64,000 nucleotides of DNA from Chrysophaeum taylorii (taxonomy: Eukaryota; Sar; Pelagophyceae; Pelagomonadales; Pelagomonadaceae): assembly GCA_029834535.1 (NCBI GenBank), contig JAQMWT010000318.1, positions 124,001-188,000 on the forward strand, read 5' to 3'. Both the position numbers and the translations under genes were made by a program. This document shows positions 1 through 64,000 of the stretch, one piece after another. The stretch's first letter is position 1; each line of letters starts with the position of its first letter. The notes beneath the pieces were generated by a model. That model worked only from the letters and a program-made list of their open reading frames with translations. It was not told the DNA's origin and searched no databases.

Positions 1-420
1 TTGGGACTCGTGATCGAGGGCCTCGCAGATGATGTTGAGTCGCGCACGGACGATGTTCGAAATGATCTTCTGCGCGACCTCGAGCATCATGATCCCGCGG
101 TAGTTGCCCGGCAGGGAGAGGTCCCCCTTCTTGGGGAGAATCCCGAGGAGGCCTACGTCCCACTCGGCCGGCTGGACTTCGGACTCCCAGAACTCGAGGA
201 CTACACGCTCCAACAGCGGGAGCGTGCGAGCGTCGGTGGCGAGCGCCTTCCAGACCTCCGCGCGCTGGCCCGATTCGCCGGGCGCGGTGCAGTTCAGCTG
301 ACCAACGGCCCGTTTTATCTCCTCCTGCGTCGGTGGTTCCCCGAGTTCCGGACGGATCGGCAACTGGTCAACGTCGTTGATCACGGTGGGGTCGTAGCGA
401 GCTTGTCGACTGTAGAGCTG
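1..420 (-). pseudogene. LINE reverse transcriptase, N-terminal part
   Basis: The minus strand reads a segment with VFKAHFKQLY, then EEIKRAVGQLN, and near the window edge LGILPKKGD followed by NYRGIMMLEVAQKIISNIV. These correspond to the fingers region of LINE reverse transcriptases (motif 1 and the N-Y-R-P-I-like motif). The catalytic YADD box would lie beyond base 1 and is not in this window. The neighbouring upstream domain on the same strand is the endonuclease. Confidence 0.8.
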
Positions 421-1149
421 CTTGAAGTGCGCCTTGAACACGTCGGCGTTCTCCTGTGGCGACGAGCACCTGCTACCGTCGGCCCTCGTCATCTGTACCT
501 GCCTAGCCAATGTGGTCTTCGTGAGACCGCGTCGGAGCCGTCCGACCGTGTTCCAGTATTTCGAGGTGCCGCCGAGCGACTCGCTTCCCGCGTTGAGTCC
601 GTCGCACAGACGAGTAATCCATCGCTCTTTCGCCCGTGCTACGGCCTTCGCGAGCCGCGACTTGATCGCCCGAAGGTCGTCGAGGATCGTGGACGCCGAG
701 CGAAGACGGCGCCGGGCACCGAGCGAGAGCACAAACGCGTGGAGGGAGTTGCGTCGCTCGATCAGAGGCTGGAGCTCTTCCGCCGCGTCCTCAAACCATC
801 CGGGTCGGAGGCGTCGGATCTTCGGCAGTAAGGCGTCAGAGGCCGAGGCCGCCGCCCGCGCAAGGCGGGAGTACGGCGAGGACGGCGAGCCCTGGTCGGC
901 GTCGGGTACCTCGTCCGTGGCGTCGGTCGGTGCGTCGTCGGTCGCGTTGTCATGTGACCCACGGCCCAAGCCGAAGATGTCGAGCACTTTCGAGCACCAC
1001 CGGCGCCGGAATCCGAAGCGCGTGCTTTCTGAGCGCAGGGGAGCGTAGTCGAGGCGCGCCAGAGAGGGCCGTGTGCCAGGAGGCCGTGCGAGGCGGACTT
1101 TGACGCGCAGGATGCACTTGAGAGCGCGGTGGTCCGAGTCCACGAGGCT

Positions 1150-1965
1150 GCTGGTCAAACCCACATCAGCGAACCGGTGCACGTCGCGCCGCCGTGAGAT
1201 CATGTGATCGAGCTGGTACGTTTTCCAGGAGCGCGGGTGCAGCCACGACGCGTAGGCGCGCTTGCGGAAGAACGTGCCGACCGACGCCAGACGCCGTGTT
1301 GCGAGGAACGTGTGGGGACGGCGGCCAGCGTTGTTGACGTAAGGCGCCCCGTAGGGCCCACAGGGGCCGTCGACGACGTACTTGGAGCGCACGCCGAGAG
1401 CCGCGTTCCCGTCCATCCCCAGGACGAGGATGTCGTCCGGCCGCCGCGTTTGAAGCGCAAGGTGTCAATGTCGTCGAAGAACGCGTCCCACTTCTCGTCA
1501 GGCGCGGTTCCGACTGGAGCGTAAGCGCTCATGACGAAGAGGCCGAGGTCTCGATCGTCATCGTCCTGGACATGGAGTCGCAGCGCAATAACTCGCGCGG
1601 ATAACGGTGCTGCCGCTCGCGTGCCACGCCTGTTGCGCCGCAGGGGACAGCACCACGGCCACACCCTGGCTGCCGCGGGAAGACTGCTCGGAGGCTGCCA
1701 AACCGGAACAAACAGCGACGTAGTCGTGTCGCTCGAGCGACTCGTTGCCGGTGAGCCACGTCTCCTGCAACGTGGCCGCGAAGATGTCCCGCCGCCGTAA
1801 AGATGCGAACAACTCTTCCTTCTTCTCGTCGCGTCGCAGACCGCGAACGTTTTGGTCCACGAATAATCGACCCGTCCGTCGCGTTCTACCCAACAACCGA
1901 GCGAACCCCATCCCAGCGCAGACTTTCCGGGTGCTAACCGGCCAGCCCGGGAGGCGGGCAGGCAC
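1150..1965 (-). pseudogene. LINE endonuclease (EEP/APE-like) domain, frameshifted
   Basis: On the minus strand the early part contains NVRGL, then LQETW (catalytic glutamate motif) and GVAVVLS. It continues with LFVMSAYAP, GMDGNAALG, HPRSWKTYQLDH and finally DSDHRALKC, which carries the catalytic Asp-His pair. The order and spacing fit the endonuclease/exonuclease/phosphatase fold that nicks target DNA in LINE retrotransposition. The motifs fall in different frames: LQETW, the SAYAP segment and the GMDGNA segment cannot be read in one frame. At least two or three frameshifts are therefore present. Catalytic residues remain recognisable, so decay is moderate. Confidence 0.82.
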
Positions 1966-2008
1966 CGTCTCACTCCGGGACGGCCGGGGCCGCCGCAGGG
2001 AGCAAGTA

Positions 2009-2534
2009 TTACTCCTCCTTTACCTATTTTACTTTACCTTTACTTGTCTGCGTTGCGTTCCGGGACCCCGCGTGCGACGGCCAGGCGCCTGCGTGCCTAT
2101 GAACCAGTACGGCCGGTGTCGCAACACGCTTAGGATTTAAGGGGGAGGGCGACCTCAATTCCCCAGCCCGAGCAGCAGCAGCAGCAGCAAAAAAAAAAAT
2201 CGGCGATTTCGACGTGGACTTCGAACGCGCCTTCGTGAAGTGGGTCTAGTACGCTCGCAGCATCGAGATTGGCTCGAGGAGTTTATTTTCTCTAAACATC
2301 AACAAGCTCTTGGACGTGATGATGCTGCTCACCAACAGTCGGCAAGCTCTACGCGCGATTCGAAAAGGTAACCAGGACTGCGGCTCCCTTCCAGACATCA
2401 TGGCACGAGGCTCGAAGGGCAATCCAATATCGGCGCGCTCGCGCATCATCTCAGCTGCCAGCTTATCGTCGTCATGACTGAGGTGTTGCAACACCCTCCT
2501 CTCGGAGCTGGACATGATTGTGACCCTAAGGAGT

Positions 2535-2587
<53 letters not shown>

Positions 2588-3084
2588 TTTATTTAAGTGG
2601 GCTCGCGACAAGTCCTCAAGAAGTTCGAGTTCAAGTCCGAGACCATTTCCCTCTAAGAAAAAAAAAAAAAGGAGACGAGACGATGAACGACGACGATTAA
2701 CCATAAAAAGCGAGTCCCGCTCATCCCGTAGTGCACCGTCCCTGCACGAGGTTGGGGCTGGAATAGAAATACGGCAAAATTAAAAAATTTTGAGCCCGAA
2801 CAACACAACCTTTATCTTTACCTTTACGCGGCACCCCCGGCTGTAAAAAATGCCCGACTTTTACTTTACAAATAATCACTTTTCTCAAAAATGTGTGGTA
2901 AGTAATGCTCGTCGCATTACTAAACTGATTTAGTAAACGCACAACGCCGCAAGGAAGGTTAAAACTACTCGAGGGGTTAATTTATTAACCCATCTTTTTT
3001 TTTTGGGGGGAACGTCGCCCCTTGATCCGATACACCGCACTATCATCATTTCTAGGCCTCAAAACATGGAGGACAGAATGTGCG
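2009..3084. other. Intergenic stretch with simple repeats
   Basis: No gene is recognised. The stretch holds a short CAG run followed by poly-A near 2173-2200, an 89-codon minus-strand ORF (2246-2515) without recognisable features, a TTTA microsatellite and a short poly-A run near 2660. The ORF could be a decayed transposon piece. Confidence 0.5.
2534..2595. repeat. TTTA microsatellite
   Basis: About fifteen tandem copies of a TTTA unit with one interruption near the right end. Confidence 0.97.
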
Positions 3085-3290
3085 AGGAAGAATTTGGTGC
3101 CACAGACAGACTATATACGGCTTTTAGAGATAGAAAATTTGATTTAGGGTAAGTACCCCACTATCCTAGGGTTAGCTCTTCTATTCTAGCACCTTTTAAT
3201 TCAGAAAAACGCTGCTGTGTTATTCCTCGTCGTTAGAGCAGAGGACGAGGGCAGACTACCACTGCACTCCCTCTGCTGAAGGGTTACACA
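3085..3290 (+). mobile_element. LTR fragment (Copia-type fossil), apparently solo
   Basis: This fossil piece shares an ordered set of blocks with the LTR regions at about 6940-7130 and 42955-43170: a GAGATAGAAAATT-type block, a block ending in a TCGTTAGAG-type motif, and a purine/pyrimidine block before the leader. No coding part is attached on either side. It is diverged from both other copies, which suggests an old insertion. Confidence 0.55.
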
Positions 3291-3577
3291 GTTGAAATTG
3301 CTGTTCTCTAGTTATCAAACAAACCGCAATTTCACACGCCTCTACAGTACACTTTTCGGTTTACACCGAGGTGTTCAAGCTGACATCGATGCCTTGCACA
3401 ACTTGGTCTCGAAGTGTTCCTCAAACTTGGAGTTCACCAGTACAAATCGGCACGTCACCCCCAAAATTTTATCCCGATGCATTATCCTTACTCTACGACA
3501 AGATCCCTGACACCTATGACGGCTTTATCGAACGTCTCAATTCCAAAGTTTACGAGCGCAATTCAAACAAGGGTTCG

Positions 3578-3860
3578 GTCAAGTTTGATCAAAAAGTTTG
3601 TTGGTCAATTTCTTTAAAGTTTGATCAATTTGATGTGTATGTTTGTGGAAAAATTCACAAGTTTTTGGTCACTTCAGCTGAACTTTGATCAGTTAAGTTT
3701 GGTCACTCCTCCGAGGTTTTTTTGTTGCATGAAGTTTGATCAATCGACCCTTCAAGTTTGATTAATGACCTTCTTGTAAGTTTGGTCAACAAGTTTTTTG
3801 ATCACGACTCCTCAAACTTCCATAGTATCAATGACCAAACTTTGGCTTTTACAATCAAAC
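3578..3860. repeat. AAGTTTGATCA motif array, left end
   Basis: About ten spaced copies of AAGTTTGATCA and variants (TTTGGTCA, inverted TGATCAAAC) lie within 280 bases, spaced irregularly by 10-40 bases. The core TGATCA is a palindrome, so each site has a symmetric centre. Confidence 0.8.
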
Positions 3861-4834
3861 TTAAGGAGGAGGGAGGCTTTTTTAAGGGGGCGCGTGAGCG
3901 GCGCTTTTGGTTTTGCGACGAAAATAATGCTTTTAAAAACGAACGAGAGAGGTAGGTGGTGCAGCCACGCAGAATCTACTATCGTGGCGTTACACGCGCG
4001 GCAGCATGGGCACCCCCCCATGACCGCCCGCCTTAGAAGGAGATCCATCCTAAGACAGCGCGGCGACGATACGCGCAAGGAGAGCGGGCAGCGGCCTCGA
4101 GAGCAGATTTTCCCCACGGCTTGGCGTACTTAAGCTGGGCCCATTCTCGTACCTTCCATCGTTCGTACAAGCCACCCAAACCGCGACTCACCGCGGTGGT
4201 GGTGTTGCCGTGGTCGTACGCCATTCTTCAGCAACATGCAGAGACATCGGACACCAGACTTATTACATGGTCTGCGCGAGACGGACGGATCACCCCATTC
4301 TCAAAATCTGAGAGGGAGAGCGTCTTTGATAATCGAATCGGGGTCGAGTTAAAACGCAAAACTCGACGACGACCTCGAGAAGAAACTGCGCGAGCAATGC
4401 CCCTGGAGGGAGGGAGGGAGCACCCGATGATTGTAGTCCCACACTTGCGCGAGACCGTACAGGACCACGTTCAGGAGTTCCTCACCGTCGCGTACCCGAT
4501 CCAGAGTTCAATAGCTGTCCAGCTTGGACAACAGGGGACGGGCAACGCGAACACGTGCCGTTACGCCTGCATAAACAACTCGCACGACCGTAACTGAACA
4601 CCTCCTTATCCTCCTCCTCCTCGCGCATTTCGACAACCCCGCCCCGCCGCAAGATCTCCCCGGGAGCTGCTGCTGCACCGTCGAGCACTGTACGAGAAAG
4701 TCTCGGCAAATACAAAAGCTGCGGCGCGAAGGCACGTCAAGACGTCAGCAACCTTGCTCCGGAAGAGATCGCTGACACCACCCCTGTGTAATTCTAACCC
4801 AGTCATCATCATCAGTACGAGTCTCAAATATGAC

Positions 4835-5035
4835 AAGTTTGATATGCTAGTTCGAAAGTTGATCACACCAAATTGAATTCGGTTTGATCACGAAAAAGCT
4901 ACAAGTTTTGTCACTTGTATGCAAGTTTGATTATTGAAGTTTGATGATCACAAAGTCGCAAGTTTGGTCACAAAGTTTGATCAACGATATTATTACCAAG
5001 TTTGGTCACACAGCCTCCAAGTTTGACCATACACA
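4835..5035. repeat. AAGTTTGATCA motif array, central
   Basis: About nine copies of AAGTTTGATCA or AAGTTTGGTCA in 200 bases. The same cluster occurs in the second copy at about 36875-37070. Confidence 0.75.
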
Positions 5036-5312
5036 CGCATCAACGTGCGAACACTCGCAGAACAACATCCACAATCAAGGCCTGCGCAAGACAGCGTTGA
5101 TACCGCGCAATTTTTTGGTCGCCCAAGATTATTCGGATGCGCCTTATAAGTTCGATGTTTATGACAGACTACAGCGAACGACCCCGGTTCGCCATCTCGT
5201 GCCTTTAATAGCGGATGACATTGTGGCAAACGCATATGCCGAGAAGAGGCGCCCGACGTGCCCTCCATAAAGCCCTTGATGAGGACCGACACGGCCTCGC
5301 TCGCGGAAGTGC

Positions 5313-5366
5313 TTCGCGCGAAATCTGGATTTCGCGCGAAATCTGGATTTCGCGCGAAATCTGGAT
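5313..5366. repeat. Three perfect tandem 18-bp units
   Basis: The unit TTCGCGCGAAATCTGGAT occurs three times head to tail and contains the palindrome TTCGCGCGAA. The tract lies at the right end of about 230 bases that are absent from the second element copy near 37190, so it belongs to a copy-specific insertion. Confidence 0.9.
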
Positions 5367-5468
5367 CTTTTTTTGTCGGCACGAAGGTTCTGAGGAGGGG
5401 TGCTTTTTTTTCATCACGCGCAACGATATTGTCTGCTCGCACATCACAACGAGCAGCACGCACGCACA

Positions 5469-5476
5469 TATAAAAG
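5469..5476 (+). promoter_or_regulatory. TATA-box-like sequence before a small conserved ORF
   Basis: TATAAAAG lies about 70 bases before an ATG (near 5541) opening a short frame whose first residues (MLLYAPSKNLPPVSTEHQ) are the same in the second element copy. In the second copy the box is altered to an A-rich form. A promoter role is an inference from position only. Confidence 0.3.
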
Positions 5477-6090
5477 CTGCTGCAGCCTTGTAGTATCTTG
5501 CAATTGAACGATACAATGGTGTTGCGCTGTTGTTGTTAACCATGTTGTTGTACGCGCCGTCTAAAAACTTGCCGCCGGTGTCGACCGAACATCAGATGCT
5601 GCTGCCAGTCGGGCTCGCGAACACGCATGCTGAACTTGGCATTGTTCGGCTAGGTTGAGTAAAGTGGACTACCCTCGTATTTTTTGCACGCTCAGAGCTG
5701 CGACAGCGTACGCGGCGATCTCTCATAGTCCTTTACCTTCGTCTCAGGACACGCGAATTTTTTTGTTTTCTTTTCTCGGCGTCGCGGTCAACCGACGTCG
5801 GCGTGTTTAACACCACCACGCGACCCGAGCGACGACGAAACCCGCATCGATACCGTCCTCCTCGTCGTTCGTTTCGAAGTTGAAGGACGCTCCGGAGTCA
5901 GTCACAGCGCGACGACACGCAGAACCGCTTGATCACGGAGGCGGCCATTGTTTTGTCAGTGGACCCTTGCGTTTGCTCTCTGAAAGTATACAAGTTTAGC
6001 CAAACTTAAGTGACCACAAAACTTGTTGAGGGTTTATGGTGATCAAGCTCATACGCTGGTCGCAAACTTGACTTTTTCCCTTCAAAACAT

Positions 6091-6832
6091 GATCTTGCCG
6101 TCAGGAATGGAAAACAATCTCAAACTAGCCAAATATGTGGAAACCACACGACTTGCCGTTACCGCAGTGCAGCCTTTGAACTATCACGTCATCCATCGCG
6201 CCAGTACGACCCCGACATATGAATTCCCCAAACAAAAACCCCTACTCAGGGCCCTCGATTTTCCCGAAAACAAGAACCAAACGCACCGGCAAATCCCCAC
6301 CCCGTGAGGGTCACTTCAACCCCAAAAGTTTTTGGCTCTTCAACAACTAACCCAAGATAACGACCCCAACAATATTTTCAATACTAACCCTAGCCCAAAC
6401 TTACCTTTCGGCGCTCCCTCTACCAAATCTCTCTACCCCTACACCCACTCGACCCTTGCTCCGCTGCTTCTCGCGTTGTGCATCCCTCTTACCGCCTTCT
6501 TCGGCCTCAGAAAACCAGACCTCAGATACTCTTGCTTGTCCGTTATTTCAACTGCATATCTATAGTTTGCCTGAGGCGCATCTCACCGCGCACTCACCTC
6601 AATACGTTCACTCTACGCCACGGGAGCGTGATTACCTTCGCTTCGACAACTTGCGCGGCATTATCTATGATTCGGGTGCCAAACTCAACCTCTTCCATTC
6701 TCCTACTCACTTGGACAACACCCGTCTACACAACAATGAATCAGCAATTGGTGTTGGATCAGTATCTGGCTCTGGTTGTGGTACGGCAGCATTACCCACA
6801 TATGTTGTACAATCGTGGTCTTTAAAGGTCGA
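6091..6832 (+). mobile_element. Copia-type fossil fragment with protease-like segment
   Basis: Fossil retrotransposon body, broken. Near 6650-6800 it keeps a segment resembling a retropepsin (a DSGA motif followed by a glycine-rich IGVGSVSGSG strand). It ends in the same short 3' motif, GTCGACTGCTAAGAGG, that precedes the LTR in the other copies of this family. Reverse transcriptase and RNase H are missing between the two, so most of the body is gone. Confidence 0.55.
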
Positions 6833-7150
6833 CTGCTAAGAGGTGTGTGTGTGTGTGGGGCATGAAGGATGTGGGTGGTTTTGTGGGGTAGGAGGGAGGT
6901 GCCTGACGTCGTGGTCTACCCACTCCCCCCCCCCCCGAGAGATAGAAAATTTCTCTATCTAGGGTCATTATTCTTTAATTCTAACACCCAAAACCCACAA
7001 CAAACCAATCACCGTGCTGCTCTTTGTGTCGTTAGAGACAGGACATTAGGAGCAGCAGCACTACCGCTGCCATCATTCTCTACCAGAGACGCAGTGATAT
7101 TTGCGCTTCTCTAGGTAGCGGTACTGGTAGAGAAACGTCCCTCCAAACGA
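6833..7150 (+). mobile_element. LTR remnant of Copia-type fossil
   Basis: Starts right after the purine-rich GCTAAGAGG motif and shares several blocks with 42790-43320. As in that locus, a pol-type remnant lies on its left and a gag-like body on its right. Confidence 0.5.
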
Positions 7151-8560
7151 CATACTCGAACTTAGTTCGACGATCTCAAAGCTCAGCAAGCCGCTTCTTC
7201 TTAGCTGAGCTCGCCGCCGGAAAGTCTGCCATCAATATGCTCGCCGCCGACATCAAAGCCATGGATAATGCAACTCGTTCAAGACGAGCGACTTGATTCC
7301 ACACCCGCCGTTCGTACGGGCGGGCGACCCCCCCCCCCTCAAAAGCCCTCGAAGTTAAGTTGTGATAATCACAATGGTCACTCCCCCCTTTGCTGCCCAA
7401 CACGTTCTCGAACACGGACATTAACCGGGTGTCCAAACCCACACGTCAAAATCTCGACCGCCAAAAATCCGGACCCTAACATCCGTTGCTCCACGACCTG
7501 TCACGACTCCACCACCCACTTTCGTTGCCCCCATCACTCCACCTGGAGCTTCCTTTCCTCACCACCACTTCATCTAGTCCACCTTTTTCCACCCATTCGC
7601 AACGATACTCCTTTCCGCACGATCGTGCCACCTACGGGTGAAATGGCCCAGACACTATCACGCTCCAGTCGTCCCTCAATTCGCGGACCCAATCATCTCC
7701 CGAAGACCCACATCCCCGCGATTTTCAGCGAAGCGCGAAACTACGACCCTCCTACTGTCACCATACCACAATCACCTTCCTTTCCATGCACCTTCGTCTG
7801 CGCTCCATGGCTGCCACGCAGGCCGCACTCCGCTCCAATAACAACGAGTTGGCCGCCACCACCAAGGCCCCTCAAAGACTGCGCTTTTGCCTCCACCACC
7901 GCCAACCTCGCCACCCAAGCCGCCGACGAGTTGTGTGTGGTTGGTCTCCAACCAAGTCGAACTCCGTCTCAAAGACACCCAGCAGCTCCAGGCACTCGAA
8001 ATTATAATTGCCCGCGCTGACACTCTCGCAGCAAAACCCTCGAAAATTCTCCACATAGCATGATGCTTCGCGCCTTCACCACCCTCCTTTCTTCTCCACC
8101 CATCATCCGATTCCGAGCCCGCCTTCCCCAGATGCCTCTATCCCGCGCCACCACCGTCACCACCACGGATGCCCTGGACCTCCGCCTGTTTCTCCGCCTT
8201 TCATATCATATCATATCACCCCAGCGATCTCCACCTTTGCTGCCACGTCACACCTTGACGACAACTCGTGTGCCTCTTTGTTTGCACACGCCCGCCGAAA
8301 CCTTGGCCATCTGGTTCATACCACCTCGACCATACCCGCGCGTTCGAACGTCCATCGGGCGACGTGCTTCAAGGGCAAAAGTAAGTAACAACAACAACAA
8401 GCGACTACGAGTCGACTACTTCCGAAATGGCCAAAGACAGCGCTATAGTCACGACCGCAACGTTGCGCACTAGGCTTTTGGGCACAACGGCCAAGGTAGC
8501 AGCTTGGATGACGGCTATATATCTTGTCCCCGCAGGCGACAGACAATCAACGGCTGCAAC
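7151..8560 (+). mobile_element. Decayed gag-like body of LTR fossil
   Basis: A diverged copy of the stretch at 43384-45500. It has the same proline- and histidine-rich low-complexity character, the same helical alanine/leucine-rich central part (near 7790-8030), and the same GGGCACAACGGCC-type block near its end (about 8480). It is broken in many places and looks clearly older than the 43.4 kb copy. No reverse transcriptase follows it. Confidence 0.5.
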
Positions 8561-9466
8561 AACGACACGATCATCGCGCTTGAGGCTCAATCATAACATC
8601 GTCCCATCGAGACCGTCGTCCGATGATTAGGAGAAGATAAGCGCCGACACGACATAAGTAGGCACGCGAAACAACAAGATGCGGAGGTAGGTCGACGATC
8701 TCTAAGGCGGTGTTCTTTCTGTAGGCCTCATTTTCGTCTTTGATCCGCTCGAGGTCTTCGCGCGAGAAAGAATAATTACCTATAGGACGAAGAACGACGC
8801 AAGACTGCTTCGGACGTCTTGCGGTTGTTTTTTCTCGCCGGCTCGTGGCGAGCGACGGCGGCGCGGCTCGGGACGACGAGACGAACCGTACGGAGGTCGC
8901 GGGAGACCGGGAGACCGGGAGACCACGAGACCACGAGACCACGAGACCACGAGACCACGAGACCACGAGACCACGAGACCACGAGACCACGAGACCACGA
9001 GACCACGAGACCACGAGACCACTCGCTTGCGCTCCGCCACGCCCAAGGCAAATAGAGACGCCTACTTTCCTCACATCCCCTTTGCTATTGAACAAGTAGC
9101 GACGGAGGAAGGAACCTCGGCTCGCGGTCGGTCGACATCTAGAGAGAGAGGGGAGCGTCAAAGTCCAAGGCCCGAGTCGGTCCTAAACCGTCGAACATAA
9201 CGAGCGTAGTTCCCACATCTTGTTGATATTCTGTACGGTCTCTTCGTTCGTTCAAAAGGCCTCGGACTTACTTGGGCAAGTGCTTGACTTTTCTAGGTCG
9301 CGCTGAGCGAGCGCCTTGATCTTATCGATGAAGAAAAAGGTGTTGACGATTCTGCTGAAAGGCAGAGCGCAACCAACCATGAATTTTGGTGATCTTCTCG
9401 TTGATAAGTTTGGTACGGCACGTATCACACCTGTCATTAACCTCGGTGACTCTAGCTTTTGCTTCG
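8561..9466. other. Transposon-debris interval with one minisatellite
   Basis: No gene is firmly supported. A minus-strand frame (8571-9161) runs through the 9-bp minisatellite and ends in a segment with LRPIGNYSFSREDLERIKDE. The LRPIGN(Y/F)SF part recurs on the minus strand near 52612-52660, so it is a dispersed relic. The interval 9230-9460 shows nothing recognisable. Confidence 0.4.
8902..9022. repeat. 9-bp minisatellite (GAGACCACG)n
   Basis: About twelve tandem copies of GAGACCACG, preceded by two or three degenerate GGGAGACC copies. The unit is a multiple of three, so frames stay open through it and give spurious repetitive proteins on both strands. Confidence 0.97.
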
Positions 9467-10474
9467 ACAAGTGCAGGCCAGTAAGTTCACCTAGTCCCAA
9501 TCTCTAACCCCAGTAAGCTCACCTGGTCTCAGTAAGTTTCATATAAGTTCACCTGGTCAGTAAGTTCACCTAGCTCACACCAACTCCTTTGAGCTCGAAC
9601 TCCTTTGAGCTCGTCGCTCTCGCCCCCGCCAATCTAAGCTGCTTCGATCCGCACGCGCCGCCAACCTTTGAGTGAGTTTACTCTAAAAATCCTTTGCTCT
9701 AAAACCCCAGTATGTTCACCTGGTCCCAGTTTCACCTGGTCACTCAGTTCACCTAGTCCCAATCTCAAACCCCAGTAAGTTCACGTGGTCCCAGTAAGTT
9801 TGTTGATAGTTTGGCGTAGGCGGGCCTTAAGGGATACAGGTTGGAGGAGCCTCGGTGACAACGACACGATCGATCATGTATCTGGTACCGTTGCAGTGGC
9901 CGTGCGACGGGTCGAGGTTTCGAAGACCTTAAGCTCGCGCTCAAAGTCAGCATCCCGTTGGTTGTCAGGGAGTTGAAAACTCTACTGTAAAGAGCGAGGC
10001 GTCGTCTTCCGACCCAGCCTAGTCAGCCGAAAAGAACTCCGACGCCTCGTCTCCGGGAAAAAAAGGCCGCGGTCATGCGCGCGTTGTCAGCATCGACAAC
10101 ATCGTTTCGACGGGGCGTGAGAATGGCGCGCTGGCTAAAAGAGCCGCCGCGGGTCGTGGACTTCCGACCCAGCCTAGTCAGCCGAAAAGAACTCCGACGC
10201 CTCGTCTCCGGGAAAAAAAGGCCGCGGTCATGCGCGCGTTGTCAGCATCGACAACATCGTTTCGACGGGGCGTGAGAATGGCGCGCTGGCTAAAAGAGCC
10301 GCCGCGGGTCGTGGAAATAGTCTGCGAGGTCGCCGTAGACGGCTTGGAGGATCACTGTCTGGCTCTCGCGCCTACCTGATCCTTACTCTCGCGCCTACCT
10401 GATCCTTACCCTAAATCGAGGGACAGACAGACAAACAGACAAACAGACAAACATCTGTCGATTAGTAGTTAGGA
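9467..10474 (-). mobile_element. Helitron-like unit H1 (helicase tail plus motif array)
   Basis: The minus strand runs from TCCTAACTACTAATCGACAG (10474), through a GTTT/GTCT-rich tract and a decayed helicase C-terminus (about 10400-9800), into an array of GGTGAACTTACTGG motifs ending GGCCTGCACTTG (9467). The same two ends bound the other complete units in this window, which defines the repeat. The helicase part has a direct duplication of about 170 bases: 10150-10320 repeats the block just to its left. The coding content matches the Pif1-like helicase tail of Helitrons, but no Rep/HUH domain is present. This is therefore a partial or non-autonomous unit. Confidence 0.7.
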
Positions 10475-10844
10475 CACGACTTGCGAATGAGCCGTCCCAG
10501 TCTCCGGCAACTAGCTGACGACTTGTGCTCGCGAGCGTGCACTTACTTATTAACGCCATTTGGTTGAGTGATTGCAATCTGGCAGGACGATGTGCTCAAC
10601 CCATTGAGCTGGCTTGAACTTTTTGTCCGTGCGTGCCTGCGTGCGTGCGTGCATGGAGCCGCGTGCCGCACATCTCCATTCGAACGTGCCGTCGTCGCCG
10701 CCCTTGTAAGGGCGTTGTGATCACGCAGTCGCTCGCCGAACTCCTGGGGGGGGACCGTCCCCCCCCTGAAAATGGTCACCATAACGGTCACCGGCGTGTG
10801 CAACTTCAACAGGAGGCAGCGCGAGCGTGTGGCACAGTGTGTAA
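10475..10844. other. Intergenic, no gene recognised
   Basis: Contains a short TGCG/TGCC repetitive tract near 10630-10655 and a G-run/C-run inverted pair near 10745-10765. No coding signal is seen. Confidence 0.5.
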
Positions 10845-13800
10845 ACCTGTGAGGAAGCTATGACACTTACCCCTGCACCACGTATCCAGTATCCCTACGT
10901 CATTCCCTTATCGCTAGTGAGGTCCCCCCCATTATATAGTAGTTCTCACATCCCCATTTCAGTTCTCACATAGCAGCAGTGTTCGTTCGTTTCGATCGAA
11001 CCTGTGCTTGACTTCACGGCGACTCCTCATCGGCTTCAGTTCATTCCTACGTGTTCGTTTCGTTTCGTTTCGTCTACCATGTCCTCGATCGAAATTAAAG
11101 ATAGCAAGCTTTCGCAAAAACTTGATGCCTTCAGCGGTGAGCGACATTTCTTTTTTTTTCCCACCCATGGCCACGTCGTCTCGCGAACATGATCATCTCT
11201 ACCGGCGATCACATTATTTCGACCAACGATCCTTGGACTAGCATCTCAGCATCTTGCTGCTCTGAAGAAGAATTTCTCAGCATCTCGCTGCTCTGAAGAA
11301 GAATTTCGCGTCAAGCAACAACGTTGATATCCAAGAAAACCGCGACATGAACTTCACGCGACTTTACAAGCGCAATGCCGATGTTGTCTACATGGGCCAT
11401 GGGGATCGCGTAGCGAACTTCCTCAACAAGTTCATCATCGGAGTATACAAGTTGCTCGCCATTGTACCAATCACCGGAGTTCAAGTTGCTCGGCATTGTA
11501 CCTGATCCGACGCACCCTCGAGTGGGTCCTCGCATTTGACTACGTGCATCGTGCTTCACGACTTACTAGCTTTGTTTTATCGTCTCGCGTTTCGTACCGA
11601 TGAATGTGGTTGTACCCTTGAGAAGTTCAACAAAAATCAATTTAGATGGCATGCACAACCACTACCGTCGCGCTATCCGCCGCGTCGTCAGCCACAACCC
11701 CGACTTGAGACTCTTCCAACTGACCTACCCTAGACGCTCCCCTTTCCCAACAACCTGGCTCTACTCGATTCCGACGCACTACCCAATGTCCTTTTGGCGG
11801 CTGCTGCAAGGATCATCACTTTAAGAGGGACTGGCGCAAGTTTCAAAGTTCCTAGCTATTCCACGACGACGCGCTACCCACCATCGCCGTTCTTCTCAAC
11901 AGCGCCACGCTCCCAATGACTCCAACAACACCGAACAACACCAACCCACCAAAACCAACACCAGTAACACTACCTTTTCTGCTCCTATGCCTACTCCAAC
12001 CTTGACTGATTCTTGTTCCACCCCGCCGCTTTTCTTAATACCACCACCTATTACACCCCCTTCACCGCCTTAAACGGCCGCACCCAGCGTCTCACATCCA
12101 CCTCCCGATATTCTATCTTATCATCTTTGCACCTTTCTGCCAATCAAGATAAGTCCACGTCAACGCGTGTACCGCCGATTTTCTGCCGCAAGCACATCAA
12201 CAACCCCATCCCATGGAAGCCCCTCGTTTTCGTGAAGGAAAAGTGTTTTTTGTGGAAGCCCCTCGTTTTTGTTTTAAGCTCCCATTGCACAGGCACCCTT
12301 CGTTCTGTATTTTCCGCTATTCGTTGCTCAACCCCTCGTTCTGTATTTTCACCTCGTCGTTGCTCCCCTCCTTGTTCTGTATTTCCCCCTCGTCGTTGCT
12401 CCCCTCCTCGTTGTGCATTTTCAGCTATTCGTTGCTCCACTCCCCGTTGTGCATTTTCAGCTATTCGTTGATCCACTCCCCATTCTACATTTTCTGCTAT
12501 TCGTTGATCCACTCCCGTTGTGCTTGTCGGTTTTGGTAAAACCAGCGAATCACGTTCCATCGCGCATTTCACCTGCCACAACTAAGCTGTGCCTGTCAAT
12601 TTTTCGCGTGCGCAGCTTTCGTGCTTCCTATGTGGTTGGATCGCTCATCTTCGGGATCCTGGACAGACGCTTCTTTGCTGTGTGATTTGTGGTTCTCCTT
12701 CGCGCACTCTCGCCTTTTCGCCGCTCTTCTAACCTTTAAAATCCGGTTTTGCTATCGCAGTGAATTCCGTGCTCAGCACCCGCGACGCTATCTGCAATGT
12801 TCTTACGTCTGCGACGCTATCTGCAACGTTCTTACGTGCCACAACTGTTTTGCCACTATCGCCAACTTCTACCGCAGTCTATTCGAGTATGACGAGCAAA
12901 GCTCGCCGCTTGCTCCTCCAACGTTGGCCCATATGGCAACTTCGTTCTTGCGAATGCGAAAACGGGCCACTTTCTTGTCTGCCACAGCAGGCTGGCATAC
13001 AGCAGCCTGGTCTACCCGTGTTCGTTCCTTACACCGCTGGCGCGTCCGAAGTCTTCCATCTTCGCGTACAGGACGCGGTCGTGCCCATGGCAACTTGCTC
13101 GCGCCACAACAACCAAACACCCAACGTTCGCATCAACCCTGTTTACGCCTGTTTTTGCTTCTGTCGACTCCGACCATCGTCATAACCTGGTCACCATGCA
13201 CCGTGCAACATATCTGCCCAAAGGCCACGTTCTCATCAGACGTCTGGTACACTGCCATCATATATACCAGCCTGTTTTCCCGCTATCTTTACCCCGCTGC
13301 GATCCTCAGTGGCAACAATCGCTTAACGCAAGTCTTCCCAGGCACCTTTTGTCGCTATTGTTCTTCAGACCTCGATTTTGCTGACAGTTTCGCTTATCAG
13401 ATTTCCTGCAATGTCAACCATCGAAGGAACTTCAACGTTGTTCCGACTCTCTCGAATCACGCTTCCAAGCTCTCGTCTACTGTCGCCCCATTGTCACCTG
13501 TTCCTGCTCTTGCCCGATTGTCACCTGTTCTTCCGCTGTTGCCCCCTTGTCTCCTGTGTTTGATGAGAATGCGCCGGTTTCACTGGGACTGATCACTCCA
13601 TCACGTGAACCGACCATTCTACGAGCTCATGAACTCCGCCGAACCAAAGAGAGAAAACAACAAAACGTGCACAACAAAGTCGAGCCAACCCGAGCCGACA
13701 AAATAACAAGCATGCAAAACAAAAAGCATGCAAAACAAAGTCGAGCCAAACGGAGCCGACCGCGCTAAAGTCGAAAAAAGCGCACATTATTCAGAAACAA

Positions 13801-15890
13801 ATGGAGAACCAACTCAAACCCACAATACTGGCGTTTTACCACGCACTGTCGATTCTGTGTCATCTTGTGATTCCCTTCGATTCTGTGTCATCTTGTCCTT
13901 CCCTGTACGTTAATTATTCTAGCTTTCGTTTGTTAGTTCACTATGTCTTCCTTCCCCTCTGTCTCGCCCTGCCCATCCAAATCCTGCACGTCGGTTATAA
14001 GCCCTTGCCACAGAATATCATTCCCTCGGTCAGCTCGGTTGCTCGGATGTTGTTCGCGTTCCTTCTACTTTTTCTGGCACCGTCTGCCCTTTGAAGTGGG
14101 TCCACCGCACGAAGTATGAATCTGGCCGCTTCAAATCGTACACTGCTCATCTCGTTGTCCGCGGTTACACCCAGGTTCACGGCATTGCTTACCACGACAC
14201 GTACCGTCCTGTAGATGTCATCTCTGCTTTCATACAAGCCCCTGTCTGGCGTTGCTGTTCACGACTGGGATTTGCATAAGTTGGATGTCAGCTCCGCTTT
14301 TATCCAAGCTCCCATTGACGAAGACATCTATGTCTGGCCACCCGAAGGTTATGCTCCTCGCCAACCCACCGATGGTTTCAAAATCACTTACACGCTCCGT
14401 CGCTCTTGGTATGGTTGCAAACAAGCTTGTCGTAATTGGTGGCATTATTTGGCACGCTTTCTCGTCAATGACTGTGGCTTCGTCCGCGGATCTGGTGACA
14501 CTTGCCGTTACAAGCTCTTGCTTAATTCTACCGTTGTCCTACGTCTCGTTCTTGTCGTTGATGATCTTCTTGTTCCTTGCCTTGGTCATTACCCAGCCTT
14601 CTTCCTCCGTTTCCGAACCTTCACTGATGTTAACGAGCTTGATCTGACCACTTACGTTGGTCTCCGCATTACGCGTGCTCGCGCACAACCAGACTTGACT
14701 CCCGCTCCCAAAGCTCTCTCCTGTACCTGGCTCCCCTGCTCACGTCTTCATGGCACGCATCCCTTTTCGTCGTATTGTTGGCTGTGTTTTGATTATCTCC
14801 ATCATGACTCGCCCTGATATCACTTGGTCCGTCAAAACAGTGTGCGCGTTGTTCACACAATCCTGGTAAACCCCACCGGCACGCTTTATCCCACACTCTG
14901 CGTTTCTCAGGCTCATGCCCTAGTTCTTGGTCGCGATTCTACCCTTCGTCTCTGTGGTTATTCCGACTCCAGCGGGCCGACGACCCTGATGACCGCCACT
15001 CCACTACTGGCTTTTTGTTTTCTCCTTGCTGGCTCTATGATCGCCTACTGCTCCCGCTCGCAGTACCTCCTCCCGCCCTCTTTGAAGCTGAATTGCCGCG
15101 CGCCGCTACTGCTGAGCTCTCTTGGCTTCTCAAACTTCTTGATGACTTTGATCTCCCTCGTCACACGGTACCAATGTATGTCGATAATAGCACCACCGTC
15201 ACCCACGTCCGTCTCCAATGTCTCACGCGGCGCACCCGCCATATTGATATTCGCTTTTACAGCACCGACGAATATCATCGCAATCACATCATTGATCTCC
15301 AACACATCACCCGCCTTGACAACCTTAGCGATATCTTCACCCGCAGTACGGAAGCTCCTTCCTTCCTCCGGCTTCGTGCTCGTTACCTCACCTCGTGACT
15401 TCACCCTGATCTCTGTTGTTTCTTTCTTGCCACAATGCCTCTATTGACGTCTTAAAATGTCGACTGCTAAGAGGGGGGGGGGGTATGAGGGATGTGCCTG
15501 ACGGGCGGAGATAAGTACGCGGGACCTAGTCGGGGTCATCGCCGAGGCGTGGGGCAGGCGAAGAGAGGACGGGCCCCGCCCGTAGGTCGTACGCATGCTG
15601 CCGCCGGGCGTATGTGCGACGAAGGGTGACGTCCTGCTATTGACGTCTTCCTCAAAGCTTCTCCTCTGTGAGCGTCTCACTTACCCATTTTTTTTCCTTT
15701 TCTTTCTTTTTCCAGCACCTGTGTGAGGACCTCACTTACCCCTTTTTTCCTTTTCTTTCTTTTCCAGCACCTGTGTGAGGAAGCTATGACACTTACCCCT
15801 GCACCACGTATCCAGTATCCCTACGTCATTCCCTTATCGCTAGTGAGGTCCCCCATTATAGTTCTCCCATTTATTTCAGTTCTCGCAAAA
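10845..15890 (+). mobile_element. Ty1/Copia fossil C1
   Basis: Fossil LTR retrotransposon. LTR remnants share a near-identical block starting GTGAGGAAGCTATGACACTTACC at about 10850 and 15775. Between them lie a gag-like region (11000-13560) and pol remnants. The pol part shows Copia reverse transcriptase signatures near 14085-14530 (HKLDVSSAFIQAP, YGCKQACRNWW) and RNase H near 14990-15400 (AELSWLLKLLDDF, VDNSTTVT, HIDIRF). A purine-rich tract (CTGCTAAGAGGGG) precedes the 3' LTR at about 15470. Protease and integrase are not clearly seen. The element is broken, with several breaks in pol. The close match of the two LTR blocks suggests a moderately recent insertion, but the 5' LTR is incomplete. 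Confidence 0.8.
12296..12515. repeat. 36-bp minisatellite, about six units
   Basis: A unit like GTTCTGTATTTTCCGCTATT plus CGTTGCTCCACTCCC repeats about six times inside the gag-like region of fossil C1. Two sub-types alternate (TCAGCTATTCG and CACCTCGTCG), which suggests expansion in two steps. Confidence 0.9.
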
Positions 15891-16009
15891 CCGGTTTAAA
15901 ACATGTACTAAAACTAAACCCTGACCTTTCATTTTATGAAAACCAACTTTGCTACGAGAGGGTCAAGATTATCTAACAGTTCTTCCCCCAAAACAAAACA
16001 AAACAAAAC

Positions 16010-17905
16010 ATGAAACAAAACATGCTGAAGGCTGCGTGCTTGGCTGGCGATGTCCGTGCCGTGCGGCGGCTGCTGGATTCGTGTTCTTCTTCTTCTTCTT
16101 CCGACGTGAACCAGGTTTATGATGACGGCGCGTACTCACCCCTCATTGCGGCGAGCTTGTGCGGCCACCTCCGCGTCGTTCGGCTCTTAGTCTCGAAAGG
16201 CGCCGACGTGAACTTGGTCGCTAAAAACGGTTGGTCGGCGCTCTCTGCCGCGAGTCAGAACGGCCACGTCGAGGTCTTACGTTTCCTGGTCTCAAAAGGC
16301 GCCGACGTCAATCGGGTCGACGATAACGGTTTTTCGGCTCTTTTCGCCGCGAGTCAGAACGGCCGCGTCGACGCGGTTTCCCTGCTGCTCGAGATGACCG
16401 GCGTCGACGTAGACCGCGCCGCCAACGATGGTTCGACGCCGCTCTGCGTGGCCAGCTTTAAAGGATTTGTCGCCGTCGTCCGATTGCTACTTTCGCGCGG
16501 CGCCGACGCCAACAAAGCCGACGGAGACGGTTGCTCGTCTCTTCACCTCGCGTGTCACGAGGGCCACGTCGACGTAGTTCGGTTATTGCTCGAGCACGAC
16601 GCCGACGTCGACCGCGCCAAGGTGGTTCACGGCTCCTCGTCTCTTCACCTCGCGAGCCAGCAAAGCCACGTCGACGTGATTCGATTATTGCTCGAGCACG
16701 ACGCCGACGTCAACCGCGCCAGGGACGTCGACGGCGCCTCGTCTCTTTACATCGCGAGCGGCTTGGGCTACGTCCAAGTAGTTGAGTTATTGCTCGAAAA
16801 CGGCGCCGACGTCAACCAGGCCACCAACGATGGTGCCACGCCGCTGTGCGCGGCGAGCAAGATGGGCTACGTCGAAGTGGTTCGAGTATTGCTCGAAAAC
16901 GGCGCCGACGTCAACCAGGCCGCCAACGATGGTGCCGCGCCGCTGTGCGCGGCGAGCAAGATGGGCTACGTCGAAGTGGTTCGAGTATTGCTCGAAAACG
17001 GCGCCGACGTCAACCAGGCCAATGAAGACGACGGCGGTTCGTCCCTGCATTTCGCGAGCCTCGCGGGCCGCGTCGAAGTAGTTGAGTTATTGCTCGAGAC
17101 GACCGGCGTCGACGTAGACCGCGCCGCCAACGATGGTTCCACGCCGCTCTGCGTGGCCAGCCATAACGGCTTTGTCGCCGTCGTCCGATTGCTACTTTCG
17201 CACGGCGCCGACCCCAAAAACCGCGGCAAAGATACCTCTCCGCTGTGCGAGGCGAGCCACCAGGGCCACTTCGAAGTAGTTCGATTGTTGCTCGAAAACG
17301 GCGCCGACGTCAACCACGCCAGAGACTTCGACGGCTTTTCGTCGCTTCACCTCGCGAGCCTCAAGGGCCACCTCGAAGTAGTTCGATTATTGCTGGTGGA
17401 CGGTGCCGACGTCGACCGAACAAACGACGATGGCGCCTCGCCGCTTTGTCTCGCGAGCTATTCTGGCCAAGATTCCGTCGCCCGACTATTACTGAAACGC
17501 GGCGCCGACGTCAATCATCTCGCTCGTCACGACCTCTCGCCGTTGCATCTCGCCAGTTACAATGGTTACGTCGACGTCGTTCGGTTATTGCTTGGGTACG
17601 GCGCCGACGCCCGCCGCGTGGATTCGTACGGCATGACGCCCGTCGATGCGGCGCGCGCCAGTGGCCATCATGCCGTCGTTGCCCGGCTACGAGCTACCCG
17701 ATGTCTTCTCGACCACCTCGTCTTCGATTTATCTTCTTCTTCTTCTTCTTCTTCCGGAGAGGATAATGATACTCAGCTTTTGTTGGTTCGAGAAGAGCCC
17801 CGCACCACGAAGAAGTGTCCGCACTGCAATCGTCGACGACGACGCCTCTACGACGACTCCGACTCCCGCAGGGAATGTCCTTCCTCCCTCCCAGAGACTA
17901 AGTAA
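16010..17905 (+). CDS. Ankyrin-repeat protein, 17 repeats (ANK copy 1)
   Basis: An intact 631-residue frame with no intron. Seventeen ankyrin repeats run from about residue 4 to 565, each with the usual G-x-x-x-L-x-x-A-S and V-V-R-L-L-L-x-x-G-A-D-V-N pattern. A serine run (about residues 573-582, coded by TTC/TCT triplets) and an acidic patch follow. The tail is basic and contains TTKKCPHCNRRRRR, a possible half zinc knuckle. There is no signal peptide or membrane segment. Ankyrin stacks bind other proteins, and nothing in the sequence shows the partner or pathway. The ATG follows CCCCCAAAACAAAAC repeats about 120 bases after the 3' LTR of fossil C1. The next in-frame ATG is only four codons on, so the start is not certain. 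Repeats 9 and 10 are almost identical, a sign of recent internal duplication. Confidence 0.9.
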   Translation: MKQNMLKAACLAGDVRAVRRLLDSCSSSSSSDVNQVYDDGAYSPLIAASLCGHLRVVRLLVSKGADVNLVAKNGWSALSAASQNGHVEVLRFLVSKGADVNRVDDNGFSALFAASQNGRVDAVSLLLEMTGVDVDRAANDGSTPLCVASFKGFVAVVRLLLSRGADANKADGDGCSSLHLACHEGHVDVVRLLLEHDADVDRAKVVHGSSSLHLASQQSHVDVIRLLLEHDADVNRARDVDGASSLYIASGLGYVQVVELLLENGADVNQATNDGATPLCAASKMGYVEVVRVLLENGADVNQAANDGAAPLCAASKMGYVEVVRVLLENGADVNQANEDDGGSSLHFASLAGRVEVVELLLETTGVDVDRAANDGSTPLCVASHNGFVAVVRLLLSHGADPKNRGKDTSPLCEASHQGHFEVVRLLLENGADVNHARDFDGFSSLHLASLKGHLEVVRLLLVDGADVDRTNDDGASPLCLASYSGQDSVARLLLKRGADVNHLARHDLSPLHLASYNGYVDVVRLLLGYGADARRVDSYGMTPVDAARASGHHAVVARLRATRCLLDHLVFDLSSSSSSSSGEDNDTQLLLVREEPRTTKKCPHCNRRRRRLYDDSDSRRECPSSLPETK

Positions 17906-17996
17906 TTAATTATAATTAATTAATTAATTAATTAATTAATTAATTAATTAATTAATTAATTAATTAATTAATATCCATGGTGAATTAATTTATTAA
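17906..17996. repeat. TTAA microsatellite after ANK copy 1
   Basis: About 20 copies of TTAA/TAAT directly after the stop codon. ANK copy 2 also ends in a shorter, interrupted TTAA tract, so the duplication reached into it. Confidence 0.95.
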
Positions 17997-18714
17997 TTAC
18001 CATGGTGCGAGTTGGAGGAGGTAGACAGGGATGAGGCGGTGGAGAATGGAGCGCGCACCGTTGGAGTTGACAGGGCGTGGGTTTCGAAGGAGCACGACGG
18101 AGATTTATCCATGTGGCCGACGGTGGCCGATGGTCTAGAAGTAGATAGCGGACGTCCCGTCGCGGTCGACGGTCGAGCGGGGTTCGGGTCGAGGACGACC
18201 CGCACGAAGAGCGAGGCGTGGCGGTGGTTGCGGGCTCCGTTCCCTCGGCGATGGCCAGACCGCGGCCACGGGCGGTCGTCGTGGACGCGCGCGGGCGGCT
18301 CGTCGGCGCGTAGGCGCACCGGTCGCGGCGACGACGGGGCGTCTGTCGTAGAAGGCAAAGCGGAGGCGGCGAGTCCCAGGACGTCGCGTGACCACCATCT
18401 ACCAAGCCGAAATCGCGGTAGCAGACGCGTCGAGCTCGAAGACTCGTCGCGCCGGCGACGTCGTCGCGGCCTTCGTCGACGCCGGCCGCGACTTTACGGC
18501 GAGCCGTTGTCGCCCGCGGGGGAGAGTCCGAGGCCGCGGTCGGGACGGCGGTGGCCGCTCGCAGCGGCGACGAAGACGCCGGCACGCATCGTATCGAAGC
18601 GCTGGCGGACGCGTCGAGCTCGACGCGCCGCCGAGTTTTTATTTCGGGTTGGTCGACTGGACGTCAACCCGCGGGCGAGTCCGAGTCCGCGGTCGCGACG
18701 GCGGTGGCAATTAA
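17997..18714. other. GC-rich island between two TTAA tracts
   Basis: This block is markedly richer in G+C than the sequence around it, and reading frames stay open on both strands (18012-18731 plus, 17968-18585 minus). The translations are arginine/alanine/proline-rich without any recognised domain. Long overlapping frames are expected by chance in such sequence. No gene is called. Confidence 0.4.
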
Positions 18715-18860
18715 TATTATTAATTAATTAATTATAATTAATTAATTAATTAATTATAATTAATTATAATTAATTAATTAATTAATTAATTGCTCGACGC
18801 GCCGCCGAGTTTTTATTTCGGGTTGGTCGACTGGACGCCAACCCGCGGGCGAGTCCGAGT
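18619..18860. repeat. Direct repeat of about 70 bp around a TTAA tract
   Basis: The block starting CTCGACGCGCCGCCGAGTTT occurs at about 18619 and again at about 18791, with the same following sequence to GCGGGCGAGTCCGAGT. The two copies are separated by TTAA repeats, consistent with slippage or unequal exchange at the microsatellite. Confidence 0.9.
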
Positions 18861-18980
18861 GAATTAATTAATTAATTAATTCATTCATTCATTAATTCAT
18901 TCATTAATTAATTCATTAATTAATTCATTAATTCATTAATTAATTCATTAATTCATTAATTAATTAATTAATCAATTAAT
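18715..18980. repeat. TTAA/TTCA microsatellite field
   Basis: Long runs of TTAA interspersed with ATTCATTC and ATTAATTCATT units extend up to the first tandem Helitron-like unit. Confidence 0.9.
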
Positions 18981-18994
18981 TAATCTTCTTATCT

Positions 18995-20059
18995 TCCTAA
19001 CTACTAATCGACAGATGTTTGTCTGTTTGTTTGTTTGTTTGTTTGTTTGTTTGTTTGTCCCTCGATTTAGGGTAAGGATCAGGTAGGCGCGAGAGTAAGG
19101 ATCAGGTAGGCACGAGAGCCAGGCAGTGATCCTCAAGCCGTCTACGGCGACCTCGCAGACTATTTCCACGACCCGCGGCGGCTCTTTCAGCGCGCCATTC
19201 TCACGCCCCGTCGAAACGATGTTGTCGATGCTGACAACGCGCGCATGACCGCGGCCTTTTTTTCCCGGAGACGAGGCGTCGGAGTTCTTTTCGGCTGACT
19301 AGGCTGGGTCGGAAGACGACGCCTCGCTCTTTACAGTAGAGTTTTCAACTCCCTGACAACCAACGGCATGCTGACTTTGATCGCGAGCTTAATGTCTTCG
19401 CAACCTCGACCCGTCGCACGGCCACTGCAACGGTACCAGATACATGATCGATCGTGTCGTTGTCACCGAGGCTCCTCCAACCTGTATCCCGTAAGGCCCG
19501 CCTACGCCAAACGATCAACAAGAGCCAGGACCAGACGCCCCGCGAGGTCGGCGTCCTCTTGCCCAAGCCCGTCTTCTGCCACGTCCAGCTCTACGTGGCT
19601 CTCTGTCGATCGGCAACCCCGAGGATATCGTCTTCTGAGTCGACGACTCCACCCTACCCCACACGTGCTGCGCAATACCGATAAGCCCCCTCCCGGCGTC
19701 TACACGCGCACGGTAGGTGAACTTACTGGGACCAGGTGAACTTACTGGGGTTTGAGATTGGGACTAGGTGAACTTACTCGGACCAGGTGAACTTACTGGG
19801 ACCAAGTGAACTTACTGGGGTTTTAGAGGAACGCAAAGTTAGCGGCGTGTACGGATCAAAGCAGCTTCGATTGGCGGAGGTGAGAGCGACGAGCTCGAAG
19901 GAGAGTGGGGTGAGTAGATGTGAGCACGAGTGGGCTTACGCCGAACTTACTGGGGTTAGAGATTGGGACTAGGTGAACTTACTGGGACCAGGTGAACTTA
20001 CTGGGGTTAGAGATTGGGACCAGGTGAACTTACTGGCGAACTTACTGGCCTGCACTTGT
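18995..20059 (+). mobile_element. Helitron-like tandem unit H2
   Basis: Begins TCCTAACTACTAATCGACAG, then a (GTTT)n tract and CCCTCGATTTAGGGTAAGG. A decayed helicase tail follows (about 19130-19700), then a GGTGAACTTACTGG motif array (19705-20045) and the end GGCCTGCACTTG. In the helicase part one can read pieces matching the Pif1-like helicase of Helitrons: a FHDPRRLFQRAILTPR-type segment, LNSLTTNG, an INKSQ(G/D)QTPREVGVLLP core and the LYVAL motif. These lie in different frames, so no functional protein is made. No Rep domain is present. It is the first of four units of about 1.05 kb in head-to-tail order. Confidence 0.75.
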
Positions 20060-21096
20060 CTTTCTTAACTACTAATCGACAGATGTTTGTCTGTTTGTTT
20101 GTCCCTCGATTTAGGGTAAGGATCAGGTAGGCGCGAGAGTAAGGATCAGGTAGGCGCGAGAGCCAGACAGTGATCCTCCAAGCCGTCTACGGCGACCTCG
20201 CAGACTATTTCCACGACCCGCGGCGGCTCTTTCAGCGCGCCATTCTCACGCCCCGTCGAAACGATGTTGTCGATGCTGACAACGCGCGCATGACCGCGGC
20301 CTTTTTTTCCCGGAGACGAGGCGTCGGAGTTCTTTTCGGCTGACTAGGCTGGGTCGGAAGACGACGCCTCGCTCTTTACAGTAGAGTTTTCAACTCCCTG
20401 ACAACCAACGGGATGCTGACTTTGATCGCGAGCTTAAAGTCTTCGCAACCTCGACCCGTCGCACGGCCACTGCAACGGTACCAGATACATGATCGATCGT
20501 GTCGTTGTCACCGAGGCTCCTCCAACCTGTATCCCTTAAGGCCCGCCGACGCCAAACGATCAACAAGAGCCAGGGCCAGACGCCCCGCGAGGTCGGCGTC
20601 CTCTTGCCCAAGCCCGTCTTCTGCCACGTCCAGCTCTACGTGGCTCTTTGTCAATCGGCAACCCCGAGATATGCTCTTCTGAGTCGACGACTCCACCCTA
20701 CCACACGTGCTGCGCAATACCGATAAGCCCCTCCCGGCGTCTACACGCGCACTGTAGGTGAACTGGGACCAGGTGAACAGGAACCAGGTGGGCTTAGGGT
20801 TAGGATTGGGACTAGGTGAACTTAGTGACCAGGTGAACTGAGACCAAGTGAACTTACAGGCTTTAGAGTAAACTCAAAGCTTAGCGGCGTGTGCGGATCA
20901 AAGCAGCTTAGATTGGCGGGGTGAGACGACGAGCTCAAAGGAGAGTGGGGTGAGTGGGTGTGGGTTTACGCCGAACTATAGAGATTGTGTTTACGCCGAA
21001 TTTACTGGGGTTAGAGATTGGGACTAGGTGAACTTAATGGGGTGAAAATGCTGGGGTTAGAGATTGGGACTAGGTGAACTTACTGGCCTGCACTTG
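20060..21096 (+). mobile_element. Helitron-like tandem unit H3
   Basis: Same layout as its neighbours: start TCTTAACTACTAATCGACAG (one change from the usual TCCTAAC), helicase tail about 20160-20750, motif array about 20755-21085, and end GGCCTGCACTTG. The helicase core INKSQGQTPREVGVLLP is read near 20560-20610. The motif array is shorter and more degenerate than in H2. Confidence 0.75.
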
Positions 21097-22153
21097 TCCT
21101 AACTACTAATCGACAGATGTTTGTCTGTCTGTGTGTTTGTTTGTCTGTCTGTCTGTTTGTCCCTCGATTTAGGGTAAGGATCAGGTAGGCGCGAGAGTAA
21201 GGATCAGGTAGAAGCGAGAGCCAGACAGTGATCCTCCAAGCCGTCTACGGCGACCTCGCAGACTATTTCCACGACCCGCGGCGGCTCTTTCAGCGCGCCA
21301 TTCTCACGCCCCGTCGAAACGATGTTGTCGATGCTGACAACGCGCGCATGACCGCGGCCTTTTTTCCCGGAGACGAGGCGTCGGAGTTCTTTTCGGCCGA
21401 CTAGGTTGGGTCGGAAGACGACGCCTCGCTCTTTACAGTCGAGTTTTGAACTCCCTGACAACCAACGGCATGCTGACTTTGATCGCGAGCTTAAAGTCTT
21501 CGCAACCTCGACCCGTCGCACGGCCACTGCAACGGTACCAGATACATGATCGATCGTGTCGTTGTCACCGAGGCTCCTCCAACCTGTATCCCTTAAGGCC
21601 CGCCGACGCCAAACGATCAACAAGAGCCAGGGCCAGACGCCCCGCGAGGTCGGCGTCCTCTTGCCCAAGCCCGTCTTCTGCCACGTCCAGCTCTACGTGG
21701 CTCTCTGTCGATCGGCAACCCCGAGGATATGCTCTTCTGAGTCGACGACTCCACCCTACCCCACACGTGCTGCGCAATACCGATAAGCCCTCCCGGCGTC
21801 TACACGCGCACTGTAGGTGAACTTACTGGGACCAGGTGAACTTACTGGACCAGGTGAACTTTGGGTTAGGATTGGGACTAGGTGAACGACCAGGTGACTT
21901 ACTGAGACCAAGTGAAGTTACTGGGGCTTTTAGAGTAAACTCAAAGCTTAGCGGCGTGTGCGGATCAAAGCAGCTTAGATTGGCGGGGGTGAGAGCGACG
22001 AGCTCAAAGGAGAGTGGGTGGGTGGGTTTACGCCGAACAGAGATTGGTTTCGCCGAATTTACTGGGGTTAGAGATTGGGACTAGGTGAACTTAATGGGGT
22101 GAAAATGCTGGGGTTAGAGATTGGGACTAGGTGAACTTACTGGCCTGCACTTG
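21097..22153 (+). mobile_element. Helitron-like tandem unit H4
   Basis: Start TCCTAACTACTAATCGACAG, GTTT/GTCT tract, helicase tail about 21225-21815, motif array to about 22140, end GGCCTGCACTTG directly abutting the next TCCTAAC. H4 and H5 share the same small differences (for example GATCAGGTAGAAGCGAG), so they probably arose from each other most recently. Confidence 0.75.
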
Positions 22154-22951
22154 TCCTAACTACTAATCGACAGATGTTTGTCTGTCTGTCTGTTTGTTTG
22201 TCTGTCTGTCTGTTTGTCCCTCGATTTAGGGTAAGGATCAGGTAGGCGCGAGAGTAAGGATCAGGTAGAAGCGAGAGCCAGACAGTGATCCTCCAAGCCG
22301 TCTACGGCGACCTCGCAGACTATTTCCACGACCCGCGGCGGCTCTTTCAGCGCGCCATTCTCACGCCCCGTCGAAACGATGTTGTCGATGCTGACAACGC
22401 GCGCATGACCGCGGCCTTTTTTTCCCGAAGACGAGGCGTCGGAGTTCTTTTCGGCCGACTAGGTTGGGTCGGAAGCCACGCCTCGCTCTTTACAGTCGAG
22501 TTTTGAACTCCCTGACAACCAACGGCATGCTGACTTTGATCGCGAGCTTAAAGTCTTCGCAACCTCGACCCGTCGCACGGCCACTGCAACGGTACCAGAT
22601 ACATGATCGATCGTGTCGTTGTCACCGAGGCTCCTCCAACCTGTATCCCGTAAGGCCCGCCGACGCCAAACGATCACCAAGAGCCAGGGCCAGACGCCCC
22701 GCGAGGTCGGCGTCCTCTTGCCCACAAGCCCGTCTTCTGTCACGTCCAGCTCTACGTGGCTCTCTGTCGATCGGCAACCCCGAGAATATGCTCTTCTGAG
22801 TCGACGACTCCACCCTACCCCACACGTGCTGCGCAATACCGATAAGCCCCCTCCCGGCGTCTACACACCCACTGTAGGTGAACTTACTGGGACCAGGTGA
22901 ACTTACTGGGGTTAGAGATTGGGACTAGGTGAACTTACTGGCCTGCACTTG
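22154..22951 (+). mobile_element. Helitron-like tandem unit H5, short array
   Basis: Start and helicase tail (about 22285-22875) as in H4, but the motif array is only about 70 bases long before GGCCTGCACTTG. It ends directly at the left breakpoint of ANK copy 2: the following TTCTTCCCCCAAAAC is shared with the sequence before ANK copy 1. Confidence 0.75.
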
Positions 22952-22971
22952 TTCTTCCCCCAAAACAAAAC

Positions 22972-24861
22972 ATGAAACTAGACATGCTGAAGGCTGCGTG
23001 CTTGGCTGGCGACGTCCGTGCCGTGCGGCGGCTGCTGGATTCGTGTTCTTCTTCTTCCGACGTGAACCAGGTTTATGATGACGGCGCGTACTCACCCCTC
23101 ATTGCGGCGAGCTTGTGCGGCCACCTCCGCGTCGTTCGGCTCTTAGTCTCGAAAGGCGCCGACGTGAACTTGGTCGCTAAAAACGGTTGGTCGGCGCTCT
23201 CTGCCGCGAGTCAGAACGGCCACGTCGAGGTCTTACGTTTCCTGGTCTCAAAAGGCGCCGACGTCAATCGGGTCGACGATAACGGTTTTTCGGCTCTTTT
23301 CGCCGCGAGTCTGAACGGCCGCGTCGACGCAGTTTCCCTGCTGCTCGAGATGACCGGCGTCGACGTAGACCGCGCCGCCAACGATGGTTCCACGCCGCTC
23401 TGCGTGGCCAGCTTTAAAGGATTTGTCGCCGTCGTCCGATTGCTACTTTCGCGCGGCGCCGGCGCCAACAAAGCCGACGGAGACGGTGGCTCGCCGCTCT
23501 GCATGGCGAGCGAGAAGAGACACGTCGATGTGGTTCGGTTGTTGCTCGCGAACGGTGCCGACGTCAACCACGCCAAGGACGGCGACGGCTCCTCGTCTCT
23601 TCACCTCGCGAGCCAGCAAAGCCACGTCGATGTGGTTCGGTTGTTGCTCGAGCACGACGCCGACGTCAACCGCGCCAGGGACGTCGACGGCGCCTCGTCT
23701 CTTTACATCGCGAGCGGCTTTGGCTACGTCCAAGTAGTTGAATTATTGCTCGAAAACGACGCCGACGTCAACCAGGCCACCAACGATGGCGCCTCGTCTC
23801 TTTACATCGCGAGCCGCTTTGGCTACGTCCAAGTAGTTGAGTTATTGCTCGAAAACGACGCCGACGTCAACCAGGCCGCCAACGATGGCGCCTCGTCTCT
23901 TTACATCGCGAGCGGCTTTGGCTACGTCCAAGTAGTTGAGTTATTGCTCGAAAAGAACGCCGACGTCAACCAGGCCACCAACGATGATGGTGTCACGCCG
24001 CTGTGCGTGGCGAGCAAGATGGGCTACGTCCAAGTAGTTGAGTTATTGCTCGAGACGACCGGCGTCGACGTAGACCGCGCCGCCAACGATGGTTCGACGC
24101 CGCTCTGCGTGGCCAGCCATAACGGCTTTGTCGCCGTCGTCCGATTGCTACTTTCGCACGGCGCCGACCCCAAAAACCGCGCCAAAGGTACCTCTCCGCT
24201 GTGCGAGGCGAGCCACCAGGGCCACTTCGAAGTAGTTCGATTGTTGCTCGAAAACGGCGCCGACGTCAACCACGCCAGAGACGTCGACGGCTTTTCGTCG
24301 CTTCACCTCGCGAGCTTCAAGGGCCACGTCGAAGTGGTTCGATTATTGCTGGTGGACGGTGCCGACGTCGACCGAACGAACATCGATGGTGCCTCGCCGC
24401 TTTGTCTCGCGAGCTATACTGGCCAAGATTCCGTCGCCCGACTATTACTCAAACGCGGCGCCGACGTCAATCATCTCACTCGTCACGACCTCTCGCCGTT
24501 GCATCTCGCCAGCTGCAATGGTTACGTCGACGTCGTTCGGTTATTGCTTGGGTACGGCGCCGACGCCCGCCGCGTGGATTCGTACGGCATGACGCCCGTC
24601 GATGCGGCGCGCGCCAGTGGCCATCATGCCGTCGTTGCCCGGCTACGAGCTACCCGATGTCTCCTCGACCACCTCGTCTTCGATTTATCTTCTTCTTCTT
24701 CTTCTTCTTCCGGAGAGGATAATGATACTCAGCTTTTGTTGGTTCGAGAAGAGCCCCGCACCACGAAGAAGTGTCCGCACTGCAATCGTCGACGACGACG
24801 CCTCTACGACGACTCCGACTCCCACAGGGAATGTCCTTCCTCCCTCCCAGAGACTAAGTAA
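22972..24861 (+). CDS. Ankyrin-repeat protein, 17 repeats (ANK copy 2)
   Basis: An intact 629-residue intronless frame, very similar in DNA and protein to the 16010-17905 gene. It has seventeen ankyrin repeats, a serine run, an acidic GEDN patch and a basic tail with TTKKCPHCNRRRRR. It differs mainly in repeats 6 and 8-11. Here repeats 8, 9 and 10 are near-identical (NDGASSLYIAS-type with GYVQVVELLLE), while in copy 1 repeats 9 and 10 are a different homogenised pair. Homology to the upstream side of copy 1 ends 21 bases before the ATG, exactly at the end of Helitron-like unit H5. Its promoter must therefore lie in that repeat or be missing. Function is unknown beyond protein binding. Confidence 0.88.
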   Translation: MKLDMLKAACLAGDVRAVRRLLDSCSSSSDVNQVYDDGAYSPLIAASLCGHLRVVRLLVSKGADVNLVAKNGWSALSAASQNGHVEVLRFLVSKGADVNRVDDNGFSALFAASLNGRVDAVSLLLEMTGVDVDRAANDGSTPLCVASFKGFVAVVRLLLSRGAGANKADGDGGSPLCMASEKRHVDVVRLLLANGADVNHAKDGDGSSSLHLASQQSHVDVVRLLLEHDADVNRARDVDGASSLYIASGFGYVQVVELLLENDADVNQATNDGASSLYIASRFGYVQVVELLLENDADVNQAANDGASSLYIASGFGYVQVVELLLEKNADVNQATNDDGVTPLCVASKMGYVQVVELLLETTGVDVDRAANDGSTPLCVASHNGFVAVVRLLLSHGADPKNRAKGTSPLCEASHQGHFEVVRLLLENGADVNHARDVDGFSSLHLASFKGHVEVVRLLLVDGADVDRTNIDGASPLCLASYTGQDSVARLLLKRGADVNHLTRHDLSPLHLASCNGYVDVVRLLLGYGADARRVDSYGMTPVDAARASGHHAVVARLRATRCLLDHLVFDLSSSSSSSSGEDNDTQLLLVREEPRTTKKCPHCNRRRRRLYDDSDSHRECPSSLPETK

Positions 24862-25070
24862 TTAATTAATTTATTAATGAATTAATTAATGCCCATCATA
24901 GTTGCGCGAGCACTCCTCCAACGTACTTGGAGACCGATGGCAGACTTTTCGCGAGAAAAGTCCTCCTACGGCCATTTTGCAGCGGCAAAGGCGCTGCTCT
25001 GTGGCCGTCCCTTTCGCTTATCAGCTTCGCTTGGCTTCGGCCCTAAATATATATAAAACCGGAAATTGGC

Positions 25071-25101
<31 letters not shown>

Positions 25102-25124
25102 TCCTGGATGGGTGTGGGTGCGAG
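24862..25124. other. 3' flank of ANK copy 2 with CTTT microsatellite
   Basis: A TTAA/TTAT tract to about 24892 is followed by unique sequence without a supported gene and a (CTTT)n microsatellite at 25072-25104. Confidence 0.6.
25072..25104. repeat. CTTT microsatellite
   Basis: Eight tandem CTTT units. Confidence 0.95.
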
Positions 25125-25720
25125 TTAGGCAGGCGTCAGCACAGTCCATACGTTCGCGACGAAGACGACGCATGCGCGCACGCTGCGCTTCGCGCTCGCA
25201 GTCCAACGCCAAGATTGCAGAAGCAGTACCAGCATCAGCTTGTTTCTTTGTAGCATCGCGCACTCGCTCGTGACTTCAACGATGGCCGTCTCGTTCCCGC
25301 TTATATTGCAAGATCGCAGCCTCGTCTCCAGCTCGTTTAGCTTCCCCGCGACTCTCATACGGCGTGGCGCGCGCGATCGGCGTCGCGTTCGTCCTCGAGC
25401 GCGCGCATGGAGTCTTCGACGTCGGCGTGCGCTTCTTCTACACGATCATCACGCCGCTGCTGGTGATTACGACGGTTGGCCTCGCGTTCACGCTCAAGTA
25501 GCATCGCCGCATCCTCCTCTCCGGCAACCGCGGCTTCGCGACGAGCGGCGCGCTTCCACGCACGAACGGTGCGCGTGTATGTTTTCTCGTCGCCACTCCA
25601 CTCCTTTGCGAGAACAGTGGAATACAACTTTCTCTTCAAAGCATATTGCTCGTCTTTCTTCTTCCCGCGTAAATCCGGCGGCGGGCATCGCCCGGCGGTA
25701 TGCAAAAAAAAATCCAAAAA
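25125..25720 (-). pseudogene. Coiled-coil gene relic, copy 1
   Basis: The minus strand encodes a charged helical protein: RAWKRAARREAAVAGEEDAA, LEREREANRRN, QQRRDDRVEEAH, then ALEDERDADRAR and further on DATKKQADA. The same string of motifs occurs on the minus strand at 29052-29400, so this is a two-member family. The parts are not all in one frame, and a stop falls after the DADRARHAV segment, so the copy is probably dead. The Arg/Glu-rich heptad-like pattern suggests a coiled coil. I do not recognise a family. Confidence 0.5.
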
Positions 25721-25829
25721 ACGTCCGGCGTTTCCTGTACGTTGCTTGCGGCTTTTCTTTCTTTCTGTATCTTCTTTCTTTCAGTTTGAACTAAAAAGAA
25801 AATATGGCAGGACGTAGACCTCTCTTCGA

Positions 25830-26300
25830 GAGGGCTAGTTTTTAGGACTAATTAATTCTTTACACTGTAGAAAAGAGGTCGCTTAAAATGAAACCCTATC
25901 TCTCTCTCCCCACGACGCTGGGAAGTCACCTCCGACCGCATCATCATCTTCTTCTCCAGCATCGGTGCTTGGTATACGAATCGAAGAGCATCAAGCGGTG
26001 CCCTGTAGGACCGGGGTTGCCCGAGCGGCACAGCGCCAGACACCGTCTTTTTTATATAGTTGCGCCGGTATGTCGCATTGTCGGAATGAAAAGTCGCCTG
26101 TCGTGCCCCACAAAATTCAGCGAGGCGAGGGCAACGCCTCGGAGATTCTTCGACCGGTCGCGCGCAACGACAGTTCTCAGTAGTCGCCAGTCGGATCATC
26201 AGACCTGTCGGCGGCGGCAGGTTGGCCAGGGTGTTCCCACCTCGCAGGCTCGGCCCAGCAGTCAGTCCTTCCCTCCAGAGAGAATCTATCAAAACCTCTG
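25830..26300 (-). pseudogene. Decayed relative of the 32.3-33.0 kb gene, plus flank
   Basis: On the minus strand near 25900-26000 the DNA closely follows the 3' end of the plus-strand frame at 32940-33030 (shared GAGAAGAAGATGATGAT block and the stretch before it). The rest of a 146-residue minus frame has no recognisable domain. At 25833-25854 the motif CTCTTCGAGAGGGCTAGTTT is the exact inverse of 52557-52578, so a second dispersed repeat end lies here. Confidence 0.35.
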
Positions 26301-26335
26301 AGGGTTCCTGTCAGAATCTCTCTCTCTCTCTCCGA

Positions 26336-26343
26336 TGACGTCA
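26336..26343. promoter_or_regulatory. TGACGTCA palindrome upstream of ANK copy 3
   Basis: TGACGTCA (the core of a bZIP/CRE site) lies about 60 bases before the ATG of the third ankyrin copy, followed a few bases later by TGACTCAG, the other classic bZIP core. The pairing is suggestive, but the gene is broken and no conservation can be shown here. Confidence 0.3.
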
Positions 26344-26398
26344 TGGTGACTCAGTTTTTTTTCTCCAGAAAAAGTAACACTTACCCCACAAAAGATAG

Positions 26399-27441
26399 AT
26401 GCTGAAGGCTGCGTGCTTGGCTGGCGACGTCGGTGCCGTGCGGCTTCTGCTCGATTCGTGTTCTTCTTCTTCCGACGTGAACCAGGTTTATGATGATGAC
26501 GGCGCGTACTCACCCCTCATTGCGGCGAGCTTGTGCGGCCACCTCCGCGTCGTTCGGCTCTTAGTCTCGAAAGGCGCCGACGCGAACCGCATCGACGACA
26601 ACGGATGCACGTCGCTCTACGTCGCGAGCCAGCACGGCCACGTCAAAGTGGTTGCTTCTCGAGAAGAAGAAGACAACCAGCGTCGATGTCAACCGCGCTG
26701 GCAACGATGGTGCCACGCCGCTCTGCGTGGCGAGCCAGAGAGGCTTCGTCGCCGTCGTCCGATTGCTACTTTCGCGCCGACGCGAACAAAGCCGCGGGCA
26801 GAGGGTGCTCGCCGCTGTGCATGGCGAGCGAGAAGGGCCATGTCGATGTGGTTCGGTTGTTGCTCGCGAACGGTGCCGACGTCAACCACGCCAAGGACGA
26901 CGACGGTTCCTCGTCTCTTCACCGAGCGCTTTCGGCCGCTAGGAAGTCGTGCGATTATTGCTCGAGAAAACAACCCGCGATCACCCGCGATGGTGCCTCG
27001 CCGCTTTGTGTTGCGTGCTATGCTGGCTGCGTTTCCGTCGCCCGACTCTTGCTGAAACACGGCACTGACGTTAATCATCTCACTCGCGACGAGATTTCAC
27101 AGCTGCAAATCGCGTGCTACGACGGTTATGTTGACGTCGTTCGGTTGTTGATTGGGTATGGTGCCGACACCCGCCGCGCGGATTTGGACGGCAAGACCCC
27201 CGTCGACGTGGCGCGACACTATGGCCATCACGCCGTCGTCGCCCAGCTGCTTGCGGCGACTACCCGGTCTCTTCTCGACGAATTCATCTTCGAATTATCT
27301 TCTTCTTCTTCTTCTTCTTCCAGGGAGGATGATGGTATTCAGGGTTTGGTTGTGCGGGAAGAGCGCCGCACGACGAAGAAGTGTCCGCACTGCAGTCGTC
27401 GACGCCGCCTGTACTCCTGCAGGAAGTCCTCCGTCGTTTAA
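26399..27441 (+). pseudogene. Ankyrin-repeat gene copy 3, frameshifted
   Basis: Starts MLKAACLAGDVGAVRLLLDS like the two intact copies. The first frame holds three ankyrin repeats to about 26650 and then shifts. A second frame carries SVDVNRAGNDGATPLCVASQ to about 26775. A third holds SPLCMASEKGHVDVVRLLLA through the serine run and the tail TTKKCPHCSRRRR, ending at 27441. At least two frameshifts plus a damaged repeat near 26940-26990 mean it cannot make the full protein. Fewer repeats remain (about nine) than in the intact copies. It is more diverged from them than they are from each other. Confidence 0.85.
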
Positions 27442-27763
27442 ATTCTTCCTTTTGGAGCGTAATGCTCTGCTGCTATAGGTGTTGTTGTTGTTGATGATGA
27501 TCAAACAAATAGGCGCGTGTCGCGCTGGGGGCACTGTTGATCTGAACGAAGTTGAGCTCTGTATTGAGGAACAAGCTTGTGTGTAGTTTTTTTTTGTGCG
27601 TAGTGCTTCTTTTCTTTGTAACTGTAGGGGTAGGGGAAGCCTAGAGGCGAGTTGGATTTATGAGGGGCAGGTGGTGGTACGAGGAGTAGACTAGTTGGAG
27701 AAACGACGACGACCAAGGGGCATGGAGGTGTGTCGCGAAAGAAACAATTGTATTGTAAAGAGT
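27442..27763. other. Intergenic, nothing recognised
   Basis: A short GTT/GAT repeat near 27480-27500 follows ANK copy 3. Otherwise there is no coding or repeat signal up to the next Helitron-like unit. Confidence 0.5.
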
Positions 27764-28952
27764 ACAAGTGCAGGCCAGTAAGTTCACCTAGTCCCAATCT
27801 CTAACCCCAGTAAGTTCACCTGGTCCCAGTAAGTTTCATATAAGTTCACCTGGTCAGTAAGTTCACCTAGCTCACACCAACTCCTTCGAGCTCGTCGCTC
27901 TCGCCTCCGCCAATCTAAGCTGCTTCGATCTGCACGCGCCGCCAACCTTTGAGTGAGTTTACTCTAAAAACCCTTTGCTCTAAAACCCCAGTATGTTCAC
28001 CTGGTCCCAGTTTCACCTGGTCACTCAGCTCACCTAGTCCCAATCTCCAACCCCAGTAAGTTCACCTGGTCCCAGTAAGTTCACCTACAGTGCGCGTGTA
28101 GACGCCGTGAGGGGGCTTATCGGTATTGCGCAGCACGTGTGGGGTAGGGTGGAGTCGTCGACCCAGATGAGTATATCCTCGGGGATGCCGATCGACAGAG
28201 AGCCACGTAGAGCTGGACGTGGCAGAAGACGGGCTTCGCCAAGAGGACGCCGACCTCGCGGGGCGTCTGGCCCTGGCTCTTGTTGATCGTTTGGCGTCGG
28301 CGGGCCTTAAGGGATCCAGGTTGGAGGAGCCTCGGTGACAACGACACGATCGATCATGTATCTGGTACCGTTGCAGTGGCCGTGCGACGGGTCGAGGTTG
28401 AGAAGACTTTAAACTCGCGATCAAAGTCAGCATGCCGTTGGTTGTCAGGGAGTTGAAAACTCTTACTGTAAAGAGCGAGGCGTCGTCTTCCGACCCAGCC
28501 TAGTCAGCCGAAAAGAACTCCGACGCCTCGTCTCCGGGAAAAAAAGGCCGCGGTCATGCGCGCGTTGTCAGCATCGACAACATCGTTTCGACGGGGCGTG
28601 AGAATGGCGCGCTGAAAGAGCCGCCGCGGGTCGTGGAAATAGTCTGCGAGGTCGCCGTAGACGGCTTGGAGGATCACTGTCTGGCTCTCGCGCCTACCTG
28701 ATCCTTACTCTCGCGCTGTCAGCATCGACAACATCGTTTCGACGGGGCGTGAGAATGGCGCGCTGAAAGAGCCGCCGCGGGTCGTGGAAATAGTCTGCGA
28801 GGTCGCCGTAGACGGCTTGGAGGATCACTGTCTGGCCTCTCGCGCCTACCTGATCCTTACTCTCGCGCCTATCTGATCCTTACCCTAAATCGAGGGACAA
28901 ACAAACAAACAGACAGACAGACAGACAAACATCTGTCGATTAGTAGTTAGGA
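27764..28952 (-). mobile_element. Helitron-like unit H6
   Basis: Minus-strand unit with start TCCTAACTACTAATCG (28952), helicase tail (about 28860-28090), motif array (28090-27780) and end GGCCTGCACTTG (27764). An internal direct duplication repeats about 130 bases (28590-28710 and 28725-28860), similar in place to the duplication in H1. Flanks differ from those of the other units, so the two ends are real element boundaries. Confidence 0.72.
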
Positions 28953-29051
28953 TTCAAAAAATAAAGTATTCAATAACAAAACACAATCCAAAAAGCATAT
29001 TAGTAGTTCCTCGTCGAGGTCGCCGCGTCTCGTTGCGTCCTCCGCCGCGTA

Positions 29052-29400
29052 CTACTCGAGGAAAAATTCGTCGTACATACGTTCGCAACAACGAAGACGA
29101 CGCATGCGCGCGCACGCTGCGCTTCGTGCTCCAACGCCAAGATTGTGGTGCACACTCAGTACCAGCGCATTAGCCTGTTTCTTCGTAGCATCGCTCGCTC
29201 GCGACCGATCAGCCTCGCGTTCGTCGTCCTCGAGCGCTCGAATCGCTTCCTCGTCGCCAGCTTTATGGGCTTCTTCTAATCGATCATCACGCCGCTGCTG
29301 TGGCAACGCGCTCGGCCTCGCGTTGACGCTCGAGTACCATCGCCGCGTCGCCCGCGGCAACAGCTTCACGACGAGCGGCCCGCAAGCGCGAAAGTGTGAA
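29052..29400 (-). pseudogene. Coiled-coil gene relic, copy 2
   Basis: The minus strand carries RAARREAVAAGDAAMVLERQ, then QQRRDDRLEEAHKAGDEEAI, RALEDDEREADR and DATKKQANA, parallel to the relic at 25125-25720. The two halves are in different frames. The family is unknown and coiled-coil character is inferred from the charged heptad-like pattern. Confidence 0.5.
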
Positions 29401-29412
29401 AAAACTTAAGAA

Positions 29413-30125
29413 GCAAATACACCGACCGTGGCGAGGACCACGAAGGAAGCGCAGCGGCGGGCAGCGACGCTGAAGATCAATGAAACCCGCGGCTGGGCTG
29501 CGATGACGATGCAGAGCTGGACCCCGAAGGTTTGTTTCGCGGCCGGAAAACAAAACAAACACCTCATGGCGGAGATGTGAATCAAGCGCCGGGCGGCAGA
29601 GCAATGCGTGCCGGAGCCCAGGTGCAAGGCCTGGAACTGGTCCGCTCGCTCGTCGCTTGGCTCGAGGAGAAGGTGGAAACGAGGAGTCCCACGCGCTTCA
29701 CACTGAGTGACGTGACTCGGCCGAGTCGGAGGGCGCGGAGCAGTCAGAGGCTGCATCTGTCGACGCAGCGCGTGCGGCCGCAACTGAGGCTGTGTCCCCG
29801 AGCTGGCGCAACCCGTTTTGTGAAGCTCGCTCGCCGCCGTCGCCGTCGAAGAATCACTGGTCGAAGGATCCCTGCCGATCGCGGATGGTCATCGTCCAGA
29901 CGCGAGACGCCCACCTTTTTTTTTGTGGTGGTTCATAACGCACGCCATCTTGGCAAAAACTTGAGGAGCGTGCAGCTTGCACTGGGTGGAGCTGGCCAAG
30001 GTCTGCAAATCGAACGATCCAGCAGTGGACGATATCCTGTATGCCGCCGATTCTGATGTTTCCGAGCTCGTCAGGAACCTACACTTCCTTACCTTCTTGA
30101 CTCCACCTCCGCGCCTCGTCACCTA
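29413..30125 (+). pseudogene. Unknown dispersed gene family relic, copy 1
   Basis: The plus strand carries RRAATLKINETRG, AAMTMQSWTPKVCFAAGKQ, AEMWIKRR, VAWLEEKVETR, and later LAKVCKSNDPAVDD with DILYAADSDV. The same sequence of motifs appears on the minus strand at 56380-57070, with different breaks. No single frame joins them in either copy. The W-rich N-terminal part and the AWLEEKVE segment are the best conserved. No known domain is recognised. Two inverted copies 27 kb apart suggest a mobile or segmentally duplicated gene. Confidence 0.45.
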
Positions 30126-30428
30126 AAAAACCTCCTCCGCCCCCTGGCGGCCGGCCCGCCCCTGCCACCGGCCGCCTCCTCCGATATGAAGGGTGCTATC
30201 GTTATACTTAACGCTGCCGAGGGCGCCAAAAAAAAAGAAGCCCCTCCCCTCCCCTCCCCGCGGAGGAGAGGAAGGAGAGAGCGTCTCAAGCATAGTGCGC
30301 GCAAGCACAAATCAGAGGACTATTTGATTGTGTCGAAAGGAAGAAGAAGGGGAAGGAAGAGATCAGGTTCTCAACGGACGGATAAGGGTAAGAGGCAGCA
30401 GATTTCTCTGCATGTTTGTCTTTAAATG
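30126..30428. other. Intergenic with a dispersed repeat
   Basis: No gene is supported. The segment 30340-30415 resembles 52675-52755 (GTTCTCAACGGACGG, then ATAAGGGTA and GATTTCTCTGCA), so it is part of a low-copy dispersed repeat. Confidence 0.45.
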
Positions 30429-31587
30429 TCCTAACTACTAATCGACAGATGTTTGTCTGTTTGTCTTTAAATGTCGACTGCTAAGAGGGGGGGGTGTGTG
30501 GGGAGCATGAAGGATGTGGGTGGGTTTGTGGGGTATGAGGGATGTGCCTGACGGGCGGAGATAAGTACGCGGGACCTTTGTTTGTTTGTTTGTCCCCCGA
30601 TTTAGGGTAAGGATCATGTAGGCCCACGAGCCACACATTGATCCTCCAAGCCGTCTACGGCGACCTCGCAGACTATTTCCACGACCCGCGGCGGCTCTTT
30701 TAGCCAGCGCGCCATTCACACGCCCCGTCGAAACGATGTTGTCGATGCTGACAACGCGCGCATGACCGCGGCCTTTTTTTCCCGGAGACGAGGCGTCGGA
30801 GATCTTTTCGGCCGACTAGGTTGGGTCGGAAGACGACGCCTCGCTCTCAAGAGTCGAGTTTTGAACTCCCTGACAACCAACGGTATGCTGACTACTTTGA
30901 TCGCGAGCTTAAGGTGTCTTCGCAACCTCGATCCGTCTCGCACGGCCACTGCAACGGTACCAGATACATGATCGATCGTGTCGTTGTCGCCGAGGCTCCT
31001 CCAACCTGTATCCCTTAAGGCCCGCCGACGCCAAACGATCAACAAGAGCCAGGGCCAGACGCCCCGCGAGGTCCGCGTCCTCTTGCCCACAAGCCCGTCT
31101 TCTGTCACGTCCTGGAGCTCTACGTGGCTCTCTGTCGATCGGCAACCACCCCGAGAATATACTCTTCTGAGTCGACGACTCCGCCCTACCCCACACGTGC
31201 TGCGCAATATCGACCGATAAGCCCCCTCCCGGCGTCTACACGCGCACTGTAGGTGAACTTACTGGGACCACGTGGACTTACTGGGGTTTGAGATTGGGAC
31301 TAGGTGAATATAGTGACCAGGTGAACTTACTGGGACCAGGTGAGCTTTCTGGGGGTTTTAGAGTAAACTCAAAGGGTAGCGGCGTGTGCGGATCGAAGCA
31401 GCTTGGATTGGCGGAGGCGGCAGCGACGAGCTCGAAGGAGTGGTGTGAGCACGAGTGGGTTTACGCCGAACTTACTGGGGTTAGAGATTTGGACTAGGTG
31501 AACTTACTGGGGGGACCAGGTGAACTTACTGGGGTTAGAGTTTGGGACTAGGTGAAGTTACTGGCGAACTTACTGGCCTGCACTTGT
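30429..31587 (+). mobile_element. Helitron-like unit H7
   Basis: Start TCCTAACTACTAATCG, helicase tail about 30640-31240, motif array 31245-31575, end GGCCTGCACTTG. Its GTTT tract is interrupted by an LTR-derived segment (about 30464-30576). The helicase core INKSQGQTPREV is still readable near 31040, but the parts are out of frame. Confidence 0.72.
30464..30576 (+). mobile_element. LTR-end fragment inside a GTTT microsatellite
   Basis: About 110 bases match the 3' end of Copia fossil C1 (GTCGACTGCTAAGAGG, then GATGTGCCTGACGGGCGGAG to ACGCGGGACC; compare 15465-15530). The fragment is bounded on both sides by GTTT units. Confidence 0.7.
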
Positions 31588-31679
31588 CGGCTGCTAAGAG
31601 GGGCATGTTTGTCACATCGATGTACCTAATGTGCATTCGTGGAGGCAGGAATAGACAGTCGTGTCAACGCGATACTTCC

Positions 31680-32110
31680 TCCGAGGATCCGATCCGCCAA
31701 CAATCGAATCACTTCGACGCGGCCCTCCAAGCTCTCGCTAGGCGAAGAGACGAAGCGCCATCGTCGTGCTTTTTGTGGTTGACGTCTGCTGCGCCACCCG
31801 CGAGCACAATAACCGAAAAACTTCGAAGTGGCCCTTCTCGCTCGCCATGTGCAGCGGCGAGCACCCCCGTTTGATGATTGGGGTCGGCGCCGCGTTCGGA
31901 CGACGGTAACTCATCCTTTGTAGCTGGCCACGCGTAGCGGCGAGACACCACGCGGTTGACGTCAACGCCGGTAGTCTCGAGTAGCAGGCTCGCGAAAGTA
32001 AAATTTTCGTATTCGCTCGCGAGGTAAAGAGCCGAGGATCCGACGTAGCTTGTCTCGTTCGGGGCACATCGAGAGCCAGCGGCACTCGCTCGTTTGAAAA
32101 ATCAAGCCGT
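31680..32110 (-). pseudogene. Ankyrin-gene fragment
   Basis: The minus strand carries ankyrin pieces in changing frames: SSALYLASEYENFTFASLLL, TTGVDVNRVV, SPLHMASEKGHFEVFRLL, ADVNHKKHDDGASSLRLA, GRVEVIRLLAD. These match internal repeats of the intact copies, and the same ETTGVDV... unit occurs there. The start and the serine/CPHC tail are missing, so this is an internal fragment with several frameshifts, in reverse orientation to the intact genes. Confidence 0.75.
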
Positions 32111-32331
32111 CGTCGGAAAATCCGTCCAAAACCCTAACTCGGCACTTGTTTGAGGCCGCCCTGCCCGAACGCCGAGGGCCTTTAAGGAATACTCAAAGCC
32201 ACGTCGTCGGGAGCTTCTCCCGGGCCTGTCGGCGTTCCGTATAGGCTGGCTGCCACCCGCGACGCGTGCTCGAGCACGCGCCATGCCGCGTTCGTTCGCT
32301 CTCGACAGAAAGGACCCGCCGCTGGTGGTGA
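32111..32331. other. Intergenic, uncertain
   Basis: Frames are open on both strands but no domain is recognised. A 5' exon of the following gene could lie here, but no splice evidence is clear. Confidence 0.3.
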
Positions 32332-33021
32332 AGGCAGTACTGGCCACCAGCACGCGCCGGCAAGTCTGGTCGGAACCTGAATTCGGCGCTCGGACCGCGC
32401 CTGAAATGTGGCGAATACACCGACAACCCGATTGGCGTCTACCGGCGCCACTACTTTCTGAGCAAGGAGTGGCGTTGTGCCTATGTCGTCTTGCGGGAGG
32501 GAGAGACGCTACCTTGGCCGACCGACCGAACTCCGTTTCCGAAGGCTACGGACGAGACGTATTGGGATAGGCAAAAACATGCCCGCAGCCTTTTGCGTGA
32601 ACCAGCGCTTGCGATTATTCTGCCGGCTCCGACGCCCCCCCCCCCGGCACCCCCGGTCGTGCAGAGCACCGACACCGGCCTCGAAGCCCGTCGCCGACGC
32701 CGTCGTCGGGGAAAAAGCGACGCGTCCAACAACACGGCGCCTCGCCAGAAGAGTCGTACGAGTGGTCAGAAAGATGACGGCGAATACCGCGACGAGATGG
32801 ACGCGGAGTTGAGTTTGGAGGAGCTGCAAAAGCAGCTCCGTGATTATAAGGCTCTGGTGAAATCGCTACGCACGACAGTCAACGGCCCGTATTGCGCGCT
32901 GGACGAGAAAGGTGACAAGACCACCGCCCAGCAAGAAGAATTCCGTTGCGTACAGGCCGAACTTGATGCTGTTCGACTTTCGTACCAAAGCACCGGTGCC
33001 GGAGAAGAAGATGATGATTGA
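32332..33021 (+). CDS. Uncharacterised protein with coiled coil
   Basis: This frame is open from 32332 to the stop at 33021, with the first ATG at 32491. The coding look (YTDNPIGVYRRHYFLSKEW, then RCAYVVLREGETLPWPTD) begins before that ATG. The true start is therefore upstream, perhaps in another exon, or the gene is 5'-truncated. The chain has an aromatic N-terminal part, a proline-rich linker (PAPTPPPPAPPVV), a basic stretch (RRRRRRRRGKSD) that could be a nuclear signal, and a C-terminal heptad-like segment from about MDAELSLEELQKQLRDY. A diverged piece of the 3' end occurs at 25900-26000. I do not recognise the family. Confidence 0.45.
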   Translation, partial: RQYWPPARAGKSGRNLNSALGPRLKCGEYTDNPIGVYRRHYFLSKEWRCAYVVLREGETLPWPTDRTPFPKATDETYWDRQKHARSLLREPALAIILPAPTPPPPAPPVVQSTDTGLEARRRRRRRGKSDASNNTAPRQKSRTSGQKDDGEYRDEMDAELSLEELQKQLRDYKALVKSLRTTVNGPYCALDEKGDKTTAQQEEFRCVQAELDAVRLSYQSTGAGEEDDD

Positions 33022-33332
33022 TGCGGCGGACCTGACTCCCCAACGTCGATTAGAGCTTCTCCGACCACTTATGGCTGCGCGCGAAAAGCTTCTTCCGCGA
33101 GGACGACATCGGCGACGCGACCTCCTCGCCGACTTCGCATCGAGACTCCCTCCCGGCGCACGAGTTGCTTGGGCTTTGATGACAATGTTGCCCGGATGAA
33201 GGAGCCAAAGAAACAGTTTTTTGTACAGTGTTTACGAAATGTTGGGCGGTTTCGTTGTGTACAGAAGTCTCTGAAGGGCAGGATATTTCGTCTGATGTGG
33301 CACCTTTTTGGAGAGAGAGATAGGCCGACATA
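33022..33332. other. Intergenic, nothing recognised
   Basis: 3' flank of the preceding frame up to the left end of the second TTTGATCA-array element. No supported feature. Confidence 0.5.
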
Positions 33333-34380
33333 TTAGGGATCGGTCAAGTTTGATCAAAAAGTTTTTGTCAATTTCTTTGTAATTTGATCGATGTGGTGTA
33401 TATAGACTATTTTTTGAGGGAAATTTTACAAGTTTGATCAGACATCTTTTAGTTTGATCAGTTAAGTTTTGCTCACTCCGAAGTTGCAATATAAGCTTGA
33501 TCAATCGACCGTTCCCAAGTTTGATTAAGGACACTTTAAAATTGGTCCTTCTTACCCAAAGTTTAGTCTCAACGAGTAATGATCACTACTCCTCAAACTT
33601 CCACTGTATTGATCAAACTTTGGCTTTGACAATCAAGCTTAAGGAGGAGACTTTCTTTCTAAGGGGGCGCCTGAGCACTTTTGGAGCGAAAATACTTTAA
33701 GTACGAGAGCTAGGCGCTGCTGCTGCTGCTACACAGATTTTACCTTGGCGTTACACGCGCGGCGGCATGCGCACCCCCCCATGACCGCCCGCCTTAGAAG
33801 GAGATCCTAGGACAGCGCGGCGATACGCAAGTAGAGAGGGCAGCGACGCGCGGCCTCGAGAGCAGATTCCCACGGCTCGGCGTGCTAGGCCTATTCTCGT
33901 ACCTTCCATCGTTCGTAGAAGCCACCTAAACCGCGACTCACCACGGTGGTGTTGCCGTGGTCGTGCGTCATTCTTCAACAACAAGCAGAGACATCGGTGG
34001 ACACGAGACTTATTACATGGTCTGCGCGAGACAGACGGATCACCCCATTCTCAAAATCTGAGAGGGAGAACGTCTTTGATAATAATCGACTCGGGGTCGA
34101 GTTAAAACGCAAAACTCGACGACGACCTCGAGAAGAAACTGCGCGAGCAACGCCCCTGGAGGGAGGGAGGGAGCACCCGATGATTGTAGTCCCACACTTG
34201 CGCGAGACCGTACAGGACCACGTTCAGGAGTTCCTCACCGTCGCGTACCCGATCCGGAGTTCGCTGTCCAGCTTGGACATGGGGCGGCAACGCGAACACG
34301 TGCCGTTGCGCCTGCATAAACACGACCGTAACTGAACACCTCCTTATCCTCCTTCACCTCCTCGAGCATCTCGACGACGA

Positions 34381-36691
34381 GGCTCGACGACATCTGCATC
34401 CGGAGGGGGGGGGGGGTGGGGCGCGAGAACGCGAAAAGAACCCCCCCCCCCACCACGAGAGCTTAGCGCTGGGGAGGTCGGTGTCCCCTCCCCTAGACCT
34501 CTCCTATAGCGCTGGGGGATCGGTGCCCCCCCCTAGTTACGACGGGCGCCGCAGTACCTGAGTTGCTCTACAAGGTAGGCTACAGTTTGGCAGGGAAATT
34601 GGGTTTCGAGGGGGGTCTTTGGCGACGCTGAATGGGTCGCAATGAATGTATGTGGCGGCCTCATGGTAGAAAAAATGCGGCGTCTCCGAGGTCCATGAGG
34701 TAGTCGCGGAGGTTCGGTTCTCCTTGGGAGCTGGGCTCTCATCCTCCTCCTCATCGAGGGCGGGCTCGTCGACGGAGCCTGGCTCGTTATTTATGACCCG
34801 CGTATTTCCAGAAAAATGAACAGCCGACCTGGAATCTTCCATATTTTTCCATTTCTGTGGAATTTTCCGGAAACTGAAAAAAAGATTTTCGGCCACCTGG
34901 CGAACTGAGCCCAAAGTGAGTGCCTATAACGCTCAATAGAGACACGCGGGTGTCCACTGCGGTGTCTGCGACCGCCACCATCGCGGGGAGTGCGGTGGTG
35001 TGAGCACGCAAGGCGTTCAGTGATGGTTTTAGGGAAGTCTTTAACTGCTAATAAGTTGGGGGAGTGCGAACGTGAGCATGCGGGGCGCTCGGTGGCTAGC
35101 TTGAGTGTTTCGTTTAACTTTGATTGCAACGCTAGCAGCGTTTCAGTCGCAACGCCTGAGGCTTTGAGAGCTGCGAACCTCAGTCGTCGTCGAAAAAGGC
35201 TGTCGTCGATGCGGCGGCGCTGGCGAGGAGTCTCGTCGACGTCGGCGCCTACTCTAGGATAATAAGCGGCCGGCGGGAAGAGGCAACAGAGGCAGAGGGG
35301 AGTGTCTTCTTCAGATAGCACCAGCAACCTTAGCCTTAAAAGGCGGAGTTCGACTGTCGTCCACATTGTTTATTTTCGAGTTTAAGCCCCTGCCGACAAG
35401 GGGCGTTGCTGTCCCGCTGAACCTCATAGTTGTAGACCCGGGCCCGCGCCTTGAACTTGACCACCCTCCCGAACCACCATGATGGCTCTCAGAGGTCGTC
35501 GTCGTCGACGTGTCCAAGCAGCAAAGTAGAACGTAGAGCGGGATCTATATTCGTCCTCGCCGAGAAAGGAAGCCGCCTTGTCGATGAACAAGAAGCCTGG
35601 AGGAACTTCAAACTCATCCAAGTAGACCGTACCATCTTGCTCTTTGTCTCTCCCATCATCGTCGTCGTCTTCCAAATCAAGATCTTCGTCGTCCTTGCGG
35701 CCATTGTCGTCATCGCGGCTCTCACCCGGCAGATAGTCCCTCAAGGATGTGATGTTCGCGCGTTGAAACTCTAGACCACAATGGGTCCTCCGCCTTGAGC
35801 GTCAGCTATGTCTTGACGTTCGCCGCGACCGTCAACTTCGACGGGGTCGTCCGTATAAAGGTAACAGGGGCGTCCAGCACCGCCTCTTCTTCACTAAAGA
35901 ACGCCAACACTTTCGGCCCTTTGTCTCTGAAAGGCTGACCCCTGTAAGGTTCACTCAGCGCCTTGCGAACGACACCGCGGGGGGGCTCCCGCCCATTCCA
36001 CTCGAGCGTGTGGCCCATGACACCAACACGAACGTGCACGCCGGCGCTCTCACTAAGCGGTCTCACAGTCGGCGAGCATGGAGGCCTTGTGCACGGTACT
36101 ACACACTGAATATTCACGGGGGGAGGCCCTTGGAAAATTCTAGAAACCTCTGAAAGACTCCATTCCCAGAATTTCTGGAGAATTCCATTCCCGGAAGTTT
36201 CCATTTTCTTTTCCGCGCGAGTCATATGGCTCGTTGGTCTCGCCATGTTCACCAAGGGCGGTTCGTTGTCGTCATCATCGTCCTCTTGAGGACAGGACGC
36301 GTGCAATATCCCGACAAGTTTTACGGCGCGTGTGGCTAAAGCACGGTGATTTTCCCGCAGCCGCGCGCCCTCTGGTCCGATTCTTATAACTCCTCCTATG
36401 CCCGCGAAGAGCGCGAGGCTGGCAGAGGCGCTCGTCGCCGGCACCCAGTCCGTGGAAGTCCGTAGTTCTATAGCTCCGCTGACCACCTGGGCGCTCGGTA
36501 AGCATTCAAGGCCTCTTCTAGAGTGGAGCGAGGTGGTCAGGTCAGAAACCCCCCTTGCACGAAACTTTCGTCGTTCTGGGAGGTCGCAGACTCCCCCCCG
36601 GGCACATAACTTTAGCAGCGCTGGGGGTGCCCCCACCGCCCAGCAAAACGCTGTTCTCGCGCCCCCCCTCGGATGCGGCTGTCGCCAAGCC
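34381..36691. mobile_element. TIR DNA transposon inserted in the TTTGATCA element
   Basis: Left end GGCTCGACGACATCTGCATC and right end (inverse) GGCTTGGCGACAGCCGCATC form imperfect inverted repeats, continued by a G-run and GCGCGAGAAC. The uninterrupted sequence is seen at about 4640 (TTTCGACAACCCCGCC), which fits a target duplication of about 3 bases (CGA/CAA). Another copy of its left end starts at 40298 with GGCTTGGCGACAG. Without the nested insertion the element is about 870 bases and has no recognisable transposase, so it is non-autonomous. The superfamily is not decided. A short TSD with GG-starting ends would suit PIF/Harbinger. Confidence 0.65.
34789..36226. mobile_element. Mutator-like nested insertion with 9-bp target duplication
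   Basis: TGGCTCGTT occurs directly on both sides (34780-34788 and 36227-36235). The shorter related copy at 40680 has the target once, without the insert. Ends are TATGACCCGCG (left) and, inverted, TATGACTCGCG (right), followed on both sides by GGAAT/TTCC-rich sequence. A 9-bp duplication with long imperfect inverted ends fits a MULE. No transposase is seen. Inside, the minus strand has short coding-like pieces, VLAFFSEEEAVLDAPVTF and an acidic DEDLDLEDDDDDG segment followed by VPPGFLFIDKAASF. These might be captured host gene fragments, as in Pack-MULEs. Confidence 0.65.
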
Positions 36692-37340
36692 CAACCCCGC
36701 CCCGCCCCAAGATCTCCCCGGGAGCTCCTGCCGCACCGTCGAGCACTGTACTACGAGAAAGTCGGCAAATACAATCTGCGGCGCGAAAGGGATGTCATGA
36801 TGTCAACAACCTCGCTCCGGAAGGTCGCTGACACCACCCCTGTAATTCTAACCCGTCAATCAAAACGAGACTCAAATATGACAAGTTTGATGTGATTGTT
36901 TGAAATTCGATCACACCAAATTGAATTTGATCACGAAAGAGCTACAAGTTTTCGTCACTAATATGAAAGTTTGATTTCTTAAATTGAAGTTTGATCACAA
37001 GGTTGCAAGTTTGATCACAAAGTTTGATCAACAATTTTACAAGTTTGGCCACAAAGCCTCCAAGTTTGACCATACACGTGCATCAACATGCGAACACTCG
37101 CAGAACAACATCCACAAACAAGGCCTACGCAAGACAGCGCTGATGCCGCGCCGTATTCGTCGCCCAAGAGGATTCGGATGCGCCCGATCTTCGTCGGCAC
37201 AAAGGCTCGGAGAAGGTGTGCCCTCTTAGCACGCATAACGATATTGTATGCTTGCACATCACAACGAGGAGCACGCACATAAAAAAGCTGCTGCAGCCTT
37301 GTAGTATCTTGCAATTGAACGATACAGCGCTGTTGCGCTG

Positions 37341-37688
37341 TTGTTGTTAACCATGTTGTTGTACGCGCCGTCTAAAAACTTGCCGCCCGTGTCGACCGAA
37401 CATCAGATGCTGCTGCAAGTCGGCCTCGCGAATACACATGCTGAACTTGCCATTTTTGGGTTAGATCGAGTAAAGTGGGGCCTCGTATTATTTGCGCGCT
37501 CTGAGCTGCGACGGCGTACTCGGCGATCTCTCGTAGTCGTTTACCACCTTCGTCAGGACACGCGACTTCTTGTTTTCTTTCTCGGCGTCGTCGTCAACCG
37601 ACGACGGCGTGTTACCACCACGCGACCTGAGCGACGACGAAACCCGCATCGATACCGTCCTCCTTATCGTTCGTCGTTTCGAAGTTGA
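37341..37688 (+). CDS. Small ORF conserved between the two TTTGATCA elements
   Basis: A 115-codon frame whose first part (MLLYAPSKNLPPVSTEHQ, then QVGLANTHAEL) is also readable in copy 1 near 5541-5640, where it is soon interrupted. It is followed by a basic segment. There is no known domain. Sharing between copies shows common descent, not coding function. Confidence 0.25.
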   Translation: MLLTMLLYAPSKNLPPVSTEHQMLLQVGLANTHAELAIFGLDRVKWGLVLFARSELRRRTRRSLVVVYHLRQDTRLLVFFLGVVVNRRRRVTTTRPERRRNPHRYRPPYRSSFRS

Positions 37689-38077
37689 AGGACGCTCCGG
37701 AGTCAGTCACAGCGCGACGACATGCAGAACCGCCGGAAGCTTGATTACGGCGGGCCTTGTTTTGTCAGCGAACTCTATGTTTGGTCTCTAAACGTGCAAG
37801 TTTGGTCGATCCACAGATCTGACTTGTTGAGGGTTCACGGTGATCAAACTTATAAGGTGGTTGCAAACTTGACATTTCCCTTACAATGATTGTAAGCTTG
37901 TCTGGTTCTCTTCTGATCTTGGATAGTTCCACCTTGCTCCAGAACCAGAGTCCATTGCTTATCTGGCAGGTGCTTTGTAATCTCGCTACCAGTGTGAAAG
38001 CTTCTCAGGGCGCATGCCCCTGGGAGGTGAGGAGCTCTATTCCTGCAATAGTAGCACGCGGTGAGGCGGAATGGTCT

Positions 38078-38107
38078 AACTAACTTCAGACCTCTCCCGA
38101 GGCTCGA
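38078..38107 (-). mobile_element. Very short LINE 3'-end insertion
   Basis: TCTAACTAACTTCAGACCTC plus TCCCGAG is identical in kind to the 3' ends of the mini-LINEs (inverse of GAGAGGTCTGAAGTTAGTTA). Only about 30 bases of the element were copied, as in extreme 5' truncation. Confidence 0.6.
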
Positions 38108-38164
38108 GTCGTTAATGGTAGTAAGAGAATAAGAAAATAAGGGTTAGGGTCACTAGTTCAGGGT

Positions 38165-38262
38165 TAGGAGTAAACTCAAAGGTTAGCGAACGTGCGCAGA
38201 TCAAAGCAGCTTAGATTGGCGGCGGTGAGAGCGTCGAGCTGAAATGGGAGTGGGAGTGTGTA
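38165..38262 (+). mobile_element. Helitron-like unit spacer fragment
   Basis: GAGTAAACTCAAAGGTTAGC to GATCAAAGCAGCTTAGATTG plus GCGGCGGTGAGAGC matches the conserved spacer inside the motif arrays of units H3, H4 and H7 (for example 21935-22010). Confidence 0.65.
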
Positions 38263-38350
38263 AGGGGTGAAGGGACGTAAGGTGTAAGGGCGGTAAGGCG
38301 TTAGCCTAACTTTAGGGTTAGGAGCACTGAACACCCCCTCGAGTGAAGCT

Positions 38351-40297
38351 ATGTTGTACAAAGCATGTGCACGTAGCTCACTCGCAGATATGTCCCAGTG
38401 TTTTTCGTTCGCTGGCCATGTAGTGATGGGGGGCTTCAGAGTCATACAGGTCGGTAAGGAGCAGGTTCGGTGGGGTCTCCAGGAACGGAGGCAAGTCAGC
38501 GCACGAAGGAACGAGGTAAGAACCCTCGTCTTTATGTGTGATGATGTCTTTTTGTTCATTGTAGTCCACGTTTACCAGGAATCGTGCGAGTCGTGGGAAA
38601 TCCACGGTGAACAGGAGCTTCGAGAAGAAGAAGTCTGCCACATTGGTCTTAGTGGGACACCAGAAACAGCGTATGCGACGTGGGTGACCATTATAGACCC
38701 TGGTAATCGCGAATGCGGAAAACGCGAATGTCGACTTTCTCGGTCTGAGGCGTGGTTTTGGGATGATTGGCTGTTGATACAGCTCCCTCGTTGTCAATCA
38801 GCAGCGGTATAGCGGGGACCTCGTGACAGGTAGGAAATCCAAACATGAAGAGGACTGATTCCATGAGTGTACGGAACCATACTGCTTCATCAGCGGTGGT
38901 CGCTGCGGCAATGATCTCTGCGTGTAGTGTTGACTTGGCTGTGATGGTTTGTCTCTTGGATGACCATGACACGAGACATCCGAACACGTATACGCAGTAA
39001 CCAGTCGTCGATCGCAGGCGAGAGTCTTGAGGGTCTATCGAAATCGGCGTCGCTTAAGGCGAGGATGGGGCAGCACGAGGTGCTCTTTATTTTGGGATAC
39101 TTGGCGGACAGCAGCTTGACGATGTCGGATGACAAAGGTAAGCCGTCTGCTTTGTAGACCAAGCCATATGGTCTGGATTTGTGTGTAGATACCTGAGCGT
39201 AACTTCTAACAAAGCTACGTGTAGGCGTTCGGGCGAGTGCATCCCTTTGCAATCACACGGTTTATAAGATGGTGGTTATGTCCGGTGCTCTGACCGTGAT
39301 GCTTGCTCAGGTAGATGAGAGAACCCACACACTGTTTGAAATGAATCCCGAATTTTTTGCTTGCAGTTTGGGTCTGCGGTGGTACGTGGTTCTTCTTAGA
39401 CAGGTCCTTAAAATCGGCGTCGCGCGGGATGCGATTACGCGAGAGTTGCCCCAAATTGAGTTTTTGGAAAGGAATTCTTTGACTTTGTGTCCTGCACTCA
39501 TTCTGAACACCCCCTTGACCGGATCATAGGTACACTTGAGACCTAGAAACGATTTCACGGTCCCTGCCCACTTAACGCCGTCTCCTCCGAATGTTTTTTT
39601 GAAGAGCGCGTCTTTGACCTTTTTGGATGAGCGCTGTGTCTGTACCTGTCATGAGCAGGTCATTGACAAAGGCAGTGGTTGCATACCACTGGTCAGTACT
39701 AGGGTCGTGTTTCGTGAACAGTGTTGCGTCATTCCTGCTGCTGCAGGTGAAGCCAAGGTCGGTCATGAACTTGTTCAGATGTTTTGAGAAAAGGGCGGGC
39801 GACGACTGGAGTCCATAGAGCGCTTTGATCAGTCGGAAGGCGATCTTGCCTTTTGGATTAATCTGCCGAAATTTCTTAGTGATCTCTGGCTTTACTTGTA
39901 TGCCCTTTTGCAGGTCCACCCAGATAGGCCTGTCGATGAGGCTTTGAATGAACGCCTGTGGGAGATCACAGTGATGCACAGGTAGCCGATGGTGCGTGGC
40001 GACTGCGATCACTGTGCGACCAGTGGCTAGCATTGTCGTGGGTGAGTAGACGCTGTAGAAGTCGAGTCCTACTCGGGCCAGGAAGCCTCTTATTTACCAC
40101 ACATCTGGCCTTGTACTTCAGGTAAGCACCGTTTTCAGTTTTGACCTTGAGAACAAGACGTGTAGGGAGAGCGGATCTGCCTTCGGGGACGAGAGATAGG
40201 CGGATGACGCCTTTGTCTGTAATGCCATCGAATTCTTTGATGATACCTTCCAGGTGCTTGCGCTTCTCGTCATTGGACATTCCCTTTAGCTCTAATA
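38351..40297 (-). mobile_element. Ty1/Copia fossil C4 (second lineage), pol part
   Basis: Fossil retrotransposon pol on the minus strand. It shows reverse transcriptase pieces (HHCDLPQAFIQ, IKALYGLQSSPALF, FVNDLLMTG), a connection segment (MKSFLGLKCTYD) and RNase H (VSWSSKRQTITAKSTLHAE, PLLIDNEGAV). The wording differs from fossils C1 and C2, so it belongs to a separate Copia lineage. LTRs, gag and integrase are not seen. It is broken, with several breaks, and truncated on its 5' side by the TIR-element fragment at 40298. Confidence 0.8.
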
Positions 40298-40760
40298 GGC
40301 TTGGCGACAGCCGCATCCGGGGGCGCGACAACACGAAAAGAACGCCCCCCCAGCACGAAAGCTTAGCGCTGGGGGGTCGGTATCCCCTGGCAATGCCCTA
40401 GGCCTCCCCTATAGCGCGGAGGGACCGCCCACCCCCCCCCCTAGTAGGACGACGGGCACCGCAGCACCTGAGGGGCTCTCCAATGTAGGCTACAGTTTGG
40501 CAGGGAAATTGGGTTTCGAGGGGGGTCTTTGGCGACGCTGAATGGGTCGTAAGGAATGTGGCGGCCTCGTGGTAGAATGTAGCGTCTCCAAGGTCCATGA
40601 GGTAGTCGCGGAGGTTCGGTTCTCCTCTGGAGCTGGGCTCTCATCATGCTCCTGATCGAGGGCGGGCTCGTCGACGGAGTCTGGCTCGTCGACCTCGCCA
40701 TGTTCGCGGGGGGCGGTTCGTTGTCGTCATCATCGTCGTCTCGAGGACAGGGCACCTTCG
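40298..40760. mobile_element. Left-end copy of the TIR DNA transposon
   Basis: Starts GGCTTGGCGACAGCCGCATC and follows 34381-34788 closely. It then passes without a gap into sequence matching 36236-36297 (GCCATGTTC, GGCGGTTCGTTGTCGTCATC), so it lacks the 1.44 kb nested insertion. It stops near 40760 without the right inverted repeat. Confidence 0.65.
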
Positions 40761-42790
40761 ACGAGAGCTTTGCTTTGCGTAAGACTTCCCTGTCATCCCA
40801 ACCCCTTCCTCCTCCCCTTGTGGATTCTCGTTTCCCCGATTTCTTCTACTATGACCCTCGTCTGTCTTCCGCTGTTGCTCCCTTGTCCCCTGTTTTTGAT
40901 GCTCAGGAGCCGGCCTTATCGGGACTGATCACCCCAGAGACAATACCGGAACCTGAACCCAATACCATCAGCGAAAAGCGCAAAACAACGTCGAGCAAAC
41001 ATAACAGAGCCGACCGCGCAAAGTCGACAAAAGCGAACGTTACTCTGAAACAACTACAACTGTCACTGGAACCATCAATCGTTGCGTTTTGCCACAACGC
41101 ACTGTCGATTCTGTGTCATCTCGTGTCGATTCTGTGTCCTCTTGTCATTCATTCCCTGTATGTTAATTATGCTAGCTTTCGTTTGTTAATTCATCATGTC
41201 TTCCTTCTCCTCTGTCTCGCCCACACCCTTGTTGATCCCCAATATGTCGAAGCCCATCGTGTCCTCTATGCAGCAACCGAAGAAACGTCCCAATACACAT
41301 AAATCGACGATGGCGCCATTTGTTCCATTCATCTACGTGAAGCTCTGGCGCATACAAATCCCGAGCGTCCTGAATGGTTACATGCCATAGCCAAAGAGTA
41401 TCACGCCCTCGGTCAGCTTGGTTGCTGGGATGTTCTTCGCGTGAATTCCACGTTTTCTGGCAACATCTGCACTTTGAAGTGGGTCCTCCGAAAGAAATAC
41501 GAATCTGGTCGGTTCAAATCCTACAAAGCGCGTCTGGTTGTCAGAGGTTATACTCAGATTCACGGCAGGTTGATTATCACGACACTTACTCTCCGGTCGC
41601 CAATATTGTCACTATACGCTTCTTTCTCAGCTTCGTTGCCGTTCATGACTGGGATTTGCATAAGTTGGATGTCAGCTCTGCTTTCATACAAGCACCGATT
41701 GCAGAAGATGCCTATGTCTGGCCACCCGAAGGCTTTGCTCCAAGCCAACCCAAAGATGGCTCCAAAATCATTCACAAACTACGCCGCATTTACAAACTAC
41801 GCCGCTCTTGGTACGGCTGCAAACAAGCTTGTCGAAACTGGTGGTGGCTTTATTTGGAACGCTTCCTTGTCAATGATAGTGGTTTCGTCCGCGGATCTAA
41901 TGACACTTGCAGCTACAAACTCATGCTTTAGTCTACTGTCGTCCTGCGCCTTGTTCTCGTTGTTGATGACATTCTTGTGGCTCACCCCCGTCATTGCATT
42001 GGCCATTACCAAGCTTTCATGCTGCGTTTCAAAGCTATCAACGAACTTGATCTCCAAACTTAGGTTGGTATTTGCATCACGCGTGATCGCGCACGTCGCA
42101 CGATCGCTATCGACCAATCCCACGCTATCCGTGAAGAAATTCTCACGGAACATCGCTTCATCAACAGTAAACCCGAATCGACTCCCGCTCCAAAAGGTCT
42201 TCGTCTCTCTGCGGCTGACTGTCCTGCAGACGGTTTCGCCGATCAACGTTATATGGCTCGCACCCTTTTTCCTCGTATTGTTGGTTGCGTCTTGTTTATT
42301 ATTTCTGTTATGACACGCCCCGAGATCACTTGGAATGTTAATCAGTGGGCACGTTTTACGGACAATCCCGGTAAGCCACACTGGCACGCCTTGCCTTGAG
42401 TCACGCGCTCCGCTACCTCAATGGTACTCAAGATCTTGCCCTCGTTCTTGGTCGCGATTCTAACCTTCGTCTTTTTTGTGATTATTCCGACTCCAGCTGG
42501 GGCGACAACCCTGATGATCGTCATTCTACATCTGGCTACTGTTTTCTGCTTGGTAACTCCATGATTTGCTCACGCTCTCCGTATTTGCTGGCACGTTCAT
42601 CTTTCGAAGCCGAGTTGCTCGCTCTTTACGCAGCCACTGCTGAACTTTCCTGGCTTCTCAAACTTTTTGACGACTTTGATCTCCCTCGTCACACTGTTCC
42701 TATGTATGTCGATAACCGCACCACCGTGACCCAAGTCCGGCTTCAATGCATGACCACAGTTGTCTTTAAAAAGGTCGACTGCTAAGAGGG
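40761..42790 (+). mobile_element. Ty1/Copia fossil C2, pol part
   Basis: Fossil pol related to C1. Reverse transcriptase pieces are near 41470-41930 (LKWVLRKKYESGRFKSY, HKLDVSSAFIQAP, YGCKQACRNWWW) and RNase H near 42450-42740 (DDRHSTSGYCFLLGNS, AELSWLLKLFDDF, VDNRTTVTQV). It ends in GTCGACTGCTAAGAGGGG, the purine-rich tract that precedes an LTR-type block. It is broken, with a handful of breaks. Gag and integrase are missing on the left. Confidence 0.8.
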
Positions 42791-43320
42791 GTGTGTGTGT
42801 GTGGTGCATGAAGGATGAGGGTGGTTTCCACAGTTGTCACACGAGCGAAAGCGGGAGGAAGGGAGAAAGGGTAAGGATTGGGACTCGGAGAGAAAACCCT
42901 AGTAATAACACGTTGTATGGACGGAGGCCTTTGTTTGTTTAAAATGCCGGCCCTGCATCATTAGAGATAGAAAATTCCATTAAGGGTTAGGACCCCCCCA
43001 CTTGACCTCACACTCACAAAAAAACTCCCCAAAATCGCTGTGTCGAACACCGTGCTGCTGCTCTTTGTGTCGTCGTTAGAGGACAGGACGAAAGGCAGCA
43101 CTACCCCACTGCCACCATTCTTCTCTACCAGAGGCACAGTGATTTTTAATATTCCCTAGGTTTGGACCCAGTCCGGTACTGGTAGAGACACGTCCTCCGA
43201 AAGACATCTCGATCTCGATCGACGTCTCGCACACAAAGACTCAGGATTTCCAGAAAAGAGCAATCTCCTGAAGTTCCTGAAAGTTTTGAGACCGTAGTCA
43301 AGTTTCATCGCTTGCTACTG
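42791..43320 (+). mobile_element. LTR block between fossil C2 and the gag-like stretch
   Basis: It begins with a TGTGTG run after the purine-rich tract. It contains the GAGATAGAAAATT and GTCGTTAGAGGACAGGAC blocks also seen at 6945-7100 and, more weakly, at 3105-3250. The order pol - LTR - gag-like suggests two elements in tandem sharing one LTR. An exact right boundary is not determined. Confidence 0.5.
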
Positions 43321-43383
43321 GTGAACAAGTGTGAACAAAGTGTGAAAGGCAAATAACAACGCGCAAAACGCAACCCGAAAACG

Positions 43384-45958
43384 ATGGCGACTCACGACCC
43401 ACAAGTCCCGAGTCTGGAAGTAGCGACGCAATTCGCTACACAACAAGCTCTCATGCAACAGTTCAAAGCCGATTTCTTTGATCAGTTCGTCGCTGATTAC
43501 CAACGGCGCAAAGCTAATTTCTTTGATCAACTCGCCGCTGATCAAGCTATTCTCAAAGCCAGAATCGCTGCTGACTACGCTGCTCTCGGAGACAAAATCG
43601 CTGCCGCAATCGAAGCTCAAGACGAGCAACTCGATCAAGAAGTGCAACTCGAACAAGACGAGCAATTTGAAGAACAAGCTCCCCAACCAGCTGTTCTTCC
43701 GGCAACTCCCCTCAAGCACAAGCAAACTTCTCACGAAGTCGCGACCCAAGGCCCGATCATCTCGATGGTCACCCCCCCCTCCTACTGTTCAAAACGTTCT
43801 CGAACATGAACAGAACCCACCTCATGCCGACAACCCCACCGGATGTCAAACACCCCACGGCAAAGTCTCAGACCCCACTGCCTTCCCTCCGGACCCAGGC
43901 ATTGCCAAGTTTTCTCCACAACCTGGCACACCCCACATTCACGAGGACACTCCACCTTGTTCGAATATCGCACCAGCAATGTTGTTGAACACAACACCAC
44001 CAATAAACATTCCTCCCTTCACTCCACCAACCCCACCGGAGCCTCCACCTCCTTCACTGGAGCCTAACTCCCCACTATCGGCGACTCCCACTACACCATC
44101 CATACCAGTTGCCCAACATCCTGGTCAACCCCCTCGCCGCACCACTCATCTCCTTGATGATCATGCCACCTACGGACATGACGGCCCCGGCACCGTCATC
44201 CCTGACCAAACCCCCACCGCGGCTCAAGCTTCTGCCGCCCCACTGTCGGATTCCCTTGTCCGATATCCATCATCTTCCGCAAGTCAATCTCCTCAGGACT
44301 TTCCTCTCCATCCACAAGACCATGCCACCTACGGCCACGACGGCCCCGGCACTTCCATTCCTACCGCAGCTCCTTCCGCAGCTCAAGCTACTGCCGCCCA
44401 ACCAACGGACCCTCCTGACAGACCTTCATCACCTTTCGAAAGTCGTCGCTGTTCCTCCGATTCGCACCTTCACCAGCGTGACTACGCATTCCACGACTAC
44501 GACCATCCCTCCGTCTCCACTCAAGCAAACACCCACCTCCTTTCTCAAAATTCCAATGCACCTCCGTCTGTGCTCCAACGCGCGTTGGCCGCCACTAAGG
44601 CTGCATTCCGCTCTCAAACCGCTGAATTGGCCGCAACCAAGGCCACGCTCATTCGCATGGACAATGCCTTGTCCTCCACAGCCGCCAAACTCAACATCAC
44701 CGACGCCGCCCTGGCTTTCGCCACTGCCCAGCTCGCCATCCAAGCCGACGAACTGGTCTCCACCCACGCTGAACTCCATCTCACCCACACCCAGCTCAAG
44801 GCACTCGAAACTGCCCACGCTGACATCCGCAACTCCCACCTTGCAACCAACGCCGTCCTTCAAACCATTCTTACCTCCTTGGATGCCACCCACCCCACCC
44901 AAGATGCTGCATCGCATCTTTCACCTTCTTTCCCCATCCACAACCAACCCTCACCCCCTTCCGAACCAACCTCCAATGCCTCTCCCCCGATTCTCCCAGA
45001 GTATCATTACCAACTCCACGGATGCCCTGGACCCGGTTCTCCTGGTTCACCACCCACTCCGCCTACCTGTTCTCAACCCCCCGCAATCTCTGGCCCCTCC
45101 TCCTCTGCCAAATCACTCTTCGCCTCTCTGGCACCCCCTGAACCCCTTTGCACCCGCTCGCCTTATCCGCCACCTGGTTCATTCCAACTCGACCACATCC
45201 CCGCGTCCGAGTTGCGAGGGCGTACATTCAACACCGGCGACCGTACCCCTACCACCAGCGACGATCACCACGTGCAAAGTCCCACCAAGAAACAAGACCA
45301 CCAACATCAAGAGTCGACAAGTTCCGAATTATCAAAAGACAGCTCTTTGCCTGATGGTCATGCTCACCATCATGCTGCCAAGACATGCACAAGGGCTTCT
45401 TCTCTCTTCGGGCACAACGGCCCAGGAAGCAATCTTGTCGAAGAAGCACCAAGCCACCTCGATCCCACTTTCGACAAGTCAAAGAACAAGACACCTCGAG
45501 ATGTTCCCGAGTATTATGCCTACATCGACTATGGCAACCACACCCAAGAACCTAAGGCTCCGCCGTATTCTATGCCCCAGGCACAAGTGCCGCAGGCCAC
45601 TGACAACAACCCCTCGGATTCAGCCCCCTGGTACGATGCATACAGCGAAGAAGCAAGACCCACTTCACTAGTCTCGAAGATGGTCTCCTCGACCATTCCA
45701 GATCAGCCGCCTGATCCAAGCACCATCAATGCCCCAGCAATGCCGTATCCACAAGGACAAGACACGCTGTCAACGGTCCCATGGTCAACATACTCGCAGG
45801 CACTCACCGCACCTGCAGGTATCAGCTCAGATTCACCAGGCACTCCCGCCTTGTTTGATATCTCTCGATCAGCAGCTCCCGATCACTTCGAAGTTGGTCC
45901 CCCCTCGCCGCCTCCTTTCCACGAAGACAGGCGCGCACTGACGCTCACCGGCGCTTGA
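43384..45958 (+). mobile_element. Gag-like body of LTR fossil
   Basis: Fossil coding stretch following the LTR block. The first part is acidic and helical (repeated KADFFDQFVADYQ-type and LAADQAILKARI-type segments), followed by a long proline/histidine-rich part with two HATYGHDGPGT repeats. A regular alanine/leucine-rich helical zone lies near 44575-44890 (LAATKA, STAAKL, ATAQLAI, STHAELHLTHTQL) and probably forms a coiled coil. It looks largely whole over 2.4 kb, with about one break. A decayed copy is at 7151-8560. Assignment as gag rests on position after an LTR, not on a domain match, so a host-derived passenger gene remains possible. Confidence 0.45.
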
Positions 45959-48900
45959 TGCTACACCCACCATCCACCTTCTCGGTCGGATGCACTGGAT
46001 GACACTGCTCAGCAGGTTGCATGGGCCCATCTGCGACCACCATATGTCTTCGCACGAGCACCAGTCGCAGCACCTGATCACCCGCTCCACAACTTTCAGT
46101 CAGAGGACGCAATCCTTTCGGCTGCAGATCCTTATGTCTCACCGCGACCAAGCCTCTGGAAAGCTTTCCCCATGGCTGCAGTATCAGACACAGACTTCGA
46201 AAGTTCTGAACGACCCGATCAGCCGCAAACTTTGCACGATTTCATTGCGACCACTTCGGTCCTTTATGTCCCTTTGCATAGCTCTCTTCTGGACGCCACA
46301 CGCTTGCGCTGCCTCCGGAAAATCGACGTTGCGCTCTCAGAAAACATTCTCCGCGCACTATGCACAGACTCGCTCCAACTGAACCACTTCTGTAAGCATT
46401 TTCGCATCACTGGAAAGTACGACAAACGTTCCACGTCAGCTGCCGGCTCCACCACAAACATGCACCCAGTCACGTACGTTGCCTCCCTCAAAAGCGTCTT
46501 ATCGCTCAGCACGTCACTCCTCATTTGAGGACGCATGTGACATGCCCGCACCTTCGAATGATCAACACGCCTAAGGGCAACCCTGGTCACTACGGCACTC
46601 ACTGCTCTGGTCCCAGCATCTCCGCTATTGAGGATGCACCCAGCAGGACTGACACTTTCATCGCCTTTGGTTCAACCGCACTCTCCTTCGGCGACCCCTC
46701 TTTTCGAATTCCGGTACTGGACCCCAAGCATTTCAGGCCGGATACTCTCCACCACGGGATCTCAGCTCACGCGCCCATCTGCCCTACCTTGCAGACAGGT
46801 CAGCCGCAAGCCACACCCCTTTTTTTGGCACTGACTTCGGACCACCCGCATCACGCGGTTTTGCTCTAGGAGCATGACACGCTTCTCGATGCTCTCCGCG
46901 TCACCGCGACACTCGTCATTTCCACCGACACTCCGCGCCGCAACGTATCTCACGACCTTCAGATCACCAACACAAATCGCTCGCGCCAGCACCACGTCGC
47001 GCACGCCTTACGAGGGCGTATTTCAATTGGTGACCTCACAGGTCTTTCGATGCATTTTCCGACGTTCGACTTTGAACTTACGAGTTACTTGAAGGCAATC
47101 CCCAATGCCAAGACGTCTGAAGCTGCGCAATCATGTCTCTGGAACTCCAAAGCCACAGAAAGTGCCAGACAAAAGAAAGCACTCAACTCTCAACAGCTAC
47201 TCAACAGCTACTCATAATCTCGCACATAGCAACCAGTACTATCTCGCAGTCTCTATTGGACTACAAGACGAAAGATAAGACTACAACGGCCAGCTACACC
47301 AGCCAGCTCATTGATGTAGCAGACGAGACAACGCAAACCAACTGCACAACACGTTTCCAGAATATGCCGACGATGCTCAGGTCCAACGCTCAATCACTCG
47401 ACCACGCACACGTTCTGTCACCTGACCTTGCACTGCTACTGGCTCCTGTCCCATTCATAACTGATGCACCCCATCCGATGGACCAATCCCCAAGAAATGT
47501 CCCGCTCGCAGAAGCACGACCACAGGACACAAAGGTACGTCATGAAGACACGGGTAAGCGCACCACGATCATGCGCACAAGCTCATTGCGAATATCCGAT
47601 CACGACGAGACGAAGCTACAGCTTTGCTTGTTCCCTTCGCCTCTGGAAGACAAAGGCCGTCTTTCAGCCTCCCAGGCTCCACTCGACCCTTCCCTGTCGC
47701 TGCAATCCGTATTAGCACAGACGATCTCGCCTCCCTGCACGACTGCAGATCAGGCACAAGCCAATGTCAGCACTCTGCAGAGTTATGCGCACCCGCTGGA
47801 ATCTTACCAGCACGGTTACCTCAGCCAGTCAGGTCACTGCACCACCTCGGTCTCCCCTGACACCAGGTCGACGTATCGCTCATTCGCGACCACCTCAAGT
47901 CATCTAAAGGACGACTATGAACTCGAGCATGAACTCATTGCAACGCTTGAGTCATCATACCCAAGAAGGAATCCTACTTTGGAGTCACCTCAGCCACTCC
48001 CACAGGAACTTTGGCCACCAGACGCCACCCATGTGCCCGTGGTTTCTCCATTGGTTTCCTCCAAAGCTATTGACTGCAGCAGATACAATATGCAACCTTC
48101 TCATGCGACTATACCCGCATTCTCGTTTGGGACGCAAGCATTTACTTCATGTCAGTTGTTAACGCTCATAGTACCGCGACACACGGCAACCAAGATAGAA
48201 GTAGACTGCGTTCCACCCTCATCTCTGAGCGCCACCCCCGACATGCTGCTGTTCCCGGCACTACTAGCCAGTCCCACCACGTCTGATTCAGCTCCCATCG
48301 CTTTGTATGACGTCATATGTCATATTCCGATTAGAGCCCAGACACCGCACAGGCTACAATGCACTCGCGACAGCACGCTCACCGCCCCTCTCGGTTTGGA
48401 CTACAAACCTTGCGCCATACCCATATGGTACACTCACAGTCAACCGAGACGCACGCTCGCTTGTCGCGCAGTACGATGCCCTTTTGATTCAAGATACGCA
48501 GAACACTGTCGTCTCAGCCACACCTGAAGCGGCTCCTCCGACCGCCGCCCGGATCTGCGCTCGTTTCGCAATCATGGTCTCTCCGTCTCACCGGCAATTC
48601 GAAGATTTAACCCAGTTCGAATTGCGAGGGCGCATTAGTTTTCCACCGACGACAAGATTCGTTTCGATTCGTATCAGTCATGCCTCCTATGGCTACTCTG
48701 GCTACATCGGAACTCAATTCAAGGCACGTACCGAAGTCCCTCTTTCTAAGGACCTCTGTCACACGCCAAGACCTGATGAGTATTCGTCGTTCCTCCCAGC
48801 TCCAACGCGACGACCAAATCCCCGACGATTCGTGATGACACTAAGTTCCGTCATTAATGCAATTCAGAGCCACCCACGCTCTTCCGTCAGTCTCTCGCAG

Positions 48901-49229
48901 GTCACACCTCGCAAATTTCAGCATTCCACCCTCGCTCGATTTTATATCCAGCATATGCAAACGAAGTTCTGTCACGCCAAAGCCACGCGTCGCAGTTATC
49001 GCCAGTCTCGCGGCGCAATAAATGCCCGCCACCACCAAATGATAGCTTCACGCACGCAGAGTCCTTTGCTCACCTCCTTTCACGTCCCTCCCAGCACCAT
49101 GCTTGCGACGTTGAAGCTCTGCACCACTATGGTTCGGTTACAACACAACTTCAAGCGAAATCCTCGTCCTTTGTTCTGATCATATCTCGCATCTGTCGAC
49201 ATTGTTATCAGAATATCATGCTTCGGACA
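45959..49229 (+). other. Long low-stop stretch of unknown nature, continuing the fossil
   Basis: For about 3.2 kb the plus strand keeps long open segments in shifting frames (46172-46528, 47133-48527 and 48307-49179 are the longest). They are rich in Ser, Thr, Pro and His, like the gag-like body before it. No reverse transcriptase, protease or integrase motif is found. The base composition matches the preceding body, so it is probably part of the same old element. It is interrupted on the right by the mini-LINE at 49242. A host gene with introns is a less likely alternative. Confidence 0.35.
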
Positions 49230-49241
49230 AAGCTCAGACTA

Positions 49242-49600
49242 CTAACTAACTAACTAACTAACTAACTTCAGACCTCTCCCGAGCATGGGAGCCAGGCCGG
49301 ACCGACAGGAGCCAGTCCGGAATCACGGGCCTGTAGACGAGGAGCGCCGAAAGGTCGGTCGGCGGAGAGTGACCATCAAGCTTGTCGCCATGCGACGAGG
49401 AGACCGCGATGTGACTGACAACCAACTCGTCGATAACCTTCCGTCTTCGCCCCCCGGCCATACCCCGTCCCACTGCGAACGATCCGGCTGCCAACCGGCC
49501 CGCCCGGGAGGCGAATAGGTGCCAACCTACGCCGGGAGGGCGGATGCCCTCGCAAGGCTGAGGATTCATGAGGCACCGTCCTCCATCGCAACCGCAGTCC
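49242..49600 (-). mobile_element. Mini-LINE (LINE-derived non-autonomous element) 1
   Basis: On the minus strand it starts with sequence shared with the other mini-LINE (GGTTGCGATGGAGGACGG, then a CTCCCGGG/GGCCGGTT block). It jumps directly to the LINE 3' end (TCCGGACTGGCTCC, GGCCTGGCTCCCATGCTCGG, GAGGTCTGAAG) and finishes in (TTAG)n. The direct repeat AAGCTCAGACTA is at 49230-49241 and 49601-49612, a clear 12-bp target duplication. The whole coding body of a LINE is absent. This is the architecture of elements that borrow LINE machinery in trans. Confidence 0.8.
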
Positions 49601-49612
49601 AAGCTCAGACTA

Positions 49613-50456
49613 CACTCGCATATTACGCTCCTATGACGCACCCGGTTCGCTCCTCTCCGTTCACACTGCAGGTTTCCATCTTGCAGAAGTCTGAGCCCAA
49701 CAGCCGCCATTGCGATTCGCACACCCAGTCGACACTTTCCGTAGCACCCGCGAGGAGGGATATCCCCCAATCTCCACAGGTTGTTGGACACGCGCTCTGC
49801 TCTCAGCATTCCACCGAATCTCACTGCCGCACACCGCTAGCCCCACCCAGTTGTGTTACGAATCAAGGGAAGTTAAAACTGCCATGCCTATTCTACTTCT
49901 TCATTCCCACACACACTCGCTGCTAGTCATAGTATCGCATGACTCATTATCGGACAGTTCTCGCATTATGGACAGAACCTCGCACATCGTGTTCATTCTT
50001 CGGACATCCCCCGTCCACACAGATTAATGAAAACAAAGCTTCTTCGTTTGATTTTGGTGAAAACAACGCTTCTTCGTTTGATTCTGATGATGATGATGAA
50101 AACGACTCCGGACATGAAATACACACTGGATCGGTCGATACTGGATCAGTCGATCGTCACAGTTCAGGAGGATTACTTAATCACAAAAGATGCGAGCGAC
50201 TTTTTTTTTTGAGCATATCTTCGCGACGAAGGCAAGAACACCCCCCCCTGGCAGAGGCACGGACACTATCTTCAAGTGCAGTCCATCGCCTTGAGGACGG
50301 ACGGACGGACGGACGGACGGAGGCATTTTGTTGTTCTGTTGGGCCCCGACTTTTCTGCAGAGGGCATCGACTCCTCTTCCGCAGAAGACACAGACGGCCT
50401 GTATCCACCATCATACACTCGTAAACCTCGGTCATCATTAGCCTCCTAGGTCGCAC
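49613..50456. other. Intergenic with short direct repeats
   Basis: A plus-strand frame near 50030-50150 reads an acidic repetitive piece (ENKASSFDFGENNASSFDSD) from two direct copies of GCTTCTTCGTTTGATT. A GGAC microsatellite lies at 50294-50322. No gene is called. The 3' end of the convergent MPC gene is at 50479. Confidence 0.4.
50294..50322. repeat. GGAC microsatellite
   Basis: About seven GGAC units. A similar shorter tract occurs at 52722-52736. Confidence 0.9.
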
Positions 50457-50478
50457 TTATATAATAATAAGACTCGCG

Positions 50479-51171
50479 TCAGTCAAAGTAATCTGCCTTG
50501 AGTTTGCGGGTGAGGTGGTAGCCCGAGGAGGCGGCGAGGGCGATGTTGACTGCCATGAGGTTGTAGTTGACGGGGTTGATGACGACCGAGTAGCGGGACC
50601 AGATGACGCCGGTGGCGGTGAGGGCGGTGGTCTGGGCGAGGGAAATTTTGTCGGTCGGACGGTCGACGTCGGCGAGATTAGCCAGAGACAAAGCCCACTT
50701 GAAGGTCGGCGCCCAAAAGTGAATGTAGAAGGGCCCCGCGGGATGGAGGGCGACTTTCTCCAGAGGCGTCGCGGCAAGAATCCGTTGAAGTGGCGTCGAG
50801 ACCGCGACGGATCCGACGACGGCCGCGCCGACGACGGCCGCTCGCGTGCCCAACGTCTTGATCTCCTGCGCCGCGCCGGGGTCCGTCTCGAGCTTGTATT
50901 CGAGCGCGCGCCGCAGCTGGTTGAGCTGCGCGCAGATATTAAAGGAATGGCAAGCAAAAAGTAAGTAGTTTCGAGGCTGTACAGCCCAAGCAAAACGGAC
51001 GAAAAGCGAGGAGTACACAACCATTGTCCCAGTCATCGGAAGCGAAATAATCTCCGGGCCTTTGTTCGTGGCGTCGTACACGGCCGAGCCGACGAGGCCC
51101 CAATTCGCGACCGGACCCCAGAAGTGAGTTGTTAGAGGACCCGTCGCCGACGTCAGCCATTTCGTTGCCAT
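50479..51171 (-). CDS. Fused mitochondrial pyruvate carrier (MPC1-like + MPC2-like in one chain)
   Basis: An intact, intronless 230-residue protein. Residues about 15-90 read as an MPC1-type domain: HFWGPVANWGLVGSAVYD, GPEIISLPMTGTMVVYSS, RFAWAVQPRNYLLFACHSFN. Residues about 148-228 read as an MPC2-type domain: FWAPTFKWALSLANLAD, RPTDKISLAQTTALTATG, IWSRYSVVINPVNYNLMAVN. Each domain has the hydrophobic helices expected of the family, and the linker (about 95-145) has an AAVVGAAVVGSVAV stretch that could be an extra helix. MPC1 and MPC2 normally are separate subunits forming a heterodimer in the inner mitochondrial membrane that imports pyruvate with a proton. Here both halves are covalently joined. 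The ATG at 51171 gives a short N-terminus without an obvious presequence, which is normal for MPC. No frameshift is present, so the gene is probably functional. Confidence 0.93.
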   Translation of the reverse strand: MATKWLTSATGPLTTHFWGPVANWGLVGSAVYDATNKGPEIISLPMTGTMVVYSSLFVRFAWAVQPRNYLLFACHSFNICAQLNQLRRALEYKLETDPGAAQEIKTLGTRAAVVGAAVVGSVAVSTPLQRILAATPLEKVALHPAGPFYIHFWAPTFKWALSLANLADVDRPTDKISLAQTTALTATGVIWSRYSVVINPVNYNLMAVNIALAASSGYHLTRKLKADYFD

Positions 51172-52330
51172 TATTACTACTTACCCTAATCTAAACACTC
51201 GAAACTCGAGGAGGAAAAAAAAAAGCGGGCGATCAGTTTTTTTTCGTGTACGCGAAGTTTCGCGGTTTGGCGGACCGAATTTCGGGCGACGTCTGCAGTC
51301 TCGTAAGCGCTGTCGGGACGACGACATACAACGCAGCGGCGAGAGGCCTTGGGGCAAGCGTCGTCCGAGAGCGGGCCGATGGGCGTCAAGCGTCAGCGCC
51401 GAGCCGCTGCCGAAGGAACAGACAGACGTGGTAGTGGTGGATGGAAATCCGAAACCGGTCGTCTCGACCAGCACGACGACAAGACTGCGTGACGACCGTG
51501 ATTGAAGCAGCGCGAATAAATGGGGCGGCTGGACTACAAGGCGAAAACTGCAACAACTTCCAGCGTCGTATCAGAAAACTGAAAACTCGAGTTTAAATCA
51601 TAATAAAGCTACTTATATTTTTTTTTGAGGGCGAAGAATTCCAGTTTGAAACTGAAAACCGCAACTTCTATTGGGTGGAGGGGGGTGGCATTGACCTACG
51701 CGGAGGCTATAAAGGAGGAGGAAAACGTGGAGTTCTCGCCGGCTGCGATCACCTGCTGCTGCTGCTGCTCATCTCCTGATTGGTCGACGTTCCCGTCGTT
51801 AACCTTGAAGAGGCCAGTAACGACGACGTGGTGCCCTCTTCTGGGCCGTTGGTTCTGTGATGTTGAAGATCAGCCGATGCTAATCGGCGCCTTCGTCCTG
51901 ATTGAAGGCATTCAGCCGCATGCCGACGTACGTTTTTTTGCGTAGCCACATTCATCGCTCTTGCGGTTGATTTTTTGTTCCCAGTCTTCGAATATAATTC
52001 TTGAATTGGTCCTCCTCCAGAGAGCTACACTATTATGTGTACGACGACGCTGGAACATCTCGCTCCTATCTCCACTAGAGGAGGGTTTCTCCTCTCCGCG
52101 CAATACGGCTTTCCCTCTTTCCTTCCTTACCCTTCCGCCGTTATTACTCTCAGATTATGAAGAATTATAGATCTGCAATTCACTTCCAACAAGAAGTAGT
52201 TAGTAGACCTCCAGGTGCGTACCGCCAGGGTTGTCTGTTTAATTAACGGAGGCTTCATTTGTCAGTGTGAACGCTTCTATGGGACCTAATGTCCTTAAGG
52301 AGTTAGTTAGGGCCTAAATCCCTACCTTGA
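51172..52330. other. 5' region of the MPC gene and unassigned sequence
   Basis: No second gene is supported. Minus-strand frames just upstream of MPC (51181-51474) are probably its 5' untranslated region or promoter. A plus-strand 106-codon frame (51625-51945) contains a CTG/Cys run and shows no domain. Confidence 0.4.
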
Positions 52331-52420
52331 GTAGTACCACGTGACAAGCGGAATGGTCTGTACACGCCGAAGACTGCACGCAGTCTCTACCATGTACCCG
52401 GAGAGGGTCAAATCTCTCCA
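52331..52420 (+). repeat. tRNA-like / SINE-like element, copy 1
   Basis: About 90 bases are shared with the inverted copy at 52797-52888. The sequence has an A-box-like segment (AAGCGGAATGGTC), a GACTGC-AC-GCAGTC hairpin (52372-52385) and a B-box-like GGGTCAAATC within a GGAGAG...CTCTCC stem. Spacing of the two boxes is about 50 bases, fitting a class II tRNA or a tRNA-derived SINE head. A strict tRNA cloverleaf cannot be drawn, so it is not called a tRNA gene. Confidence 0.45.
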
Positions 52421-52796
52421 ATTGGGGTCCTGTAGTTAGCTAAATCCGGCTCGTTCGTCAAGGTCTCGGCCGCTCGTTTGGATGCGGCCTCGTCAGCAGG
52501 ATCAAATTCGAAAATGACCCGAGGAGCAGCGTCGTACCCAGAAATCCGTTGGTTGAAAAACTAGCCCTCTCGAAGAGTCCTGTCCGTCTTCCGTATTTTC
52601 TTTTTACGTGCTAGAAAGAGAAATTACCTATAGGGCGCAAGAAGACTGCTTCCCAACCAGAGGATTTGGGTGAGATGGGAAGAATAAGGGTAAGGGAAAG
52701 ATAGCGTTCTCAACCAACGGACGGACGGACGGAATAAGGGTAGATTTCTCTGCAGGGTACGTACCCTCTCTCTGCAGGCTTGTGCGAGGAAGTTCC
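52421..52796. other. Spacer between the inverted tRNA-like copies
   Basis: Contains pieces shared with other places: AAAAACTAGCCCTCTCGAAG near 52556, exact inverse of 25833-25854; AGAAATTACCTATAGG near 52618, compare 8766; and GTTCTCAAC plus GGACGG repeats, compare 30365. No gene. Confidence 0.5.
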
Positions 52797-52888
52797 TGGA
52801 GCGATTTGACCCTCCCCGGGTATATGGTAGAGACCGCGTGCGGTCTTAGCTGTGACTAGATCATCCCGCATGTCACGTGCTATAGTAC
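52797..52888 (-). repeat. tRNA-like / SINE-like element, copy 2 (inverted)
   Basis: Read on the minus strand it follows copy 1: CACGTGACA, GCGGGATGATCTAGT, GACCGC-AC-GCGGTC, CTCTACCAT, TACCCGG, GAGGGTCAAATC. In the central hairpin a T-A pair of copy 1 is replaced by a C-G pair here on both arms, which keeps the pairing. Confidence 0.45.
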
Positions 52889-53044
52889 GCAAGTCGGGAA
52901 TACACTCCGCACTTCCCAGGGACAATAGATCCCGGAGAGAAGCTTTCGCACGGACAACGAGGAACAGAGCTACTGCTGCCTAAACAACTGTCTTTACATC
53001 CCGTGCTTCAGTCTTAATCTCTCTCTCTCCAGGGCCTCGTGACG
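52889..53044. other. Short intergenic stretch
   Basis: A CT-rich tract (TCTCTCTCTC near 53017-53028). Nothing else recognised. Confidence 0.5.
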
Positions 53045-54080
53045 TCACGCGCCCAGGCTTTTGCAAAAAAACTCAAAATCTTCGTCCGATGGTGGCCAGC
53101 CCTTGAATCGTACGGCGACGAGCATCGCGACGAGCATCCTTTGAAGGTCCCGTCGGTCCCAGCGCACCACCAGCACCTTGGTCGTAGTCGGCGTAGGCTT
53201 CCCTGAGAAAGCAAGAAACGGCGAGGTGGAAGTCGGTTCACACCTCTCTTCGTTGTGAGGGACGAAACCCTCATCTGGCACGTTTTGGCGTCGAGGCCTG
53301 CATGCGGGATCCAGCCATCGCACAGCATTCGGGCAACTCGATCCCGTATACAGATTCGTTCTTTCGTTGCTGCGTGGTCGACGACCACCCCCGAAGTATC
53401 GTCTCCGCGCGGAGGATGATCCGGTTGTCTAGTCCTTGAAAGACCCACCAACCGACGCGCCTGGTCCGACAGCCTTATGAAAAAGACTCTCGAGCGAGTT
53501 GCGGGCCTCACCGAAGCCTTGGTCGTCAACGCCGCCTTTGAGAGAGGCGAGGTGGAGCACATTCACGTTGATGCTGTCGCCCGGGCTTGAATTCGGCGCC
53601 TCATGCCACCGAGGCGCGGCAGAAAAAAAAGAAGAATGTGACGAGATCGCGCGCGCTGTGGAAGAGCTGAAGAATGTGACGAGATCGCGCTGTGTGGAAG
53701 AGCTGAAGCAACGCGACTCCAACTCGCCGCAAGCCACCACCGTAAACGTACTAGTCGGGCGACGGAAGGAAATGCGCGCGAGACAAAGCGGCCTTTCTGG
53801 CAAGCGACGTCGTAGTACGCCGACCTTTCTGGCAAGCGGCGTAGTACGTTGACATCGAGGCTTGTCTCCTCCTGCAGCAGCAGGGAAACCACGTTGCCCT
53901 GCGAGCTCGCGACGTATAATAACCCCTCGTTGCTGGTCTGCTTGTCTGGTGTCGTATCCACTGCGTCGTCGTCTTCGTTAACGGCAGTCCGTCCCTCGTC
54001 GTCGACGCGTGCTCTCCAGCAAGCCCAAAGACGCGGTTGCTCGCTGTAGTGCGCCTGGCGATCAACCTGCAATGACACCT
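53045..54080 (-). pseudogene. Ankyrin-like gene relic, diverged type
   Basis: The minus strand reads SNEGLLYVASSQGNVVSLLL with EETSLDVNVL near 53870-53960, and VNVLHLASLKG near 53540. Both look like ankyrin helices of the style LxxASxxGxxxVxxLLL. A further minus-strand frame (53323-53045) holds FLAFSGKPTPTTTKVLVVRW and VRFKGWPPSDEDFEFFCK, perhaps a C-terminal domain. The pieces are in different frames, and a GAGATCGCGC-containing direct repeat (about 53642-53690) interrupts the middle. It is more distant from ANK copies 1-3 than they are from each other. No function is assigned. Confidence 0.45.
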
Positions 54081-54162
54081 GGAGGAGGACGGACTGACTA
54101 CCTAAATTACCCAGCGCGCAGGATCAGAATCACAGGCCGCTGCCGGCTTTTTTTTTTTTCAA

Positions 54163-54183
54163 CAGCAGCAGCAGCAGCAGCAG
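54163..54183. repeat. CAG trinucleotide repeat
   Basis: Seven CAG units after a T-run. Confidence 0.9.
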
Positions 54184-54422
54184 ACGGGAGGTGTAGAAAG
54201 GCCCTGTCTTGGGCGAGGAAGTTCCATACCATAGTGCTTTGTTTTGAGAAAGAATGCCGTAGGTGGGGACCCACCAGCGTTTGGAGGCGCACCTTGATCC
54301 AACTGAGCCCCTTGGAAGTACTTTTTTGACCGACGCGGCGATGGACCAGTTAACTGTTGTTGATATCGTCGTCGTAACCGTGTGTGTGGACGGCTTTTTT
54401 GGGTGAGTCGTTTACGCGGTAG

Positions 54423-55417
54423 ATGCCGCGGCTGCTGCTTCGTCCCGAGCGGAAGGACCTCGTACCAGGGTGGTTCTGTTCTCCCAGACGGCTTGAAAGG
54501 AATACCTTGGAGTGCGACATTCCACTCGAACGCGCATTGATTGGAGGCGCAGTATGCGAATTAGCGCGTAATCTCTACCGGATTATTACCAAAGTGAAAG
54601 TTCGCCGAATAGTAAGGGCAAATCGTTTATTTTGGCCACTTTGCGACATGCCCGGACTCGGCTCGCGAGTCACGCCGCGCGGTCGGTCCTTCGAGGCGTG
54701 GTGGGTGCCATCGATGGTTGCTGCATCTGGCAGAAAACCCCGGGCTGTGCTGTCCACAACCCCGCGCGTTACTACTGCGCTCGCAAGGAAAAAAAAGTTC
54801 GCACTATTGCTTATTATGGCCATCTGCGACTCTGAGCGGCGCTTCGGCTGGTTTGACGTCTCGGCTACGACGCACGGCAGTCTTGCATGGGCTAGTACGT
54901 TGCTCGGTCGGTCAGCGGGTGAGAAGTGGGCATCTGCCAGCCCTTTTTTTTTTCTTTCGTAGGTGATTGCGCCTTTACCAACATCCACAGCACGATCTCG
55001 GACGACGACTTCAACTTGGAGCACAGCATCAATATCGAGCGAGCCTTTACGTCCGTCGCTGGGGCATCCTCTGGCGACCCCTCGAGATGGATTTCACCAA
55101 GCGCGGAGCCGTTGTTGGCTGTTGCGTGCGCCTCCACGACTTCTGCATCGACAAAAACAAACCTCGAGCTCGAAGAAGAGTTGCGAAAGGAGGGCGAGGA
55201 GAGACTTGAGGTGCAGCCCGGCCGCCGCCGCAGGAAAGCACCTCGCGTCGATCGCGGTGGTGTCCCTATCGAGAATCTCGATACCGCGTGTCGACGTGAT
55301 TACCGTCGCGAGGGCTCGCGCACTGCCGACGAGAGGTCCGATCCTACCCGGCGCACTATGACTCTCGAGGCGCTCCTCCGCGAGGAGGGGCTTCGGCGCC
55401 CTAGGCGGCGCCGTTAA
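54423..55417 (+). pseudogene. PIF/Harbinger-type DDE transposase relic
   Basis: Three DDE_Tnp_4-style signatures are in order on the plus strand: VVGAIDGCCIWQKTPG (first Asp near 54713), VGDCAFTN (second Asp near 54965) and NIERAF followed by RRWGILWRPLEMDF (Glu near 55037), then VVGCCVRLHDFCIDKN. Between the first two lies FALLLIMAICDSERRFGWFD with a GSLAW segment in place of the usual G-S-x-H-D. All three catalytic acids are kept, but the parts lie in three frames with at least three shifts, and the glycine-rich stretch between second Asp and Glu is shortened. It is therefore inactive. The partner Myb/SANT protein of Harbinger elements and the terminal repeats are not found nearby. Confidence 0.8.
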
Positions 55418-55661
55418 GCAAAGTGAAGTATGACGAAAAGACTCTCTCTCGATCTCGGCGCCGTCGGCGAAGGTCGCAGGGGTGGGCCGGCCACCTCGGG
55501 GCAGAGGGAGCAGAGGCGTGCAGAGGAGGCAAAGAACGTAAGGGGGTGTGTCGTTGGGCTGCGCCAAGAACAGTGCGGCGGGTTTAAAGACCAATGGCCT
55601 CGTCGGGGATCTCCTCGTCTGCGTTGCTGTCTGCAAGATACGGGGCATCGGGCATAATCTT
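55418..55661. other. Intergenic, nothing recognised
   Basis: Between the Harbinger relic and the next minus-strand frame. Only short open frames without domains. Confidence 0.4.
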
Positions 55662-56256
55662 CTATGACTTCTTCTTCTTCTTCTTCTTCATTAGGAAGAA
55701 CCCCACGTCCATCCGCGCAGGAGAGCGCCGAGCGACTGGGGGCGAGGACGAGGGCGGGGGTGGTAGAGGAAGGTCTTCTGGTGGCTTCAGAATATCTTCA
55801 ATTTCTTGCAGACGGCATCGATAGTAATCGAGCAAATTATAGTAGCTCGCGTCGAGCTTCGGCTGGATCTTGTCAACCTCTTCCATCAGGACTATAAGTT
55901 AGAGCTGGCCTTCGCTTTCTGGCGCTTTTTTGCCGTCAGGATTAAGATGTCTCCTTATCAACCTTCTCGATGTGGACGGGCAATTTTTTGAGGGCATCTA
56001 CGAGCTCGTCGGCGTCGTCGCTGTTGTTGCGCTTCCCCGAGACCCGGTCCGACCTCACCGAAGCAGAAGACGTCGTAGACCTCGACCTGCGATTGTGAGC
56101 GGCCGTGGCTGCCATCAGAGTCAAGCACGAGCATAGAAGACGCCGTACTTGGTGCAAACCAGATACGTAAAAGTAGACCCGTCTCGTTGGCCTCGTCCTC
56201 CTCGATGAACGATTCAAGAAGAAGACCATACCGCTCCGTTCTTCCTCCGACATCAA
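55662..56256 (-). pseudogene. Unknown gene relic with acidic/coiled segments
   Basis: The minus strand reads LLLRIWFAPSTASSMLVLDS, then SQVEVYDVFCFGEVGPG, DADELVDALKKLPVHIEKVD and MEEVDKIQPKLDASYYNLLD with YYRCRLQEIEDILKPPEDLP. These are coding-like but lie in two or three frames. The TTC repeat near 55669-55690 encodes a terminal lysine run. No family is recognised. It may be the downstream half of the gene relic at 56380-57070. Confidence 0.35.
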
Positions 56257-56379
56257 ACCGTCGTCCCCGTCGCCTTGGCCGGACGCCTGGAACTTGGCAA
56301 AGATGCGCGCTGGCAGTCGGAGCGCAGCTTGCTCCCCGACGAGCTTGGTCGCGGCGACGGTGAACCCGTCGCGCGCTTC

Positions 56380-57070
56380 AACTTCCGGACGAGCTCAGGA
56401 GGAAAACATGAGGATCGGCGGCATACGGACTGTCGTCCAGTTCGTTCGAGTTCCAGGTCTTGGCCAGCACCTCCCAGTACTGCTTGGTCTCCCTCGCGCG
56501 CTTCGAGCGTTTCTCGAGGAAGGGGTCGAGTCCCGACAATCGAGGAAGGGGTCGAGTCCCGACACTCGAGGAAGGGGTCGAGGAAGGGGTCTCGGGTCTC
56601 GTGTCAGGACGATGGCCATGATCATCCGCGCTCGGCAGGGATCCTGCGACCAGTTCTTCTTCGTCGGTTTTTCGGCGAGCGAGCTGCACGCGGAGGGTTA
56701 AGCCGGTTCGAGGGCCGCCGCAGTTTCCGCCTCGCGCGGCCCTGCGTCGACAGATGCAGCCTCTGACTCTGCGCCCTCCGGCTCCGACTCGGCCGAGTCA
56801 CTCAGTGTGAAGAGCGTGGCACTCCTCGTTTCCACCTTCTCCTCGAGCCAAGCCACGAAAGCGGACCAGTTCCAGGCCTTGCACCTGGGCTGCGGCACGC
56901 TTTGCTCTGCCGCTTGATCCACATCTCCGCCACGAGGTGTTTGTTTGTTTGTTTGTTTGTTTTCCGGCCGCGAAACAAGCCTTCGGGGTCCAGGTCTGCA
57001 TCGTCATCGCAGCCCAGCCGGGTTTGATCGATCTTCAGCGTCGCTGCCCGAAATCCTCCATATATCCTGC
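56380..57070 (-). pseudogene. Unknown dispersed gene family relic, copy 2
   Basis: Minus-strand counterpart of 29413-30125. It shows ATLKIDQTR, TWTPKACFAAGKQ, AEMWIKRQ, CKAWNWSAFVAWLEEKVETR and LFTLSDSAE, and further on YWEVLAKTWNSNELDDSPYA. Several frames are needed. A GTTT tract (56938-56962) has expanded inside the FAAGKQ region, and a minisatellite lies at 56515-56600. The best-conserved part is AWLEEKVETR. No known domain. Confidence 0.45.
56515..56600. repeat. Minisatellite GAGGAAGGGGTCGAGTCCCG
   Basis: About three and a half copies of a 24-base unit (GAGGAAGGGGTCGAGTCCCG plus ACACTC variants). Confidence 0.9.
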
Positions 57071-57940
57071 CCTGATTATTATTGGCCAACTTTATCTCTG
57101 TAGAGAACGGGTCTATAACCCCTCGGATCTCATCTCGCCTGGGGTTTCAAAATCGCGTCATAAATTCGCAGAGCCAACACACACAAATTCGCGCAACACA
57201 CCATGAGAAGAGGATATGCGTCGCCCAGCGTCTCCCTCAACACGAATCGACGGCGCTGCGGAGTTTTGCCGACATATTTTTCTGCGGTCCCTGCCGAAGC
57301 CTAGCTGTGAGAAAGAAGAGTAGCATGGACGACCCTCTTGAGTCCGCGGTGTTTCGGGCAAAGGAAGCAACGAACCCAGGGTTCGCCTTCGCTTCGAGTT
57401 CGAGTTCCCTACTGGTTCGCGTTCGATTAGTCGGTTCGCGTTTGCGGCGAGTTCGCGTTCGCTCGGGTTCGCGTTTGCGTCGAGTTCTCGTTCGCGGCGA
57501 GTTCGCGTTCGCTGCCTGTCACATTCGCGATTGTCTGCCCTCTGCACTAAGTCTTACTCACTTTTCGATAGTACAACTGCGTTGCCGCAGGCCGCAATTT
57601 GTGGACGCGGCAGTTTTGGGGAGGGGAGGGGTTTTTAAAGGTCGACTGCTAAGAGGGGAGGGGTTGGTTACAGAGTTAAGAACTCCAAGGATAAGGCGGG
57701 GCTGGCAAAGAAGGAAGGGGGGGGGAATCAAAGCCGGAGCGTTGAGTGAGGCGAGAGCAGAGCGAGGGGAGGGGGGATTGGGAGTAAAGGGGAGGGGGTA
57801 GTAGGGAGGGTGGTGGTGGTGGTGAGAGAAGCTGCGGCATGTCCGAGAGTCTTCGACGTTCCGAGACGCGGCGGCACCAGGTGCACGTGAGAACAACATG
57901 GCGGTCATATGAATATACCGTGTAGTTGTTTTGATGCCTC
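57071..57940. other. Intergenic with repeats and a lone polypurine motif
   Basis: A TTCGCGTTCG-type minisatellite lies at about 57375-57515. TTTTTAAAGGTCGACTGCTA plus AGAGGGGAGGGG at 57625-57660 is the pre-LTR motif of the Copia fossils, without an LTR after it. G-rich sequence follows to 57810. No gene. Confidence 0.55.
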
Positions 57941-59690
57941 TCAGTCGTCGTCAGAAGTCGTTGTCGTTCGCTTCTTCCGCATCTTCGCCGTCATCATCAT
58001 CATCATCGACGTCAGTTTCTTCGCCTGGAAAATCATGATCGCGGCCTTGTGTGTTTGGCGTCTTCTTGTAGATTTCCCACAGGCGGTCATAATCAATGTC
58101 GCCATGCACGTACTTCCAGAAGGGGTAGTTGTGTTTGATGACGACAAACGAACCAAGAATTATAATTATCGGCGATAGACTTGAACGGAGCGCGCTTTTC
58201 GTCAGTTTGCCAAATCGGAACACACGTTCCTCGTGCGACTCCTCAGTTTGAGTCGCGCTGCCTTTACTTTCGAACATGAGCGTCGCAGGCGGGTAATCTG
58301 CCCGGATCTTGGGATCAGCGTACGTTTGAGGCAGGTCCACTTCTTTTGCCTCGAAGAATGCCGTCTCTCTTCTTTGACGAAACGTGACCATTCTGTCCTG
58401 GGCATAGAGAGGAACTTCTTGGCCTTTTCTACTTCTGCGTCGTGGGCTTGCGGAGCAGTTGCGGCCTTCTTCGAGTTGTCGTCACCTAAATCTAGCAGAT
58501 CGTCGTCGTCGTCGTTGTTATCACTATGGCTCGTTTTGCGTCGCTTCATTGGGGAAGGCAGCAGCGTTGGCTCCGCTGCTTGCATCAAGTCCACCGCGCG
58601 CGCTGCCTCTCTCTCCATGTACTGTCGAACCGAGTCTCTTGACTACTAAAGTAGCCTGCGACGCAACAGGGAGCACTTTTTTGTCAATATTGATCGAAGG
58701 GCTCAGCATCATCAGGTTGCCGACAGCCTTCTCGGTGGGGCGAACTGCGTGCAGCGCCTCACCGGATCTTTTATGCAAATATCCCGAGCAGTTGAGACCA
58801 ATCCATCGCATTCCCCCCATCCCACCTCATGGAACTTGCGCATGTTCACGAGGCCCGTCTTGCGCATCATCGGTACATGAAGTGTGTCTCGTTTCAGCTT
58901 GTTGAGTGCGCGGACGGTGTTTATGGCGCGAACCATATCGACGACGACCGGGACGTCGCCTTCGGTTTGGAGTGTCAGCACATGCAGAGGCTTCATGAAG
59001 CCTTTCCTCTTGAGCACTACATCGCCAGTCTCTTGACGACCCCCTAACCCTGCGATCGCAAACCGTATGGTTGCGATGGAGGACGGCGCCTAACACGCTT
59101 GCTCCCTGCGGCGGCCCCTGCCGTCCCGGAGTGAGACGGTGCCTGCTCGCCTCCCGGGCTGGCCGGTTAGCACCCGGAAAGTCCGCGCCGGGATGGGGTT
59201 CGCTCGGTTGGGCAGAACGCGACGGACAGGTCGATTGTTCGTGGACCAACACGTCCGCGGCCTGCGACGCTCTTGCACGACCTCGCACAAGACCGCGCGC
59301 AGTGGCGGTCCGCCATCAACACGTCCTCGTCCCTCGCCTCTGCCCCAACTGCGTGAATTTATTTTCTCCATGATACCGGACCGGCTCGTGCCGGTGGTCC
59401 GGCCTGGCTCCCATGCTCGGGCGAGGTCTGAAGTTAGTTAGTTAGTTAGTTAGTTAGTCTTGACGACATCGCAGGGACTCGGGGCTGTGATGGCGGATTC
59501 GAGCTGAATGATGATGGCTTAAATGGCTTCTCCTCGTCATCCTCGGACACGTCACAAGATTTTTTTTTTGTGCACGAAAATTAGTATATACCCCGTTGAC
59601 ACGTGCGACTTCACATAGTTACGGTGCTATTATACAAGTAGGAAATCTACACTACGTGTAGGGAGCTAAGGATATACGTACGATTCGTAT
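57941..59690 (-). pseudogene. Unknown gene relic A (interrupted by a mini-LINE)
   Basis: The minus strand carries GFMKPLHVLTLQTEGDVPVV, then VRALNKLKRDTLHVPMMRKTG, KFHEVGWGECDGLVSTARDI, LMMLSPSINIDKKVLPVASQ, KFLSMPRTEWSRFVK, SKGSATQTEESHEERVFRFG, KLTKSALRS, IDYDRLWEIYKKTPNT, and an acidic end with Asp runs. Stretches are in two or three frames. A mini-LINE (59041-59457) with its target duplication splits the upstream part. A paralogous piece lies on the plus strand at 59700-60007. I do not recognise the protein. The nuclear-like acidic tail and KRRK patch are the only hints. Confidence 0.5.
59041..59457 (+). mobile_element. Mini-LINE (LINE-derived non-autonomous element) 2
   Basis: The plus strand starts CCCCTAACCCTGCGATCGCA, runs through the LINE 5' sequence (59090-59260, nearly the inverse of 1850-2008) and jumps directly to the LINE C-terminal/3' end (a CACGACCTCGCACAAGACCG-like block as at 61330). 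It then continues to GGCCTGGCTCCCATGCTCGG and a GTTA-repeat tail. TCTTGACGAC is present on both sides (59031-59040 and 59458-59467), a 10-bp target duplication. The central LINE body (most of the endonuclease and all of the reverse transcriptase) is missing. It is inserted in gene relic A. Confidence 0.85.
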
Positions 59691-59699
59691 TCGAAACCA

Positions 59700-60007
59700 C
59701 AGCCATCGCTGCGCGTGTGCCTTCGAGTAAGGGCTGCGCACAGATCACTGAAGCTCACGATGAGCGGGTCTTCAGGTTCAGGAAGCTGACCAAAATGCCG
59801 CTTCGCTCTCGCCTCAGGCCCAGGCTGCTCAAGGCCTTCGTAATCTTCAAACAAAACTTCCCCATTTTTCTGGAAGAAACAAACTCGACGGCGGCATCGA
59901 CTACGACCGGCTCTGGGCTTTGTTCAAAGAAACGCCAAACACCACTGGTGAGCACGACAATCCCGAACAACACCGAGGTTGATGATGAAGAGTCCGGCGC
60001 CTTTTGA
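59700..60007 (+). pseudogene. Gene relic A, second copy (3' part)
   Basis: The plus strand reads SSKGCAQITEAHDERVFRF, RKLTKMPLRS, AFVIFKQNFP and, in another frame, DGGIDYDRLWALFKETPNTT. This parallels 58270-57960 on the minus strand (SKGSATQTEESHEERVFRFG, IDYDRLWEIYKKTPNT). The two copies are thus inverted with respect to each other about 1.4 kb apart. Only the C-terminal third is present. Confidence 0.6.
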
Positions 60008-60784
60008 AAACACTTGATCGCATGTAGTCCTCACACCTCTTCTGGGCGTCCTCTCGCTCTACCCTTGATGACGGCCTTCTTTTTTCTTTTCGCCGCCTCT
60101 TATGACGTGTCTCCGCTTCCTTTCGCCCGCGCCTCTTCTCCTCGCACGAATACCAACTCCCGGCCCGCGGCTTCTACGCCATCTTCTCGTCGGCAGCTCT
60201 CACCCTGCCTTGCCCTTGTCACCGCCTCCTTCCTGTTCGCAAAGCCTGTTGCGTGTCCATCTCGCGGCCTTGAGCCGCAAGCCCAACCCGCTCGAGCCTT
60301 TCCTGGCTCCCCACCCCGCCCGGGTCCCGGTGGGCTTCACGATCGCGCACTATGCACGTAAACAAACTTTCGATCAAACGGGCGAGGGCACAGTTACGTA
60401 ATTGGATGTGTTTCATGGCAAGGGCGACATAAACTCCAACTAGCCTCCTTTTCCCTGCAACCGCGGACACCCTGCAGACTCGGAGTAGCCGCAGGCGCAA
60501 GAGTGCCTTGGACGCCGACATAGGTAGATAGAGCTAGACGGCAGGCACGGACGTCCCGCGAGTGCGGTTAGACAGCGGATACGGTTGCGGACGCAGCTCC
60601 GTAGCAGATGCGCACAGCCCCAGATGCGGACACGCCGCGGATGCAGACACGCCGCGGATGCGGACATGTCGCGGATGCGGACACGCCCCGTCACGCACGA
60701 ATGCGGATAACGCGCGGACGCGGATGATGAGCGGATACGGACACGCCTCGGATGCGGGTAAAGTGTCCGTGAGCATCTTTACAA
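60008..60784. other. Proline-rich open stretch and minisatellite, no gene called
   Basis: 60014-60400 is open in two plus-strand frames with Pro/Ser/Leu-rich translations and no recognised domain. 60600-60760 is a minisatellite. Nothing else is supported. Confidence 0.4.
60600..60760. repeat. Degenerate 18-bp minisatellite (CGCGGATGCGGACACGCC)
   Basis: About eight degenerate units of GCGGATGCGGACACGC-type sequence. Confidence 0.85.
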
Positions 60785-60945
60785 TCTTCAGCCACTGTAA
60801 GCTCTACCTCTGTCGAGTCGGCAAGACATCGAGTTCTGGGTCGACGACTCCACGTTGCGCAATATCGACAAGCTCGGCGTCTACACGCGCAATGTCGTGT
60901 CGTCTACTGCGAGGTCCTCCCTCCGGTAGCGGTAGCCACCCTCTC
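60785..60945 (+). mobile_element. Helitron-like helicase end fragment H8
   Basis: AAGCTCTACCTCTGTCGAGT, then GGCAAGAC, GGTCGACGACTCCACG, TGCGCAATATCGACAAGC and GGCGTCTACACGCGCA correspond block for block to the end of the helicase part in units H2-H7 (for example 21688-21815). Here the reading LGVYTRNVV is kept. No motif array or start sequence is attached. It is more diverged than the other units, so probably older. Confidence 0.6.
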
Positions 60946-61192
60946 TCTCGCAGCAGAGGCGTCGCAGCACCGACTCATGCGGCGTGTTGAAACGAAGAGG
61001 CGGAACACCTTTCGAAGGACGAGTGTGTGCGAGGGACAGAAAGTGCAAGTCAGCGCAGCACGAAAAAACTTTCTTTGCAGCGTTGGGAATTCACTTCAGC
61101 AAGTGAACGTGAACCACTTCACCAGCCACGCAATATTGGTGAGGTGATTTGAAGTGAACACGTCACCCTACGTTTCTATCGTGAGCCTTTGT
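60946..61192. other. Intergenic with GTGAA repeats
   Basis: Several GTGAAGTGAAC/GTGAACCACTTCACC-type short repeats lie near 61090-61200. No gene. Confidence 0.5.
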
Positions 61193-61201
61193 GAAGTGAA
61201 C

Positions 61202-61763
61202 TAACTTCGGACCTCTCCCGGGCATGGGAGCCAGGCTGGGCCGGTAGTAGCCGGTCCAGGATCACAGAGCAAAAATTCACACAGTTGGGGTAGAAGCTTG
61301 GGAAAGTGCATGGATGGCGGACCGCCACTGCGCGCGGTCTTGTGCGAGGTCGTGCCACGAGTTGAAGGGGATGTCGCATTTCCGGAGTGCCTTGGCGAGC
61401 GACCTCCCTTACGTCATCTGCGGAGCCCCCGGTGGGCGCTTGGGGCGGACCCAAGACGAGAGCATCTTGCGAGGGAGTCGGGAGAAGGGCATGCGGGCGA
61501 CGTGACCGGCCCAGCGGAGCTGGCGGCGCGTGACGTAGACGTCGATGGACTCGAGGCCGAGGCGCCGCCGCAGGATCTCCGTTGAGATGTGGTGGGACCA
61601 GGTGTGTTTCCGGGTCACACGACACATGACGCGGGCGCACTGCGCGTGGAAACACCGCAGCCGGCGGAACAGGACCTCGGTGAGGCACCACGATTCCGCA
61701 CCGTGAAGGAGGATGGCCAGGACGAGCGAGACATAGACGAGGCGCTTGGCGCGAGCAGAGACG
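61202..61763 (-). mobile_element. 5'-truncated LINE, 3' end
   Basis: The minus strand encodes the C-terminal LINE domain: LVLAILLHGAESWCLTEVLF, RRLRCFHAQCARVMCRVTR, RRRLGLESIDVYV, RRQLRWAGHVARMPFSRLPR and KMLSSW. In a second frame a segment close to WHDLAQDRAQWRSAI follows, then the 3' untranslated end shared with both mini-LINEs (GGCCCAGCCTGGCTCCCATG). GAAGTGAAC flanks it directly (61193-61201 and 61764-61772), a 9-bp target duplication. The copy was truncated in the reverse transcriptase thumb/C-terminal region on insertion and has one frame break near 61400. It may be from the same family as the LINE at the left window edge. Confidence 0.85.
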
Positions 61764-61772
61764 GAAGTGAAC

Positions 61773-61974
61773 GCCACTTTTTTTTTTTTTAACGCCAGCG
61801 CCGGTCCCTGTCGCGCCCCGTCAGTTCCGTGCCCCCCGCGCGCTATTGCCTAGGTCTGGTGCTCTTAGATTCTTTGGCGTTTTGGGGCGAAGGAGGAGTA
61901 ATTTTGGATGGGGTTCAGTGTTTCTTACTTTAGGCGATGTGAACGACCGACCTCGGTATCTTCGTCTGGTTCTT
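61773..61974. other. Short intergenic stretch
   Basis: Poly-T run at 61779-61790. No gene recognised. Confidence 0.5.
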
Positions 61975-63850
61975 CCTCATCAACCTCCATCTCCAAAGAG
62001 TCTTCGGGGAATCATGGTGCTCTCGGCGTTTTTGAAAAACTCGGTCTCGTGTCCGAGGTCCCTGTACTTAATCCGGGCCGCCACCGCAATGAAGAAAGTC
62101 TTGTGCATGCGCAGCATACTGGCAACTTTGTCCGTCTCGTCCGCGCCGAGAAGCGTGTTTCCCTCCGTCAGGACAAGATTTCCAATGCTCAGGCTGCGCT
62201 CACAGTAGTAGCTCTGCGCGCCACGTGTACGAATTGAAAAAAACCCCTTAGAGGCTCTCGCCATGTCCGGAAGGAAGGAACCCATACTGCTCCTTGGTGA
62301 GCGGTCGATACAGCTTTCCAACGTCGAGCACAGCCAGAGATCTGTGAAGCCGACTTAATCATTCTTCTCAAGTTCAGGATAATGCTCTTTCCAGTTGCGC
62401 GATCTCGACAGCCTGATCCATTGAGTGAAGGCCTGTTCAAACTCCTCCACATTGAAATCGGGCATCTGGTTCTCAGGCATAGCAAAAGAAGGCACGTCGC
62501 CACTAATGTCGTCGTCCCAAGCGTCGGGTGCGTCGAGTGCCGCCAAGAGACTGCGGGCAGGCGCAGGCTCGGAGGGCGGCGCAGACTCGGAGGAAGTCTT
62601 TGCCTTTTCGTGGTGGAATGCAGTCCGTGCGTAAATCACATATTTTTCCTTGAGCAACTTCCTGGCCTGAGCTCTCTGATTGGACGACAGGTGCCGGCAG
62701 TTGATAGTCCGAAAGACAAGAAGGAAGGCAATCAGCTCGCGATCGTTGAATTCGTAGTCGAGGTGACGCACGTAGTTTTCATTATTCCCGCAAAACCGAC
62801 GCTCACATTCGAGAATAGCCCGCTCAAGACAGATTTTGCCGGTCTCGCTTAGGTCGTCAATATCGACAGTCTTACGTGGCAAGGATTTCGCTGTTATGTT
62901 CGGGAGATCAATGACTTCTAGCGTCCCAGCTCGCAGAGAGACTCGATCATGTTGTGCTTGATCAATGCGGCGCACGCCCCCCTTATGGTATAAGTGTTCA
63001 TGTTGCACGAAAACAACGGCCTCATCCGTTATAGCTAAAATCGCCTCGAATTCAGCCAACGCCACCCATTGCTCATCACTGATTGTCCAGGGGAGTCCAA
63101 TGTTGGTAGCCGTGTACAGTTTGAGCACGTGGCGCATACGTAGCAAGGAACGAATAAGCTGGTATCGTGCCCGGAACCTCGTCTTATTGAGGTCGAGCTT
63201 GAGCTTCGGCGATTTATTTCCTCGGCTATAATGGCAAAAGCGCATGCAGATCCTTCAAACGTGTGCCGTAAGAAAAGAACCTGGCTCCATCGTGGGCACT
63301 GTTCAGCAGGTCCTGGCCAGCTCGGAATGGATTGATCACCTGCTTGCCTCTGGATCGTGTCAAGTCGCCACATGCCGCTGCCGAGATTTTTGAGATATCA
63401 CGCATGTCACACGCTTCGACTTCAACAAAAAATTCTTCGGCGACGCCAATTGCAGCCCGGTCTTGAACAATGGTTGCGGCCGCCAAATCGATATCGATTC
63501 CCGCACGCTCCGCGACCGCAGAACGGAGCAGAGAAGCCGTGCCGGAATCGGTTCCGTCGTCAGCTGGAACGAGGCCCACGCGGGAACACCGTCTCAACGC
63601 CACTCCAATCGGGCCAGATGAAGGATAGGCCAATGGCCTGTCGCTTGAACTTATCCTTGAGTGTCCCGCCGTCATGTAGCACCTGGGCGAATGGATCGCC
63701 GAAAGCCGCTTCATAACACTCCGTAACGACGTGCTTCAAGATTCGAACAACAAAACAACGATATTCGGCGTCCACCCATTCATCAAACAGCGCCTTTCGA
63801 GTCATGAACGGGCACTTGACTTTCCCGCTAATACGCCTCAATTAGGTTGC
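61975..63850 (-). pseudogene. hAT-like transposase relic
   Basis: The minus strand from right to left reads LHDGGTLKDKFKRQAIGLSF followed by IWPDW (compare the D-G-W-T...Y/A-I-x-x-x-F-I-D start of hAT catalytic domains). Then come AHDGARFFSYGTRLKDLHA and a 296-residue open frame (63245-62355) with LLRMRHVLKLYTATNIGLPW, TISDEQWVALAEFEAIL. Finally CERSLSIGNLVLTEGNTLL with ADETDKVASMLRMHK matches the ERxFSxAGxI...R..L dimerisation end of hAT proteins. The parts are in at least three frames, so it is inactive. The N-terminal BED zinc finger would lie near or beyond the window edge, and terminal repeats are not identified. The family call rests mainly on the C-terminal motif. Confidence 0.6.
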
Positions 63851-64000
63851 GATGATCTTCGTCGTCAGTCAAAGGTGCGCTTGGAAAAAATCCGCTGCGA
63901 CGTGTACGCGTAGTGCCGAGCCGAGAACGCCATCAGGGAAGAGTGCTTTTTTTGCCTGGCTGGGCATGGCCATGAAGTATCTCATAATATCCGATTTGCC
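63851..64000. other. Window edge, probably upstream part of the hAT-like relic
   Basis: The minus strand reads KSDIMRYFMAMPSQAKKALF in a short open frame that ends before the relic. Too short to assign. Confidence 0.3.

What the first reader, a model, noticed from the sequence alone, without database searches (positions are those of the whole stretch)
50479..51171. A natural single-chain mitochondrial pyruvate carrier: MPC1-like and MPC2-like domains fused
Seen: one uninterrupted 230-residue frame holds two MPC domains. The first (FWGPVANWGL, PEIISLPMT, RFAWAVQPRNYLLFACH) has the MPC1 wording; the second (FWAPTFKWAL, ADVDRPTDKISLAQT, IWSRYSVVINPVNYNL) has the MPC2 wording. Known: MPC1 and MPC2 are normally separate small proteins that must heterodimerise. 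Inference: this organism may make a covalent 1:1 carrier, which fixes stoichiometry and orientation of the halves. Because each MPC spans the membrane an odd or even number of times, the linker topology (a hydrophobic AAVVGAAVVGSVAV stretch) matters for how both halves can face the right way.
Basis: partly seen in the sequence, partly recalled or inferred. Interest (0 to 1): 0.88.

Follow-up and report, generated by a model that had tools for sequence, protein, structure and literature searches.

The report
Natural single-chain mitochondrial pyruvate carrier
An alga-like eukaryote encodes both halves of its mitochondrial pyruvate importer as one protein joined by what looks like an extra membrane helix, a fusion already noted in diatoms that is also found in brown algae, dinoflagellates and others and resembles the way larger sugar transporters were built from half-size ones.

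Summary
Confirmed. Window 50479-51171 (-) is one 230-residue frame with two MPC domains. Residues 13-98 match human MPC1 and 136-222 match human MPC2. No other MPC locus was found in the 70.8 Mb assembly. It is not unique: the 120 listed homologues (of 1262 hits) all carry both domains, at least from the second MPC1 helix on, some with transcript labels. A 2016 paper already reports, in one sentence, a fused MPC1+2 gene in diatoms (PMC5124317).

The parts
50479..51171 (-). complete fused MPC1-MPC2 gene, single open frame, 230 aa plus TGA stop
   Evidence: only MPC locus found in the assembly
50878..51135 (-). MPC1-like half (residues 13-98): predicted helices 15-36, 44-63, 69-96
   Evidence: best PDB match human MPC1, E 2.9e-23; helices from AlphaFold model
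50947..50949 (-). His75, equivalent of human MPC1 His84 / MPC1L His86 (substrate and proton site)
   Evidence: H in 121 of 121; role from PMC12007569
50803..50874 (-). linker helix (residues 100-123), inferred to be an extra transmembrane helix
   Evidence: AlphaFold helix 100-123; hydrophobicity
50800..50841 (-). charge-free core of the linker (residues 111-124)
   Evidence: no D/E/K/R in 119 of 121 sequences; exactly 14 residues in 116 of 121
50506..50766 (-). MPC2-like half (residues 136-222 by match; the predicted fold runs to residue 228): predicted helices 150-156 and 158-167, 178-197, 203-228
   Evidence: best PDB match human MPC2, E 8.4e-23; helices
50698..50700 (-). Lys158, equivalent of human MPC2 Lys49 (essential pyruvate-binding lysine)
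   Evidence: K in 121 of 121; role from PMC12007569

Best explanation
The gene encodes a mitochondrial pyruvate carrier made as a single chain. An MPC1 unit (3 membrane helices) is joined to an MPC2 unit (3 membrane helices) by a seventh, linking membrane helix. The linker carries the chain back across the inner membrane, so both units point the same way and close face to face around one binding site formed by His75 (MPC1 half) and Lys158 (MPC2 half). It would work like the human heterodimer: rocker-switch alternating access and proton-coupled pyruvate transport, with a built-in 1:1 stoichiometry and no need to find a partner chain. Shown here: the single frame, the two domains, the conserved site residues, the conserved uncharged linker, the predicted helix, the SWEET-like fold of the predicted whole chain, and no second MPC locus found. 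Inferred: mitochondrial inner-membrane location, the linker actually crossing the membrane, transport activity, and that the chain is not processed.
Confidence: 0.85

Rival explanations
1. The fused protein is a true carrier but its main job is not pyruvate import: because stramenopiles can run part of glycolysis in mitochondria, it exports pyruvate from mitochondria.
For: Traller et al. suggest this for diatoms in the same passage that reports the fusion (PMC5124317).
Against: The proton- and substrate-site residues of the human importer are invariant in 121 of 121. A proton-coupled carrier would favour import under a normal pH gradient (mechanism in PMC12007569). No direct evidence either way.
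Confidence: 0.15
2. The chain is cut or separately translated, so the working carrier is still a two-piece heterodimer.
For: Both halves are complete MPC units. Some database entries hold only about half of a fused protein (for example P0128, P0239, P0303).
Against: The linker core is length-conserved (14 residues in 116 of 121) and uncharged, which a cleaved spacer need not be. Those three entries carry linker sequence and look like broken gene models or partial transcripts.
Confidence: 0.06
3. The linker helix lies on the membrane surface, or the halves are antiparallel, and the fused chains pair between molecules rather than within one chain.
For: An inverted protomer model was proposed before structures existed (described in PMC10909473). 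The linker core is short.
Against: The linker's best window is more hydrophobic than those of the MPC helices (with the bias told above). Single-chain matches to SWEET, cystinosin and KDEL receptor cover nearly the whole model, which fits parallel halves.
Confidence: 0.07
4. Assembly or read-through artefact: two neighbouring genes wrongly joined.
For: None found.
Against: The frame is open in genomic DNA with no intron or stop, and 120 listed homologues show the same fusion with an alignable linker.
Confidence: 0.005

Closest known systems
Fused MPC1/2 gene of diatoms (Cyclotella cryptica g13004.t1 'and other diatoms'; Traller et al. 2016, PMC5124317; passages seen)
   Same: One gene containing both MPC1 and MPC2, in a stramenopile alga.
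   Different: The passage describes no linker or topology. The diatom sequence was not held here by name, so orthology was not tested. The present gene is from another lineage (nearest named relatives Aureoumbra and Rhizochromulina).
Human MPC1/MPC2 and MPC1L/MPC2 heterodimer (SLC54; PDB 9giv, 8yw6, 9mnw; PMC12007569)
   Same: Same two subunit types and the same His/Lys site; 37-61% identity over the aligned parts in the Foldseek rows.
   Different: Two separate chains with no linking helix; six TM helices plus N-terminal amphipathic helices.
SWEET sugar transporters and cystinosin (7-helix members of the TOG superfamily)
   Same: 3+1+3 helix layout in one chain; among the best whole-chain structural matches. 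PMC12007569 states that SWEET and cystinosin have an extra TM helix linking the domains.
   Different: 6-16% identity in the structural alignments and no MtN3_slv Pfam match. Different substrate and membrane.
Separate MPC1 and/or MPC2 of Toxoplasma, oomycetes, Nannochloropsis, Triparma and raphidophytes
   Same: Same protein family in related lineages.
   Different: Unfused entries (Toxoplasma from PMC10100952). For most of these only one of the two partners was seen here.

Membership tests
Mitochondrial pyruvate carrier (PF03650, SLC54) | MPC domain above the curated cut-off | tested here: met
   Two stretches, 211 bits against cut-off 27; halves scored separately in the genome at 111.9 and 105.6 bits
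Mitochondrial pyruvate carrier (PF03650, SLC54) | One MPC1-type and one MPC2-type unit, with the site histidine on MPC1 and the lysine on MPC2 | tested here: met
   H75 and K158 in 121 of 121
Mitochondrial pyruvate carrier (PF03650, SLC54) | Three TM helices per unit, human MPC fold | tested here: met
   On a predicted model: three helices per half; Foldseek matches to human MPC1 and MPC2 chains, E from 5.3e-5, rmsd 1-2 A in many rows and up to 8.4 A in others
Mitochondrial pyruvate carrier (PF03650, SLC54) | Pyruvate transport in the mitochondrial inner membrane | not testable with these tools
Fused single-gene MPC (diatom type, PMC5124317) | Both units in one gene | tested here: met
Fused single-gene MPC (diatom type, PMC5124317) | Common descent with the diatom gene | not tested
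   The diatom sequence was not held by name. The 28 fused copies put in the trees fall on one side of one branch in both halves
SWEET (MtN3/saliva, PF03083) | MtN3_slv domain | tested here: not met
   Pfam scan at E up to 1 gives MPC only
SWEET (MtN3/saliva, PF03083) | 7-helix 3+1+3 chain fold | tested here: met

The most novel reading that the evidence does not exclude
A single-chain, seven-helix pyruvate carrier arose once, in an ancestor of several stramenopile lineages, by joining MPC1 to MPC2 with a newly gained membrane helix. Its gene later moved from a pelagophyte/dictyochophyte-like alga into dinoflagellates, where it took the place of the two-gene carrier still used by apicomplexans. 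Mitochondrial evolution would then have repeated, independently, the step that made 7-helix SWEETs out of 3-helix SemiSWEETs.
Probability: 0.35. Interest if true: 0.65.

Novelty: new member of a known kind. Interest (0 to 1): 0.55.

Why it matters
MPC is a drug target whose two-chain form is hard to purify and whose topology was long disputed (PMC10909473, PMC12007569). A natural heterodimer in one chain would be a convenient object for structure and transport work. Its conserved extra helix is also evolutionary evidence that both protomers have three helices and lie parallel. The fusion, present in some stramenopiles and in dinoflagellates, with separate genes seen in oomycetes, eustigmatophytes and apicomplexans, is a discrete character for tracing gene transfer among algae, and offers a second example of how paired half-transporters become one protein.

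Tried and rejected
Artefact or read-through: rejected.

Hidden second MPC genes in the genome: three searches, only this locus. The limit is that a gene split into tiny exons, or lying outside the assembly, could be missed.

SWEET membership: rejected by Pfam; only the architecture is alike.

Dinoflagellate acquisition from an ochrophyte: favoured by branch support (95/85, 96/88, 83/73) but not established. AU p is 0.086 with the 27 ochrophyte-type rows held together and 0.163 with the 15 pelagophyte/dictyochophyte-type rows held together. The trees also disagree on the nearest neighbour: Rhizochromulina-type rows in the MPC1-half tree (83/83) and in the quick full-length tree, query/Aureoumbra-type rows in the MPC2-half tree (99/91) and in the careful full-length tree (83/73).

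Origin of the MPC1 half: it joins some green-algal MPC1s, above all Tetraselmis (98/97), rather than separate stramenopile MPC1s. With 97 columns, a long stem and a bootstrap that had not settled, I do not read this as a green donor.

An attempt to fetch the 18S rRNA family of the own genome failed because the machine was busy; it was not repeated. tRNA scan of the window: none found (bacterial code). Literature for a described linker helix or a seven-helix MPC: none recognised by title and abstract start in the listings of searches; seven of these ten list only 15-20 of a larger number of papers. The library covers open-licence PMC papers only, no bioRxiv preprints and few subscription papers.

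Full report
Observation. The minus-strand frame 50479-51171 is a single 230-residue ORF starting with ATG and ending in TGA. Pfam MPC is found with two stretches. Against solved structures, residues 13-98 match human MPC1 (E 2.9e-23) and residues 136-222 match human MPC2 (E 8.4e-23).

Own genome. The window lies in a 70.8 Mb, 697-contig assembly. Searching it with the Pfam family and with each half as a protein returns only this locus; each half finds itself and, weakly, the other half. As a check that the six-frame search works, the SWEET family gave 9 matches at 5 loci. Genes broken into very small exons, or missing from the assembly, would escape.

Relatives. The full-length search gave 1262 hits, of which the best 120 are listed. 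In an alignment of those 120 plus the query, all 121 have residues 46 to 227, that is from the second helix of the MPC1 half nearly to the end of the MPC2 half, apart from small gaps in the linker (residues 97-99 and 135-136); 110 of 121 also reach the FW motif at residues 17-18. Source labels name Aureoumbra lagunensis, Rhizochromulina marina, Ectocarpus, Mucochytrium quahogii, Polarella glacialis, Alexandrium catenella, Symbiodinium necroappetens and others; many rows are nameless. Several carry transcript labels (MMETSP, EukProt), for example P0002 at 79% identity, so transcript-derived entries covering both domains exist in relatives. The nearest named relatives suggest a pelagophyte- or dictyochophyte-like alga; the group names of all these genera (pelagophyte, dictyochophyte, labyrinthulomycete and so on) are recalled, not from a call.

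Separate genes in neighbours. A search with the MPC1 half (1426 hits, 120 listed) and one with the MPC2 half (68 hits) found unfused-looking MPC1 in Nannochloropsis, Triparma, Fibrocapsa and oomycetes, and unfused-looking MPC2 in Heterosigma, Globisporangium and Babesia. Toxoplasma has two separate genes (PMC10100952, passages). The fusion is therefore patchy within stramenopiles, as far as these entries go. Among the 118 short MPC1 rows, 68 had a tail of at least 17 residues after the third helix and 17 of those tails were hydrophobic by my threshold. By eye, 14 of these 17 carry the fused-type linker or its start, so they look like fragments or broken models of fused genes; the other three are P0188 and two alanine-rich tails (P0226, P0235). 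The fused copies also share a spacing between two MPC1 motifs (40 residues in all 114 that could be measured, of 121) that is 39 in 89 and 40 in 23 of the 118 short rows, six not measured; some of the 23 are green algae, so this is not unique to the fusion.

Functional residues. Numbering the human proteins on the alignment, the substrate-site residues His84 (MPC1; His86 in MPC1L) and Lys49 (MPC2) correspond to H75 and K158, each present in 121 of 121. F57, P66, P200 and N209 are also 121 of 121, N23 is 116 of 116, and E40 is 113 of 118. Two positions vary: the MPC2 K66 equivalent is K in 80 of 121, and the W82 equivalent is W in 69 and F in 52. The roles of His86, Lys49, the E51-K66 salt bridge, the cis prolines and W82 are from PMC12007569 (passages and part 1 of its Discussion); those of MPC1 Phe66 and MPC2 Asn100 in inhibitor binding are from PMC10909473 (passage).

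The linker. Columns 111-124 contain no D, E, K or R in 119 of 121 sequences (exceptions P0056 and P0107) and are exactly 14 residues long in 116 of 121 (four have 15, P0056 has 28). The linker region's median best 17-residue hydropathy (1.72) exceeds that of each of the six MPC helices (0.44 to 1.27); the comparison favours the linker somewhat, since 39 columns were searched for it against 21-25 for each helix. In the query itself the best linker window is 1.85, against 1.44 for the next best segment. AlphaFold on the query with 111 of the 120 homologues (nine, several of them shorter, were left out by hand) gave pLDDT 93.9 and pTM 0.86, with helices 15-36, 44-63, 69-96, then 100-123 and 125-133, then a short 138-141, then 150-167 (with a one-residue break), 178-197 and 203-228. 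For the Mucochytrium protein, aligned with the query and 62 other homologues, the same layout appeared, linker helix 118-144, pLDDT 92.0. The two alignments share members, so the models are not fully independent.

Why a crossing is needed. Human MPC protomers each have three TM helices, lie around a pseudo-twofold axis perpendicular to the membrane, with N-termini in the intermembrane space and C-termini in the matrix. Joining the C-terminus of one to the N-terminus of the other requires one more crossing. A conserved uncharged helix in the linker is what that predicts. It also speaks against the older two-helix Mpc1 topology, which would not need it; this holds whichever side the N-terminus faces.

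Origin. Trees of 28 chosen fused proteins with 28 chosen separate MPC1s, and of the same 28 with 20 chosen separate MPC2s, each put the fused copies on one side of one branch (100/100 and 100/98; few columns, 97 and 93). Rows were chosen for having names or for spread: 28 of 121 fused, 28 of 118 short MPC1, 20 of 68 short MPC2. A quick tree of 118 of the 121 fused proteins placed a 52-row dinoflagellate-type clade (48 rows with a shared motif and 4 without) inside algal copies, with Rhizochromulina-type rows (96 SH-aLRT). A careful tree of 47 rows also kept it inside (95/85, 96/88, 83/73) but next to the query/Aureoumbra-type rows, and the constrained alternatives were not rejected (AU p 0.086 and 0.163). 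Single origin of the fusion is well supported for the rows tested; sideways transfer to dinoflagellates is only suggested.

Prior art. Traller et al. 2016 (PMC5124317; [quoted passage not shown] Words for fusion were also looked for in PMC10909473, PMC12007569, PMC7699257, PMC7350735, PMC10100952 and PMC6517818; the passages shown mention no natural MPC fusion. PMC5715807, PMC6198282, PMC6945462, PMC5742349 and PMC5462543 were opened for other points, passages only. In the ten listings I recognised no paper on the linker helix or a seven-helix MPC, by title and abstract start and within the open-licence library only.

Verdict. A real, conserved, very probably functional single-chain MPC; a new member of a kind already noted in print, with an architecture that I did not find described. 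Location, transport and expression in this organism remain untested.

Noticed in passing
15999-24890: Two ankyrin-repeat protein genes (631 and 629 aa, 16010-17905 and 22972-24861) about 93% identical, separated by tandem copies of a block of roughly 1 kb (from about 19040, 20084, 21097, 22154) that recurs at 27774-28716 (inverted) and 30604-31565: an expanding ankyrin cluster.
   Followed up: partly
43478-48527: Region of strong GC skew (-0.35 in 44001-48000) with long open frames (826 aa, 464 aa) that match no Pfam family at E up to 0.001; possibly untranslated strand-biased DNA.
   Followed up: partly
P0126 (Tetraselmis sp. GSL018, 125 aa): A green-alga MPC1 that shares the one-residue-longer spacing of the fused MPC1 half and sits next to it in the tree (98/97); could be contamination, transfer, or a clue to the origin of the half.
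   Followed up: partly
P0178 (Symbiodinium sp. KB8, 122 aa): A separate, stramenopile-like MPC1 from a dinoflagellate whose genus otherwise shows the fused form; contamination or a second carrier gene.
   Followed up: no
P0156, P0165 (Triparma): A bolidophyte has unfused-looking MPC1 although diatoms, its sister group (recalled), are reported to have the fusion: reversal, transfer or coexistence of both forms.
   Followed up: no
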